Shown piece by piece: positions 1 through 64,000 of a stretch of 64,000 bases of DNA. Source of the DNA: Clostridiales bacterium (GTDB taxonomy: Bacteria; Bacillota; Clostridia; Christensenellales; UBA1242); the NCBI GenBank assembly GCA_918262735.1, contig CAKJYJ010000003.1:210883-274882 (forward strand), read 5' to 3'. Under the pieces are notes generated by a model that had not been told where the DNA came from, did no database searches, and saw only the letters and a program-made list of their open reading frames with translations. The position numbers and the translations under genes were made by a program. Position 1 is the stretch's first letter. Every line of letters begins with the position of its first letter.

Positions 1-1
1 C

Positions 2-562
2 AGCAATTACTCTTTTGGCAACTCAGCTAAGAATGTTGAACTTAGACAATCATTAGATAATTTAACAACAGAAGAATTATATAACACTGCTTGCAGTTTT
101 GGTGGAAATATTAACGTAGATAAAAATAATAGAAGACGGTTAATTAGATATATTGAAAAACAAACCAATGGTAATTTTGTGAACAATAATAGTGTAAACA
201 TCAAATACCCTTATTTATTGTTTGGTATATGTGATGACCGTCAGCTTATTTATGACAGAATCAATAGTAGAGTTAATAAAATGGTTGACGATGGTTTAAT
301 TGACGAGCTAAATCAATTGTTATCAATTAAAGGAATAGAAAATTCACTTTGTATGAAGGCAATTGGGTATAAAGAACTTATTCCATATGTAAATGGTGAG
401 GCAACATTAAACGATTGTTTGAATATTCTTAAACAAAAAACAAGAAATTATGCAAAAAGACAAATAACATATATGAATCAATTTGATAATATTATAAAAA
501 TCAATTTTTGCGGAACAATTGAAACCTCTAAAAAAATATATGAATATATATATTCAAAATAG
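2..562 (+). CDS. miaA: tRNA dimethylallyltransferase MiaA, C-terminal part (5' truncated by window edge)
   Basis: Open frame continues upstream of the listed ORF to base 2; MiaA C-terminal motifs (LCMKAIGYKELIPY, KQKTRNYAKRQITYMNQF). Confidence 0.93.
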   Translation, partial: SNYSFGNSAKNVELRQSLDNLTTEELYNTACSFGGNINVDKNNRRRLIRYIEKQTNGNFVNNNSVNIKYPYLLFGICDDRQLIYDRINSRVNKMVDDGLIDELNQLLSIKGIENSLCMKAIGYKELIPYVNGEATLNDCLNILKQKTRNYAKRQITYMNQFDNIIKINFCGTIETSKKIYEYIYSK

Positions 563-617
563 ACAAACAAAATAAATCAATTACTAAATTACTACTTTTC
601 TAATATTGGGAGATAAA

Positions 618-1853
618 ATGAATAAAGATAAATTTATTAAAGATTGTGAAAATGAATTAAGAGAAAGATTTGAAGAACTTGATGAAATATCATTTTATAA
701 TCAAAAGAAAATTTTAAGAGCATTCCAAAATAACAATGTGGAACTAAGGCATTTTTACGGCTCAACAGGCTATGGTAATAGTGATGTTGGCAGAGACACA
801 CTAAACAAAGTATTTGCCGAGATTTTCGGCTGTGAAAGTGCTGTTGTTTCACCACTTATAACTTGTGGAACACACGCATTGTATTTGGCGCTCTCTGCTG
901 TTTTAAGACCCGGAAATAAAATTTTATCAATAACCGGTTCTCCATATGACACATTAATTGATGCAATAAATGGTAATGAAAATGGTGATATTGGAAGTCT
1001 GAAAGATTTTAACATTAGTTTTTCACAAATTGAATTAACATCCGACGGACATATTGACATTGAAAAAATGAATAAACTTATTGGCGAAAGTATGCCCAAT
1101 ATGATTTATATTCAACGCTCAAGAGGATATAGTTTAAGAGACGCCTTATCTGTTAATGAAATAAAAATCGCTATAGATAATGTTAGGAAACTTAATAAAG
1201 ATTGTTATATTTTTGTTGACAATTGTTACTGCGAATTCGTTGAAAAAACCGAACCATCTGCAATTGGTGCCGATCTTGTTGCCGGTTCTCTTTGCAAAAA
1301 TCCTGGTGGTGGACTGGTTCCAACTGGTGGGTATGTTGCAGGAACAAAACGAGCAATCAACCTTGTTGAAAGAAGATTGACAGCACCATCAATAGGAATT
1401 GAAGTTGGTTCTTATGAACCGGGATATAGATTATTTTACCAGGGTTTATTTGTTAGCCCAGACGTTGTTAAAAATATAATTAAGGGGAATTATCTTGTTG
1501 GAAAGGTCATGGAAAAACTTGGCTATACAGTTTTCCCAAATTCAAACAAAAAGAGTTATGATATTGTTAAGTCAATTATATTTAATACAGAAGATGAGTT
1601 AATTAAGTTTGTTCAAATAATACAAAAATGTAGTCCGGTTGACAGCAATGCCGTTCCAATGCCATGGAATATGCCCGGATATGAGGACAAGGTAATTATG
1701 GCTGCCGGAACATTTGTTCAGGGTGCATCAATTGAACTATCTTGCGATAGCCCAATACGCGCTCCATACATTGCATATTTCCAGGGCGGATTAACCTACG
1801 ACCATCTAAAAATTGTTGCTGAAGAACTGTTAGATGTTTATGCAAAGAATTAA
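618..1853 (+). CDS. Aluminium resistance / methionine gamma-lyase-like PLP-dependent protein (YnbB family)
   Basis: HFYGSTGYGNSDVGRDTLNKVFAEIFG, GSLCKNPGGGLVPTGGYVAG; neighbours miaA and lexA as in many Clostridia. Confidence 0.9.
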   Translation: MNKDKFIKDCENELRERFEELDEISFYNQKKILRAFQNNNVELRHFYGSTGYGNSDVGRDTLNKVFAEIFGCESAVVSPLITCGTHALYLALSAVLRPGNKILSITGSPYDTLIDAINGNENGDIGSLKDFNISFSQIELTSDGHIDIEKMNKLIGESMPNMIYIQRSRGYSLRDALSVNEIKIAIDNVRKLNKDCYIFVDNCYCEFVEKTEPSAIGADLVAGSLCKNPGGGLVPTGGYVAGTKRAINLVERRLTAPSIGIEVGSYEPGYRLFYQGLFVSPDVVKNIIKGNYLVGKVMEKLGYTVFPNSNKKSYDIVKSIIFNTEDELIKFVQIIQKCSPVDSNAVPMPWNMPGYEDKVIMAAGTFVQGASIELSCDSPIRAPYIAYFQGGLTYDHLKIVAEELLDVYAKN

Positions 1854-1887
1854 AAAAAGGTATGTTAATAACTAACATACCTTTTTT
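1852..1887. terminator. Bidirectional intrinsic terminator between YnbB-family gene and lexA
   Basis: 9-bp stem GGTATGTTA/TAACATACC flanked by A-run and T-run. Confidence 0.85.
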
Positions 1888-1903
1888 ATGCAATAATCTT
1901 TCA

Positions 1904-2515
1904 TTAAATAAATCTTTTAACAGAGCCCACAACCTTACCAATTATTTCACACTCTGTTGTGTATATAGGTGAGTAAAGTGGGTTTTGTGGTTGAAGCCTT
2001 ATTCTTTTGCCATCATTATAATACGTTTTAACTGTTGAATAACCGTCTAAATAGGCAACTACGATTTCTCCGTTTTCTGCATAGTTTTGTTTTTTTACAA
2101 CAACATAGTCACCATCATCTATGCCTATGTCAACCATGCTATCACCAGATATTTTAAGCATAAATAGTTCTTCATTTGTTCCAAACAAAGATTTTGATAT
2201 AATAAACTCTTCCTCTAAATTTTCAACAGCAAGAATTGGAATGCCAGCAGCAACTTTGCCAACAAGCGGAATCTTTATAACGTTTTGTTTTAACCTGGCA
2301 TCTTTATCTGTGATATCAATACTTCTGTTTTTTGACTCAGATCTGGTTAATAAATTATCTTTTTCAAGGGAATCAAGATATTTTTTTATTGAATTGGTTG
2401 ATTTTATATTCACACCTTTGGCAATTTCCCTGTATGATGGGGGATAGCCGTTTTTATCTATAAAATCCTTTATGTAGTTCAATATTTCTTCTCTTTTTAT
2501 TTCACCTTTTCTCAT
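1904..2515 (-). CDS. lexA: LexA repressor
   Basis: N-terminal winged HTH (GYPPSYREIAKGVNIKSTNSIKKYL), Ser-Lys peptidase domain (GDSMVDIGIDDGDYV, NGEIVVAYLDG). Confidence 0.95.
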   Translation of the reverse strand: MRKGEIKREEILNYIKDFIDKNGYPPSYREIAKGVNIKSTNSIKKYLDSLEKDNLLTRSESKNRSIDITDKDARLKQNVIKIPLVGKVAAGIPILAVENLEEEFIISKSLFGTNEELFMLKISGDSMVDIGIDDGDYVVVKKQNYAENGEIVVAYLDGYSTVKTYYNDGKRIRLQPQNPLYSPIYTTECEIIGKVVGSVKRFI

Positions 2516-2535
2516 AAGTTACTCCATTTTAGTGT

Positions 2536-2582
2536 ATTGTAGCAAAATAAAAACCAAAAGTCAAACATTTGTTTGCTTTTGG
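2536..2582 (-). promoter_or_regulatory. lexA promoter with overlapping LexA-like operator and upstream-gene terminator hairpin
   Basis: Minus strand TTGACT-17-TACAAT; palindrome CAAAC-N4-GTTTG (2562-2575) overlapping the -35; stem CCAAAAG(T)CAAAC/GTTTGCTTTTGG followed by T-run. Confidence 0.65.
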
Positions 2583-2593
2583 CATTTATAAAT

Positions 2594-4252
2594 TTAATTC
2601 AAATTAAACCATTTTGTTACAAGTTTTATTGAAAAATAATAAACAAAATAGGTTAGAGCAATAATTGATAGATATACAAATGAGATAATATAATTGCCAA
2701 AATTTGAAAAACTAAATCCACAAAACATATTTATTGCAAGTATTATTGGAACCATAACAGCAGATATTATGCATAAATTTGAATTCATTTTTAACAAATT
2801 ATTCTTTGGCATTTGTTTTTGTGGAAACTTATTATAATTAAACAAACAGATTAGGAATATAACAAGTAGAATAAGGGGATAAACAAAGAATGTAATCCAT
2901 TTATTCATATAAACATTATTATTTCCAATCAGAATAATTCCCATTAAGAGTGAAAGCACAGAATAAAAACCAAAAACAAATAACGACAACAACATGTTTA
3001 ATTTATTAATCTTAATCATATTAATATTGTTTGCCGATTTTTTTAATGTTTTTTGATAAGGTTTGAACTTAATATTCTGTTGCTTGTAAAAATCTTCCAA
3101 ATCTTTGTAAGTTGTTAATTCGTATTTTTTATCAATAAACTCCAACCCCTGATTATCAGAGTTGTTTTTGCTTTTTTCATACAACTCTTTAACCCTATCT
3201 TCATAGTTGCTTTCGTAGTTATCACTACCAATTGAATTGCCTGAAACATAAAACTCAAAACGTCTAGATTGATATGGTTTTGATTTTGGCAAATCTTTTA
3301 CCTCAATTCTGTCTGTTATAAAAACACCATCATCACTCTTGGTTTCGGGTTCTATTATTTTATTATCAGTGAATAGAGGAGAAGTATCTTGAGATGTTAT
3401 GTCTTCCTCTGTGGTTTGTATAACGTCATTCGTTAACACATCATTATTCTGTTCAACATATGAATCATTATCTAAAACAGCCTCATTTTCAATACATTCT
3501 GGGTTTTCATCAATAGACTCTTGGGAATTACTTGTTGAATAATTGTCGTTATGCGTAATACTATCATCTAATTTTTCAACATATCTTTTTTGTTCAACAG
3601 CATTAACATTAGATAAACTGTCACTAAAACTCCTATTCTTTCTAATGTATTCAAATTTACTGTATTTAACAGGTGTGTCATCTTTTTCAAATTCAGTTAA
3701 TATTGGGCTTTGATTTGTTTTTTTATATTCATCTGGCACTTCGACCGTTTTATTAACAGAATCATCATTTTCATAATCTGGAATATTAACTATAGTTTGT
3801 TTTGAGAATAAGTCAAATTGAATAAAAGCATTATCATTTTGCACAGAATTATTTGGTTGCTGTTGCACTTTTTCATCTTGTTTTTCAACCCTTGATGACA
3901 AATTAAATAAGTTTTCTTGTTGAAGCACCTTTGTTGCGTTTTCGTCAACAGAATCATTTTTTACTGCAGATATTGCGTTCGTTTCCCATTTTTCTAAATG
4001 CTTTTTCCCAAGGTCGGTGAGGTGATAGTAGTGTCTGCGTCCACCAATTTCACTTTCTCTCCAATATGATGAAATTAAGGATTGTTCTTCCATTCGCTTA
4101 AGATTACTATATAAACTTGGTTGTTTAATAGAAACTTTACCATTTGTATTCCTTAAAACCTCATCGATAATTTCATACCCATATTTGTCTCGTTCTTTCA
4201 AACAAGATAAAATAGTTGTTGATAACTGTCCTTTTGGTATTTCTTCGTACAT
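2594..4252 (-). CDS. PadR-family transcriptional regulator fused to long hydrophilic linker and C-terminal four-helix membrane domain
   Basis: N-term PadR wHTH (GQLSTTILSCLKERDKYGYEIIDEV...SLYSNLKRMEEQSLI...GGRRHYYHLTDLGKKHLEKW); four hydrophobic segments near C-terminus. Confidence 0.85.
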   Translation of the reverse strand: MYEEIPKGQLSTTILSCLKERDKYGYEIIDEVLRNTNGKVSIKQPSLYSNLKRMEEQSLISSYWRESEIGGRRHYYHLTDLGKKHLEKWETNAISAVKNDSVDENATKVLQQENLFNLSSRVEKQDEKVQQQPNNSVQNDNAFIQFDLFSKQTIVNIPDYENDDSVNKTVEVPDEYKKTNQSPILTEFEKDDTPVKYSKFEYIRKNRSFSDSLSNVNAVEQKRYVEKLDDSITHNDNYSTSNSQESIDENPECIENEAVLDNDSYVEQNNDVLTNDVIQTTEEDITSQDTSPLFTDNKIIEPETKSDDGVFITDRIEVKDLPKSKPYQSRRFEFYVSGNSIGSDNYESNYEDRVKELYEKSKNNSDNQGLEFIDKKYELTTYKDLEDFYKQQNIKFKPYQKTLKKSANNINMIKINKLNMLLSLFVFGFYSVLSLLMGIILIGNNNVYMNKWITFFVYPLILLVIFLICLFNYNKFPQKQMPKNNLLKMNSNLCIISAVMVPIILAINMFCGFSFSNFGNYIISFVYLSIIALTYFVYYFSIKLVTKWFNLN

Positions 4253-4304
4253 CCTTAATTTATCCTTTTGTTATAATTATATTAGTTCTACCAGCAAAAC
4301 TGTG

Positions 4305-4326
4305 AATATATCTTTATAGATATATT
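4305..4326. promoter_or_regulatory. Candidate operator palindrome at padR-like promoter
   Basis: Perfect inverted repeat AATATATC-N6-GATATATT overlapping minus-strand -10 (TATAAT at 4324-4329). Confidence 0.4.
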
Positions 4327-4426
4327 ATATCAAACAAACATAAAAGTCAATAAATTTGAACAATCAAATCAAGAAATAACACCGTTTATATTTTGAATAT
4401 ACAATATTTTGTGTTAAAATATTAGC

Positions 4427-5074
4427 GTGATTTATAAACTGATTAGAGAAACACGAAAAACACTAGTAATAAAAATTCAGGATAATGGTGAAATAATTGT
4501 TAAAGCCCCAAAAAAATGTAGCATTGCTTTTATTAATAATTTTATACACCAAAAACAGAATTGGATAGAAAAAAGAATTGAATTGGTAAAGGAAAAAAAC
4601 ATAATTTACCAAGATTTTTTTGCACTAAATAAAGTAATGCTATTTGGAACAGAGTATTCTGTTTTTGATTTCGGAAATCATTATACAGTTAGCGACTATT
4701 ATATTAAACATACCAAATCATCAAACAAATTAAAAGTGCTAAAAGCTTTTTATACAAAACTTGCTAATCAATATATACTGGCAAGATGTGAAAAATTCGC
4801 AAATGAACTAAACTTAAAATACAAAAATGCTTCAATAATTTCAGCCAGAAAAAAATGGGGTAGTTGCAATAACCTTAAACATCTTAAGTTTAATTTTAGG
4901 TTGATTATGCTACCTTATAGGCTAATCGACTATGTTATTTGTCATGAATTATGTCATACAAAACAATTAAACCACAGTAAAGAATTTTGGAGACTACTAT
5001 CACAGCTCGGATTTAACAAAAATGAAATTAAAAAAGAATTTGAACCATATAACTTTACTTTAAGCTTGCTATAA
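4427..5074 (+). CDS. YgjP-like / DUF45 M48-type metallopeptidase, GTG start
   Basis: HELCHTKQLNHSKEFWRLL zinc motif; KKWGSCNNLKHLKFNFRLIMLP. Confidence 0.88.
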   Translation: MIYKLIRETRKTLVIKIQDNGEIIVKAPKKCSIAFINNFIHQKQNWIEKRIELVKEKNIIYQDFFALNKVMLFGTEYSVFDFGNHYTVSDYYIKHTKSSNKLKVLKAFYTKLANQYILARCEKFANELNLKYKNASIISARKKWGSCNNLKHLKFNFRLIMLPYRLIDYVICHELCHTKQLNHSKEFWRLLSQLGFNKNEIKKEFEPYNFTLSLL

Positions 5075-5959
5075 TTCAACATTAAATGCATTCTTAAAAT
5101 CATCTGGAAAATCAACGGATAACGCAATTTCCTTATTTGTAAAGGGATTAACGATTTTTAATTCTTTGCAAATTAGGGCAGTATGAGAAATCCTATCACT
5201 ACTTACGCCATAAAGAGAATCACCAAGAAGTGGATGATTAATTGACGAAAGATGTAGCCTAATTTGATGAGTTCTTCCGCGTTCGATGGTAATTCTACAC
5301 AATGTATTATTTCCATCAAAAAGAACGGGCGAAACGTAGGTTGTTGCAGGCTTACCAGAATCTGAAACAATCCTTTTCCTGTCGTTATATCCTTTATTGC
5401 CAATAATTGTGTCAATTTTTTTATCTATTGTCATATTTTCATCAATTCTTCCTGTAACAATAGCATAATATACTTTAGATATAAGTTGTTTATCAAGCGA
5501 TAATCTATTTGAAATAACGCTATGCTTAGCAACAACAAAAAGCCCGCAAGTCTCCATATCTAAACGACCAACAATCCGAACAACAAAATTGGGGTCTTTT
5601 TTTATCATGTAACTTAAAATGGCACCGGACATATTTTCGGTGTAGTGCGATTTTGAAGGTGAAATACTAATACCACTTGGCTTATTCACAACTAGCACAT
5701 CATCATCTTCATACACAATGTTTAGTGGTATGGTACATAGCATAATACCAGTTGTTGTGTTTGGGTTTTTGCAAAGCTTCAATATATCATTATCGTTCAC
5801 ATAATAATCACTATGGGCAACTTGGTCATTTTTTAATATATATCCTTCTTTTTTTCGCAAGTTCTTTATATAGTTTTCACTATATCCTATTCGCCTTAAA
5901 TATGAGTATATTTTTTCTTTGTTTTGTGCGTTACTTACTTTTATTACATTATATTCCAT
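5069..5959 (-). CDS. RluA-family pseudouridine synthase
   Basis: VGRLDMETCGLFVVAK and ERGRTHQIRLHLSSINHPLLGDSLYG motifs. Confidence 0.92.
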   Translation of the reverse strand: MEYNVIKVSNAQNKEKIYSYLRRIGYSENYIKNLRKKEGYILKNDQVAHSDYYVNDNDILKLCKNPNTTTGIMLCTIPLNIVYEDDDVLVVNKPSGISISPSKSHYTENMSGAILSYMIKKDPNFVVRIVGRLDMETCGLFVVAKHSVISNRLSLDKQLISKVYYAIVTGRIDENMTIDKKIDTIIGNKGYNDRKRIVSDSGKPATTYVSPVLFDGNNTLCRITIERGRTHQIRLHLSSINHPLLGDSLYGVSSDRISHTALICKELKIVNPFTNKEIALSVDFPDDFKNAFNVEL

Positions 5960-6012
5960 ATCTTTTCCAATTAAAAAGAAGGTTAGTTTATTGCCTTCTT
6001 TTTTACAATTTA

Positions 6013-8388
6013 TTAATTTTTTAGGTTCAGACCTATCTTTTTCATATGTTCAAGTATTCTATAATTAAATGTATCAATATCATTTGCTGTAAGCGTTTTT
6101 TCTAAACTGCAAATATTAAACTTAAATGTGTATGCTGAATAATCTCCAAGTTCTTTTGAATTAAAAATATCTGTTAGTTTGTAAGACCACACCATTTTTG
6201 CCTTAAACTCATTGATATGCCTTTCTATTTCGGAATACTTCATTCCTTTTGGAACAAGGAAAGTATAGTCTATGTTAACATCTTGGAATTTGCTTACTTT
6301 TTTAACTTTATTTTTAATTTCTTCTGATGTTGCAAGCTTATTCAAATCAACCTCTAGCACAGCCATATTAAACCTTTTATCTATTGACATTTTTACGCTT
6401 GGATGAATTAAACCAAAATAACCAATTTCTTTATCAGCAGATACTATTGTGGTTGAATTTACTGGGTGAACAAAAGGTATATTTGATTTTTCAGTTCCTA
6501 TTGAAACTGCAACATTATATATGTTCCGTGTGATATCTAATAGTATTTCTTTTAATCTAAAGAATAACTGTTCACTGGTTTGATTTTGACTTGCAATACA
6601 TATTCCAAGATGGTTTTCTTCTATTGCTAAATTATTTTCGTCCAAACCAGTTACACATCTTCCAATTTCAAAAATGTTAATATTATCAAAGCTATTTTTA
6701 TTTTCACTCATAAATTTAACAAGCGTTGGAACAATTTGAGACCTTATTCCAGATTGTCCGGCAATAGAGGAGTCAACCAAAGATAAATATGTGTTTGTTT
6801 CAATTCCGTTTTTCTTATTAAACTCGTCATAATTCCAAAGATATGAATGTAACTCATTCATGCCATATTTTTCTGCAAGAAGATACTTTGTTTTATATTC
6901 ATTTAGGTGCGTGATGTTTTGTTCAACTGCCTCAACATTCATTGAAATTGGCATTTCTTCAATGTTGTCATATCCATAACTACGAGCAACCTCTTCAACC
7001 AAATCTTCCTTTATTGAAATATCTTTTGTTGCTCTAAAAGAAGGAACCTCAACTAACAATTCTTTTTCGCAATCCTTAACAATGAAATCTAATTTTTCAA
7101 GTGTATTAATTATGTCTTCCTTAGAAATATTAACGCCAATTCTCTTGGAAATAAACTCTGGAGTTATTGAAATTGTAACCTTATTATAATGTTTGTTATA
7201 AACATCGGTTAGTGAAGATGTTACTTTAACATCTTTGTCTATTTCTCTCAATATATATAGCAATCTTGCAATTGCAATTGTTGTTATTTCTGGGTCCAAT
7301 GACTTTTCATATCTCAAACTCGCATCCGTTTTTAATCCGATTGCTGTTGATGTCACACGAATAGCCTTTGAATCAAAGTTCGCAGACTCCAATAGTAGTG
7401 AAGTTGTGTTGTCTGTTATTCCAGACAACTTGCCACCTTTTATCCCCGCAATTGCAACAGGAGTGTCATTACTATCACAAATTAATGGTGCATCTTGAGG
7501 AATTTCATGTTCCTCTCCCTCTAATGTTAGTAGTTTAATTCCTTTTTTAGCTGAGTTTACATGAATTCCTTTAACAATATTTTTATCAAAAGCGTGCATT
7601 GGTTGGCCTAATTCAAGCATCATATAATTAGTTAAGTCTGTTAATAGGTTAATGTCTCTCATACCACAGTACATCAAGCGAATTTTCATGGTTTGTGGAC
7701 TTACTTTTTTGGTTATATTTTCAACCGCAATTGATGAATATCTGTAACAATCTTTACTATTTACAACTACTTTTAGTGGTTTATTGTTTGAAAAATCATT
7801 TAAGTTAACCAAATTTAATGGTTTTAATTCTCTATTAAACATAGCAGCAAACTCTCTGGCTATTCCGTAATGTCCCCACAAATCTGGTCTGTTGGTTAAT
7901 GATTTGTTATCAATTTCAAAAACAATATCGTCAATAGGAAATACAGTTTTTATGTCTGCGCCAAGGGTAACAGGGAAGTCAATGTCCATAATTCCGGTAT
8001 TATCAGAACCAATGCCTAATTCTTCCTCACTACAACACATTCCAAAACTCTCAACACCTGCAAGTTTGGCCTTTCCCATTTTATGACCAGAAACATAGCT
8101 CCCAATTGGTGCAAGACAAACAGTCATATTTTCTCTTACATTTGGTGCCCCACAAACAATTTGTAAATTCTCCGTGCCATTATTTACTGTTAAAATATGC
8201 AAATGGTCGGAATTTGGGTGTTCGGCAACCTTTTCTATTCTAGCAAAAATAATCCCGCTGGTATTTTTACCTTTTTCTTCATATCCCTCAATTTCAGCAG
8301 TTGTTAGATTGAATTTTTTAATTAGTTCCTCGGTTTCAATTCCGCTTAAATCTACGAATTCTTTAATCCAATTCATTGATATATACAT
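6013..8388 (-). CDS. pheT: Phenylalanyl-tRNA synthetase beta subunit
   Basis: Full-length; tRNA-binding domain, B3/B4, B5 and C-terminal anticodon-binding domain; adjacent pheS. Confidence 0.97.
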   Translation of the reverse strand: MYISMNWIKEFVDLSGIETEELIKKFNLTTAEIEGYEEKGKNTSGIIFARIEKVAEHPNSDHLHILTVNNGTENLQIVCGAPNVRENMTVCLAPIGSYVSGHKMGKAKLAGVESFGMCCSEEELGIGSDNTGIMDIDFPVTLGADIKTVFPIDDIVFEIDNKSLTNRPDLWGHYGIAREFAAMFNRELKPLNLVNLNDFSNNKPLKVVVNSKDCYRYSSIAVENITKKVSPQTMKIRLMYCGMRDINLLTDLTNYMMLELGQPMHAFDKNIVKGIHVNSAKKGIKLLTLEGEEHEIPQDAPLICDSNDTPVAIAGIKGGKLSGITDNTTSLLLESANFDSKAIRVTSTAIGLKTDASLRYEKSLDPEITTIAIARLLYILREIDKDVKVTSSLTDVYNKHYNKVTISITPEFISKRIGVNISKEDIINTLEKLDFIVKDCEKELLVEVPSFRATKDISIKEDLVEEVARSYGYDNIEEMPISMNVEAVEQNITHLNEYKTKYLLAEKYGMNELHSYLWNYDEFNKKNGIETNTYLSLVDSSIAGQSGIRSQIVPTLVKFMSENKNSFDNINIFEIGRCVTGLDENNLAIEENHLGICIASQNQTSEQLFFRLKEILLDITRNIYNVAVSIGTEKSNIPFVHPVNSTTIVSADKEIGYFGLIHPSVKMSIDKRFNMAVLEVDLNKLATSEEIKNKVKKVSKFQDVNIDYTFLVPKGMKYSEIERHINEFKAKMVWSYKLTDIFNSKELGDYSAYTFKFNICSLEKTLTANDIDTFNYRILEHMKKIGLNLKN

Positions 8389-8408
8389 ATTTCAATATCT
8401 CCCTTTAT

Positions 8409-9437
8409 TTAGGCCTCAACGCCAAACTGATTAAGAACTTTAATGTTTCCACTATTAAGGTACCTAATGTCATCTAGCCCCGTTTTTAACATAACAAGCC
8501 TATCAAATCCCAAACCAAAAGCAAAACCAGAATACTCATCTGGATTTATGCCAGCATTCTTAAACACGTTTGGATGAATCATTCCACAAGGGCATAATTC
8601 TAACCAACCTGTATTCTTACATGTTGAACAACCTCTGCCACCACAGAATGTACACGTGGCATCCATTTCAAAACCTGGTTCAACGAAAGGAAAGAAGCCT
8701 GGACGTAATCTGATATTAATGTCTGTTTTGAAAACTTTTGATAACATTTTTTTCATAAAATATATTAAGTTCGCAACTGAAACATCTTTATCAACAAGCA
8801 TACCTTCCATTTGAAAGAATGTGTTTTCGTGGCTATGATCTAAAGCCTCATTTCTAAAACACCTTCCAGGAAATATTGCTTTAAGTGGACCATTATACTT
8901 CCTTAAAATTCTGTTTTGTGATGCAGACGTGTGGGTTTTTAATAACTCTCCATTTGTAAGCCAAAAGGTGTCTTGCATATCACGCGCTGGGTGGTTTTTA
9001 GGAACATTAACAGCATCAAAGTTATTGAATTCTGTTTCAACCTCATAACCGTCTTCAACGGTAAATCCCATAGAAATAAAAATATCTTCTATTTCTTTTT
9101 GCAAACTAGTTCTTGGGTGCAATGAACCCGTACCGGTTGAAACGGGGAGGGTTATATCAATTTCTTTTTCATTTGCAATTTCAGATTTAACCTTTTCTTC
9201 TTCAAACTTATTTTTAAGGTCATTAATTTTTTGCTCAACATACGTTTTAATTGAATTTATTTTTTGTCCAAAAGCCTTTTTTTCTTCAACAGCTATTTCT
9301 TTTATTTTTGAAAAAAGCTCAGTTATTTTGCCTTTTTTGCCCAGATATAAGACCCTTAAATTTTCTAATTCCTTTGTGTTACTAACTCTCTTTACGTCGT
9401 CGTTAAAACTTAATTCAACTTGCTCTAATTCGTTCAT
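8409..9437 (-). CDS. pheS: Phenylalanyl-tRNA synthetase alpha subunit
   Basis: HPARDMQDTFWL, GPLKAIFPGRCFRNEALDHSHENTFFQMEG, FGLGFDRLVML. Confidence 0.97.
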   Translation of the reverse strand: MNELEQVELSFNDDVKRVSNTKELENLRVLYLGKKGKITELFSKIKEIAVEEKKAFGQKINSIKTYVEQKINDLKNKFEEEKVKSEIANEKEIDITLPVSTGTGSLHPRTSLQKEIEDIFISMGFTVEDGYEVETEFNNFDAVNVPKNHPARDMQDTFWLTNGELLKTHTSASQNRILRKYNGPLKAIFPGRCFRNEALDHSHENTFFQMEGMLVDKDVSVANLIYFMKKMLSKVFKTDINIRLRPGFFPFVEPGFEMDATCTFCGGRGCSTCKNTGWLELCPCGMIHPNVFKNAGINPDEYSGFAFGLGFDRLVMLKTGLDDIRYLNSGNIKVLNQFGVEA

Positions 9438-9507
9438 AAAATCTCCTTATTGTTAAACTAATTTCATATATAGGAAAACACATGTTTTGTGTTTCATGGT
9501 TAGCATA

Positions 9508-9750
9508 CTCAAAAAAAGCCCATGTGCTAAAACACATAGGGCAAATTGTTTGCGGTACCACCTAATATTGTTGACATATAATCAACCTCATTATATTTTT
9601 ACGGTTTTATCCGGCTTTTCTTTTTACCGAAAAGCAACTCCAATGCTGAAATTCGCTAAATTGCTGAACATAAATGGCTCTCAGCCCATGACCATTCTCT
9701 CTGTATGAAACAAAGTAACTACTAAAACACATCTTCACAGTTTTTATGTT
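9508..9750 (-). promoter_or_regulatory. T-box leader (tRNA-Phe responsive) upstream of pheST
   Basis: Minus strand has T-box core AGGTGGTACCGC (9552-9563), AGAGAGAATGG stem I element, and terminator GCCCTATGTG...CACATGGGCTTTTTTT just before pheS. Confidence 0.92.
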
Positions 9751-9899
9751 TTTATAACTTTCATATGCTATCATGTTTTTATGAATAAGTCAACTAAAAT
9801 AAAACACCATTCATCATATTTATTGAAATATATGAATTATTTGTTAAAAAGTGGTTGTTTGGGTTGACATTTTCTTGGTAAAATGTTAATTTGATAACT

Positions 9900-11021
9900 A
9901 TGGTATATTTAGATAATTCCGCGACAACGCCAATATGCAACAAAGCATTGGAAACATTAGTTAAATACTCATCAGAAAACTACTATAATCCCTCTGCAAT
10001 TTATCTCCAGGGGGTTAGTGTAAACAGTGATATTGAAAGTGCAAAACAAACAATTACAAATGCCCTTGGTGTTAAATATAACAATAATCTAATTTTTACA
10101 AGTGGCGCAACCGAAGCAAACAATTTGGCAATACTTGGAGCATACAGAAAAAGCTTCAAAAAAATGCTATTTTCTGTTGGTGAACATCCATCAGTTTATA
10201 ATGTGGCTTTGGAACTTAAAAAAAGAGGTGTGGATGTTGACTTTGTTAAGCTTCAACAAAACGGAGAAATTGATTATATTGACCTTGAAAACAAACTTAA
10301 TAAAGAAGTCTCTTTTATATCAATAATGCTTGTAAACAACGAAACTGGTGCAATAAACGATATTCACCGTGTTTTTGAATTAAAAAACAAGTATTGTCCT
10401 GATGCAATTTTACACAGCGATGGCGTGCAAGCATTTGGAAAAATAAAAATTAATCTGGATTTTTTAGGAGTTGATTTATTCACTGTTAGTGCTCACAAGA
10501 TATTTGGACCAAAAGGAATTGGTGCTTTGTTTGTTAAAAATAAAAACCTTTTAAACCCAATTATTTTTGGTGGTGGTCAAGAGTATGGCATACGTTCAGG
10601 AACCGAGAATGTTGGGGCAATAATGGCTTTTAAGAGTGCCGTTGATGATTTTGGAAATATAAAAGACAACTATAATCATGTATCAAAATGCGTCGACGCT
10701 TTTTTAGGTGAATTGAAAACCATAAACTGTTTAATTAACTCTCACCATAGCCCATATGTGCTGAGTTTAAGTTTTTGTGGTATTAACGGGGAAACTCTGG
10801 TTCATATGATGGAAAAACGTGACATATTAATTAGCCGTGGAAGTGCATGTTCATCAAAAAAATCCGGAAATAGAATATTAGAAAACATGGGGCTCACCAA
10901 TGAACAAACACTTGGTAGCATAAGAATAAGTTTCAGTAAAAACACAACAATTGAAGATGCAATTTTTGCTGGCAAAACATTATATGAATGTTACAATGAA
11001 TTAAAGGATAGATTAAAATGA
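9900..11021 (+). CDS. Cysteine desulfurase (NifS/IscS type)
   Basis: MVYLDNSATTPICNKALETL, VSAHKIFGPKGIGALFVK, SRGSACSS; overlaps thiI. Confidence 0.94.
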   Translation: MVYLDNSATTPICNKALETLVKYSSENYYNPSAIYLQGVSVNSDIESAKQTITNALGVKYNNNLIFTSGATEANNLAILGAYRKSFKKMLFSVGEHPSVYNVALELKKRGVDVDFVKLQQNGEIDYIDLENKLNKEVSFISIMLVNNETGAINDIHRVFELKNKYCPDAILHSDGVQAFGKIKINLDFLGVDLFTVSAHKIFGPKGIGALFVKNKNLLNPIIFGGGQEYGIRSGTENVGAIMAFKSAVDDFGNIKDNYNHVSKCVDAFLGELKTINCLINSHHSPYVLSLSFCGINGETLVHMMEKRDILISRGSACSSKKSGNRILENMGLTNEQTLGSIRISFSKNTTIEDAIFAGKTLYECYNELKDRLK

Positions 11022-12172
11022 ACAAGGTAATATTGTTAAGATTTGGAGAATTATACCTTAAAGGTAAAAATAAGGGATATTTTGAAAGAATACTTCTAAA
11101 AAACATTAAAGAAAACTTAAAAAATTTTGATTGTAATGTGGTAAAAATATCTGGAAGGTACTTGGTAACAGATTTTGATGAAATGGATTGCCAATCAATT
11201 ATAGATAGCGTTTCAAATGTATTTGGTTTGGCATCATTAAGTATTGCTGATGAAATTGACACAGATATAAAAGGCATTAATGAATATATTTCAAATTTCA
11301 AAACCGAAGCAAAAACTTTTAGGGTTACTGTTAAGCGTGCTGATAAAACCTTTCCAATATCATCAAATGATTATGAACGGGAGCTTGGAGGATATGTTTT
11401 AGCAAACAATCCAAATATTAAAGTAAAATTAAAAAATCCAGAATTAGAATTAACAGTTGAAATCAGAGAGAACAAAAAAACATATATTCTAACAAAAGAA
11501 GTGACTTGCGTTGGCGGAATGCCTTATGGAACATCAGGAAGGGGCCTCGTTCTTCTATCTGGCGGTATTGATAGCCCGGTTGCGTCATATATGATGGCAA
11601 AGCGTGGAATGGAAATAATTGGTTTACATTTTCATAGTTTTCCATACACAAGTGAGCAAGCAAAAAATAAAGTTAAAAAACTTGCTAAATTGCTAACAGT
11701 ATACACAGGTCACATGACACTTATTTGTTGCCCTTTTACTAAAATTCAAGAAGAAATACATAAACATTGTGCTCCCGAGTTTATGATAACAATTATGCGA
11801 AGAATTATGATGCGAATTGCAAAAATAATATGCGATAAATATGAAGCAAAAGCTATAATCACGGGTGAAAGTTTGGCACAAGTGGCTAGCCAAACCGTTG
11901 AAAGTATTAATGTTTCTAATGATGCTCAAAAAACATACCCTGTGTTTAGACCATGCATTGGTATGGATAAAACAGAAATAATAAACATTTCTCAAAAGAT
12001 TGGCACATTTGAAACCTCAATTCTGCCATACGAAGATTGTTGCACCGTTTTCTTACCAAAAAATCCAGTTATTAAGCCAAGTTTAGACAAAGCAATTAAG
12101 GAAGAGTCTAAACTCAACATTGATGAATTAATAAATGATGCATTAGAACAACTGGAAGTAGATGAAGTATAA
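11018..12172 (+). CDS. thiI: tRNA 4-thiouridine synthase ThiI
   Basis: THUMP domain, LLSGGIDSPVASYMMAKRG PP-loop. Confidence 0.95.
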   Translation: MNKVILLRFGELYLKGKNKGYFERILLKNIKENLKNFDCNVVKISGRYLVTDFDEMDCQSIIDSVSNVFGLASLSIADEIDTDIKGINEYISNFKTEAKTFRVTVKRADKTFPISSNDYERELGGYVLANNPNIKVKLKNPELELTVEIRENKKTYILTKEVTCVGGMPYGTSGRGLVLLSGGIDSPVASYMMAKRGMEIIGLHFHSFPYTSEQAKNKVKKLAKLLTVYTGHMTLICCPFTKIQEEIHKHCAPEFMITIMRRIMMRIAKIICDKYEAKAIITGESLAQVASQTVESINVSNDAQKTYPVFRPCIGMDKTEIINISQKIGTFETSILPYEDCCTVFLPKNPVIKPSLDKAIKEESKLNIDELINDALEQLEVDEV

Positions 12173-12331
12173 TATAAAAGATATATTTATAATTAATAAA
12201 AATAAGGTCAAAAATAAAAATAATATTCTAATTCGTTTGACTTTATTTTTTTAATTAATTAGAATAGAAATGTATGTGGAGTGCATACATTGAAAAGAAC
12301 AATTCTCCTTTGTCAAAATAAAGGGGGAAAT

Positions 12332-13909
12332 ATGAGAATTATGAACTTAAGTGCAGGTGCAACTATCGGATTCTCTATTGGTGCTTTAATAGTTGGTGTT
12401 ATAGTTGGTTATATTATTTTTAACATTATCACATCAAAAAAGGTTAATAAAAGTAGATCGCAAGCAACAAAAATAATTGAAGATGCTTACGCAGAAGCAA
12501 AAATAATTAAAAAAGAAGCAACATTAGAGGCAAAGGAAGACACCTCAAAACTTCGTGCTGACCTGGATAAAGAAATCCGCGAAAGACGAGAAGAATTAAA
12601 AAAAGCAGAAGATAGAATTTCACAAAAAGAAGATTTCATTGATAAAAAAGATTTATACCTAGATAAAAAACAACAAGAGCTAGATGAACAAAAGAAAAAA
12701 CTAGACGACAAGAATCAAGAACTTGCATTAGAAATGGAAAAACAAGCACAAATTAAGGTTGATATGCTTGCGAAATTAGAAAAAGTTTCTTTAATGACAA
12801 AAGATGAAGCAAAACAAATTCTAATTAACAGCATGACCGAAGATGCAAGAAAAGATGCCGCTAAACTTGTTAAACAAATTGAAGATGATGCGAAAGAAAA
12901 TGCTCGTAAAGAAGCTCAAAATATTGTTAGTTTAGCAATACAAAAATGTGCAACGGACATGGTTGCTGAAGCAACAATTTCTAGTATTTCAATTCCAAAT
13001 GAGGAAATGAAGGGTAGAATTATTGGTCGTGAGGGCAGAAACATACGTGCAATTGAAAGTGCAACAGGTGTTGATTTGATTGTTGACGACACTCCAGAAA
13101 CAATCACAATATCGTGCTTTGACCCAATTAGAAGGGAAGTTGCAAGATTAAGCCTTGAAAAGCTAATACTAGATGGCAGAATTCACCCAACCAGAATTGA
13201 GGAAATTGTTGAAAAAGTTAAAAAAGACCTTGATATTCAAATTAAAGAAGCTGGTGAACAGGCCGTTAATGAAGTTGAAGTATATGGTTTACATCCAGAA
13301 CTAGTTAAAGTTTTGGGTAGATTAAAATACAGAACTAGTTATGGTCAAAACGTTTTAAAACACAGCATTGAAACTTGCTATATTGCAGGCTTACTTGCTG
13401 CTGAAGTTGGAGCCGACATAAAAATTGCAAAGCGTGGAGGTCTTCTTCACGACATTGGTAAGGCTTTAGACCAAGAGGTTGAAGGAACTCACGTTACAAT
13501 AGGTGTTGATTTGGCTAAAAAATATCACGAGAATCCAGCGGTTATTCATTGTATTGAAGCACATCACTTTGGCGTTGAATTCCATAGTATTGAGGCAATT
13601 TTAGTTCAAGTTGCTGATGCAATATCAAGTGCAAGACCTGGGGCCAGAAGAGAAACATTAGAAACTTATGTAAAACGTCTTGAACAATTAGAAACAATTG
13701 CAAATTCATTTAAGGGCGTTGATAAGTCTTATGCCGTTCAAGCAGGAAGAGAGGTTAGAATAATTGTTAAACCAGAACAAATTTCTGACGAAAATGCAAT
13801 GTTTATGGCAAAAGATATAGCAAAGAAAATTGAAGATGAAATGCAATATCCTGGGCAAATTAAAGTTAATGTTATCAGAGAATCCAGATTTGTTGAAACT
13901 GCAAAGTAG
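12332..13909 (+). CDS. rny: Ribonuclease Y
   Basis: N-terminal TM helix, coiled coil, KH domain ([15 protein letters not shown]), HD domain ([10 protein letters not shown]); start at MRIMNLSAG after GGGGG SD. Confidence 0.96.
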
Positions 13910-13923
13910 TTTATTGTTGAATT

Positions 13924-13958
13924 AAAAAAGCATCTGTCAAATAAGACAGATGTTTTTT
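13924..13958. terminator. Bidirectional terminator rny/sigF
   Basis: CATCTGTC/GACAGATG stem flanked by A and T runs. Confidence 0.85.
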
Positions 13959-13959
13959 A

Positions 13960-14688
13960 CTATTCATTGACCTTTAATGCATCTTTTATCTGTGAAAGGA
14001 TTTTGTTTTCAAGCCTACTCACTTGAACCTGTGAAACACCCATTTCTCTTGCAATTTCACTTTGTGTTTTATCTCTAAAAAACCTAAGCATAATAATCTG
14101 TTTGTCGCGTTTTGATAATTTCTTTAATGTATCTCTTAACACGATATTATCAATTAAATCATCACTATTATCGGTTACATATTTATCTAACAAAAACATA
14201 TTTTTCTTATCGTCATCTTCAGTTGGTGCATATATAGACACTGGCATTTTTGATGAATCCATAATAAATATAACGTCGGTTGTATCCATATTAAAATGAT
14301 TTGATATTTCCTCTAGTGTTGGCTTTCTATATTCTTGCTTAATAAAACTTTCTATAAACTTATTTATTTTAATATTCTGTGATTTTATCGTTCTCGAAAC
14401 TTTAATCGACCCGTCATCACGCATAAATCTTTTTATTTCGCCAATCACCATAGGCACAACATATGTTGAAAATCTTGTGTTAAAGTTTTCGTCAAAATTA
14501 TATATCGCTTTTACAAATCCAAGGGCTCCCAATTGGAATAAATCATCATATTCAATCCCTTTGCCCAAATATCTTTTTAATAAACTTTTTATTAGAGGAG
14601 AGTTTTCTTTAATAAGTATTTCTTTTGCATCATCATCTCCGTTTTTTGCTTTTTTTATTAAAAGTAACGTTTCCTCTTGTGAAAGCAT
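13960..14688 (-). CDS. sigF: Sporulation RNA polymerase sigma-F factor
   Basis: Sigma-70 regions 2-4; third gene of spoIIA operon. Confidence 0.93.
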   Translation of the reverse strand: MLSQEETLLLIKKAKNGDDDAKEILIKENSPLIKSLLKRYLGKGIEYDDLFQLGALGFVKAIYNFDENFNTRFSTYVVPMVIGEIKRFMRDDGSIKVSRTIKSQNIKINKFIESFIKQEYRKPTLEEISNHFNMDTTDVIFIMDSSKMPVSIYAPTEDDDKKNMFLLDKYVTDNSDDLIDNIVLRDTLKKLSKRDKQIIMLRFFRDKTQSEIAREMGVSQVQVSRLENKILSQIKDALKVNE

Positions 14689-15138
14689 TTATAACCCCAC
14701 AGCACTCTGGTCTTCAATTTTGAATAATTTTTCCATTCTTACAATCAAACCATTCTTACCATTTTTATGTAATGTTATTGAGTCCATAAAACTCTCCATA
14801 ACAGTAAATCCCATTCCAGACCTTTCTTCATTTGGTTTTGTTGTGTAAAATGGCTCTCGTGCCTTGTTAAAATCTTCAATTCCAACGCCGTTATCGCAAA
14901 CATCAATAACAACGCCATTAGAATATAGCTTAACCTTAATTGTAATAAATCCATCACCCAGCGGATACGCATGCACAACAGCATTTGTAACGGCCTCACT
15001 AACAGCAGTTTTAATATCGGTTATTTCATCCAATGATGGGTTTGCTTGAACACAAAAAGCAGCAATGCAAGATCTTGAAAAACTCTCATTAATTGATATT
15101 GCCTTAAAGGTTATTTCCATTTCATTTATCATTTTCAT
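14689..15138 (-). CDS. spoIIAB: Anti-sigma F factor SpoIIAB
   Basis: GHKL ATPase motifs (DIKTAVSEAVTNAVVHAY, VCDNGVGIED, ERSGMGFTVM); operon context. Confidence 0.95.
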   Translation of the reverse strand: MKMINEMEITFKAISINESFSRSCIAAFCVQANPSLDEITDIKTAVSEAVTNAVVHAYPLGDGFITIKVKLYSNGVVIDVCDNGVGIEDFNKAREPFYTTKPNEERSGMGFTVMESFMDSITLHKNGKNGLIVRMEKLFKIEDQSAVGL

Positions 15139-15153
15139 ATTTTTCTCCTTATC

Positions 15154-15462
15154 TTATGATATTTTAGGCATTAAATCATAAAGCCCAGTCATTTTAAAAA
15201 TTCTTTCTGCATGAAGGGAAGGGTTACAAATAAAAACTGGAATATTTTTATCCTTTAACTTTTTGTATCTTCCAACAAGAACTCCAACGCCAGTGCTATC
15301 CATAAAATCAAGTTCTGAAAGATCAATAATAACTTGATTAAAATTAGGCTTCGTGAATATCTCATCAAGATTAATTCTTGTTTGATAGGCGCTATGTTCA
15401 TCTAATTCTCCGCACAAGATAACATATAACGTGTTCTCATATATTCTGTTTTTTATTTCCAT
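15154..15462 (-). CDS. spoIIAA: Anti-sigma F factor antagonist SpoIIAA (STAS domain)
   Basis: LSELDFMDSTGVGVLVGRYKKLK; operon context. Confidence 0.95.
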   Translation of the reverse strand: MEIKNRIYENTLYVILCGELDEHSAYQTRINLDEIFTKPNFNQVIIDLSELDFMDSTGVGVLVGRYKKLKDKNIPVFICNPSLHAERIFKMTGLYDLMPKIS

Positions 15463-15571
15463 ATGCTTCTCCCTTTAACACAAGAATTCTAACACCAATA
15501 GTTTGTATAAATTTGACAACTATGGTAAAAAAAGATAATATATTGTTGGAAAAATAAACTGAGAGATTAAT

Positions 15572-15946
15572 ATGAATAAATACGATGGTCTTAAATTTGA
15601 AACATATTGGAAAGATGAGTTAACCTCTAGGGTTATTGTTCATAATAACCATGTATACATAAAAAGATATGTTTTACACCCTGTTAAACAAATATTTCCA
15701 ACAAATGAAACCGATGTTTACACATTATCAAAAATATTGGAAGGCAGATGTTGGGAAAGAGGAAGGAAAGATATTGACAATATATTGAATAAATTAAATA
15801 TTAAGTATTACAATCCTTTAGACATAGTCAGAAAAACTCACGGTGTTTCTTATAACGATTTTATATGGATAAAATTTGAAGGCGAAAAACTTGATTGGGA
15901 AGATATAAAACCAAGAAATAGAAGGGAATGTTCAAATAGCAAATAA
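15572..15946 (+). CDS. Small conserved hypothetical protein
   Basis: Good SD (ctgagagat), 124 aa, isolated ORF before tRNA cluster; LEGRCWERGRKDIDNILNKLNIKYYNPLDIVRKTHGVSYNDFIWIKFEGE. Confidence 0.65.
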   Translation: MNKYDGLKFETYWKDELTSRVIVHNNHVYIKRYVLHPVKQIFPTNETDVYTLSKILEGRCWERGRKDIDNILNKLNIKYYNPLDIVRKTHGVSYNDFIWIKFEGEKLDWEDIKPRNRRECSNSK

Positions 15947-16040
15947 TCAAAACAAATTTTTTTTGAATTAACATAAAAAAATAAAAAAACTTGTTGACTT
16001 TATTTAATTTTTGTACTATTATATCAAAGTCAATGTTTGG

Positions 16041-16116
16041 CGGGGTGTAGCGCAGTTGGTAGCGCACGTGGTTTGGGACCATGGGGCCGGGAGTTCGAGT
16101 CTCTTCACCCCGACCA
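16041..16116 (+). tRNA. tRNA-Pro (TGG)
   Basis: Cloverleaf, CGGGGTG/CACCCCG acceptor, TTTGGGA loop, encoded CCA. Confidence 0.95.
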
Positions 16117-16126
16117 TTAATATTGA

Positions 16127-16203
16127 GGGTCTTTAGCTCAGTTGGTTAGAGCTACCGGCTCATAACCGGTTGGTCCGGGGTTCGAGTCCCTGAAGACCCA
16201 CCA
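16127..16203 (+). tRNA. tRNA with CAT anticodon (elongator Met or TilS-modified Ile2)
   Basis: GGGTCTT/AAGACCC acceptor, CTCATAA loop, encoded CCA; not initiator (G1-C72 pair). Confidence 0.9.
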
Positions 16204-16256
16204 AAATTTATTTTTGGTTTCACAAATTGCTCAATATGGTTTGAATTATATGCCTT

Positions 16257-16333
16257 GGCTCGGTAGTTCAGCTGGTTAGAACGCTAGCCTGTCACGCTAG
16301 AGGTCGTGGGTTCGATCCCCATCCGAGTCGCCA
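16257..16333 (+). tRNA. tRNA-Asp (GTC)
   Basis: Cloverleaf with CTGTCAC loop, encoded CCA. Confidence 0.95.
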
Positions 16334-16369
16334 ATAATTCTTAGCATATGGAGCATTATTTGTGTATTT

Positions 16370-16445
16370 GCCTCGGTAGCTCAGTCGGTAGAGCAAGGGA
16401 CTGAAAATCCCTGTGTCGGTGGTTCGATTCCGCCCCGCGGCACCA
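16370..16445 (+). tRNA. tRNA-Phe (GAA), acceptor stem with T4:C69 mismatch
   Basis: AGGGA-CTGAAAA-TCCCT anticodon arm, GGTGGTTCGATTCCGCC T-arm, encoded CCA. Confidence 0.92.
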
Positions 16446-16606
16446 TTGCCTTTTTGGTTAAAGGCGCATTATTTCAAGGTTCAAGTGTAGCTTGGCAATC
16501 AAAAACAACACAAACCTCCCCTTTTATCATATAATATATTCTTTTCTATAAATAGTGGTTTAGATATTTTCGTGTTGTTTCTATCTAAAATAATGACCAC
16601 TTAAGT

Positions 16607-16682
16607 GCTGGTGTAGCTCAATTGGCAGAGCAACTGATTTGTAATCAGTAGGTTGTTGGTTCGATTCCGATCACCAGCTCCA
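16607..16682 (+). tRNA. tRNA-Thr (TGT)
   Basis: GCTGGTG/CACCAGC acceptor, TTTGTAA loop, encoded CCA. Confidence 0.95.
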
Positions 16683-16685
16683 TTT

Positions 16686-16771
16686 GGGTAGGTTGCAGAG
16701 CGGCCAAATGCTACGGACTGTAAATCCGTCGACTCACGTCTTCGGTGGTTCGAATCCACCCCTGCCCACCA
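16686..16771 (+). tRNA. tRNA-Tyr (GTA)
   Basis: Class II tRNA with long variable arm, CTGTAAA loop, encoded CCA. Confidence 0.95.
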
Positions 16772-16774
16772 AAA

Positions 16775-16804
16775 AAACTAAATCAATTTGATTTAGTTTT
16801 TTTT
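16775..16804 (+). terminator. Terminator of tRNA cluster
   Basis: AAACTAAATCA/TGATTTAGTTT stem then T8. Confidence 0.85.
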
Positions 16805-16855
16805 GTTTATTCTTATATTGTGGAGTAGTGTATTGTTCTACAGATAATATTATAT

Positions 16856-17932
16856 TTATATTACAAATAGGATATAGTAATCTTTTAATTTTTCAATTCT
16901 TGGTTTATCTTCCTCGTTACCAACAAACGTTTCCTCATCATCAGATTGTTTTTCGGTTTCAACAATTCTTTCTTTTTGTTCACGGTTTCTATATGTGTCA
17001 ATATTTCTAAAACCTCTATAAGTATTAATATTAGGGAAGCGGAAACCATAACCATATGGCATTTGAAAACCAAAACCACCATAAACACCTGGATTGTTAT
17101 AAATATAGTCATTATTATAATTATAATCGTTAAAATCACGATATCTTTTTCCTGCGTTTTCATAAGTGTCTATGTTCTTTTTAACCCTTAATGATACCTC
17201 TTTTTCGTCATCTGTTTCGTTGTTTATTTCAGATGTTTCCAAATCATCATTATTAATGTTTGCTGGATATAATATTTGCAATATTTGTTCTAAATTGTCT
17301 GAAACACAATTGTAATTTGTTAGTCTTGTTAATAAGCTTCCATATAGTTTTTTATATCTAGTTGTTAAAACATCTGTATTAGAACTAAATGTGCCCTTCA
17401 TGTTTTCCACATTAATCAAATTGTTTTTAACTTCATTTTTAGTTAATTTTAACCTGGTTAAATATGTTGAAATCGACGAATTTACTTCGTATAATGCATT
17501 TATTTTTTTGTCATCAAATTTGTATTTATTTCGCTTTAATTGTTTACAATAATCCTTAATTTGCTGTGCTTTTGAATTAATACTTGATTCCATTATTTTA
17601 ACAGAATCATTTACCGACATTGTATCAACTATTGAGTTGTTTAAGTTGGCAATTCTTGTAAAATAGTCACCAATTGCCTTATTGTTTGAAACCACAGTAT
17701 TTCCAATTAAAGAAACATTACTATCATCCATAAAATCACAAATAATTAGTGATGAATTGTCAATATTATTCATTGTTTCTATGGTCTTTTGTATTGATGT
17801 CATATTGGCCGTAATTTGAGATAATGCATTATTCGTTGTGTTATCTGAGCAGCCAACGAGTACTATGAATGTTAATATAAACAATGGAATTATAAATAAT
17901 AAACATCTATTTTTTATTCTTGATTCAACCAT
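16856..17932 (-). CDS. Putative lipoprotein, Gly/Tyr/Phe-rich C-terminal region with repeated N-I-[DN]-T-Y motif
   Basis: Signal peptide with lipobox LVGC; SD GGAGAA; divergent from spoVAC. Confidence 0.75.
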   Translation of the reverse strand: MVESRIKNRCLLFIIPLFILTFIVLVGCSDNTTNNALSQITANMTSIQKTIETMNNIDNSSLIICDFMDDSNVSLIGNTVVSNNKAIGDYFTRIANLNNSIVDTMSVNDSVKIMESSINSKAQQIKDYCKQLKRNKYKFDDKKINALYEVNSSISTYLTRLKLTKNEVKNNLINVENMKGTFSSNTDVLTTRYKKLYGSLLTRLTNYNCVSDNLEQILQILYPANINNDDLETSEINNETDDEKEVSLRVKKNIDTYENAGKRYRDFNDYNYNNDYIYNNPGVYGGFGFQMPYGYGFRFPNINTYRGFRNIDTYRNREQKERIVETEKQSDDEETFVGNEEDKPRIEKLKDYYILFVI

Positions 17933-18026
17933 AATTTTTCTCCATTTATTAGTGTGTTATGAATAGCAAAAATTATTCAAAATTGTTTAATAATCTATTT
18001 TATGTCAATAAATTAGTGGGGGACTT

Positions 18027-18473
18027 ATGACAGAACTAGAAAGAAATGAAAGATATAATAAGTATGTTGAAGCAAAAATTGCAAAAACTCACGCTTGGCC
18101 AAGCCTTTTCAACGCTTTTTGTTTTGGCGGAATAATCTGTGTTATTGGACAATTATTCAATGATATGTTGCTGAGCATTTTCCCAACAATGGCAACACAA
18201 AGTGCATGGACATTAACACTAATATTTTTAATTTTCGTTGCATCTTTTCTTACTGGACTAGGTGTCTTTGATAAAATTGCAGTTTATGCTGGTGCTGGAA
18301 CAATAATTCCAATTACAGGTTTTTCTAATTCTATTGCTAGTCCAGCAATGGAATTTAAGAATGAGGGGATTGTGTTTGGTATGTGTGCAAAAATGTTTGT
18401 TATTGCCGGCCCAGTTATTGTGTTTGGAACTGTTGCAAGTATTATTGTTGGATTAATCTATCTTTTAGTATAA
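18027..18473 (+). CDS. spoVAC: Stage V sporulation protein AC
   Basis: SpoVAC membrane protein features; first of spoVAC-AD-AE operon. Confidence 0.93.
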   Translation: MTELERNERYNKYVEAKIAKTHAWPSLFNAFCFGGIICVIGQLFNDMLLSIFPTMATQSAWTLTLIFLIFVASFLTGLGVFDKIAVYAGAGTIIPITGFSNSIASPAMEFKNEGIVFGMCAKMFVIAGPVIVFGTVASIIVGLIYLLV

Positions 18474-18485
18474 TTGGAGCACCAA

Positions 18486-19535
18486 ATGAAAGATTTAGAA
18501 TGTCAAACTGTTTTTTTTAAGAATAAACCACGAATAATAGGTAACTACTCAATAGTTGGTCCAAAAGAAGGAAAGGGTAGTTTAAAAAATTATTTTGATT
18601 ACATTATGAAAGATGATATGTTTGGAGAAAAAACATATGAAAAAGCAGAGAGAAAGATGGTTGAACAAGCTGTTATGGGAGCGGTATATAATGCAAACAT
18701 AACACCAAAAGAATTAAATTTGTTTATGTCTGGAGATTTGTTAAACCAAATAGTAACATCATCTTTTGCGGCAAGGTCTTTTGATGTCCCATATGTTGGT
18801 CTGTTTGGTGCATGCTCAACCATGGCGGAAAGTTTAGCCATTGGAGCCTGTATGGTCAATGCTGGATATTTTAACAACATTGCTTGTGCAACGGCATCAC
18901 ATTTTTCAACAGCAGAAAGACAATTTAGATATCCACTTGAACTCGGAAATCAAAGACCCCCAACATCTCAATGGACAGTAACAGGAGCCGGATGCTGCAT
19001 TCTTAGTGGAAAGGGAAATGGCCCAATTGTAACTTCTGCAACATTTGGAAAAGTAACCGATTGGGGGATTAATGATGTTAATAATATGGGCAGTGTGATG
19101 GCGCCTAGTTGTGCTTCAACAATGATTGCACACTTCAAAGACACAAACACAACGCCTGATGATTATGATTTAATTGTCACCGGTGATTTGGGAAAACTTG
19201 GTAGCGAAATATTAATAGATTTAATGGAAGACCACGGCTATAAACTCGGGATTAATTATAACGATTGTGGTCAAGTAATATATAATGGAAAACAAAGCGT
19301 TTTAATGGGTGGAAGCGGATGCGGATGCTCAGCTAGCGTATTGAACTCGTATATACTAAATAAGGTGAGAGCAGGCGAATATAAAAAGGTTTTATTTATT
19401 GCAACTGGAGCACTTCTTTCATCAACATCAACTCAACAAGGCGACACAATACCAGGAATTGCTCACGCAGTAGTTATTGAACATTTTGAAGAAAAAATAA
19501 TAAATACAAGTAAGAAAACAAAGGGGAGGAAATAA
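18486..19535 (+). CDS. spoVAD: Stage V sporulation protein AD
   Basis: Thiolase-fold SpoVAD (GLFGACSTMAESLAIGA, GSGCGCSASVLNSYIL). Confidence 0.96.
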   Translation: MKDLECQTVFFKNKPRIIGNYSIVGPKEGKGSLKNYFDYIMKDDMFGEKTYEKAERKMVEQAVMGAVYNANITPKELNLFMSGDLLNQIVTSSFAARSFDVPYVGLFGACSTMAESLAIGACMVNAGYFNNIACATASHFSTAERQFRYPLELGNQRPPTSQWTVTGAGCCILSGKGNGPIVTSATFGKVTDWGINDVNNMGSVMAPSCASTMIAHFKDTNTTPDDYDLIVTGDLGKLGSEILIDLMEDHGYKLGINYNDCGQVIYNGKQSVLMGGSGCGCSASVLNSYILNKVRAGEYKKVLFIATGALLSSTSTQQGDTIPGIAHAVVIEHFEEKIINTSKKTKGRK

Positions 19536-19538
19536 ACT

Positions 19539-19910
19539 ATGTTACCATGGTATGAATATTTGATTGTTTTTGGAACTGGTGGCCTTATATGTATGATTGG
19601 TCAAATACTGGTTATAACAACCAAAATAACAACCGCAAGAATTTTAGTTTTATTTGAATTGATTGGTTGTTTTTTGGCTGCAATAAACATATATGAGCCA
19701 ATATCAGCATTCGCAAAGGCTGGCATAAATGTTCCAATTGTTGGATTCGGTGCAAGTTTAGCAAAAGGTGCAATAAATGCCGTAAAAGCACAGGGGATTC
19801 TTGGAATTTTTACTGGTGGAATAGCATCTGTTGCTGGTGGTCTCGCTGCAGCAATCGGCTTTGGTTTCTTATTTGGATCATTGTTCAAGGCAAAAACAAA
19901 GAAGTTTTAA
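19539..19910 (+). CDS. spoVAE: Stage V sporulation protein AE
   Basis: Small membrane protein; VPIVGFGASLAKGAI; operon context. Confidence 0.94.
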   Translation: MLPWYEYLIVFGTGGLICMIGQILVITTKITTARILVLFELIGCFLAAINIYEPISAFAKAGINVPIVGFGASLAKGAINAVKAQGILGIFTGGIASVAGGLAAAIGFGFLFGSLFKAKTKKF

Positions 19911-19964
19911 GGTAGTATTAATAGTAAGTAAAATAATTAGTAATCTAAACATATAATATTATTA

Positions 19965-20633
19965 ATGAAAAAAGGTAAATCTCTTCTAAATAAAATTAAG
20001 AGAAAAATAGCAATATCGTTTATATCACTCATTGTCTTGTTTGTTCTAACATTAATATACCTAAATAACGTTGTAAATCCCGTTATAATATCAACAAGTA
20101 CAGCAAAAATAAGATCACTTAGCCAAAGAGCAGTAGAGAATGTTGTTTGGCAGGTAATCAGTGATTCCACAATATATGATTCACTAGTAAATATTATTAG
20201 AAATGAAGATGGTAAAATTGTTGCAATCAATTCAAACGCAGCAACAATAAATATGTTATCTCTAGAATTAACCGATAAATCACAAAGCGCTTTATCTAAA
20301 ATGGGTGCAAATGGCATTGATATACCAATAGGTTCTTTCAGTGGAATGCCCATCTTTACGGGTAGAGGCCCAAGCATAAACATTAAAATGCTTCCAATTG
20401 GAACAATTTATTGTAAATTTGACTCATCATTTACATCAGCAGGGATAAACCAAACAAATCACAGAATATATCTTAAAGTGTTTTCATCGGTTAGTGTGAT
20501 TTTACCAACGGCAAATCAAAGAATTGACACAGAAACAGAATTAATGATTGCAGAAAGTATCATCGTTGGCGAAATTCCGTCCACATATCTATATTCATCC
20601 AGTTTAGATGAAATGATGAATTTAATACCATAA
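19965..20633 (+). CDS. yunB: Sporulation protein YunB
   Basis: VNPVIISTSTAKIRSLSQRAV, IGSFSGMPIFTGRGPSINIKMLPIG. Confidence 0.9.
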   Translation: MKKGKSLLNKIKRKIAISFISLIVLFVLTLIYLNNVVNPVIISTSTAKIRSLSQRAVENVVWQVISDSTIYDSLVNIIRNEDGKIVAINSNAATINMLSLELTDKSQSALSKMGANGIDIPIGSFSGMPIFTGRGPSINIKMLPIGTIYCKFDSSFTSAGINQTNHRIYLKVFSSVSVILPTANQRIDTETELMIAESIIVGEIPSTYLYSSSLDEMMNLIP

Positions 20634-20683
20634 AGAAAAAAAATAACAAGGTTAGGGCAAAACGAAATAAAATATAAGAAAAA

Positions 20684-20723
20684 GCAAATTATTCGCAAAA
20701 GACAGCTTTTGCGAATAATTTGC
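20684..20723 (-). terminator. Perfect 18-bp hairpin, probable terminator of the minus-strand ORF; arms contain AATTATTCGCAAAA
   Basis: GCAAATTATTCGCAAAAG-ACAG-CTTTTGCGAATAATTTGC; T-run on minus strand only. Confidence 0.75.
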
Positions 20724-20741
20724 CATAAAATCATATTAAAA

Positions 20742-21677
20742 CTATTCAAAACTTATATTTTGTATGAACCTATAGGCATTTTCAATTGTCACAACATTTA
20801 ATGGTTCATCAAACAATAATGTGTTTTCATTACATATGCTTTTAAACTTAATTAAGTTTCCATTCTTTATAAAGTTTATTATATTTACAGTTGTTTCGTA
20901 TATGTCGTTTTGAAAAAGTTCCATCGGAACATTAAATATTAAAGATTCTGTAAAAATTTGATTTGGAACTTGTTTGAACACATTGTAAAATAAACTATTA
21001 AGTATTCTTGTTTGAATTCTAGACATTTGTTTTGTGCAATTATACATATGATTCACATTTTTATATCTGTCCCTAAAATCAATTGTAATACTTTTACCAT
21101 TTGTCCAATCGTACATTTTGTATCTGTTTTCATTTATAAACACAGGATATATGTTAACATCAACACCAAGCTCACTTTTATCAACAATTGATATTTTATT
21201 GTTATATAGTTTAATTGTTGTGCTTTTAGAACACATTTTTATTAATTGTATTTGTATATCGTTATACAAATCTTTAACGCTATAATTTGTTGTTTCTATT
21301 ATTTTTTTCTCTGCTTTGTCAACTTTTTTTTTGCTAACCTTTCTGCTATTGTATAATCTGAAGTTTTTTCTAAAATTTGACCAAAATGCTTTTAATTTAT
21401 CAACAAATTTATTCTTATTATTTGTAGTATAATTCAATTCTAATTGTATGGCATTTAGTGCCAAAAATATATCAATTGATGATGCTGCAATTTCGCAACC
21501 GGTAAACGCTTCATTACATATTAACAATGTGTAATCACTAATGTATGGATTTCTATTCATAATATTGTCCATAACTTCATTAATGCATGATGAAACATAA
21601 TCATATGCATTTTTGAATGATTTATAGCTAGCACTTACGGCCAAGTCATTCACTATCTTACTATTTAATACTATCAT
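20742..21677 (-). CDS. Hypothetical protein, weakly resembling a nucleotidyltransferase fold with degenerate active site
   Basis: Complete ORF with own promoter TTTACA-17-TAAAAT; segments NEAFTGCEIAASSIDIFLALN and LGVDVNIYPVFINENRYKMYDW. Confidence 0.6.
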   Translation of the reverse strand: MIVLNSKIVNDLAVSASYKSFKNAYDYVSSCINEVMDNIMNRNPYISDYTLLICNEAFTGCEIAASSIDIFLALNAIQLELNYTTNNKNKFVDKLKAFWSNFRKNFRLYNSRKVSKKKVDKAEKKIIETTNYSVKDLYNDIQIQLIKMCSKSTTIKLYNNKISIVDKSELGVDVNIYPVFINENRYKMYDWTNGKSITIDFRDRYKNVNHMYNCTKQMSRIQTRILNSLFYNVFKQVPNQIFTESLIFNVPMELFQNDIYETTVNIINFIKNGNLIKFKSICNENTLLFDEPLNVVTIENAYRFIQNISFE

Positions 21678-21734
21678 ATTTTTATTTTACATATATTTTT
21701 GCCAATTGTAAAGAAAAAATAATATAAAATTTAG

Positions 21735-21763
21735 TTGAATTATTCGCAAAATTATTGTATAAT
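21735..21763 (+). promoter_or_regulatory. Sigma-A-type promoter of tyrosine recombinase gene
   Basis: TTGAAT-17-TATAAT, ATG 7 nt downstream of the -10. Confidence 0.75.
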
Positions 21764-21770
21764 ACAAAAA

Positions 21771-22799
21771 ATGAGTAATTATATTTTTGAAAGAACCAAA
21801 ATCGCAAATGAAAAACTGCGCAAAATAGTTTATAACATGCCTGAATTTTGCGTTGATTATTTCATATCAATTGAGCAAACAACTTCACCGCTCACAAGGT
21901 TAAATTATGCCACAGATATAAGCATTTTTTTGTTTTATTTAAGTAACGAAGTTCTTTCAAAGCCAATAAAACAAATTACTCTTGATGATTTGAATAGAAT
22001 AAAAGCAAAAGATATTGAATTTTACTTAAGTTATTTAACTTATTTTGAAAAAGATGGCATATGTTATCAAAATGGCGAAAGAGGAAAAGCCAGAAAACTC
22101 TCCTCTATTCGCTCTTTATTCAAATATTTATATAATAATAACTGCATAAGCCAGGATGAATCATCAAAAGTTAAAACCCCAAAAATTCACATGAAACCAA
22201 TCATTCATTTAGAGCCTAACGAGGTTGCTGAACTATTAAACGAGGCAGAATCACCAACGGATTTAAGCAACCGACAAATTGCTTTTAATAAAAAAACAAG
22301 CGTCAGAGATGTTGCCATGCTCAGCTTGTTTTTAGGAACCGGAATTCGTGTTAGCGAATGTGTTGGCTTAAATGTTAAAGATATAGATTTAGAAAACAAT
22401 GCTTTTAAAATAACCAGAAAAGGTGGAAATCAAACAATTCTTTATTTTTCTGACGAGGTAAAAGAACCATTAATTTCATGGATAAATGAAAGAAGTCATT
22501 GGCTTGATGAAAACAGCCAAGAAACTGCTCTGTTTTTATCTTTACAAAAAAAGAGAATAAACGTTCGTTCGGTTGAAAAACTTGTAAAAAAATACAGCGA
22601 ATGTGCCTCTCCGCTTAAAAAAATTACGCCACATAAACTAAGAAGCACCTATGGCACAACACTTTATAGAGAAACTGGAGATATTTATGTTGTGGCAGAA
22701 GTTTTGGGCCATAAAGATGTGAACACAACAAAAAAACACTATGCTTCTATGTCAGACGAAATTAAGCGCTCAGTTGTTAACAAGGTTAAACTAAGATAA
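21771..22799 (+). CDS. Tyrosine-type site-specific recombinase (XerC/D-like)
   Basis: Catalytic R (GTGIRVSE), K (TRKGGN), HKLR, LGHKD, Y (KKHYA). Confidence 0.93.
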   Translation: MSNYIFERTKIANEKLRKIVYNMPEFCVDYFISIEQTTSPLTRLNYATDISIFLFYLSNEVLSKPIKQITLDDLNRIKAKDIEFYLSYLTYFEKDGICYQNGERGKARKLSSIRSLFKYLYNNNCISQDESSKVKTPKIHMKPIIHLEPNEVAELLNEAESPTDLSNRQIAFNKKTSVRDVAMLSLFLGTGIRVSECVGLNVKDIDLENNAFKITRKGGNQTILYFSDEVKEPLISWINERSHWLDENSQETALFLSLQKKRINVRSVEKLVKKYSECASPLKKITPHKLRSTYGTTLYRETGDIYVVAEVLGHKDVNTTKKHYASMSDEIKRSVVNKVKLR

Positions 22800-22821
22800 A
22801 AACCATCAATAAAAAACAAGC

Positions 22822-22854
22822 AAAAAAAAAGTTGAGTTTTAACTCAACTTTTTT
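22822..22854. terminator. Bidirectional terminator
   Basis: AAGTTGAGTT/AACTCAACTT stem flanked by A9 and T6. Confidence 0.85.
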
Positions 22855-22860
22855 ACTTTC

Positions 22861-23430
22861 CTACTCATCTAACTCTTTTTGTATGTTATCAATTTTTTCT
22901 TGAACTTTCTTAATTTCAAGTTTTCTATTAAGTGCATCTAGTTTCTTTTTTAACATCAATTCATCATCAAAATTTGGAGTTTCTGACACAGAATCAATAT
23001 TCATTGTTAAATTCTGATATAACCTTGATAGTTTTAATCCAAGTGAGAAAATAACAATACAGGTTAATTCGGCAACAATTATTAAACATACTGCAAATAA
23101 ATATCCGTTTGTTATTGCTAGTTGTTTATAGTAAAACACAAAAGCACCAACAATAACACCAATCACAGAATTGAATGTTATGAAGAACAAAAATTTTGCT
23201 AAACCATATTTATTCTTCATATTCTTTGTTTTACTGCAGTCGGCAATAAGAAATAACAGAACCAAACTTCCCACAGCAATTAATGTTACATCCAACCACA
23301 AAATACTTGAAGTTTTATTAACAATTTTATCTATTGCAAGATATAATGTCCAACCTATTGACAACAATACCAAGAATAACAATGACCTGTACGTTGCATT
23401 TAGAATTTTTTTCTTTTGCTTATTATCCAT
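22861..23430 (-). CDS. Hypothetical membrane protein with C-terminal coiled coil
   Basis: Start MDNKQKKK after GGGGG SD; four hydrophobic segments; promoter TTGACA-17-TACAAT upstream. Confidence 0.7.
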   Translation of the reverse strand: MDNKQKKKILNATYRSLLFLVLLSIGWTLYLAIDKIVNKTSSILWLDVTLIAVGSLVLLFLIADCSKTKNMKNKYGLAKFLFFITFNSVIGVIVGAFVFYYKQLAITNGYLFAVCLIIVAELTCIVIFSLGLKLSRLYQNLTMNIDSVSETPNFDDELMLKKKLDALNRKLEIKKVQEKIDNIQKELDE

Positions 23431-23531
23431 AAAATATATCCCCCTAATTCCGATTATATTGTAAAATACAAAAATTATTTTGTCAATATAATTGATGTAC
23501 TTTTTCAAATATATGTGATATAATAACAAAC

Positions 23532-24269
23532 ATGAAAAATAAAGTAGTATTAATCACTGGAGCATCTGGTGATATTGGAAGTGAATTGGTTAGAGTTTTT
23601 TTTAATGCTGGCTACACCATTGTTGCCAACTATAACAAATCTAAGAAAGCGATTGATAACCTAATTGAAGAACTAAACCCACAGAATAATGGTATTATTG
23701 CTTATAATGCAGATGTAACTAAATACAATGAAGTCAAACAAATGGTTGATGATGTTAAGTCAATGTTTGGCCATATTGACATTTTAATAAACAATGCAGG
23801 AATAGCAAGTTATAATTTACTAATCGACGAATCTGAAGCAAATATATTGAATGTTATTAACACTAACCTAATTGGAACAATAACAACAACAAAGGAAGTT
23901 TGCAAACATATGATTTCTCAAGGATTTGGAAAAATAATTAATATTTCTTCAGTTTGGGGAACTTATGGTGCAAGTTGCGAAAGCATCTATTCCGCTTCAA
24001 AGGGCGGAATTAACGCATTCACAAGGGCTATGGCAAAAGAACTAGCCCTTTCAAACATTAATGTTAATGCAATAACGCCTGGCGTTGTGAACACTAAAAT
24101 GTTATCACATTTTAGTAATGACGAATTAAATGAATTAAAAAATGAAATACCATTCAAAAGATTTGCAGCTCCAAGTGATATTTCCGAATTGGCTTTGTTT
24201 TTGGCAAGCGAAAAATCAAGTTATATAACCGGACAAATAATACAAATTGATGGTGGGTTTTGCCTGTAA
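23532..24269 (+). CDS. SDR-family oxidoreductase (FabG-like 3-oxoacyl-ACP reductase)
   Basis: TGASGDIGSELV, NNAGIAS, SSVWGTYGASCESIYSASKGG, C-terminal ITGQIIQIDGG. Confidence 0.92.
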   Translation: MKNKVVLITGASGDIGSELVRVFFNAGYTIVANYNKSKKAIDNLIEELNPQNNGIIAYNADVTKYNEVKQMVDDVKSMFGHIDILINNAGIASYNLLIDESEANILNVINTNLIGTITTTKEVCKHMISQGFGKIINISSVWGTYGASCESIYSASKGGINAFTRAMAKELALSNINVNAITPGVVNTKMLSHFSNDELNELKNEIPFKRFAAPSDISELALFLASEKSSYITGQIIQIDGGFCL

Positions 24270-24278
24270 AACTAATTA

Positions 24279-24315
24279 AAAAAACCTTATTCTTCAAAGA
24301 GTAAGGCTTTTTTAT
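24279..24315 (+). terminator. Terminator after SDR gene
   Basis: AAAAAAACCTTA...TAAGGCTTTTTTA. Confidence 0.75.
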
Positions 24316-24330
24316 GCACATTTTCGTAAA

Positions 24331-24406
24331 TGGAGCTACTGGGCGGATTCGAACCGCCGACCTATTGATTACGAATCAATTGCTCTACCGACTGAGCCAC
24401 AGTAGC
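24331..24406 (-). tRNA. tRNA-Thr (CGT)
   Basis: Minus strand GCTACTG...TTCGTAA loop...CAGTAGCTCCA. Confidence 0.95.
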
Positions 24407-24447
24407 ATACTTTGGCATTATGAAATGCCAATATTTTTACTATGCTC

Positions 24448-25491
24448 TTATTTGTTTTTTACAAATAACCTAAAGCTAACCTTTTCGTTGTCATCAGAAA
24501 TAGATTTAACACCAACGTTAACCCTATCTTCAAGTTTAACAATTTCATAGATTCTTTTATCATTCTTTTCGGTTGCATCTGCAACATGTAATAACCCAGT
24601 AACACCGTTATCTAGTGTAATTATAGCCCCAAAAGGCAATATCTTTGTTACAGTGCCCTCATACACTTCACTAAACTTTAATGACTTAATTGCATCTATT
24701 CTTGGATCTGTTTGATTTTGCTTTAAACCCACAGACACCTTTTTATTATCCTTATCAAGTTTTATAACTCTAAATTCATATGTTTCATTTAGTTTTAGCA
24801 CTTCATCTGGACTTTTTATATGTTTATAAGAAATGTCTGAAATGTGGATGAACGCATCAACACCATTAATATCTATAAATGCACCATATGGCATTATTTT
24901 TACAACCTTTCCATTAACTTTTTTGCCAACAAATGCCGCACCCCAGAATAAATTGTCTGCATTCTCTTTTATTTGTTCCTTCAGCATTCTTATTGATGCA
25001 ATTATTTCTTTTTTATCATTGTTAATTTCAAGCACAATTGCCTCAACCTGCTTTGATTTATAATATCCTAAGTGTCTTATTCTTGTTTCAACCTGGTCTT
25101 TTGGAATAAAAACTGTATACATACCCATTTTGCTATGCAAACCATCATCATTAAAACTATTAACAACAAATGTAAATGTTGAACCAACTTTTAATGATTC
25201 TGCTTTTAGCGAACCCGTTATTATTTCCTCAGCCTCAGTTTTAGATACTTCTATCATTCCGTCCTCAGTTTTTGTGCCAAGAACCAAAGCCTTAAACCTA
25301 TCTCCAACTTTAACTTCGTCGTAGTTCTTAAAATCGTTCTTATTAATATAAGCATCTAATTTCCCGCCAATATTAAAAATAACACCGTCATCTCTCTTTG
25401 AAACAACAACACCATCATAAATATTGTTCTTTTTATAATTAGCAAACGTTTCATCTATGATGCTTAATCCAAATTTTATGTCCTCGTCCAT
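24448..25491 (-). CDS. S1 RNA-binding domain protein (RpsA/YpfD-like, ~4 S1 repeats)
   Basis: Repeated S1 motifs (GKVVKIMPYGAFIDINGVDAFIHISDIS, GTVTKILPFGAIITLDNGVTGLLHVAD). Confidence 0.9.
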   Translation of the reverse strand: MDEDIKFGLSIIDETFANYKKNNIYDGVVVSKRDDGVIFNIGGKLDAYINKNDFKNYDEVKVGDRFKALVLGTKTEDGMIEVSKTEAEEIITGSLKAESLKVGSTFTFVVNSFNDDGLHSKMGMYTVFIPKDQVETRIRHLGYYKSKQVEAIVLEINNDKKEIIASIRMLKEQIKENADNLFWGAAFVGKKVNGKVVKIMPYGAFIDINGVDAFIHISDISYKHIKSPDEVLKLNETYEFRVIKLDKDNKKVSVGLKQNQTDPRIDAIKSLKFSEVYEGTVTKILPFGAIITLDNGVTGLLHVADATEKNDKRIYEIVKLEDRVNVGVKSISDDNEKVSFRLFVKNK

Positions 25492-25554
25492 ACAAGTATT
25501 TTCTCCTAATGTGCATAGTATATCAAACATTTTTCAACATGTCTAATAAATATA

Positions 25555-26127
25555 CTATTTATTTTTCAATTCAAGCATTTTTTCTCTGATTAATAGATTA
25601 GCATTATTAACGCCCTCTTCTCCCGCATACGTTTTATCAAAGAAAATGGGTTTCCCTATAACAATTCTATTAAACACAAATAATCTTGGTTTTTTGGTAA
25701 TGAAAATCGGAACAATTGGTGCATCTGATTTAACTGCAAAAACACTTGCCCCGCCTTTAAACTCCAATAAATCTTGGCTCGTTTTATTCCTTGTTCCCTC
25801 AGGGAATATTGTTAAAACTTTATCATTTTTCAAAACCTGTAGGCAATTTTTAATTGTTCCAATTCCAACGCTGTCTCGGTTAACTGGAATACCCCCACAC
25901 GACTTAAAAAACTTAGAAGCAATTTTGTTCTTATATAATTCCTCTTTTGAAAGCACATATTGTTTGCGCCATAAAAAAGTGAATAAATACGCATAGTCAA
26001 TATTACTTCTATGATTACACACCAAAATAACCTTTCCTTTAGGTATGTTTCTCTTACCAACCACTATTGTCGGAAAAAGTATTTTCAATGGTATATATGT
26101 TATTATTTTAACCAACCAAAAAATCAC
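25555..26127 (-). CDS. plsC: 1-acyl-sn-glycerol-3-phosphate acyltransferase
   Basis: NHRSNIDYAY, FPEGTRNKT motifs; next to cmk. Confidence 0.93.
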   Translation of the reverse strand: MIFWLVKIITYIPLKILFPTIVVGKRNIPKGKVILVCNHRSNIDYAYLFTFLWRKQYVLSKEELYKNKIASKFFKSCGGIPVNRDSVGIGTIKNCLQVLKNDKVLTIFPEGTRNKTSQDLLEFKGGASVFAVKSDAPIVPIFITKKPRLFVFNRIVIGKPIFFDKTYAGEEGVNNANLLIREKMLELKNK

Positions 26128-26139
26128 AGATTACCTCCA

Positions 26140-26787
26140 TTATTTAATATATGACAATATCTCTGCCAAAGATTGCTTTATGGTTGAATGCGACGTGTCA
26201 ATAATAACAGCATTTTCTGGGCATTTTAGTGGACTAACTTCCCTTGATGAATCAATTTTGTCACGAAGTTGCAGGGATTTTTTCACATCTTCCAAAGTTA
26301 TTACCTGATTTTCATTCATCAAATCTGTTAGTCTACGTTTTGCTCTTATTTCAATATCACACACAACATAAAATTTATACTCAGCATTTGGGAAAACAAC
26401 TGTACCAATATCTCTTCCTTCAACAACAATGTTATTGTTGTTTACACTCTCTCTAAAAACATTTGTAACCTTTTCTCTAAAACAAGGAATAACAGAATAT
26501 AACGAAACATTTTTTTGAACAATTACATCATTAATGTATTTTGTATAGTCATCTCCATTTATTATTACCCTTTGTTCATTATTGACAAAAATAATATCAA
26601 TTTTAGTACTATCAATAATCTTTTCTAACTCTTCTGAATTTGGCAAAATATTATTAGTGAATAAATAATAAGTGAGTGCTCGATATAACATTCCCGTGTT
26701 TAATAAACTAAACCCAAGCGCTTTTGCAATTTCCTTTGTTAACGTACTTTTACCAGTTCCAGACGGACCATCTAATGTTATAATCAT
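26140..26787 (-). CDS. cmk: Cytidylate kinase
   Basis: ITLDGPSGTGKSTLTKEIAKALG, VVEGRDIGTVVFPNAEYKFYV. Confidence 0.95.
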   Translation of the reverse strand: MIITLDGPSGTGKSTLTKEIAKALGFSLLNTGMLYRALTYYLFTNNILPNSEELEKIIDSTKIDIIFVNNEQRVIINGDDYTKYINDVIVQKNVSLYSVIPCFREKVTNVFRESVNNNNIVVEGRDIGTVVFPNAEYKFYVVCDIEIRAKRRLTDLMNENQVITLEDVKKSLQLRDKIDSSREVSPLKCPENAVIIDTSHSTIKQSLAEILSYIK

Positions 26788-28016
26788 ATATTTACTCCTT
26801 TGAATCCCATTAAACTACCAGCAACATAGCCTGTTGAAAAGGCGATTTGCAAATTAAAACCTCCAGTCAGCGCATCAACATCAATTATTTCCCCTGCAAA
26901 ATATAACCCAGGAACTAGTTTGCTTTGCATTGTGTGTGGATCAATTTCAGACGTTTCAACACCACCACAAGTTATAATACCATAGTCTAGTTTATCTAAT
27001 CCTGCGTAACTAATAGCAAAATGTTTAAGTAATTGAACAATATTGTTAATCTCTATTGTATTTAGCGTTTTATTACGCCTAGACGGATCAATTTTGGCCT
27101 TATTTAAAAACACATTAACCAAAACCTTTGGCAAAAGACCAGAAATAAGAGTGCTTACTTGCTTTTCTTTTAACTCATCAATATCGCGACTGATTCTTGA
27201 ACATAGTTTTTCATCGGTCAACGCTGGCTTAAAGTCAATTTCTAACGCAACGTTATCATATTTATTAATATATGAACTCATTGAAAGAGCAATTGGACCA
27301 CTTATTCCGTTTGATGTAAATAACATTTCTCCAAAAAATTCTTTTGTTAATCCATCACAATACTTCGCTTTTAGTGTAACATTTTTTAGCGATAATCCCT
27401 CAAGAGTTTTTATATATCCATCAGAAAGAATAATAGGAACTAAACCTGGTAAAATTTTTGTTACACCATGTCCGAATTTTTTTGCAAAGATGTAGCCATC
27501 ACCCGTTGAACCCGTTGATTTATATGTTAATCCACCAGTACATAATATTGTGGCATCATAATTATTATATACACCATATTTTGTTGTTAGCGTAAATTTA
27601 TTATCTTTTTTCTCAATACTAATAACCGCTTCGTTTAATCTGATATTTGTGCCATTTTGTTGATTATATCTATTTAATGCACTAATAATATCACTCGATT
27701 TATCAGACACAGGGAAAGCTCTATTGCCTCGCTCAATTTTAATTGGAACGCCAAGTTTTTCAAAAAAGTCAATAATATCAAAACTTGTTAATGAATATTC
27801 AGCACTATACAAAAACTTGTAATTATTAACAACATTGTTTAAGTGTTCTTGTGGCTCTGAATAGTTAGTTACGTTGCATCTTCCCTTACCGGTTATGTAT
27901 AGTTTTTTACCAACCTTTTCATTTGCCTCAAACAAATCAACACTATTACCCAAACTTGCACATCTCCCGGCAGCCATAAGACCACTGGCACCACCGCCAA
28001 TCACTGCAACTTTCAT
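26784..28016 (-). CDS. HI0933/BaiN-like NAD(P)/FAD-dependent oxidoreductase
   Basis: GGGASGLMAA, GKGRCNVTN, C-term GGFNLQIAFSTGYVAG. Confidence 0.93.
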   Translation of the reverse strand: MKVAVIGGGASGLMAAGRCASLGNSVDLFEANEKVGKKLYITGKGRCNVTNYSEPQEHLNNVVNNYKFLYSAEYSLTSFDIIDFFEKLGVPIKIERGNRAFPVSDKSSDIISALNRYNQQNGTNIRLNEAVISIEKKDNKFTLTTKYGVYNNYDATILCTGGLTYKSTGSTGDGYIFAKKFGHGVTKILPGLVPIILSDGYIKTLEGLSLKNVTLKAKYCDGLTKEFFGEMLFTSNGISGPIALSMSSYINKYDNVALEIDFKPALTDEKLCSRISRDIDELKEKQVSTLISGLLPKVLVNVFLNKAKIDPSRRNKTLNTIEINNIVQLLKHFAISYAGLDKLDYGIITCGGVETSEIDPHTMQSKLVPGLYFAGEIIDVDALTGGFNLQIAFSTGYVAGSLMGFKGVNI

Positions 28017-28017
28017 A

Positions 28018-28740
28018 CTATTCTCCAAACAGCAACAGCAGTTCTTTTTCGGTTAATCGCTTAAACTTTCCACGTTCTAAGCCACCAAGTCGCAATCCAC
28101 CAATTGCCACACGTTTTAATAAAATAATAGTTTTTCCGATTGCTTCAAACATTCTTCTTATTTGGCGATTTTGACCTTCATTTATAATGACACTAAGCCT
28201 GCTGACTTTATTTTCATATGAAATTAGCTTTACTTTTGCTTTTGGCATTCTTTTCCCGTTTTCCACAACGCCAGCCCTAAGCACAGCAAGTTCGCTTTCT
28301 AATATTTCCCCTTCTATTGTTACTATATATTCTTTGTCAACATGATTTGATGGATGTGTTAATTTGTTTGCAAAATCACCATCATTTGTTAGCAGTAGTA
28401 AGCCTTCGGAATTATAGTCTAACCTACCAACCGAAAACACTCGTTCCGGAACGTTTACTAACTCATATATTGTTTTTCTTCCCTTTTCATCATTGGCAGA
28501 ACATATGTAACCTTTTGGTTTGTGTAACTTATAATAAACATAATCACTAGGTAATGATAGCTTTTGACCATTATATACAACGACATCTTTTTTTGTATTG
28601 ATATCTCTAGAAAGATTAGTTTCAACCTTTCCATTAATAGTTACTTGACCATCTAAAACATAACTTTCAACCTTACGTCTAGAACCAATACCCGCCAGCG
28701 CTAAATACTTGTTTATTCTCATCTTACCATTTTGAAGCAA
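28018..28740 (-). CDS. rluB: Pseudouridine synthase RluB family
   Basis: S4 domain, VGRLDYNSEGLLLLTNDGDFANKLTHP. Confidence 0.93.
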   Translation of the reverse strand: MLQNGKMRINKYLALAGIGSRRKVESYVLDGQVTINGKVETNLSRDINTKKDVVVYNGQKLSLPSDYVYYKLHKPKGYICSANDEKGRKTIYELVNVPERVFSVGRLDYNSEGLLLLTNDGDFANKLTHPSNHVDKEYIVTIEGEILESELAVLRAGVVENGKRMPKAKVKLISYENKVSRLSVIINEGQNRQIRRMFEAIGKTIILLKRVAIGGLRLGGLERGKFKRLTEKELLLLFGE

Positions 28741-29866
28741 TATCCTTAATGTTACTCCACACTCCTATTTTCTTTACACTATCCATAGTATAGATTTTTT
28801 CAGAAAATAGCAAGTGATTATTCAAATATATTTCCAAATCTCCAACAATTTCATCTTTTTTTACGGGAGCGTCAATACTGTTGGGCAACAAATATCTATA
28901 CTCCAACATTTTTTCTTCATAAGGCAATAATGGATAACTAAAACCACGCTTTGTGAAAACCTTAACACTTTCATTCTTTCCATCATTTACATCAACACTT
29001 CTAATAAGCTTATATTCACCTAGCAATTCGGTATAACTATAATTGCCATAAACATAATTAAATAGTTTTTCACTTTCATCAAACATTGGACCACAGTTTA
29101 ACACAACACAAACAGTTCTAAAACCAGACCTCTCACATGCAGAAACCAAACATCTACCTGCCTTGTTAGTAAAGCCTGTCTTTACCCCAAGGCAACCATC
29201 TAGGGTATTTAACAATTTATTTTTGTTTTTTAGATAACGATATGCCCCAACAGAACTACCCTTTATTCTTGTTGATTTCGTTGTAACAATCTCTTTAAAA
29301 ATATCATTTTCAAGAGCCTTTGCGGTTATCTTTGCAAGGTCATACGCCGTTGTGTAATGATTATCAGAATCCAACCCATGCGGGTTTTCAAAAGAAGAAT
29401 TATTAGCACCACACAATATTGCAGTTTTGTTCATTAAATTACAAAATTTTTCAATACTTCCGCCAACATAATATGCAAGAGCAGTTGCAGAATCATTCCC
29501 GGATGGAAGCATCATACCATACAACAGTTCTTTAATTGTTAATTTTTCTCCTTCTTTCAAATATATGCTAGTACCTGGAACACCAACAGCCCTTTTATCT
29601 ATTTCAATTTCCTTATCTAAGTTTTTACAATTATATAAAACTGTTAGTGCTGTTACAATTTTTGTTGTTGATGCCATCGGCAACCTTTCGTCATAGTTCT
29701 TACCCGCCAGCACCCTGCCACTGTTGGCGTCCAACACAATCATTGCTTTTGCACAACACCCCGACTCTCCATAAGCGACCTTATTGTTTGAAAATGATAG
29801 AAGCACCAACATTGCAAGAATTATAATACTAATCACTCTTTTTATTCTCATTTTTACCGCCATCAA
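28724..29866 (-). CDS. D-alanyl-D-alanine carboxypeptidase (DacF-like)
   Basis: MASTTKIVTAL (SxxK), SGN, KTGFTNKAG. Confidence 0.93.
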   Translation of the reverse strand: MMAVKMRIKRVISIIILAMLVLLSFSNNKVAYGESGCCAKAMIVLDANSGRVLAGKNYDERLPMASTTKIVTALTVLYNCKNLDKEIEIDKRAVGVPGTSIYLKEGEKLTIKELLYGMMLPSGNDSATALAYYVGGSIEKFCNLMNKTAILCGANNSSFENPHGLDSDNHYTTAYDLAKITAKALENDIFKEIVTTKSTRIKGSSVGAYRYLKNKNKLLNTLDGCLGVKTGFTNKAGRCLVSACERSGFRTVCVVLNCGPMFDESEKLFNYVYGNYSYTELLGEYKLIRSVDVNDGKNESVKVFTKRGFSYPLLPYEEKMLEYRYLLPNSIDAPVKKDEIVGDLEIYLNNHLLFSEKIYTMDSVKKIGVWSNIKDIASKW

Positions 29867-30233
29867 AACTCTTGTTAATAATTTTATTCACCAGGTTTAG
29901 AATCGTTTGATATATATCTTTATTCTCAATATCAACAAACTGCACATCGCCACTGTTAATTACTAAAAATCCAACCGGATTAACACTCATTCCACAACCA
30001 CTTCCACCAGCCATAGGATAATGATTAGCAACTCTTCTCGTTGATTTATCGGAATACTCCCCGCCACCAACAACAAAACCCATAGACACTTTTGAAATTG
30101 GAATTATTGATGTGTGTTCGTTTATCTTAACTGAATCTCCAATAATTGTGCTTGTCTCCATAAGTTCTCTAATTCTATCAATAGATATTTTTATCATATC
30201 ATCAATTCCTGAATTTTTATCAAATTTCTTCAT
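29829..30233 (-). CDS. ytfJ: GerW-family sporulation protein YtfJ
   Basis: GGSGCGMSVNPVGFLVIN; SD AGGAG. Confidence 0.93.
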   Translation of the reverse strand: MKKFDKNSGIDDMIKISIDRIRELMETSTIIGDSVKINEHTSIIPISKVSMGFVVGGGEYSDKSTRRVANHYPMAGGSGCGMSVNPVGFLVINSGDVQFVDIENKDIYQTILNLVNKIINKSFDGGKNENKKSD

Positions 30234-30780
30234 ATTTTTCACTCCTTTGAACAATTAGTAAAGAAATAAATAATGCATATAATATATCAAATATTGTTAT
30301 ATGACATTTTATTGTTGTTGATATAGTAAAGACCTTTCCGTTATATTCCGGCAAATTGATTAGCTCAAATTTTGCTGAATGTTTTTTATTTTTTATTAAT
30401 CCAATAATTGTACCCACAACTGAGGAAACCAAACCTGTTAAAAGTGCCGTGTTACAGGCATCATTAACCCCGATTCTAGAAATAAACATTATATTTTTAA
30501 TTATTATTTTATCTTTTAGCTGACTGCTCAACTGCTCAATAAATCTTAACTTTTTTTCAGATATTTGAATTGGTATATCTTTTGCATTTTTCTGTGAAAA
30601 CACAATGATTTGTTTGTCTTGATACCTAACTTTGTATGCGACTATTTTTATAAAAAAAATATATATTGAAATAACCCCTAAATTATCAAGTAGGTTGTAT
30701 GACGCATATATTTTGATAACAATTGGAATAATTAATAAAACTAAAAAAAACACAACAATAACAAGCCAAATATTTTGCAT
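30220..30780 (-). CDS. DUF2953-like membrane protein
   Basis: Position upstream of ytfJ; N- and C-terminal hydrophobic segments. Confidence 0.65.
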   Translation of the reverse strand: MQNIWLVIVVFFLVLLIIPIVIKIYASYNLLDNLGVISIYIFFIKIVAYKVRYQDKQIIVFSQKNAKDIPIQISEKKLRFIEQLSSQLKDKIIIKNIMFISRIGVNDACNTALLTGLVSSVVGTIIGLIKNKKHSAKFELINLPEYNGKVFTISTTIKCHITIFDILYALFISLLIVQRSEKYEEI

Positions 30781-30815
30781 ATTATTATTGTGTTATTATA
30801 TTAAAAAACTATTCA

Positions 30816-31508
30816 TTATTCATCTCTAATATCGTCAATACTTATAACTTCAGGCAGAGGCTCGGAACTTTCAATGGTTTGTATATCTTCTCCCTTTAGG
30901 AATTCTGGTATAATTTCCTCTTGTGAAATGGTGTGATCTCGATATAGCGAATCAGTTTCTTGTTTAACCTCTGTTTCCTCTCTTATTACTTTAATTCTTT
31001 CAAGCAATTCTTCATATGATGGCAAATCTTCAATGCTGTTTAGATTAAACTTTTTAAGAAACTCATCGGTTGTTCCAAACAAAAATGGCTTGCCAACAGC
31101 ATCTTTTCTACCAACAACCTCAATCAACTTATGGTCTAAAAGCATTTGAATTGCATAGTCAGATGATTTTGTGTTTCTAATTTCCTCAATTTCCAACTTG
31201 GTTATAGGTTGCTTATACGCAATTATTGCAACTGTTTCTAGAGTTGCTTTTGTTAAAGCCTTTTCTCTGATTGGATTCAATATGTTTGATATTTCCTCAA
31301 CGTATTTTTGATTGGTACACAACTGTATTTTATCCTTATACTCAATTAGAATAACGCCACTATCCTCACCCAATTCTTCTTTAATGGATGAGATTGCTTT
31401 ATTCAATTCTTTTTCAGATAACCCTAATTTTTCCTTAAACTCTTTTTTTTCAACACCCTCCCCAGAAACAAAAAGTGTTGCTTTAATTATTTCATTTATC
31501 CTATTCAT
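30816..31508 (-). CDS. scpB: Segregation and condensation protein B
   Basis: ETVAIIAYKQPITKLEIEEIR, FLFGTTDEFLKKF. Confidence 0.95.
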   Translation of the reverse strand: MNRINEIIKATLFVSGEGVEKKEFKEKLGLSEKELNKAISSIKEELGEDSGVILIEYKDKIQLCTNQKYVEEISNILNPIREKALTKATLETVAIIAYKQPITKLEIEEIRNTKSSDYAIQMLLDHKLIEVVGRKDAVGKPFLFGTTDEFLKKFNLNSIEDLPSYEELLERIKVIREETEVKQETDSLYRDHTISQEEIIPEFLKGEDIQTIESSEPLPEVISIDDIRDE

Positions 31509-32268
31509 TTACAACTTTATCCTCATTTTCAAAAATATCTATCTCGCCAAAAAGCTCACCCTGTTTTGCTTTAACGAACTGCATTTTTAATAGCTCTAAC
31601 AATGCTAAAAATATATTTAACATTTCACTCTTTGTGTGGTCTGCCTCAAACAGATCAGAAAATTTAATGTGTTTCTTTTCTTTAATGGTTGATTTAATTG
31701 AAACAATTTTCTCTGCAACAGTAAAACGATCTTTAATAATCTTCTTTGGCTCTTTTTCTTCCTGTTTTCTTTCAACCCTGCACAATAAGTTTGCAAATGC
31801 ATCTAGCAAACTTTCTAGAACCATGTCTTTTAATATTATTTTAACATTGCCAGCCATTTTATCTGGTTCTTTGTATAGTTTATCTAAATCTTCAATTTTT
31901 TGCAAGTCTAAACATGCTTCCTTAAACAGTTTTAATTCTTTTAATCTGGAAATCAAAACCTGCTCTGGGTCAAGTTCGTCATCTTCTAGTTCATCACTCT
32001 CAACTGGCAAAATTGATTTCGACTTTATTTCAATTAAAATTGCTGCAACTTGAATGAACTCACTCGCACTTTCTAAATCAAGGTCTTCAATGTCTTTAAT
32101 ATAATCTAAATATTGTTCGGTTATATCTGCAAGGTGTATATCTTCAATATCCATCTTAGACTCTTTTATAAGATGCAATAGTAAATCTAAAGGCCCTTCA
32201 AAATTATCTAGTTTAACCTTGTAACTATTAACATACACTTCTTCGTTTTCTTCAATTACATCTTCCAT
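31501..32268 (-). CDS. scpA: Segregation and condensation protein A
   Basis: VKLDNFEGPLDLLLHLIKESKMDIEDI; adjacent scpB. Confidence 0.95.
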   Translation of the reverse strand: MEDVIEENEEVYVNSYKVKLDNFEGPLDLLLHLIKESKMDIEDIHLADITEQYLDYIKDIEDLDLESASEFIQVAAILIEIKSKSILPVESDELEDDELDPEQVLISRLKELKLFKEACLDLQKIEDLDKLYKEPDKMAGNVKIILKDMVLESLLDAFANLLCRVERKQEEKEPKKIIKDRFTVAEKIVSIKSTIKEKKHIKFSDLFEADHTKSEMLNIFLALLELLKMQFVKAKQGELFGEIDIFENEDKVVNE

Positions 32269-32969
32269 TATGAAAACAGCCTCCAAAACTTAAAAAATAT
32301 ACCAGTTAAGCCATAAGTTATTTCACCATATATGATATCAAATAGCGGAGAAATAACAAATATTAGCATAATTATACCACCATATCTATACATAAAATCC
32401 TTAAACTTTGCATTCAGGTTAAAAATACAATTAATAGCATTAAACCCATCTAGCGGATAAATTGGTATTAGATTAAATATAAACAATGCAATGTTAAACA
32501 GAATTGAATATAGGAAAAAATAATATACAAAGAATAAAAAACTATTACTAAACAAAATATTCCCAGCAGAATCAAATGATGCAACATTGTTAGCATAAAA
32601 GAAATAGCAGCCACTAAATAAAAACGCAATAATAATATTTGTTACAACACCACTAATAGACACTAAAAACATATCTCGCCTGTAATGCCTAAAATTTAAC
32701 GGATTAACAGCAACCGGCCTTGCCCAACCAAACCCGAAAAACAATAAACCAATTAACCCAATTGGATCTAAATGTCTTATTGGATTAAGCGTTAATCTAC
32801 CCATAGCTTTAGGCGTTGAGTCACCTAGTTTGTATGCCATACTAGCATGTGAAAATTCGTGCAAACTAAAAGCAATAACAACCGCAAAAAAATAACCCAT
32901 AATCATGGCCAAAATTTGAGATAACTGAATTTCTGAGCTAACACTTCTAAATATGGTAATCATACTCAT
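32268..32969 (-). CDS. Site-2 protease family (M50) membrane metallopeptidase
   Basis: FSLHEFSHASMAY (HExxH), NLIPIYPLDGFN. Confidence 0.93.
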   Translation of the reverse strand: MSMITIFRSVSSEIQLSQILAMIMGYFFAVVIAFSLHEFSHASMAYKLGDSTPKAMGRLTLNPIRHLDPIGLIGLLFFGFGWARPVAVNPLNFRHYRRDMFLVSISGVVTNIIIAFLFSGCYFFYANNVASFDSAGNILFSNSFLFFVYYFFLYSILFNIALFIFNLIPIYPLDGFNAINCIFNLNAKFKDFMYRYGGIIMLIFVISPLFDIIYGEITYGLTGIFFKFWRLFS

Positions 32970-33120
32970 AAGAGTATAACAAATAATAATAAAAATCGCA
33001 ACAATTTATTACAAATAATAATTTGGTACTAAAAGCGACCCTTTTTGTTTCATGTTAAAAATAGCCCGTGCCACAAAAGCCATTTAGCACAGACCATTTA
33101 ATTTATATATTCATCTATCA

Positions 33121-34275
33121 TCACCAGTTTTCAATTATTTGAAAAACATTATCTTTAAAACTCATTCCATCAATATTATCTAAAACAGTTAAGTCTATTT
33201 TTTCAACAACATTTCCATCTTTTATCACAATAACCTGCCCAACAATTTCTCCAACCTTGGTTGCTCCAATTTTGTTTGGTAAACTATAACTAACATCATA
33301 TGATGATTTATTACCCTTTTTATCAAAGACATAATAATCTTTAACAGATACAATATTCGCTTCCTTTTGCTTACACCTTGTTGTGGAAACGTTAGTTAAA
33401 ACAACAGCTTTTGAAATTAATTTTCTATTTTCGTAATTTGCAAAACCATAATTAAACAAGTTTGTTGATTCTTTGAACCTTTCCTTTCCAGAATCTGAGC
33501 CAATAACAACACAAATTAGTCTCATATTATCTCTGATTGCCGAAGAAGTTAAACAATAACCAGCCTCACTAGTTGACCCAGTTTTACCACAATCACATCC
33601 ATTATAATACTTTACTAGTTTATTTGTATTCACAAGTTCCGTTTTTCTGCCTGAAGGATGAACCAATTCATCCATCCATATATTGCTATACTTGTGGTAT
33701 AAATCATATTTTATAAGATTTTTAAGCAAAATCGCACAATCATATGCGGTTGAATATTGCTCTGGTGCCGGAAGCCCAGTACAATTGCAATACAGAGTAT
33801 TATTCATACCCAAATTCTTTGCGGTGCTGTTCATTTTGTTAACAAATGACGACTCACTACCAGATATTTCCTCAGCAAGTGCAACACTAGAGTCATTTGC
33901 TGATGACATAATAACACTTTTTAATAAATCTTCAACTGTATATGAAACATAAGGATCAATAAAAACTTGAGAACCGCCCATTCCTGAAGCATTTTCAGAA
34001 ATTGTCACTTTTTTATCCAAAGATAAATTTCCATCTTCAATCTCATTTAATGTTAAATATATGGTCATCATTTTTACCATACTTGCTATTGGTAATTTTT
34101 TATCAATCTCCTTTTCAAAAATTATAGTTTCTGTATCACAATCCATAAGTAATGCCGATTTTGACGATACGCCCAATTCATTTGTTTCAGCTTTAGCTAT
34201 TTTAATACCAACACAACATATAGATATTGATATGTATATTATTACACCAAGTAATGTGGTAATTATTTTTTTCAT
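33121..34275 (-). CDS. D-alanyl-D-alanine carboxypeptidase (second copy, DacA/DacB-like)
   Basis: PIASMVKMMTIY (SxxK), SAN, GKTGSTSEAGYC. Confidence 0.92.
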   Translation of the reverse strand: MKKIITTLLGVIIYISISICCVGIKIAKAETNELGVSSKSALLMDCDTETIIFEKEIDKKLPIASMVKMMTIYLTLNEIEDGNLSLDKKVTISENASGMGGSQVFIDPYVSYTVEDLLKSVIMSSANDSSVALAEEISGSESSFVNKMNSTAKNLGMNNTLYCNCTGLPAPEQYSTAYDCAILLKNLIKYDLYHKYSNIWMDELVHPSGRKTELVNTNKLVKYYNGCDCGKTGSTSEAGYCLTSSAIRDNMRLICVVIGSDSGKERFKESTNLFNYGFANYENRKLISKAVVLTNVSTTRCKQKEANIVSVKDYYVFDKKGNKSSYDVSYSLPNKIGATKVGEIVGQVIVIKDGNVVEKIDLTVLDNIDGMSFKDNVFQIIENW

Positions 34276-34443
34276 GTATTATACCTCCACTTCAATTATT
34301 AGTATAATCACATGTGATTTTTTTATACAGTTAACTAATTACTCACACTTAAAAATAAAAAAAGACATAATTTTGGGAACAAAACACAAATTTGCATTTT
34401 ATTCAAAATTACACCTTTTTACTTCTACCTAGAATAATATATA

Positions 34444-35223
34444 TTACAAAAACCTTGTTAAAATCTTTTTTATATTTTCGCTAGCAATTTTAGCATTTGT
34501 TAAAACCTCTTGATGTGATGGTATGTTTATTCCATTTGCAACATTAACAATTACCATTAACCCGGCGACCCTCATCTCCAGATATCTAGCAACAATGCAG
34601 TCATAAGCCGTGCTCATGGTAACTCCATCTGCCCCAACAAGTTTAATCATTGCTAGTTCCGCAGCGGTTTCGTAGCTTGGACCACTCATTTGACACAGCA
34701 CGCCATCTTTAAGACCAATACCAAGCCCGTCCGCAATTGTATGTAATTTTTTTCTAAAATCAATATCATAACAATTTGTCATACTTGTAAATGTTAAATT
34801 CTCAATCCCCGCCAAAGGATTAAATCCAGATAAATTAATATGATCTTTAATAGCTAAAATATCGCCAACCTTTAAGCCATCAGATACACCACCACAAGAT
34901 GTCATAAGAATTATATTTTTAACACCCAAAGCAGCAACTATTTCAAATGGAAACCTTACCTTTTCTATATCACAACATTCATAAAAATGTATTCTAGACA
35001 CCAAAACAACAGATTTTCCATTTATTTCTCCAAATATAAAACTACCCCTGTGCCCCTGCACCCTAGAACCCGCAAGACCCAAATCGTTATATTTTACTTC
35101 TTTAACATTCTTCATTTCTGGTATTGAATCCGCAAGTCCCGAACCAACAACAATAGCATTTTCAACATTGCCAATTTTATATTTATTTCTTAGTAAATCA
35201 ACAACTCTATCAATATTATTCAT
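34444..35223 (-). CDS. Purine-nucleoside phosphorylase
   Basis: VVGSGLAD, VQGHRGSFIFG, LMTSCGGVSDGLKVGDI, MSGPSYETAAELAMIKLVGADGVTMST. Confidence 0.92.
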   Translation of the reverse strand: MNNIDRVVDLLRNKYKIGNVENAIVVGSGLADSIPEMKNVKEVKYNDLGLAGSRVQGHRGSFIFGEINGKSVVLVSRIHFYECCDIEKVRFPFEIVAALGVKNIILMTSCGGVSDGLKVGDILAIKDHINLSGFNPLAGIENLTFTSMTNCYDIDFRKKLHTIADGLGIGLKDGVLCQMSGPSYETAAELAMIKLVGADGVTMSTAYDCIVARYLEMRVAGLMVIVNVANGINIPSHQEVLTNAKIASENIKKILTRFL

Positions 35224-35316
35224 TAATCTCCTCCATATAACTGCAAAATAGTTCAGTATCATATACACCATAATATTTAACAGCCATAAACATTATTACA
35301 CAACAATGGCATTATG

Positions 35317-35922
35317 TCAAATAATTAGTATAGTTGTTGGCTTAAAAATTATTAATAGCAACCATTCAACTATATTCAATATCAAAATACATACCATAAT
35401 TAGCGTGGAGTATTTGAATTTTACACTTTTATCATCACCCTTACATCCAAACACACACAAAATAAATAATATCAACATCAATAATATACATATAATGTTG
35501 CACGGAAAAATAATTAGTATTGCATTTAATGCACCACCCAGTCCCAAAAGCATGACAATAAACGCACAATTTAATGACAGTAAAAACGCCCTGTAGCATA
35601 TTACCGCACACCCAATTATATTCAAATACTTATTTGTTGAAGACAAAAGAATAATTCCAACAACAACCAATGCACTTAAAAATCTTTTAACAAAGACTGG
35701 AAAATCATATATTGAACCATTATACAACGTTATAAAACTAAAATCTTCAAAACTTACATTACTACTAATTCTATACATTTTAATAGCCGTAAACACGCCC
35801 GTGAGCAACGCGACAATAACCAAAAACAAAAGAGTTAGCGTTATGTACTTGTGCTTATTATAAAACTCTGAAAGGTTAAACTTAAACTCAGATAAACGAG
35901 CCATATTGTTATAATTTGACAT
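35317..35922 (-). CDS. spoIIM: Stage II sporulation protein M
   Basis: Multi-TM ~200 aa protein with SpoIIM-like topology and sporulation-gene context. Confidence 0.75.
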   Translation of the reverse strand: MSNYNNMARLSEFKFNLSEFYNKHKYITLTLLFLVIVALLTGVFTAIKMYRISSNVSFEDFSFITLYNGSIYDFPVFVKRFLSALVVVGIILLSSTNKYLNIIGCAVICYRAFLLSLNCAFIVMLLGLGGALNAILIIFPCNIICILLMLILFILCVFGCKGDDKSVKFKYSTLIMVCILILNIVEWLLLIIFKPTTILII

Positions 35923-35953
35923 AAAATATTATATTTTATCTACGCAAATATTA

Positions 35954-37159
35954 TTACCTGGCAATTTCTTCCATCATCCAATCAACATAAATCCCATATC
36001 CTTTTGTTGCATCGTTTAGAAACACGTGCGTAACCGCGCCAATTATTTTCCCATTTTGTATAATTGGAGAACCACTCATTCCTTGAACAATCCCACCAGT
36101 TAATGAAATAAGCCTACTATCAGTTACTCTAAAAACAAAGCTTTTGTCACTGGAGGCTGGTTGATACTTTGCTTTTATTATTTCAATGTCAAATTCCTCC
36201 CTAACACCACCAACAGAACTAACAATTTTTGCTTTACCAAGTTTAACCAACATTCTACTGCCAATTTCCGCCGTTAAGTTTTCATCAACAAGCTCGTCCT
36301 TATTGAACACTTCACCAAAAACCCCACTTTTTGTGTTGGTTTCAACGCTTCCATATGGAGCCTTGGTTTGTGAAAATAAACACCTTAATTCCCCCGCGCT
36401 CCCCCTTTTTGCCTTTGTTATTCCAACCAGGTTGCACAAATATATTCCGCCATCTTTAACAGGTATTTCCACACCCGTTTCATAATCATTAATGCAATGA
36501 CCAAGTGCTCCAAATTTTCCATCTTTTGTAACAAAGGTCAACGTTCCAACACCTTGTGCATCATCACGCACCCAAAGACCCAACTTATAGTCATTCGTAT
36601 TTACATCAAATTGAGGTATTGCTACCACCTCTTTTTCATGACCATCCCTAATTATAACAATACTCGTTGGCTCATCTTTAATATTACTTAAGCAATCAAG
36701 AATATCTTGCGGTTCCTCAACATAAGTTTCTCCTATTTTTATTATTATATCTCCCGTATTAAAAACACTTTTAACCGAATTCGCCGAAACTTTATTTTCG
36801 CCAACCACAATAACCCCTTTAGAGTTTAATGAAAAGCCAAGAGGAATTCCTCCCAAATATACCTCACCACCATCCTCTAAAACAACCTCAACCCTTTTTA
36901 TTGGTAGAAACCCAAACAGTTTCAAACATAAGTAAGAGTTATGCCTTTTTTCTTTACCAACAACAAACGTATTGTTATTTACCTCAGCTGATATAAAATT
37001 CCCAAAAATTTTTTCACTATTAAAATCAACTAAATCGCTTTCAGTTAAATGTATTGAACTCGGCATATCCAATATTGCCCAAAACTCAATATTAAAGCAA
37101 AAGGCAACAAAAATAACAGCAAAAACAACACCAATAAGTTTTATAATTATCTTTTTCAT
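35954..37159 (-). CDS. spoIVB: SpoIVB peptidase
   Basis: PDZ domain, GTLTFVTKDGKFGALGHCIND, GGIVQGMSGSPIIQNGKIIGAVTHVFLNDATKGYGIY. Confidence 0.96.
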   Translation of the reverse strand: MKKIIIKLIGVVFAVIFVAFCFNIEFWAILDMPSSIHLTESDLVDFNSEKIFGNFISAEVNNNTFVVGKEKRHNSYLCLKLFGFLPIKRVEVVLEDGGEVYLGGIPLGFSLNSKGVIVVGENKVSANSVKSVFNTGDIIIKIGETYVEEPQDILDCLSNIKDEPTSIVIIRDGHEKEVVAIPQFDVNTNDYKLGLWVRDDAQGVGTLTFVTKDGKFGALGHCINDYETGVEIPVKDGGIYLCNLVGITKAKRGSAGELRCLFSQTKAPYGSVETNTKSGVFGEVFNKDELVDENLTAEIGSRMLVKLGKAKIVSSVGGVREEFDIEIIKAKYQPASSDKSFVFRVTDSRLISLTGGIVQGMSGSPIIQNGKIIGAVTHVFLNDATKGYGIYVDWMMEEIAR

Positions 37160-37234
37160 ACAACCTCACCCTTTTGTCAAACAAAAAATAAATAATAAAC
37201 CACAAATTTCAAATCACAACCCTATTGTTGACTT

Positions 37235-37262
37235 AAAAAAACCACCCCATAAGGGTAGTTTC
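37235..37262 (-). terminator. Terminator after recN
   Basis: Minus ACTACCCTTATGGGGTGGTTTTTTT. Confidence 0.75.
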
Positions 37263-37285
37263 TCAACATAATCAATAAATATACC

Positions 37286-38971
37286 TTATCTTTTAATCTC
37301 TGTCTTATATTGCTCTGCCTTATCTTTTAATTCACGAGCAAAACTAATTGCAACTGCTGTTGGTTGTGCTCCAGACACAACAGAAATATATTTAATAACC
37401 TCATCATCATCTAAGTATTTTACATGGGTATACGTTTTCCCACCTTCAACAGTTTTATATACATGAATATATCTATCTGCCATTGCTGTTACCTGACATA
37501 AATGAGTGATACATATCAATTGGTAATTGGTAGATAATAAAGCAAGCCTTTCGGCAACTCTCTGCCCAATTTCACCACTAATACCAGTGTCAACCTCATC
37601 AAAAACCAAAGTTGAGGTGTTAAAGCACTTTGCAAAAACATTCTTAAGTGCAAGCATAAATCTACTCATTTCGCCGCCAGAAATTGTTTTAGATAAACTT
37701 TTAAGCGACTCTCCGGTATTAGCCGATAATAAAAATTCAACATTATCAAGACCCTGCTTCGTGAAAGTAGCCTCATCAACACTTGGCAATTCACCAAAAC
37801 TAACAGCAAAAACAGCATTCTTAAAACCTAGGAGCTTTAACTCTTTATCAACGTCTTGCTCAATAACTTTTGCAACCTTTCTTCTGTAGTTGGATAATCC
37901 AACACATTGATTATAAAGCTCTTTAATTATTGTATTTTTTTGTTTATTTAATTCTGCAAGCCTTTCCTCGCCAAATAGAATATTATCGTAATCTTGTTTG
38001 ATTTTATTTAAGTATGCTAACACATCATTAATTGATGAACCATACTTCTTCATTAGCATCTTAATGTCATCATATCGTTTGTTTAATCTATCTAACTCGT
38101 TTTGATCATACCCATCTTCATTATATGATGACAAAGTGTCAACGATATCTCCGAGTTCTATTTTTGCTGATTTAATCCTATCAGCAATTTCATTCAAAGA
38201 TTCATCATACTTTGATGCATTCATAATATTGTGCTCACTTTCAGACAGCCGATCATAAACAGAAGACAATGACCCTAAAGCTAAATTAATGTTTTCAAAT
38301 ATCCTTTCAAAATGCGATAATTTATCAATCTTTTGTTTTAGCTCATCATCCTCGCCAACAAATGGGTTAATGTTTTCAATGTCCTTAATTTGATATTCTA
38401 ACAACTCCATTTCTCTTTCGCGATTTTCATTGTTGCCACCAAGTTTAGACATTTTTTCATTGATATCACGTAGTTGACACAATAAGTCTTCTATTTTATT
38501 TTTATAATCAAAAGACTCATCTGCCATATATGAGTCTAAAATGGTAATATGATTTTTAACTCTCAACAACTCAACATTCTCGTTTTGGGCATATGTATCA
38601 ACTATAAGTTCAGATAACTGTTTTAAAAAATTAACGGGGACTATTGTTCCGTTAACACGACAATCTGACTTACCATCAACACTCAAAGAACGAGTTATTA
38701 TAATATCGCCATCAAAATCAACATCATATTCGCTCAATAAATTAGTTGCAACATCACCAATATCTGTAAAAACAGCCTGAACAACACACTTGTTTTCGCC
38801 ACTTCTTATATTAAGTTTATTTGACTTGTCTCCCAAAACAAAAGAAAGTGCATCAATTATTAAACTTTTACCAGAACCGGTTTCGCCAACCAACACATTA
38901 AATCCATTGCCAAATTCAATAACCTCATCTTGTAAAAGTGCAAAATTTTTTATCCTTAAAGTTTGAAGCAT
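37286..38971 (-). CDS. recN: DNA repair protein RecN
   Basis: SMC-like ATPase: VLVGETGSGKSLIIDAL, KTISGGEMSRFMLALK, LVFDEVDTGISGEIG. Confidence 0.96.
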   Translation of the reverse strand: MLQTLRIKNFALLQDEVIEFGNGFNVLVGETGSGKSLIIDALSFVLGDKSNKLNIRSGENKCVVQAVFTDIGDVATNLLSEYDVDFDGDIIITRSLSVDGKSDCRVNGTIVPVNFLKQLSELIVDTYAQNENVELLRVKNHITILDSYMADESFDYKNKIEDLLCQLRDINEKMSKLGGNNENREREMELLEYQIKDIENINPFVGEDDELKQKIDKLSHFERIFENINLALGSLSSVYDRLSESEHNIMNASKYDESLNEIADRIKSAKIELGDIVDTLSSYNEDGYDQNELDRLNKRYDDIKMLMKKYGSSINDVLAYLNKIKQDYDNILFGEERLAELNKQKNTIIKELYNQCVGLSNYRRKVAKVIEQDVDKELKLLGFKNAVFAVSFGELPSVDEATFTKQGLDNVEFLLSANTGESLKSLSKTISGGEMSRFMLALKNVFAKCFNTSTLVFDEVDTGISGEIGQRVAERLALLSTNYQLICITHLCQVTAMADRYIHVYKTVEGGKTYTHVKYLDDDEVIKYISVVSGAQPTAVAISFARELKDKAEQYKTEIKR

Positions 38972-38978
38972 ATATTAA

Positions 38979-39431
38979 TTACCCCATCACATCAATAATT
39001 GTATTGGTTGCACTAATGGCCTTTTGCTCAGAATCAAAATATATTGTTACACAATCATCACCACATGTTGAACCAAGAACATCAATTAAATTCAACTTAT
39101 CAATAAGAGAACAAACACCACTAGCAAATTGTTTTACTGTTCTAATTAAACACACAGTCCCAACTCGCTTAACAGAGATTACGCACATTTTGAATAGATT
39201 AATATTCTTATTGCTAACACCCTGATCACCAGAATCAACAAGGGCATACTTGTACCGCCCTTCAGAACCTAAAACTTTAATTAAACCAAGTTCTTTAATA
39301 TCTCTTGAAATTGTTGCTTGTGTAATGTCAAAATTTGCAGCCTTAAGCAATGACACAAGTTCGTCTTGTGTCTCAATTTCTCTGGTTGATATTAATTCTA
39401 ATATCTTTGACTGTCTTAATGATCGTGCCAC
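38979..39431 (-). CDS. argR: Arginine repressor (GTG start)
   Basis: TQDELVSLLKAANFDITQATISRDIKELGLIKV; C-terminal GSTCGDDCV arginine-binding domain. Confidence 0.95.
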   Translation of the reverse strand: MARSLRQSKILELISTREIETQDELVSLLKAANFDITQATISRDIKELGLIKVLGSEGRYKYALVDSGDQGVSNKNINLFKMCVISVKRVGTVCLIRTVKQFASGVCSLIDKLNLIDVLGSTCGDDCVTIYFDSEQKAISATNTIIDVMG

Positions 39432-39486
39432 GCAATATCTCCTTCTAACACGTCAATCGCTTTATTATAAAGGGATTGACCCACCA

Positions 39487-39558
39487 ATGCATAATTATAA
39501 ATTTATGTTTATGCATGTTAAGTTTCATTATTATACAATATAATTTATAATTATGCAA
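39487..39558 (-). promoter_or_regulatory. argR promoter and putative ArgR operators
   Basis: Minus TTGCAT-17-TATAAT; inverted repeat ATGCATAA-N14-TTATGCAT just downstream. Confidence 0.55.
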
Positions 39559-39778
39559 GCGATTTTTTGTATATTTATTCATATTTTTTTGATAAAAATT
39601 TATTAACATGAATTAATATAAATTAAAAATGTATGAATAATCTGGGTTATGCATAAAGTGAATTCAACAATACTTTGTTAAAAATTTTATTATTTTATAT
39701 AAAAAATAGTTTGAAGCCCCCAATTATACCCTACCCCAAACAATTTGGTTACTAGCACTATTATTATATTACACAATT

Positions 39779-39805
39779 AAAAAGTGTAAGCAATAAAGCT
39801 TACAC
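39779..39805 (-). terminator. Terminator of OLE-oapA-like unit
   Basis: Minus GTGTAAGC-TTTATT-GCTTACAC-TTTTTAATT. Confidence 0.85.
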
Positions 39806-39829
39806 CCCGCGTGAATTATTCTTGATATT

Positions 39830-40417
39830 TTAATTTTTTTTCTGCCCGGAACCATAACCAAATATGCTGAGAAATTTTCCAACCCTAAGTATAATTCCAT
39901 TACAGTTATTTATTGCACACCTCTTTCCAAGTGCCTTACCAAAAATTGTTATTCCAGCAATTAACGCCGTAATTAATGACGCAATAAGAATTGACAAACT
40001 CGCATTGTCTGAATTCAATAATATTTTCGCAACAATACTAGCGCCAGCCGCACCACTCAATATTCCACAAACATCACCAATAACATCCGCACACAATGAT
40101 GCAACCTTATCTGCATTCCTTATAAGCGCCAAACTTTCTTTAGCTCCCCTAACCTTTTTGGATGCCATCGCCACAAACGGCTCTTTATTACAAGCGGTAA
40201 TTGCCACACCAATCATATCGGTTATTATTGCTATTGCAACAAAAACAACAATTATAACAACAGCAACAATTATTCCAGCACTTCCAAGAATAAATTCTGA
40301 AACTATACTAAAACACAATGACAAAGCAACGGCCATAACAAACACTTTTAATGGCCAAAAACTATTAACACTCTGTTTACGAACCTTTTTATTCTTCTCT
40401 TTCGGGTTATCTTCCAT
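39830..40417 (-). CDS. CorB/CNNM-like membrane protein, putative OLE-associated protein OapA
   Basis: 195 aa, several hydrophobic segments, KVRGAKESLALIRNADKVASLCADVIGDVCGILSGAAGA; directly downstream of structured RNA; argR-recN synteny. Confidence 0.7.
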   Translation of the reverse strand: MEDNPKEKNKKVRKQSVNSFWPLKVFVMAVALSLCFSIVSEFILGSAGIIVAVVIIVVFVAIAIITDMIGVAITACNKEPFVAMASKKVRGAKESLALIRNADKVASLCADVIGDVCGILSGAAGASIVAKILLNSDNASLSILIASLITALIAGITIFGKALGKRCAINNCNGIILRVGKFLSIFGYGSGQKKN

Positions 40418-40514
40418 TATTATTCCTTTATATATTATATATTAACGTATTACATTGTATGAAATAAAAAAACATATTATACTTTAACCCATAACAACAT
40501 AATAACGTGCTAAC

Positions 40515-41091
40515 AAAAAAAAATGAAGGTAATATTCTAAGTAAACCTTGCGACATAGGTTCGGTTGGATTTCCCACCTGGTGGACTTTTCGTTACCAAA
40601 AAGCAGTTTCCTTTTACCCACTGGCACTCACCGAATCGCCACTAAGCGCGCACTATAATCCCTAAAATATCTGATGATATACATCAACAGCCTAGAGGTT
40701 TTCCCAAACACCATTGTTTGCCCTTAGCTTGTTTTGCATATTACGTTTCAATGACATAGCCTTATTAATGCACAGCGCTATGTATTATTTTGGCATTAAC
40801 CGCCATATCCCCGTAACACACTCAAAGCAGGCTACACTGCACACAATTTTTGTCATATGCAGGTTCACGCCCAACCAGCAGGAAACTCGTAAGTCTTCCG
40901 CCAAATTGGGTCTCCACGACAAATGGGTTCAAAATTGTATGCCGTTACAATCCTCCCAAATGCCTTAACTCCCAGCATCTGCCCCAATTTGGGCAATCAA
41001 AGCAAACACCAAGAACTTCACAGATATGCCCTTCGACGCCATATAGTATCGCCTTCCAGACAAACTCAAATGACTAGGATACTGCACCTTC
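40515..41091 (-). ncRNA. Large structured non-coding RNA, putative OLE RNA
   Basis: ~575 nt with no credible CDS, GC-richer than other intergenic DNA, own promoter, 3' stems incl. TTCGGT/ACCGAA, ends at weak hairpin plus U9, directly upstream of OapA-like gene. Confidence 0.72.
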
Positions 41092-41097
41092 GTATAT

Positions 41098-41126
41098 ATT
41101 ATACAATATTTTTCAAGTAAAATCAA
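41098..41126 (-). promoter_or_regulatory. Sigma-A promoter of the structured RNA
   Basis: Minus TTGATT-17-TATAAT; predicted start near 41091. Confidence 0.8.
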
Positions 41127-41143
41127 GGTCTTTTGATTAAATA

Positions 41144-41171
41144 TTGACATATGCCCAGAATAATATATAAT
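41144..41171 (+). promoter_or_regulatory. Divergent sigma-A promoter of HAD gene
   Basis: TTGACA-16-TATAAT. Confidence 0.75.
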
Positions 41172-41193
41172 ATATTCACAAGGAGAATCACAA

Positions 41194-41739
41194 ATGCTCA
41201 TCTTTATTGATCTAGACGGCACCCTGTTTGACACATATTCACTTAATCCTCAAAATAATGGTGAATGGATTTATGCATATGCCAGCGCACCACTTATGAA
41301 AGGGGCGAATGAAACAATATCTGAGTTAAATAACAATGGTGACTATTGTATAGCAATCACACAAAGAGGAGTAAATCTTGGCAAAATTGTGTATGATATA
41401 TCAAAAAATGCCATACTTTCAAGAATAAAACCAAAATCAAACATAAAGGGATTAATTTGGAAAGTTGACAACAAAACCAAATTTATTGTTGAAAATCACG
41501 AAAAAATCAACCACACCATTGGCAAACACTACCCCTTTAATCAAATTGTTTTAATTGACGACGACATTGACACAGTGGCACAAGCAGCACAAGCTGGGTT
41601 TTTAGGAATACTATTTGGTGCCAAAAGCACCGATACCACCAGCAAATTACCACCAAATCTAAAAATTGCTGAAGATTGGAATGAAGTAAAAACAATAATC
41701 AACACATATAAATGTGTTAACAGAGAAAATCAAATATAA
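41194..41739 (+). CDS. HAD-superfamily hydrolase
   Basis: MLIFIDLDGTLFDT, IVLIDDDIDTVAQAAQAGF; SD AAGGAG. Confidence 0.85.
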   Translation: MLIFIDLDGTLFDTYSLNPQNNGEWIYAYASAPLMKGANETISELNNNGDYCIAITQRGVNLGKIVYDISKNAILSRIKPKSNIKGLIWKVDNKTKFIVENHEKINHTIGKHYPFNQIVLIDDDIDTVAQAAQAGFLGILFGAKSTDTTSKLPPNLKIAEDWNEVKTIINTYKCVNRENQI

Positions 41740-41747
41740 GAAATAAT

Positions 41748-41778
41748 AAAAAATGACAATCAACTGTCATTTTTTTTT
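41748..41778. terminator. Bidirectional terminator
   Basis: AATGACA/TGTCATT with flanking A/T runs. Confidence 0.85.
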
Positions 41779-41805
41779 GTTTAAAATAACGTAATAGAAA
41801 CACGA

Positions 41806-43515
41806 TTAAAATTTTTGACTAGCAACATAGCCTTTTAAGAAACTAACAGCATTTTCAATTGAAATCATTTTTTTGTCGCCACCAGTTCTAAATGCAATTT
41901 CAACATTCCCATCTTGCAAACTTCTTGGGCTAACAACAACCCTAACAGGAATACCAAGCAATTCAGAATCGGCAAATTTATATCCGGCAGAAACATCCCT
42001 ATCATCATATAAAACATCAACGCCACATTGCTGTAATTGGTCATACAACTCCAAAGACTTTAACTTAACATTTTCATCATCAAGCCTTAATGGACAAATT
42101 TCAACTTCCCAAGGTGCGATGTTCATATTCCAAACAAGCCCCTTATCATCACCAGACTCTTCAGCAACACAAGCCAAATTTCTACCAACACCAATACCAT
42201 AACAACCCATTATTGGATTAATTTCTCCACCATCAGGCATGTGAATTGTCATATTCATTGGCTTCGTATACTTTGTTCCTAATTGGAAAATATTTCCAAT
42301 TTCAACACCTCTATAAATTTTTAACTTGCCACCGCAAGCCACACAACCCTCGCCATCTTTTACTTTGGAAACATCATAATACACAACATTTGGTATATCT
42401 CTATCAGTACTAACACCCTTTATATGGTATTTTTCTTTATTTGCACCACATATCATATTTTTTTCATCACGCAATGATTCATCAAACAAAACAACAATAT
42501 TTTTATCATTAATACCTATTGGGCCAATATTACCCTTAACCAAACTTGTCTCATCTAAATCTTTTGGTGCAATATCTTTTCCTATTATAAATTTTACTTT
42601 TGCCTCATTAACTTCCAAATCACCCCTAACAAAAACAATTAATGATTTTTCTGTATCTCCTTCCATAGCATAGCACACCGCTTTAATTGTTTTTTCTGGG
42701 CTAACCTTAAATAACTCGCATATCTCATCAATTGTTTTGGCATCTCCCGTGTACACTTCTTGCAATTCCGCGTCAACATCCTGAACCTTGTCAAGGATAC
42801 CTTTTGCCACCTCAACGTTTGCCTTATAACCACATTTATCACAAATTGCTATACTATCTTCTCCGATATCCGTTAATAACATATATTCGTGGGCTATTTT
42901 TCCACCCATCATACCAGAATCACCAGCAACTGCAATAACATTTTTTAAACCAATTCGCTTATATATGTTAAAATATGCGTCATAAACCTTCTTATAGTAT
43001 TCTTCCAAATCCTCTTGAGAAGTGTGAAAAGAATATGCATCTTTCATTATAAACTCTCTAACACGAATAAGACCCGCACGAGACCTTGGCTCATCTCTAA
43101 ATTTTGTTTGTATTTGATAAATCATAAATGGAAGCTGGTCATATGACTTTGCTGTGTTTTTTGCCATATGAACAGCCGCCTCTTCGTGTGTCATACCCAA
43201 AAGCATGTCGTGATTATTTCTATCTTTGAATCTAACCATTTCTGAGCCTATTGACGTATATCTTCCACTTTCTTCCCACATTTCCCTTGGCATAACAACA
43301 GGAAATAGAACTTCTTGCCCCCCAACTTTATTCATTTCTTCTCTAATTATATTTTGTATCTTAACACTTACTTTTTGTGCTGGTGGAAGCATTGAGTATA
43401 TACCATTGCTAACCTGCTTAATATAACCAGCTCTCATAAGAAGAGCTTGGCTTTTTACCGTTGCAACCGAAGGAATCTCCTTGGTTCTCTCGCCTAATAA
43501 CTTTGATAATTTCAT
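41806..43515 (-). CDS. proS: Prolyl-tRNA synthetase
   Basis: Bacterial-type ProS with YbaK insertion; GCYGIGVGR, GLIRVREFIMKDAYSFH. Confidence 0.97.
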   Translation of the reverse strand: MKLSKLLGERTKEIPSVATVKSQALLMRAGYIKQVSNGIYSMLPPAQKVSVKIQNIIREEMNKVGGQEVLFPVVMPREMWEESGRYTSIGSEMVRFKDRNNHDMLLGMTHEEAAVHMAKNTAKSYDQLPFMIYQIQTKFRDEPRSRAGLIRVREFIMKDAYSFHTSQEDLEEYYKKVYDAYFNIYKRIGLKNVIAVAGDSGMMGGKIAHEYMLLTDIGEDSIAICDKCGYKANVEVAKGILDKVQDVDAELQEVYTGDAKTIDEICELFKVSPEKTIKAVCYAMEGDTEKSLIVFVRGDLEVNEAKVKFIIGKDIAPKDLDETSLVKGNIGPIGINDKNIVVLFDESLRDEKNMICGANKEKYHIKGVSTDRDIPNVVYYDVSKVKDGEGCVACGGKLKIYRGVEIGNIFQLGTKYTKPMNMTIHMPDGGEINPIMGCYGIGVGRNLACVAEESGDDKGLVWNMNIAPWEVEICPLRLDDENVKLKSLELYDQLQQCGVDVLYDDRDVSAGYKFADSELLGIPVRVVVSPRSLQDGNVEIAFRTGGDKKMISIENAVSFLKGYVASQKF

Positions 43516-43528
43516 ATTAATTCAACTC

Positions 43529-43735
43529 CTATTCCATATTTTCCTCTATTAAAGAACCAAGACTCTCTCTAATAACTGTTACTTTTCCTTTAACATTTTC
43601 AAACTTTTCATTCAATTCTTTACATAACTGAGCACCCCGCTCAAACATTGTGGCTGCCTCATCAAATTTTAAATCACCACTCTCTAATTTTTGAATAATA
43701 GCTTCTAATTCCTTAACCCCATCTTCAAAACTCAT
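43529..43735 (-). CDS. xseB: Exodeoxyribonuclease VII small subunit
   Basis: FEDGVKELEAIIQKLESGDLKFDEAATMFERGAQLC. Confidence 0.95.
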   Translation of the reverse strand: MSFEDGVKELEAIIQKLESGDLKFDEAATMFERGAQLCKELNEKFENVKGKVTVIRESLGSLIEENME

Positions 43736-43738
43736 CTT

Positions 43739-44929
43739 TCACCTCTTATCTATATCTTTTATTTCAGCATTCACAACACCATCTTTGAATACTATACCAA
43801 TAGTATCATTTTTATTTAAATTCTTACAAGTTGTAATGTACTCACCGCCATATTTAACACAAGCATAGCCAAGTTTTAATATCTCATTTGGATTTAACTT
43901 TTCAAAAACCTTAAGCATTGAACCAAGCATATACTCACGTTTGTCAATATATAAATCAATATTTTTCTTTAATGCCACTATATCATAGTTATACACATTA
44001 TAGCAATCTTCAATATACTCGTTATATTTATAAACAATATTTGACGAGTAATCAACTATTCTTTGCTTAACATCTTTCAAGTAATTATCCATTTGAATAA
44101 AAAGGCGTTTTTTAAATCCATCTAAAATGTTTTTTCTATCATTAACATCTGCACAAATAAGCTCTGCGGCAACGCTTGGAGTTGGTGCCCTCATGTCACT
44201 GCAAAAATCAATGATTGTATAGTCCGTTTCATGCCCCACTGCAGACATAATAAACTTATTACAATTATGCGTTGCATTTGCCACAATCTCGGTGTTGAAT
44301 GGTTGTAAATCTTCAAAAGACCCACCACCACGAGCAACAACAATAACATCAACATTGTAGCCGTCTAGCACTTCAATACCGTGGGCAATTTCATTTTCGG
44401 CACCGTCACCCTGAACTTTGACAGGATATAAAACAATATCTATTGAGGGATTTCGCCTTGTTCTAACATTGATGATATCCCTTATAACGGCACCGCCCTC
44501 ACTTGAAACAACACCGATTCTTTTAATATCTTTAGGTAATTGTTTTTTATTTTTCTCATCAAAATAACCAAGTGTTGATAATTTTTCTTTCAATTCAAGA
44601 AATTTTTTATATATTAAGCTCTGACCATACTGTTCAATTTTAACTACTGTAAAATTAATTTTTCCCGCTTTATTATAGTACTTAACAGAACCTATAACCA
44701 TAACGCTATCGCCGTTTTTGAAATCCGCAAAATCATCTGCCGAAAAGCACACGCAAGAAAGGGCACTGCTTTCATCTTTTAGTGTAAAGTAGGCAGTACC
44801 CCTAACATTCGACCAACCAGATATTTCACCGACAACACAAATTCCGTGCAATAACTCTTCCGCATCAAACACCTGTTTTATATATGTGTTCAATTGAGTT
44901 ACCGTTATTGGCTTATATGACATTTTCAC
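43739..44929 (-). CDS. xseA: Exodeoxyribonuclease VII large subunit
   Basis: VVGEISGW, GVVSSEGGAVIRDI, VVARGGGSFEDLQPFN. Confidence 0.96.
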   Translation of the reverse strand: MKMSYKPITVTQLNTYIKQVFDAEELLHGICVVGEISGWSNVRGTAYFTLKDESSALSCVCFSADDFADFKNGDSVMVIGSVKYYNKAGKINFTVVKIEQYGQSLIYKKFLELKEKLSTLGYFDEKNKKQLPKDIKRIGVVSSEGGAVIRDIINVRTRRNPSIDIVLYPVKVQGDGAENEIAHGIEVLDGYNVDVIVVARGGGSFEDLQPFNTEIVANATHNCNKFIMSAVGHETDYTIIDFCSDMRAPTPSVAAELICADVNDRKNILDGFKKRLFIQMDNYLKDVKQRIVDYSSNIVYKYNEYIEDCYNVYNYDIVALKKNIDLYIDKREYMLGSMLKVFEKLNPNEILKLGYACVKYGGEYITTCKNLNKNDTIGIVFKDGVVNAEIKDIDKR

Positions 44930-45314
44930 CTTCGATTACAACTTTCAATATACCATTAACAAAAGAGTAACTTTTTTCCGTTGAATACTTTTTTGCCATT
45001 TCAACAGCCTCGTTTATAACAACTTTATACGGCGTTTGTTTATAAAACAATATTTCCGCCAATGCAACACCCATAATTGCTCTATCGATATTATAAACCC
45101 TGTCTGGAGTGTACCCAACCAACGATTCATTAATCTTGTTGTTAATATAATCCCTATTGTCCTTATATAAGTTAACTAAAACTTTTACAAAATCAATATC
45201 TTGTTCTTCTGTAAGACCATCATCTTCAATTATTTCATCACAAGAAAATTTGTCATTTTGAAAAAGGCTTTCATAAATAATCTTAAAGGCAGTTTCTCGT
45301 GCCAATTTTCTCAT
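44913..45314 (-). CDS. nusB: Transcription antitermination protein NusB
   Basis: NIDRAIMGVALAEILFYKQTPYKVVINEAVEMAKKYSTEKSYSFVNGIL. Confidence 0.95.
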   Translation of the reverse strand: MRKLARETAFKIIYESLFQNDKFSCDEIIEDDGLTEEQDIDFVKVLVNLYKDNRDYINNKINESLVGYTPDRVYNIDRAIMGVALAEILFYKQTPYKVVINEAVEMAKKYSTEKSYSFVNGILKVVIEGENVI

Positions 45315-45698
45315 TTATACCTCACCTTCCTCTTCATTTTTTATAAAGTCAACACCAACAATGTGAACATTAATTTTACCTGCCTTAACGTCAATCATTG
45401 ATGCTATATTATTCTTTACATTTTCCTGAACCCTAAATGATATATCTGGAATGTTAACCCCAGCAAAAACCTTAATATATATATCAATAACCAACTTACC
45501 ATTCGGGTAAAATTTCAGTTTAACACCGCGACTGTCATTTTTATTAAAAATTCTTTTCAACTTTGTTTCGGCTGTGTCAACAAGTTCACTAACACCACTT
45601 ATTTCTTTGGTTGCAAGACTAATAATTGATAGTAATATTTTTCTATCACAAGTGACCTTTCCTTTGTTATCATTTACGTTTTCTTCCATTTCAACCAT
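45315..45698 (-). CDS. Asp23/Gls24 family protein
   Basis: Asp23 domain (ATKEISGVSELVD...DIYIKVFAGVNIPDISFRVQENVKNNI); upstream of nusB. Confidence 0.9.
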   Translation of the reverse strand: MVEMEENVNDNKGKVTCDRKILLSIISLATKEISGVSELVDTAETKLKRIFNKNDSRGVKLKFYPNGKLVIDIYIKVFAGVNIPDISFRVQENVKNNIASMIDVKAGKINVHIVGVDFIKNEEEGEV

Positions 45699-45765
45699 AA
45701 AAAAACCTCACTTTGTGGTAGTATATCACACAAAAGAGGTCTTTTGCAAATATTTTTACTATTTT

Positions 45766-46245
45766 TTACTCAACAGGTGTTATTTGAATGTTATCTATGT
45801 CCACTTTTGTTTGGTCTTTAACAACAGACACTATTTGTGCAACTTCTTGCGACGTTAACGTTGCATTTGCACATCTAACAACTATTTTAACATTTGGTTC
45901 AACGCTGGTTACAATACAATCATCAAAACCCTTTGATTTTATTAATCCCTCCACCACTAATTCCGTCTCCATCTGTTCAATCAGCGCCAACTTTTTAGCC
46001 TCTGCATTAGAAACGGCTTCTGCACTTGACGCTTCATTTGTTATTATTGCATCATAGTATAAAAGAGCTTGATCCCTTGTTGTTTGTCTGTCGGCCCTGT
46101 AGGTTGAAAAATAATTTGCAGTTGTTATATTCCCTGTGCTTGTTTGTGTAACATTATTATTAAGTGCAATATTCAAATAACCCGTTATTCCCAACAATAA
46201 TACCATACCAATTAATATAAATACCTTTGTTTTCTTTTTTAACAT
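45766..46245 (-). CDS. spoIIIAH: Stage III sporulation protein AH
   Basis: YFSTYRADRQTTRDQALLYYDAII; operon order. Confidence 0.93.
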   Translation of the reverse strand: MLKKKTKVFILIGMVLLLGITGYLNIALNNNVTQTSTGNITTANYFSTYRADRQTTRDQALLYYDAIITNEASSAEAVSNAEAKKLALIEQMETELVVEGLIKSKGFDDCIVTSVEPNVKIVVRCANATLTSQEVAQIVSVVKDQTKVDIDNIQITPVE

Positions 46246-46307
46246 TTTTATTCTCCTTTTTGATAATTTAATATATTAATAACCACAACATAATATAACC
46301 AAATCCA

Positions 46308-46874
46308 CTATTTATTCCCTGGTAGTACTTCAATTTTGTTTTCCGATACTCCAAGCAGTGTTGAAACGGCATTAATAATATTTAGTTTAACAGCAACATT
46401 GCCTGCCCCAGAGCAAACAACTAAAACCCCACTAACATTTGGATATATTTCTCTAACAATAAGCGGTGTGTTCTTACCATTCTGCGTCACAATAACAACA
46501 GACTCATTCACCGTTGTTTTTGAGTTGGAACCACCGCTAACAGAACTAGTTGTTGTTACTTCTTCGCTTTCTTTTGCATATTCATATGACATTCCCCCAT
46601 CAAGCGTAACCATAACCGAAACTCTGCCCACGCCAGAAATATCACCAATAACGGATTCTAGCCTTTTTTCAATTGACGAAGTATAAACTTGCAAATCAAA
46701 TGAAGTACTTTCGTTATTTTTTTGCGAGTTGGTGGGCTTTGAAGAAAGATATATTACACCCAAAACTGCAACAAATATACCAATCAAAATAAACTCAAAG
46801 TGTTTTATGCTTTTTAATTTTTGGATGAGTGGAATTTTATCCCACAACGAAACATCATCGCTTTTATTACTCAT
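46308..46874 (-). CDS. spoIIIAG: Stage III sporulation protein AG
   Basis: GVGRVSVMVTLDGGMSYEYAKESE...YPNVSGVLVVCSGAG; operon order. Confidence 0.94.
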   Translation of the reverse strand: MSNKSDDVSLWDKIPLIQKLKSIKHFEFILIGIFVAVLGVIYLSSKPTNSQKNNESTSFDLQVYTSSIEKRLESVIGDISGVGRVSVMVTLDGGMSYEYAKESEEVTTTSSVSGGSNSKTTVNESVVIVTQNGKNTPLIVREIYPNVSGVLVVCSGAGNVAVKLNIINAVSTLLGVSENKIEVLPGNK

Positions 46875-47370
46875 ATATTATTACTTTATCCTCCCCCACA
46901 ATCACATACTTTTGCACAACACGCACCACCTCCGTTTTTATATCTATATTCTCAAAATTACCCGATATTACAACATTGCACAAGTCGACATAAATAGCAT
47001 TAATTTTCATGTCTACATCAAATATGTCTGCAGAAATAGAAACGTTTGCACCCACAATTCCAACCTTTTCAAAATCCTCACATATTGAATTTTCCATTGC
47101 ACTTAACTTACTTTGATTAATGTTACATATGTAATTATCTTGCAAAACATACTCACTATTATAGAACAATTCGTTCAACGAAAAATCAGCGCTAAATAGT
47201 TTTGATATTGGCATCAAAAGCACAAGAATTATCACATATGAAAGTACCCGTTTAATAACCCCATTTGTTTTTCCACTCGGTAAAATTAAATCTATTATTA
47301 TTGATGCCAAACAAACACCCGATACACTTATAATCCAGCCAGAAAAATCAAACAATACATCCTCCTCCAT
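46867..47370 (-). CDS. spoIIIAF: Stage III sporulation protein AF
   Basis: Two N-terminal TM helices; operon order. Confidence 0.88.
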   Translation of the reverse strand: MEEDVLFDFSGWIISVSGVCLASIIIDLILPSGKTNGVIKRVLSYVIILVLLMPISKLFSADFSLNELFYNSEYVLQDNYICNINQSKLSAMENSICEDFEKVGIVGANVSISADIFDVDMKINAIYVDLCNVVISGNFENIDIKTEVVRVVQKYVIVGEDKVIIYE

Positions 47371-48555
47371 CTAAAACATATTTAGACTACACATGACCAA
47401 GCCCGTAATAATGAAATACATAAACGCAACACCAAGTATTAGTGCAATTAGTGTTGGAATCAATTTTGATATATCATTCACAAAGTTTGTAACCCTACCA
47501 TCCGAAATCGGTTCTAATATTGACGAAGCAAGTTTCATTAATAAAGAAAAAACAATTATTTTTAGTACAGGAATAACGATTGTGCAAAACAGCAATAAAA
47601 GGCCACTAACCCCAACAGAGTTTTTTATTAAAGAACACGATAACATAATTAAACTAACACCATCTGATAAAAAACCGCCAACCAACGGAACGCCATTTTT
47701 AATTGTGTATTTTGCCGCCCTTATTGAAACCCCATCAACACTTCCAGACATAAGTCCCTGAATTGAAATAAATGCCGTGAATACCGTAATAATTCCACCA
47801 AGCAACCACTTAAAACAAGAGCCAAAAAATTCCGCAAATTTGCCAAATTTAATATCTGTTGTTAAATTCGATATTATTGTAAAAACCAGCTTAAATGAGA
47901 ATAATGGCAACAAAACACTTCCAAAAACTGCTAGAACCGCACCTGAAAGAATCACCATGGCAGGCTGATAAATACCAACAGAAACATTTCCCCCAAGAGC
48001 TGTTAATAATGTTAACAAAATCGGAAAAACAACATCCATCTGAACTTTTATTGTGCCAATACATGATGTTGTTATTTTAATTAAATATGTTATTGCACTC
48101 ACCACAATCAAAACAATAGAACCATAGCTAACAAAATGGATTATATTGCCAATACTCTTATTTGAACTAGCATTATTTGAAACCATGCTATACAAAACAG
48201 CAATGGCGACAATTAAACAAACATATGGTAAATAATTGATAACATCATCTAAAAAAATATCAATTACATATTTAACCAAATTGTTTGCATTAACCGAAAT
48301 ATTCCCATGAATCAGGTTATATAACCTGTCATTTATGGTGCCCTCACCAAAAATCATCTTTTCGTTAACAATATCCGAAAATAGTTCATCCAGTTCTTCA
48401 GTATCCAAATTAGATAGTTGTTCGTCTATATTATTATTTATTTGACTTTCAATTTCATTGTCCTCTTGAATGGTAGCATAGCATTGCCTATATGCAATTC
48501 CATTTGCAAAAACAATAAAAAGAACAATAATCGCACAAATTAATTTCTTAATCAT
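47371..48555 (-). CDS. spoIIIAE: Stage III sporulation protein AE
   Basis: Polytopic ~394 aa protein (AAKYTIKNGVPLVGGFLSDG); operon order. Confidence 0.95.
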   Translation of the reverse strand: MIKKLICAIIVLFIVFANGIAYRQCYATIQEDNEIESQINNNIDEQLSNLDTEELDELFSDIVNEKMIFGEGTINDRLYNLIHGNISVNANNLVKYVIDIFLDDVINYLPYVCLIVAIAVLYSMVSNNASSNKSIGNIIHFVSYGSIVLIVVSAITYLIKITTSCIGTIKVQMDVVFPILLTLLTALGGNVSVGIYQPAMVILSGAVLAVFGSVLLPLFSFKLVFTIISNLTTDIKFGKFAEFFGSCFKWLLGGIITVFTAFISIQGLMSGSVDGVSIRAAKYTIKNGVPLVGGFLSDGVSLIMLSCSLIKNSVGVSGLLLLFCTIVIPVLKIIVFSLLMKLASSILEPISDGRVTNFVNDISKLIPTLIALILGVAFMYFIITGLVMCSLNMF

Positions 48556-48941
48556 GGCAACAGCCCAACAATCATATTTAATAAGGCGGTAACAATTGGA
48601 AAACTTAAAAAAAGAATAAAGACTTTACCAGCTAAAACAATTTTATCAGCCAATAACGTATTCCCCGCATCACAACAAAGACTAGATGAAAATTCGGTCA
48701 AATATCCAACCCCAACAATTTTAAGAATAACAGCAAAAATTTGACTATCAACACCAATTTTATTTACAAAATCAGTTAAACCACCAATCACATCAATTAT
48801 TATGTCAATGCACATAATTACAATTATTATAGAACCCGATATACTTATAAAAACAGCCATATCTGGCTTGATTGGCTTAATAATTAGATAGCAAACAAGA
48901 GATAAAAGTGCAACCCCAATAATCCTAAAGAATTCAGACAC
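48552..48941 (-). CDS. spoIIIAD: Stage III sporulation protein AD
   Basis: LKIVGVGYLTEFSSSLCCDAGNTLLADKIVLAGKV. Confidence 0.95.
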   Translation of the reverse strand: MSEFFRIIGVALLSLVCYLIIKPIKPDMAVFISISGSIIIVIMCIDIIIDVIGGLTDFVNKIGVDSQIFAVILKIVGVGYLTEFSSSLCCDAGNTLLADKIVLAGKVFILFLSFPIVTALLNMIVGLLP

Positions 48942-48956
48942 ACCACCTCCAAAATA

Positions 48957-49151
48957 TTAAAATCCAAATATGTTTCTAACAGAAGCAAATAAATCAGAGA
49001 CCATATTCAAAATTAACATCAAAACAACAATAATACCAGCTAATGTCGCCAAAGTCGCAATATCATCCTTACCTGTATGTTTAAGTATTTGAGCAACAAT
49101 ACCTGTTAGAACACCAATGCCAGCAATCTTAATTATTAAATCAACTTCCAT
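48957..49151 (-). CDS. spoIIIAC: Stage III sporulation protein AC
   Basis: LIIKIAGIGVLTGIVAQILKHTGKDDIATLATLAGI. Confidence 0.96.
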   Translation of the reverse strand: MEVDLIIKIAGIGVLTGIVAQILKHTGKDDIATLATLAGIIVVLMLILNMVSDLFASVRNIFGF

Positions 49152-49160
49152 TCGCCACCC

Positions 49161-49658
49161 CTAATAAATAATAATAACCAGCAACACACCAAGTATTATG
49201 CCAAGCTTTGTATATAATGAAGAATATTTAATACTTTCATTTTTTGAGGAATTATAAAATTCTGCACTTATATCCAAAAAACCATCAATATAGTCATTCT
49301 GACTTAAAACATTAACCCTACCAAGCTTAGAAAATAATTGAAAAACACTTTCTTTTTCGTGCTTATTCAGTATATTTATGTCATGAAACAGTAACTGATA
49401 ATCAAAGGAAGAATTCATAGTAATAGCATTCTTAAAGTTTAACAACAACTGACTAAAACTTTTATCATGAACATTCTTAATATAATCATCAATGAATACA
49501 ATAAGCTTCTTTGATGAAAAATTTACATTCATCTTAAAAGCCTTTACAAACATATCTAAATTAAAAAAAAACTTTTTCCTATATAAATAGAAATTTGAAA
49601 GTGTATAGCCAATTAATCCAAACATAAAAATAATAATAAAACAAAAAAACAATTTCAC
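49161..49658 (-). CDS. spoIIIAB: Stage III sporulation protein AB
   Basis: Operon order; N- and C-terminal TM helices. Confidence 0.88.
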   Translation of the reverse strand: MKLFFCFIIIFMFGLIGYTLSNFYLYRKKFFFNLDMFVKAFKMNVNFSSKKLIVFIDDYIKNVHDKSFSQLLLNFKNAITMNSSFDYQLLFHDINILNKHEKESVFQLFSKLGRVNVLSQNDYIDGFLDISAEFYNSSKNESIKYSSLYTKLGIILGVLLVIIIY

Positions 49659-50566
49659 ATAGCACCACCATATATTGATATAAGATTATTATTATACACA
49701 CTCTCTATTGTACCAACACCATTTCTGTTCGACAGAACAACAATGCGCTCAATAAGTTTTTTATCAATCATTAACATTATTTCCTTCTTGTTTTTTATAT
49801 CATTCACATCTTTTGCATGAATGGTTGCAAAAACAGAAACGCCACAGCAAGACGCGTACTCAACAGCCTCAAAATCGCTTTCGGTGCCCAACTCATCCGT
49901 TACCACAATATCCGGCGACATACTTCTAAGACCGTACATTATTGCGTTTTTTTTGTTTAAGTAACACAAATAATCACAATTATTTACATACATATTTTTT
50001 ATACCACCACTTATTTCACCCCTTTCATCCGCAATAAATATATTGTATTTTAATTTACGTATGGAGAATTGATATATTAAATCTTTAAGCATTGTTGTTT
50101 TACCAGCCCCAGGTGGAGACACTATTAATGTGTTATTTACCACAACACCATCATAAATAATGTCAAAAATCGGTAAAGAACAATCTTTAATATTATGCGG
50201 CACCCTAATACAAACAGACGAAAAATCCCTTATTGTTACCACACCATTTTCGCCCACAACATCACCACAAAGCCCAACCCTTGTGCCATCATCTAAAACA
50301 ATGTATCCATTTTTAATTTGTTCATTATTCGCATATATTGAATATTCACTCGCCCTAAACACAACCTCTTCAACCATTTCATACGTTCCAATCACCTCTC
50401 GACCACCAGAGCTCAAATTACCACAATCACACATAATATATGTTTTATTACCACAAAACACAACAATCGGCATGTTTACCCTTATTCTTATTTCATTTAT
50501 TTCATTTTCGTTGAAATTACTTTCCAACAATTCCATTATTTTTTTAGGCAATATCTTATTCAACAT
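49655..50566 (-). CDS. spoIIIAA: Stage III sporulation protein AA (ATPase)
   Basis: LIVSPPGAGKTTMLKDLIYQ, IADERGEISG. Confidence 0.95.
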   Translation of the reverse strand: MLNKILPKKIMELLESNFNENEINEIRIRVNMPIVVFCGNKTYIMCDCGNLSSGGREVIGTYEMVEEVVFRASEYSIYANNEQIKNGYIVLDDGTRVGLCGDVVGENGVVTIRDFSSVCIRVPHNIKDCSLPIFDIIYDGVVVNNTLIVSPPGAGKTTMLKDLIYQFSIRKLKYNIFIADERGEISGGIKNMYVNNCDYLCYLNKKNAIMYGLRSMSPDIVVTDELGTESDFEAVEYASCCGVSVFATIHAKDVNDIKNKKEIMLMIDKKLIERIVVLSNRNGVGTIESVYNNNLISIYGGAM

Positions 50567-50682
50567 TTTTCACCTTATTTATGATTACTATCAAGAAGTT
50601 TCTTTTATAACAAATCAACAAAATGTCTCATTTTACGCCAAGAAAACAATATACCTCAATTATGCACTGTTCAACATTTGAC

Positions 50683-50710
50683 AAAAAAAACCGAGCAATC
50701 AAATGCTCGG
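50683..50710 (-). terminator. Terminator after efp
   Basis: Minus CCGAGCA/TGCTCGG then T8. Confidence 0.85.
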
Positions 50711-50733
50711 CTTAACCTTTGTTTTATATATGA

Positions 50734-51294
50734 TTATTTAATTCTTTCCATATATGAACCATCACGAGTGTCAACTCTTATAATTTCACCCTGATTTACA
50801 AATAAAGGAACCTTAATTTCAAAACCCGTTTCAAGTTTTGCCGGTTTGTAACCAGCTTTTGAAGTATCACCCTGAATTCCAGGTTCTGTTTCCGTTACCT
50901 CAAGTTCAACAAATGTTGGTGGAACAACACTGAATGCGGCACCTTTATAAAATTGAATTGTTGCATTCATATTTTCTTTCATAAAGTTCATTGCACCCTC
51001 AACCTGAGACTTGTTAAGAGGTATTTGGTCATATGTTTCCATATCCATAAAGTAATACAAATCCCCTTCATTATAAAGATATTGCATTTCCTTTCTTTCA
51101 ATAACCGCTGCCTGAAACTTATCTGTTGGGTTAAATGTTCTCTCCAAAACCTGCCCCGTAACAACATTCTTTATTGTTGTTCTAACAAATGGTGAGCCTT
51201 TACCAGGCTTAACATGCAAAAATTCAACCACAACATAAACGTTACCCTCATACTCAAACGTAACACCCTTTCTAAAATCACCTGCTGTAATCAT
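50734..51294 (-). CDS. efp: Elongation factor P
   Basis: [44 protein letters not shown]. Confidence 0.96.
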
Positions 51295-51374
51295 ATTTTT
51301 CTCCTTAAAATAATTTCCTACCCATAATATCATATTTATTATTATTTGTCTACTGTTTTTATAATATAATAATA

Positions 51375-51941
51375 CTAATGACCACAATGTAATTTGTATC
51401 CTTGATTTACAAGTAACAATAAGCTTTTTACACTTTTCATTAATTCGTTAAAATCGCCATCATAAAAATCATATCTGCCATAACCATTTTCAAATAAAGT
51501 ATCTCCGGAAAATAAATCATCACCGATAATATATGCCAAACCACCAGCACTATGACCGGGAACATGTTTTATTTTTACCTCAAAAGACCCCAACTTTAAA
51601 AGATTCTGCCCATTAATAATTAAACAGTCGGGAACAAACATATCAATAACAACCCCACAACCATTAGCCAAACACTTGTCAGCATTTGAACATTTTTCGG
51701 CGTCAAGCTCAGAAACATATATTTTATATCCCAACTTTTGCAGTTTACCACACGACGCAATATGATCAAAGTGTGCATGCGTGATAAGAACACCCACAAC
51801 GTCTAATTTATTGCCCATAATATATCCATATATATCATCATAATTAGAACCCGGGTCAATTATCAACGCCTCTTTCAGTTCGTTTGATACAATATACGTC
51901 TTTTCTCCCAGCATATCATTAACAACACAGTCAATCAACAC
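51375..51941 (-). CDS. Metallo-beta-lactamase fold hydrolase
   Basis: [38 protein letters not shown]. Confidence 0.92.
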
Positions 51942-51963
51942 TATTAAACCCTCTTAAAAACAA

Positions 51964-52824
51964 TTATACTTTTGTTTTTTCAAATATATCCTTTAGCAAA
52001 ATCGCATCTTCCATCATGCGCTCTTTAGATTCAGAAATAACGGTTGGTGTCATGCCATACATTTTTAGAACCTTAGCCAATGGCTCAAATTCAGGCCCAT
52101 ACACATCATCATCTAAAGTCAAATGCTTTATTTCACCCTTATCAGAGTATTCAATTTTACTAAAATGAATATGGCAATTATTCATCTTTTCAGGACCCAA
52201 CTTTTCAAAACCATAATCAATAATTCTTTTGTAGTCATCAACAGTTTTTAGCCCACCCTGCATAACACAATTAATATGACCAAAATCAAATGTAGGAACA
52301 AGCATTGAATCCTTTGTACAGAAATCAATAATTTCTTTATAAGACCCAATTTGCATATATTTCCCCATGGTTTCTGGACATAAATTGTATTTATTATAAT
52401 TCTTGTAATATAGCATTTCTAACACAATATCAAGACGACTTGATATTAAATTAACCGCATCTTGCCGCTGTAACTTACCACACGAACCCAAATGTACAAC
52501 ATAATCTCTACCATTAACCAATTTCAAATACTCAAAACCTTTGGTTATATAAGCATAAGACTTATCAGCCATCTCATCGCTTTCATTGGCTAAATTAATA
52601 TAATATGGTGCATGCAAACTAACCAAAACGTCGTTGTTTAATGCAACCCGCCCAAGTTCAGATGCCGTATCTTCCGACATTGTAAACCCTCTTCCAAAAG
52701 AGTATTCATATGCAGTTAAACCATTTTCCTTACACCATTTTGGAGCATCAACACTATGTTTATACCCACTATCATAAAATATAGAACTATTGCCAGCAGG
52801 ACCAAACCTTATTTTATTCTCCAT
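51964..52824 (-). CDS. Xylose isomerase-like TIM barrel / endonuclease IV-like protein
   Basis: VSLHAPYYINLANES, CPETMGK, PTFDFGHINCV, HIHFSKIEY. Confidence 0.85.
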   Translation of the reverse strand: MENKIRFGPAGNSSIFYDSGYKHSVDAPKWCKENGLTAYEYSFGRGFTMSEDTASELGRVALNNDVLVSLHAPYYINLANESDEMADKSYAYITKGFEYLKLVNGRDYVVHLGSCGKLQRQDAVNLISSRLDIVLEMLYYKNYNKYNLCPETMGKYMQIGSYKEIIDFCTKDSMLVPTFDFGHINCVMQGGLKTVDDYKRIIDYGFEKLGPEKMNNCHIHFSKIEYSDKGEIKHLTLDDDVYGPEFEPLAKVLKMYGMTPTVISESKERMMEDAILLKDIFEKTKV

Positions 52825-52827
52825 AAA

Positions 52828-53520
52828 TTAACAACCCCTATTATCAATTGTAACTTCACAATATGACACATTACCATTTTCAATATCTTTAATTGTACAC
52901 GAATCAACTATGCCAAAATCACCACATTTGGTACGTATAATACTTACCATTGTGCCATATGTTGATAATTCGTAAGCTAAATCTCTACATATGCTTCTAA
53001 TATATGTTCCGGCACTACACGAAATTTCAAACATAAAATTATTGTTTCCTAAACTTTTAAGAAGTTTAATATCTTTTATTGTAATTTGTTTTGGCTTTAA
53101 TTCAACCTTGCCGCCACTTCTTACCAAATTACAAGATCTCTTCCCGTTTATTTTTTTTGCAGAATATTGAGGTGGCATTTGATTAATGCTTCCAATAAAT
53201 TTTGGTAAAACCCTATTTATATCATCATCTGTAATGATTACATTGTTACTATTTATAATCTTTCCTTCACTATCTATCGTGTCGGTTTCATAACCAAAAT
53301 GAAATACAGCCACGTACGTTTTGTCTTTCTTTAAGTATTCATCAAATAGTTTTGTTGCACGGTTTACCCCAATCAACAAAACTCCCGTGCCGTATGGATC
53401 TAGAGTTCCCATATGTCCAGCCTTTTTAACTCCAAGTGCTCTAGATACTTTTTTTACAGCCAAAAATGATGACATACCCGTTGGTTTGTTTAGAATTATA
53501 ACAGCATCCTTATCAAACAT
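52828..53520 (-). CDS. truB: tRNA pseudouridine synthase B
   Basis: GHMGTLDPYGTGVLLIGVNRATKL. Confidence 0.96.
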   Translation of the reverse strand: MFDKDAVIILNKPTGMSSFLAVKKVSRALGVKKAGHMGTLDPYGTGVLLIGVNRATKLFDEYLKKDKTYVAVFHFGYETDTIDSEGKIINSNNVIITDDDINRVLPKFIGSINQMPPQYSAKKINGKRSCNLVRSGGKVELKPKQITIKDIKLLKSLGNNNFMFEISCSAGTYIRSICRDLAYELSTYGTMVSIIRTKCGDFGIVDSCTIKDIENGNVSYCEVTIDNRGC

Positions 53521-54472
53521 TGCCCTTTACCCCTATTTGTTTCATACATTCATCAAAAATTTGCCTAGCAATTTTGACTGGAGACCCAACAAATGTAAAA
53601 CCAGATGCCTGCTCATGACCACCACCACCAAATTTTAAAGCAATTTCTGCCACATTATAGCCAAGTTTTGACCTAAGACTAACAGAGTACGTATTCTTTT
53701 CTTTTTGTTTAATAACGAAGGCAAATTTATTATCATTTATATTTAATAATTCATTAACTAAATTACCGGTATTATCTGTATTAGAATGTTTTTGCATCTT
53801 TAGCGTTATAATTGTATATGCAATATCGTTTTCAACAACCATTTTTTCATATGCAAATTCCCTTAGCCTAACCTCTTCCAAAGACTGTTTTTTGAAAAAT
53901 TCAAATATAATATTCTTTGTGTCAGCCCCCATTTCAAATAACTCTCCGGCAGTTTTATAAGTGTTTGCATTAGTGTTATCATTTTGAAAACAATTTGTGT
54001 CTCCTATAATTCCGGTAAACAATAAGCTCGCAACGCGACTTGTTATTTCAACATTCATCTGCTTAAATAATTGAAACATTATTTCTGAACAGCTAGACAT
54101 ATTGGCATCAACATATACCATTTTTGCACTTAAATCCCTTATTAAGTGATGGTCAATACTGATTGTGTTGTCAAAGTCTTTAAACGTATTACAGTGCTTT
54201 CCTAACAGTTTATATGTAGGAACATCAACAGCCACCAACGTATCATATTTGTTGATATCAATATCATCAGAAATATCTTCCGTTAGCCCATAATAATCAC
54301 TATTCTGTGGCATTTTTGAAACATCAACAAACATATCAGCCGTCTTGCCAAGCTGCTTTAAAATGCAAGAAAGAGCGGTCATACAGCCCAGGCAATCCGA
54401 ATCCGGAGAAACATGTGCAATAATACCCACTCTTTTACTATTTTTTAATGCATTTGCTATTTTTTTAATCAC
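53513..54472 (-). CDS. nrnA: DHH/DHHA1 phosphoesterase (NrnA-like)
   Basis: HVSPDSDCLGC, SIDHH, FGGGGHEQASGF. Confidence 0.93.
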   Translation of the reverse strand: MIKKIANALKNSKRVGIIAHVSPDSDCLGCMTALSCILKQLGKTADMFVDVSKMPQNSDYYGLTEDISDDIDINKYDTLVAVDVPTYKLLGKHCNTFKDFDNTISIDHHLIRDLSAKMVYVDANMSSCSEIMFQLFKQMNVEITSRVASLLFTGIIGDTNCFQNDNTNANTYKTAGELFEMGADTKNIIFEFFKKQSLEEVRLREFAYEKMVVENDIAYTIITLKMQKHSNTDNTGNLVNELLNINDNKFAFVIKQKEKNTYSVSLRSKLGYNVAEIALKFGGGGHEQASGFTFVGSPVKIARQIFDECMKQIGVKGNV

Positions 54473-54474
54473 AA

Positions 54475-54852
54475 TTATAAATCCTCATCATTTTCTTCAT
54501 TATCCACATCTGGAATAACTAGTTCACTTAGAATTTTGTTAACCCGCTCACTATTGTCTCCGCCAATGTCATAAATAAATTCCAATTCTGGAGCATATGG
54601 TAATTTAACAACGCTCAAAAGTTCCCTTTTTATATAACCTTCAGACTTTCTTAAAACCCTTTGCACCAAATCAACATTGCCATTAAGCACTGTAAAACCA
54701 ACTTTACAATGCCTAAAATCAGCAGAAACATTAGCATATGTTAATGTAATGAAAGAAGACTTTAATCTTGGGTCATTTAATTTATCCTTTATAATAACCG
54801 ATAATGCCTTAATAATTTCAGCATTTGCTCTTGCATGTCTAACACTTTCCAT
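54475..54852 (-). CDS. rbfA: Ribosome-binding factor A
   Basis: NDPRLKSSFITLTYANVSADFRHCKVGFTV. Confidence 0.94.
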   Translation of the reverse strand: MESVRHARANAEIIKALSVIIKDKLNDPRLKSSFITLTYANVSADFRHCKVGFTVLNGNVDLVQRVLRKSEGYIKRELLSVVKLPYAPELEFIYDIGGDNSERVNKILSELVIPDVDNEENDEDL

Positions 54853-54854
54853 TA

Positions 54855-57467
54855 TTAATCCCTCTTTATTTCAACTTTTTCATAAACTTCAAAGATGTCG
54901 CCAACTTGAACACCAGTGCTATCCTTTAGTTTGATACCGCACTCATACCCAAAATTAACTTCAGCCTTATCATCTTTTTGAATTTTAAGAGCCTCAATTT
55001 GAGTTTCTAGTATTTTTTCATCACCACGATACACATTAACAAATGCGTTTCTTGTGACTTTACCATCTTTAACATATGAACCACAAACAACTCCAGCAGA
55101 AGACAACTTAAACATTGCTCTAACTTCGCTATGACCAATGACTTTATCTTCATATTTAACCGAAAGCATTCCACTAAGTGCTTTTGATATTTCATCAACG
55201 CATTCATAAATAACTTTATATGATTTAATTTGAACCTTTTGACTTTCTGCCAATGATTCAATTTTCCCTGCCAATTTTAAGTTAAAATTGATTATAACAG
55301 CGTTACTTGCTTGTGCCAAAATAACATCTGATTCTGTAACTGGACCCGCTGCGCTGTGAATACAAACAACTCTAGCTTCTTCATTTTTCATGGTTGTTAA
55401 TGTTTGTTTTAGTGCTTCAACAGAACCCTGAACATCAGCTTTGATAATAAGATTTAATGTCTTTAATTTACCCTCATTAACTCTATCCATAAAATCATCA
55501 AGTGAAACACCAGATGTTGAATTTGCCCTTTCTTGTTTAATCTTATCAATTCTTTCCTGTATTACCTGTTTAGATAGTTTTTCAGAAACCGCATAAACCT
55601 GATCACCAGCGTTTGGAACATTATCAAAACCAAGAACAGAAACCGGTGTACTTGGTGGAGCATTTTTAATTTGCTTACCATTTTCATCATACATGGCTCT
55701 AACCTTACCAAAGGTTATACCACTCATTATACTATCACCAACTTTTAAAGTTCCATTTTGAACAAGAACCGTTGCAACTGGACCTTTATTTTTATCTAAT
55801 TCAGCCTCAATAACAACACCAACAGCCGTTTGACTAGCATCAGCTTTTAATTCTTGCATTTCCGCAACTAACAACACGTTTTCAAGCAATTTATCAATAC
55901 CGATTCCTTGTTTTGCAGATATTGGTACAATTATTGTATCTCCACCCCACTCTTCTGGTAAAACGCCCTCTTCAGCCAACTGCTGTTTAACCCTTTCAAC
56001 ATTTGCCTCTGGTTTATCCATTTTATTAACTGCAACAACCATTGGACAGTTTGCAGCCTTAATATGAGCAATTGCCTCTTTTGTTTGTGGCATTATTCCA
56101 TCATCAGCCGCAACAACTAAAATAGCAATGTCTGTTACCTTTGCACCGCGTGCTCTCATTGATGTGAAGGCAGCATGTCCAGGTGTGTCAATAAATGTTA
56201 TTTTTTCATTATTCCAAGTAACTTGATATGCACCAATTTTTTGAGTAATTCCTCCAGCCTCACCACTAACAACATTGGTTTTTCTTATTGCGTCTAATAA
56301 TGAGGTTTTACCATGGTCAACGTGACCCATTACTGTAACAACTGGTGGACGTTTCTTTGCATTGTCGCCAAGTTCTTTTGAACTTTCTTCCAATTTTTCC
56401 TCATAAGATTTTTCAATCTTTTGTTCTAGTTTTACTCCAAGTTCGTCACAAACTAATTCCGCAGTGGTAAAGTCAATTGAACTATTGATAGTTGCCATAA
56501 TGCCAAGAAGCATTAATTTTTTAATTATTTCTGTAACTGGTTTACCTGTTTTTTCGGAAAGGGTTTTAACAGTGACATTTTCTGTTGTTATAATAGCATT
56601 CTCAATTGCTGGAGCAACAAATGCATTGGTCTCTTTTTTCTTTCCACGAACAAGCTTTCTGCTTCCCATTCTAACACCATCAATGTCTTCATTGTATGAG
56701 TTATCAACAATAAAACCACGTTTCATTAGTGCTTTTTTGCTCATTTGTTTCTTTTCATCATATTGTGATTTTACTGGCGCTTTTTTACCAGCAAATGTTT
56801 TTTCTGGTTGAGCAAGAACTTTACTATCCTCTAAAGGAACAAATGATTTGTACGCATTAGCCTTGCTTGAAGCAAACCCATTGCCTTGTTTATTGATATA
56901 TGGTCTATTCTGCCCATTTGTAGCACCATTTTGAAACGGACGCCTATCTCCTAAAAATTGCCTATTATTCGCATATGGTTTTTGGTTAACGCTATCAAAT
57001 ACTTTTTGATTATTAAACTGTCTTTGACCATTATATGGGAATTGTTTACCATTAACACCAACTTTTTGCCCAGCATTATTAAATGACTTCTGATTATAAT
57101 TATTATCTTTATTAAAGTTCTTTTTTTGTGTATTATTTTTATTAAATTGGTTATTGTTTTTGTTGTTATATTGATTTACAAAAGAAAATGCATCAGAGTT
57201 TTTGGGATCAGTTTTATCTTCTTCAATAACTTTTGGCATAGCAAGGGAAATTGAATCATTTGTGTCATCCTTTTTAACACTAACATCATTATTATCAGAA
57301 GCTTTTGCCTTTTTGGCCCTGTTAATAACATTCATCAGATCTTCAACTTGCCTTTTTGTTGAACGCAAATCGCGGAGTAACTCTTGGAGTTCTCCGCCAA
57401 CTTGAATTTTATAAATTGTCTTCAAATTATTCAATCCGTTTGACTTTTCTTGATTAGCCATTTTCAC
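54855..57467 (-). CDS. infB: Translation initiation factor IF-2
   Basis: [50 protein letters not shown]; Asn/Gln-rich N-terminal extension. Confidence 0.97.
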
Positions 57468-57762
57468 CTCTTAACAATTCTATTATTTGTTCACTCAATC
57501 CCTTATTTTTAATAGCCAATAATTTACAATTATCTGTGTTAACAACATAATTAAAATCTGCTTCATTTAACATAATTTTAGGAATATCTTCATTAATTTT
57601 ATTTAGGGTTTTTTGTATTGTTTTACCAAAATCTTCACGATATATTGCCAAGTACAATTTATGGGTATAGTTTTTTAAGTTATCTGCCCCCCAAACAACA
57701 TATCCTGCTCTGTTTGCAATACCAATATAACCTTTAATTTTATCTAATTTGTTTACTACCAA
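57454..57762 (-). CDS. ylxQ: L7Ae-like ribosomal protein YlxQ
   Basis: IGIANRAGYVVWGADN; between ylxR and infB. Confidence 0.88.
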   Translation of the reverse strand: MVVNKLDKIKGYIGIANRAGYVVWGADNLKNYTHKLYLAIYREDFGKTIQKTLNKINEDIPKIMLNEADFNYVVNTDNCKLLAIKNKGLSEQIIELLRGENG

Positions 57763-58012
57763 TTAATTCCTCACATAATTTTTCATAAACTGACACAGGA
57801 AATTCACACTTAAACGCCCTGTTTAGAACTTTTTGTTTTTTTACCTGTTCAATACATTCTGGTTTATTACAAATATATGCACCACGCCCACTTGCTTTGC
57901 CTGATTTATCTATTAGTATTTCACCTGATGCAGTTTTAACAAGTCTAAGCATACTGGCTTTATCGTGCGTTTGTCTGCAAATAAAACACATCCTATTTAT
58001 TTCTTTATTCAA
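57740..58012 (-). CDS. ylxR: YlxR family RNA-binding protein
   Basis: RMCFICRQTHDKASMLRLV...GKASGRGAYIC. Confidence 0.94.
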   Translation of the reverse strand: MNKEINRMCFICRQTHDKASMLRLVKTASGEILIDKSGKASGRGAYICNKPECIEQVKKQKVLNRAFKCEFPVSVYEKLCEELIGSKQIR

Positions 58013-58013
58013 A

Positions 58014-59144
58014 TTAAACCTCTGTTATATCTTCTAAATCTGCAAAGTTTTCGTCATCTACCAAATCTGTAATCTCATAATCTGTATCAACAGCCTCGGT
58101 AACTTCAACTTTGCTTCTTGGTTTCACATCAATCTTCCAACCAGTTAGCCTTGCTGCAAGCCTAACGTTCTGCCCCATTCTTCCAATGGCAAGTGATAAC
58201 TTATCATCAGGAACAACAACCCTTGATGCCTTAAGACTTTCATTGATTTCAACAGATAACACATCAGCAGGAGCAAGTGCATTTGCAATATATTGTAATG
58301 GATCATCGCTATATAAAACTAAATCAATTTTTTCTCCATTTAACTCACTCATGATTGTGTTGATTCTTGAGCCCCTATTACCAACACATGCTCCCAGTGG
58401 ATCAACCATTGGTTTTGTGCTACAAATTGATATTTTTGTTCTATATCCAGCATCTCTTGCAACATTCTTAATTTCAACATCTCCGCAAGCAACTTCTGGA
58501 ATTTCAATTTCAAATAATTTTCTAACAAAACCAGTGTTTGCCCTTGAAACCTGAACTTGTGGACCTTTATATGAATCTTTTATCTTTTTAACATAAACCT
58601 TGATTCTTTGGCCAGTTAAGTATTTTTCTCCTGGAATTTGGTCACCAGCAAGCATAACCCCTTCCATATTTGAACCAGCAAGTTGAACATAAACTGTTCC
58701 ATTTTCAACTCGTTTTACAATTGTTGTAACCAACTCATCTTCTTTTTCAGAAATTTCACTTAAAATTTGCTCTCTTTCAATCTCTTTTAATTTCTGCATA
58801 ACAACCTGTTTCGCAGTTTGAGCAGCAATTCTACCAAAGTCTTTTGTGCTAACCTCCTCAGCAACCTCATCACCAACCTTAAAGGATTTTTTAATTAATC
58901 TTGCATCTTGTAGTGATATTTCTTTTTCTGGATCTAACACCTCATCAACAACTGTTTTGTAAGAATATATTTTAATTGTTGATTTGTCTGGGTTTAGTTT
59001 AACCAATGCAGATTTTGCTTCACCATACATTTTTTTGTAAGCTGACGTTAAAGCCATCTCTAATGATTTAATAAATTGCTCCTTGTTTATATTTTTTTCT
59101 GTTTCAAGGTCATCTAATGCCTGAAAAAAGTCTTTATTTGTCAT
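58014..59144 (-). CDS. nusA: Transcription termination/antitermination factor NusA
   Basis: S1/KH domains, DPLGACVGNRGSRINTIMSELNGEKIDLV. Confidence 0.97.
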   Translation of the reverse strand: MTNKDFFQALDDLETEKNINKEQFIKSLEMALTSAYKKMYGEAKSALVKLNPDKSTIKIYSYKTVVDEVLDPEKEISLQDARLIKKSFKVGDEVAEEVSTKDFGRIAAQTAKQVVMQKLKEIEREQILSEISEKEDELVTTIVKRVENGTVYVQLAGSNMEGVMLAGDQIPGEKYLTGQRIKVYVKKIKDSYKGPQVQVSRANTGFVRKLFEIEIPEVACGDVEIKNVARDAGYRTKISICSTKPMVDPLGACVGNRGSRINTIMSELNGEKIDLVLYSDDPLQYIANALAPADVLSVEINESLKASRVVVPDDKLSLAIGRMGQNVRLAARLTGWKIDVKPRSKVEVTEAVDTDYEITDLVDDENFADLEDITEV

Positions 59145-59156
59145 ATTTATCTCCTT

Positions 59157-59621
59157 CTAAAAATCAATTACCGGTAAGCATATTGCAACGGCATCTTTTG
59201 AAAATGTTAATTCCTCGTTATTCTGAGTTTTAATTGTGTATCCATTATCATCAAACCCTATTAATGAACCAACATAAGTTTTTTGCTTGTTAATCGGAAC
59301 ATAGAGTTTAATTTCAACTTGCTTATTAAAGTTTCTTTTGAAATCTTTTTCATTCTTAATTGGCCTATCTAAACCCGCAGAACTAACGTTAAGAATATAG
59401 GGTGCATCATCTGAAACATTAATTTCATCTAATTTATCCGTAATTGCGTTATTAACATTTTCACAATCATCCAACGTTATTCCTTCTGGTTTATCAATGT
59501 AGAAAGTTAAATTCATTCCGTCAACCTTTTTAGCATATTCAACTTCAACAACATCATAACCCATCTTTTCAATAATTGGAACAATATGTTCGTTGCATTT
59601 TTCAACTACTTTACTCGCCAC
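59157..59621 (-). CDS. rimP: Ribosome maturation factor RimP
   Basis: GYDVVEVEY, YILNVSSAGLDRPIKNEKDFKRN. Confidence 0.95.
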   Translation of the reverse strand: MASKVVEKCNEHIVPIIEKMGYDVVEVEYAKKVDGMNLTFYIDKPEGITLDDCENVNNAITDKLDEINVSDDAPYILNVSSAGLDRPIKNEKDFKRNFNKQVEIKLYVPINKQKTYVGSLIGFDDNGYTIKTQNNEELTFSKDAVAICLPVIDF

Positions 59622-59660
59622 ATTTCCTCCCCAAAAATAACATAAACCTTACCTTAAATT

Positions 59661-59735
59661 AAAAGTGGGCAACCATTTGCCCACTTCTAATCTAGTATGT
59701 ACTTGTATTATAACAGTAATTATAATAAAAATCAA
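59661..59735 (-). promoter_or_regulatory. rimP-nusA-infB promoter and leader hairpin (putative attenuator)
   Basis: Minus TTGATT-17-TATAAT then perfect 10-bp stem AAGTGGGCAA/TTGCCCACTT followed by TTTTAATTT inside the leader. Confidence 0.7.
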
Positions 59736-59856
59736 GTGTTTTTATACACTTTATTAACAATATTTACCAACTACTACTACCAATTTGACAAATTTTAGTA
59801 AAAATTGTATAGTTACTTATAATAACCCCAAAAAAACAAACTATTGTGAGGAAAAA

Positions 59857-60045
59857 ATGAATCTTGACAGAATTAATGAGTTATATAAAAAGCAAGTAGA
59901 AGTTGGATTAACCGAAGAAGAAAAAGTTGAACAAACCAAACTACGAAAAGAATATATTAAGGCTTTCAGAAACAACCTAAAAAGCCAATTGGATAGCATT
60001 GTTATTGTTGATGAAAATGGAAATAAAAAACCTCTAAAAAAATAA
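59857..60045 (+). CDS. DUF896 (YnzC-like) protein
   Basis: MNLDRINELYKKQVEVGLTEEEKVEQTKLRKEYIKAFRNNLKSQLDSI. Confidence 0.92.
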   Translation: MNLDRINELYKKQVEVGLTEEEKVEQTKLRKEYIKAFRNNLKSQLDSIVIVDENGNKKPLKK

Positions 60046-60083
60046 TCAGCACAATAAATTAGCGTTGATTATTTTTTTTAAAT

Positions 60084-60542
60084 CTATTGGCCATCATTGT
60101 TAGTGATGGTATTCTTTTCTATTTGGCTCCTAGCCAAAAAATCACATCTATTGTTCTTTTCATTATCAGAATGACCCTTAACTTTATGCCAAACAACCTT
60201 GTGTTTGTTTGTAAGTGCCAACAATTCTTGCCACAGCTCAACATTGGCAACAGGTTTTTTGTTTGCAGTTTTCCAATTCATAGCTATCCAACCCGATATC
60301 CAATCCTGTAAAAATGCATTAACAACATATGCTGAGTCCGAATAAATGTCAACACAGCAAACTTCCTTTAATTTTCTTAGCCCCTCAACCACAGCCAAAA
60401 GTTCCATTTTATTATTTGTTGTTTCAGCTTCAAAGCCAGAAAATTCTTTTTCTTTTCCTTTATACTCTAATATGCATGCCCAACCGCCAGGCCCTGGATT
60501 GTACGAACACGCACCGTCGGTATACATTGTTACACTTTTCAA
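60084..60542 (-). CDS. rnhA: Ribonuclease HI
   Basis: MYTDGACSYNPGPGGWACIL, NNKMELLAVVEGLR, VYSDSAYVVNA-like, VKGHSDNEKNNRCD. Confidence 0.95.
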   Translation of the reverse strand: MKSVTMYTDGACSYNPGPGGWACILEYKGKEKEFSGFEAETTNNKMELLAVVEGLRKLKEVCCVDIYSDSAYVVNAFLQDWISGWIAMNWKTANKKPVANVELWQELLALTNKHKVVWHKVKGHSDNEKNNRCDFLARSQIEKNTITNNDGQ

Positions 60543-60635
60543 TATGCACCTCTAAATCTTTTCTTCATTCTTTTGCTCTTATTATACCATAAAATATTTT
60601 TAAAATAAAACAAATACTATAAAAATTTGTCATCA

Positions 60636-60660
60636 AAAAACCCTCTGCTTGAGGGTTTTT
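60636..60660 (-). terminator. Terminator after Ppx/GppA gene
   Basis: AAAACCCTC/GAGGGTTTTT hairpin. Confidence 0.8.
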
Positions 60661-60678
60661 ATGTTTATTTTATAACGA

Positions 60679-62190
60679 TTATATAACCTGCAGTGTTTTT
60701 TTGAATACTTTTCTAAAATCTGCCCCTATTTTTTGTGCTTGTATTATATCAAAACTTGCATCATCTTTTGTTATTGTCTTCATTATTATCGAATCCCCTA
60801 GAATATCGCAGGTAATATCAATAACATTGCCCATCCTTGACTTATCTAATGCACATGCCAACTTAACAATGACACCGATTTTGCGTACAGCATCTAAATC
60901 CTCATCGGTCAATAAATCTTTATATTTCATCCATTCAGCAAGTGATAAATTCTCAAGATTTTGTGCCTTGCAAGCAAACGCACCAAGAAGTATATCCTTT
61001 TGAGATGCTCCATTCAATTTTGAATTCAAAATTATTTCAAAACTGTTATTAGCAAAATTATCAAAACCAATTCTAGTTCCACAATTATACATTGATGCAG
61101 CAATTCTAAGAGCTTTTGAATAGTTTCTTGTTAACTTATGAATAACCTTTAATTGCTTAAACAAAATTACTGCCAGATTATACACATTTGCGGTGTTAGA
61201 TAATTCTCTGTCGTAGAACGTTCTAATTGTTTCCAAACTAATTGTAAGCATTTCTGTTGGAAGCCTTTCAATTAATTCTGTTGGTAAAGTTTGAGCAATC
61301 ATTCCCTCATTAAAACAATTAGCACACACGTTTAGTGATGGAATTTTACAAGAGTTCATAACCGCTTTAATTATTGCAGTTCCACTAGCAATAAAATCTG
61401 CCCTATCTTCAGATATTCCCTTTATCTTTTTAATTTTATCTAAGTCTAGGGTTTTAACAACATCATAAACAGAATCAACTGATTCTCTTGTTAAATTATA
61501 ATTGTTAGCAATATCTAGTGGATATTTACTTAATTTTCTAGAAATTTTTCCAACGCTTTCAAAAACACCACCAGCACCAATATATGACGTGTCTTGGTCC
61601 ACCTGTCCATCAATTTCACTATTCTTTAATGCGGATTCAATTTCTTTTACCATCGCATCACATTTTTCTGCAGAATCAGCAATATCAACAAACTTTTCAA
61701 GTAAGTTAAGATACCCATAATCTATTGTTTGAAGATTTGTTATTGTTCTTCTGTTAAACTGCATAATATGAGTTTGATTTGGTGAAACATAAATACCAAT
61801 TGCTCTTGAAACATCAATTGAACTTGTTATACCCCTATAGATTGTTTTAACCTCTTCTTCTGTTGTTAATATGTTAAAAACAAAACCAGTGTTGTTATAA
61901 ATCTCATCAAAAAAACTCTTTTGGTTTCTCGCAACCTTAACAAAACTATCAACAACTGAAACAATTTTTACAACATTGTTTGCATCACAAATCTTTCTAA
62001 ATAACTTAAGAATTGTTAATATTTCATTGATAACATTTGGCATAATTAGGCTGTTTTGTTCAACCGACATGCCCAATTTTGAACTTTCTGAAATTTCATC
62101 AAACAAGTTATAATATCCATTTGGTGCCACATCTAAAAGCGACATATTAACTGTTTCCGCTCCCAATTTAATAATGGCTATTTTTTCCAT
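60679..62190 (-). CDS. Ppx/GppA phosphatase family protein
   Basis: KIAIIKLGAETVNMSLLDV, SYIGAGGVFESVGKISRKL (divergent), HD-like C-terminal domain. Confidence 0.75.
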   Translation of the reverse strand: MEKIAIIKLGAETVNMSLLDVAPNGYYNLFDEISESSKLGMSVEQNSLIMPNVINEILTILKLFRKICDANNVVKIVSVVDSFVKVARNQKSFFDEIYNNTGFVFNILTTEEEVKTIYRGITSSIDVSRAIGIYVSPNQTHIMQFNRRTITNLQTIDYGYLNLLEKFVDIADSAEKCDAMVKEIESALKNSEIDGQVDQDTSYIGAGGVFESVGKISRKLSKYPLDIANNYNLTRESVDSVYDVVKTLDLDKIKKIKGISEDRADFIASGTAIIKAVMNSCKIPSLNVCANCFNEGMIAQTLPTELIERLPTEMLTISLETIRTFYDRELSNTANVYNLAVILFKQLKVIHKLTRNYSKALRIAASMYNCGTRIGFDNFANNSFEIILNSKLNGASQKDILLGAFACKAQNLENLSLAEWMKYKDLLTDEDLDAVRKIGVIVKLACALDKSRMGNVIDITCDILGDSIIMKTITKDDASFDIIQAQKIGADFRKVFKKTLQVI

Positions 62191-62203
62191 AATTTATCAC
62201 CTT

Positions 62204-62374
62204 CTAATATTCGATTTTTATTGCTTCAACGGGACAAGACGCTTCGCAAGTGCCACATTTTATGCACTTATTAGTATCTATAACCGCTTTTCCATCTTCA
62301 TCAAAACTAATTGCTTCAACTGGGCAAAGTTGAACACATGTGCCACAGCCAATACATTTATCTTTGTCTACCAT
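62204..62374 (-). CDS. Ferredoxin, 2[4Fe-4S]
   Basis: CIGCGTCVQLCPVEAI and CIKCGTCEASCPVEAI. Confidence 0.94.
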   Translation of the reverse strand: MVDKDKCIGCGTCVQLCPVEAISFDEDGKAVIDTNKCIKCGTCEASCPVEAIKIEY

Positions 62375-62513
62375 AAAACTTCTCCTAATTGTACTACGAG
62401 ATTTTAACATATAAATAAAAATTTGTAAACATTTTTTTAATAACAAATGTCATTTTCACAATAATATTTATCAAATCATCGTATATACACCGATTACAAA
62501 CAAAAAAAACAAA

Positions 62514-63257
62514 TCAACCTAAAGCCAAATCCAAAATCATCATAACAATAAAACCCAAGAATAATCCTGTCATTGCGGCTTTACCATCAATACTAACAGC
62601 TTCCGGCATTAAACTCGTACACGCAACACAAATCATCACCGCAGCGGCAAATACCAACATATACGGCAAAATAACTAGCATTTTTACCCCTATAATATAG
62701 GCAATAAGCCCAGAAGGAACCTCAATAAAACCGACAGCCGATGAAACAAAAAAAGCCATCATTTTATTGCACCCATTTACACTAAGAGGAAAAGATAAAG
62801 ATGAGCCCTCTGGTATGTTTTGTATACCAATACCAACAGATATCATTATTGCAGAAATAATTGCCTCATGGGTTCCAATTAAATTTGCTCCAGCAAAAGC
62901 AAAACCAATACACATTCCCTCGGGTATGTTGTGTATTGCCATACTAATCGCAAGTAGTTTTATATCAGATTTATTATCAACACTTTTATTTTGAATGCTG
63001 TCCATAACATAAAACATTATATAAGCCAAAACAAAACACATACCAAAAACCAGCCATGATTTTATATTCAAAAGATCACAGTACTCAATTGCTGGTATTA
63101 TTAAAGAAAAAATGCTTGAAGCTAACATTACCCCGGCTGAAAACGAATGTAAAATAGATGTAATTCTATTGGTGTTTTTTTTAATTATAAAAACAGTTCC
63201 AGCCCCAACACTTGTTAATAAAAAACACATAAAAGAAAAAATGAATGTAAAGAACAT
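62514..63257 (-). CDS. ZIP family metal transporter
   Basis: AIHNIPEGMCIGFAFAG, IGIQNIPEGSSLSFPL. Confidence 0.92.
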   Translation of the reverse strand: MFFTFIFSFMCFLLTSVGAGTVFIIKKNTNRITSILHSFSAGVMLASSIFSLIIPAIEYCDLLNIKSWLVFGMCFVLAYIMFYVMDSIQNKSVDNKSDIKLLAISMAIHNIPEGMCIGFAFAGANLIGTHEAIISAIMISVGIGIQNIPEGSSLSFPLSVNGCNKMMAFFVSSAVGFIEVPSGLIAYIIGVKMLVILPYMLVFAAAVMICVACTSLMPEAVSIDGKAAMTGLFLGFIVMMILDLALG

Positions 63258-63367
63258 AGTTATTCTCCAAAGCATTTTATTTTTACTACAAAAAAAGTGT
63301 GACTAACTTTATTATTTTAATTGCTTTTTACACAAGTAATGGTATATACTTGATTTAGGAGAAATTT

Positions 63368-64000
63368 ATGTCATTTTTCAATTTGTTTAAGGAAAAAATC
63401 ATAGAGCCAACCATTCATGAAAATGAACAGGGTTTAACATTGCTTGATGGTGCACATATTCTTAATAATTGCAACAAAGTCAAATTAGATGGTTCTGCAA
63501 TTGTTTTAGAAAGCCACAACACAAATTATGACACAGTTCGCGGAAAATCAAAAATCCAAATTTTGGATGGTGGTAGAATCAACGAAGTTTGTGGCCACGT
63601 TAAGCTTGGGTTTATAAAAGATATGTATATAGCTCATGTTAAAGGTCACGTTGAAATCACAACAATTAACTCTGGAACAATTGATTATATTAAAGACCAC
63701 ACAACCATAAGAACATTAAATAATGGTAATATTAGATTTATTGATGACAGAGCAAGAATTGACACCATGAACAACGGAAAAATCCTTTATGTTAGAGGAA
63801 ATGCCAAAATTGGAACAATGATTAATGGAACAATTGAGGGTCTTGTTGATAACGCACAAATATCAACAATTCAAAATGGAAAAATTAATTATGTTCTTGA
63901 TAAATCATATATTGGAACAATTAACCATTCAATAATTGGAGAAGTTTGTGATAACACAGAAATTGGAACATTCTCTGATGGTGAGATATCCGTAATTGTT
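63368..64000 (+). CDS. Beta-solenoid repeat protein, 3' truncated by window edge
   Basis: SD TAGGAGAAATTT-ATG; open to the last base (211 codons); ~9 tandem 17-residue repeats. Not in the provided ORF track. Confidence 0.85.
   Translation, partial: MSFFNLFKEKIIEPTIHENEQGLTLLDGAHILNNCNKVKLDGSAIVLESHNTNYDTVRGKSKIQILDGGRINEVCGHVKLGFIKDMYIAHVKGHVEITTINSGTIDYIKDHTTIRTLNNGNIRFIDDRARIDTMNNGKILYVRGNAKIGTMINGTIEGLVDNAQISTIQNGKINYVLDKSYIGTINHSIIGEVCDNTEIGTFSDGEISVIV

Follow-up and report, generated by a model that had tools for sequence, protein, structure and literature searches.

An OLE RNA-oapA locus in a Clostridiales genome and the retention of OapA without OLE RNA in its family

The window, a 64,000-nt stretch of DNA from a Clostridiales bacterium, contains a genuine copy of the OLE RNA adjoining oapA, a known kind of locus. 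In the family of the host genome OapA is often kept without OLE. OapA is best read as a stand-alone transporter and OLE as a dispensable tuner docked on it, which was repeatedly lost, re-acquired as a cassette or shortened (probability roughly 0.7). OapA appears able to act alone, with OLE as an adjuster, because the two are distributed asymmetrically, the ion-site residues are kept, the presumed docking motif decays and MpfA is excluded. OLE ranks with the largest structured RNAs of bacteria and is not known to have a biochemical function.

In the proposed mechanism the window locus would make a 'variant 1' OLE and its partner OapA, a CNNM-fold transporter, most likely of Mg2+ or another divalent cation, that could work without the RNA. 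The dock of OLE would be AMASKKVRGAK, a basic helix-turn-helix that lies between TM2 and TM3 of OapA; docking would bring OLE to the membrane, where it would tune transport under stress. OLE would have been lost several times, with OapA and its ion-site residues kept and the docking motif decaying afterwards. In one large genus (g35) an OLE-oapA cassette would have been re-acquired elsewhere in the genome, and in another (g5) OLE would have been reduced to domain 2. On balance we also favour the more detailed claim that OapA is self-sufficient and OLE a removable regulatory cofactor, that the motif decays without OLE, that the OLE-oapA cassette travels and that a mini-OLE of ~245 nt, domain 2 only, is functional without the proposed transmembrane helix. 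Genomes with OapA only separate the protein's own role from that of the RNA and nominate a swappable 11-residue docking motif; together with the g5 lineage, which retains ~40% of the OLE RNA, they are natural tests of the role of OLE. The features are listed in Table 1.

Table 1. Positions of the features described in the text (window coordinates unless a locus is named)
Feature	Position	Strand	Evidence
OLE RNA gene (RF01071, model 1-616)	40510..41106	-	cmscan 375.3 bits, E 1.1e-106; covariation
Likely OLE transcript	~41091 to 40515, ~577 nt	-	sequence inference
Sigma-70-type OLE promoter, TTGATT-17-TATAAT	41098..41126	-	consensus scan, 10/12 matches
P1 5' strand, GAAGGU	41086..41091	-	complementary to 40525-40530; covariation at the equivalent pairs of relatives
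P1 3' strand, ACCUUC	40525..40530	-	
U9 tract 3' of P1, possible 3' end	40515..40523	-	not kept in every relative
oapA, 195-aa CNNM-like four-helix membrane protein	39830..40417	-	PF01595 E 3.9e-6; OapA profile; AlphaFold; Foldseek
OapA DxxxD motif, D111/D115	40073..40087	-	100% conserved with and without OLE
OapA residues 83-93, AMASKKVRGAK, candidate OLE-docking motif	40139..40171	-	best separates OLE-linked from OLE-less OapAs
Divergent HAD-like hydrolase gene between OLE and proS	41194..41739	+	weak HAD matches
Terminator-like hairpin 3' of oapA	39781..39808	-	11-pair stem and T tail
Mini-OLE, ~245 nt (genus g5)	L047:1540-1790 and L048:4112-4362		RF01071 106.9 and 95.9 bits, above gathering score

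The OLE RNA of the window

An earlier note on this DNA had proposed an OLE RNA in a minus-strand region of ~575 nt, and the RF01071 search bore this out: the window copy matched the whole model, from first to last position, far above the gathering score of 50 bits. No OLE match was obtained in 14 control genomes. The likely transcript agrees in length with the proposed region, and its strand holds no credible ORF. The promoter named in the note was found; ten promoter-like sites were present versus 6.4 expected in shuffled sequences, so that this promoter is evidence by its position only.

The ends of the RNA are joined by a 6-bp closing helix (P1), one base ahead of the U tract. In an alignment of 30 OLE RNAs of the family, at least one double compensatory change was found in 82 of the 137 predicted pairs, as expected of the conserved, covarying structure sought in relatives. 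Two pairings noticed earlier, that of GCGATTCGGT with ACCGAA..TCGC near the 3' end and the hairpin CUUUUUGGUAACGAAAAG, proved to be part of the OLE consensus. A third, AGTATC/GATACT near the 5' end, was abandoned: GATAC is not conserved in relatives, in which CAG-UAU-CCUAG pairs with CUAGG-CUG. The loops UGCC in P5.1 and GGCA in P6.1, which are kissing partners in cryo-EM work on OLE (PMC12265935), are preserved in the alignment.

Shortened OLE RNAs of reduced-genome uncultured gut Clostridia have been described as 'variant 1' (PMC11332333). By its sequence the window OLE fits this class, with shortened stems and the stem of the OapB site apparently missing (near model 477-501, where a stem is deleted, a single nucleotide stands in for 19 model positions). 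Its 375 bits lie within the published range of 310-390, the published cut-offs having been set with a different model. As in 'variant 1', the RNA has the full model length, P1 and P2, and the P5.1 and P6.1 loop letters, and the locus has an adjacent oapA, the xse/argR/recN neighbourhood and a reduced genome lacking OapB and OapC; unlike in 'variant 1', a divergent HAD gene isolates OLE from proS.

OapA and its predicted fold

The gene directly next to OLE, on the same strand, is oapA. The only domain match of its product was to PF01595 (CNNM). The score of 27.1 bits narrowly misses the cut-off of 28.4, and published OapA likewise scores just under this cut-off (PMC11332333). The product also matched the OapA profile and has the DxxxD signature that sets OapA apart from CNNM proteins (PMC11332333). 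D111 and D115 of this signature most likely correspond, on the numbering implied by the motif, to D100 and D104, which are altered in the PM1 mutant of H. halodurans OapA (PMC9723947).

Since a sequence-profile search found no solved structure for OapA, folds were compared. The AlphaFold model (pLDDT 79.5) shows four long helices. In Foldseek, the six PDB structures that matched it best were all CNNM/CorB/CorC proteins, including MtCorB/CorC (7m1t, 7m1u, 7cfg), at modest E-values (2e-3 and above). The identification of the 195-aa polytopic ORF as OapA was thus upheld, and the terminator and argR-recN-spoIVB reported downstream of it were also present. The window protein resembles published OapA in its four predicted helices, DxxxD, CNNM-like fold and basic motif beside TM3; unlike published OapA, the same protein occurs without OLE, with a degenerate basic motif, in ~119 genomes of the family. 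The CNNM fold is shared with the Mg2+ transporters MpfA, CorB and CorC (PF01595 plus CBS and CorC_HlyC domains), from which OapA differs by DxxxD, a fourth helix and the lack of CBS or CorC domains.

Locus layout and host genome

The gene order in the window is nusB-xseA-xseB-proS-(HAD, divergent)-OLE-oapA-argR-recN-spoIVB. The HAD-like gene has its own promoter, a perfect TTGACA-16-TATAAT at 41144-41171, and is missing at the corresponding place in the sister loci L092 and L093. Because OLE lies 51-60 nt behind proS in sister species, with no HAD gene between them, its autonomy is not a family trait. The autonomous transcription unit proposed in the earlier note would therefore hold for the window, with its putative promoter and divergent upstream gene, and not for the family; the arrangement looks specific to the window species.

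The window genome has a size of 1.26 Mb; the closest relatives among public genomes are assemblies of Clostridia from the guts of herbivores (yak, roe deer). A KOW search for OapB in this genome returned only two matches (133-aa and 185-aa frames), which were read by size as L24 and NusG. For OapC (L7Ae/YbxF), PF01248 had no match at E 0.01 in the genome and its four congeners. Neither of these two partners of the H. halodurans-type OLE RNP was thus found in the window genome. The locus is of the published kind, since OLE is shortened, the genome is a small one of gut Clostridia, and OapB and OapC were not found. Neither the occurrence in a non-extremophile gut spore-former nor the lack of ispA/dxs is novel, 'variant 1' having been published already (PMC11332333). 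A T-box leader (9534-9747, minus strand, 103 bits) and six clustered tRNA genes (16041-16768, plus strand) also lie in the window.

OapA without OLE in the family

OLE and OapA were searched in the whole genomes of 310 members of the family. OLE was found in 101 genomes, all of which had OapA. OapA was found in 221, of which 120 gave no OLE match; removal of G241 (locus L070), whose OLE is cut by a contig end, left ~119. These belong to 11 genera, with 81 in one large genus (g35). A published survey suggested that OLE and OapA may never occur apart (PMC11332333); species with variant OLE were left out of its correlation analysis (PMC11332333). In a further family, f8, OapA without OLE was found in two genomes only.

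OLE-less loci keep the order xseB/proS-oapA-argR. In 36 of the 40 fetched, xseB/proS lay directly upstream of oapA (gap median 55 nt, maximum 287), and OLE is absent from between them since the gap is too short. The same was seen within a single genus, g27: G030 has xseB-195 nt-OLE-oapA-argR-recN, G058 (Christensenella sp. UBA5489) has xseB-48 nt-oapA-argR-recN and G287 has xseB-193 nt-oapA-argR. On the OapA tree the OLE label requires 5-6 changes, at least three of them forced by well-supported branches, and the AU test rejected a tree that unites the OLE-less OapAs of the family in one clade (p 7e-6). OLE has probably been lost several times in the family, with OapA and its ion-site residues retained.

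If the partnership were obligate, the OLE-less genomes would hold an undetected, diverged or unassembled OLE. G241 is exactly such a case, several other partial OLEs lie at contig ends, G014 has an unexplained 543-nt gap and a 3-kb contig, and a highly diverged OLE elsewhere, or one in an assembly gap, is conceivable in some genomes. Against this, no cryptic OLE turned up beside oapA in 16 OLE-less loci, even when Rfam was scanned permissively (E up to 5), the upstream gaps are too short, and the same whole-genome search detected even a 217-nt match at 96 bits. Many OLE-less genomes are more than 95% complete, and the loss of the motif described below accompanies the absence of OLE. A hidden OLE is thus regarded as distinctly unlikely.

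That the OLE-less proteins are MpfA/CNNM-type proteins or relics, and not OapA proper, is very improbable. They do match PF01595 at 17-40 bits, and so do other OapAs; however, all 43 compared have the OapA-specific DxxxD, CBS and CorC domains are absent, the OapA profile matches nearly all of them with E of at most 1e-49, they lie at the OapA locus, and three are nested inside an OLE-linked clade.

CorC_HlyC (MpfA-type) proteins were found in 2/101 genomes with OLE versus 72/209 others of the family, the latter comprising 28/119 with OapA only and 44/89 with neither OLE nor OapA. Within g35 the counts were 1/29 with OLE versus 21/81 without (p 0.007; Fisher p-values, in these MpfA comparisons as elsewhere, ignore shared ancestry). 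OLE and MpfA are thus largely exclusive in the family, which extends their published exclusion to a clade left out of the survey.

At L158:4001-4510, which is outside the OLE-less loci studied, a 610-aa gene follows OapA, and the 1.7 kb ahead of OapA contain no OLE, long ORF or Rfam match.

A candidate OLE-docking motif on OapA

The OapAs linked to OLE (44) were compared with OLE-less ones (43). The most discriminating positions cluster at A83, M84, A85, S86, K88 and K93; A83 was found in 84% with OLE versus 5% without, and M84 in 93% versus 16%. The median net charge of residues 82-94 falls from +4 with OLE to +1 without, and no such drop was seen in the neighbouring stretch. The ratio of identity in the motif to that in the rest of the protein was 1.32 with OLE and 0.53 without. 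None of D67, D111, G114, D115, G122, K161 and K165 varies among the 87 proteins. Residues 83-93 lie between TM2 and TM3 in the AlphaFold model, folded as a short helix-turn-helix.

Binding of OLE by a cluster of basic residues on OapA has been a published speculation (PMC12265935). AMASKKVRGAK is likely the OLE-docking site, and its pattern of conservation would give that speculation evolutionary support. Three of the 43 OLE-less OapAs still have a motif score of 5-6 of 7. On well-supported branches only three independent OLE changes could be paired with the state of the motif, and the direction agreed whenever the states differed; with three changes, an independent-pairs test cannot reach significance.

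A mini-OLE of domain 2 in genus g5

In the two genomes of genus g5 (G008 and G048) the sole OLE match spans model 279-595. The RNA consists of the 5' consensus GGUGCAGUAUCCUAGU, a short hairpin and the whole of domain 2, closed by P1. P1 has at least 11 pairs and is changed on both sides between the two species. Folding of the two sequences together gave 65 pairs; double changes occur in 15 of them, and no pair is broken. Domain 1 (P3-P9) is absent in full, and neither genome has a second OLE match. Both OapAs keep MASRRxKGAK. In G008 oapA and the mini-OLE point towards each other; in G048 oapA lies on another contig.

The published 'variant 2' (RF39, no P7/P8) is likewise a natural shortening of OLE in reduced genomes; unlike it, the g5 RNA lacks all of P3-P9. 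The published survey, with a lower limit of 235 bits (PMC11332333), would have discarded the g5 RNAs because they score 96-107 bits. Order- and class-wide scans found no further mid-contig case. Partial matches in G303, G346, G493 and G525 were rejected as mini-OLEs, since they lie at contig ends.

A decaying pseudogene or an assembly error would account for an RNA seen nowhere else among ~1000 genomes and known from two metagenome assemblies of one genus, one of them 76% complete. We consider this unlikely, since two species that have clearly diverged (77% column identity) share the architecture, mid-contig in each, the 5' and 3' ends are intact, the doubly changed pairs come with no broken one, and both OapAs retain the docking motif.

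In a published proposal, helix P3 of OLE crosses the membrane, so that domain 1 would lie on one side and domain 2 on the other (PMC12265935). As P3-P9 are absent, the mini-OLE is without this proposed helix, and a natural OLE of this kind bears on the membrane-spanning model. If it is functional, the job of domain 2 would need neither domain 1 nor the P3 helix, and threading of domain 2 by P3 would be unneeded.

The mini-OLE also bears on the view that the RNA itself is the active partner, perhaps as a ribozyme or a stress sensor (the published bTOR idea), and OapA mainly its membrane anchor. The size and conservation of the RNA, the published argument and the membrane location (PMC12265935, PMC11332333) speak for it. 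The asymmetry in the family is the reverse of what it would predict, OapA being often without OLE and OLE never without OapA, and in g5 most of the RNA can be missing. We hold this view to be doubtful and prefer OapA as the transporter, with OLE as its tuner.

The OLE-oapA cassette in genus g35

In g35 the 29 genomes with OLE carry at least two OapA matches each, and those without OLE carry one. In the genomes examined a resident OapA with no OLE beside it occupies the xseB/proS locus. The copy linked to OLE has another place: behind groEL, behind tilS, or next to a serine recombinase gene and a tRNA gene. On the tree the OLE-linked OapAs of g35 cluster with OapAs from other genera, and a clade uniting them with the resident copies was rejected (AU p 8e-6). 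The cassette was apparently acquired horizontally in g35, which is the simplest reading of these trees.

No carrier element was identified, and viral contigs were without OapA. Carriage by a plasmid was rejected: the sole plasmid match, Pusillibacter pMM59_01, has a chromosome-like dxs-argR-recN locus with its own OLE. At L055:4410-6001 (G126; same locus as L131) a large serine recombinase gene and an overlapping tRNA gene lie directly upstream of the cassette, a hint that the pair may mark its integration site. A weak OapA-like match (31% identity, E 6e-4) was found at MT835614.1:833-1222, in an unannotated record from human faeces labelled as phage. In G149 OLE and oapA are separated by a TROVE/Ro60 gene (PF05731, E 4.5e-32) at L090:2994-4508, a locus that is also L166.
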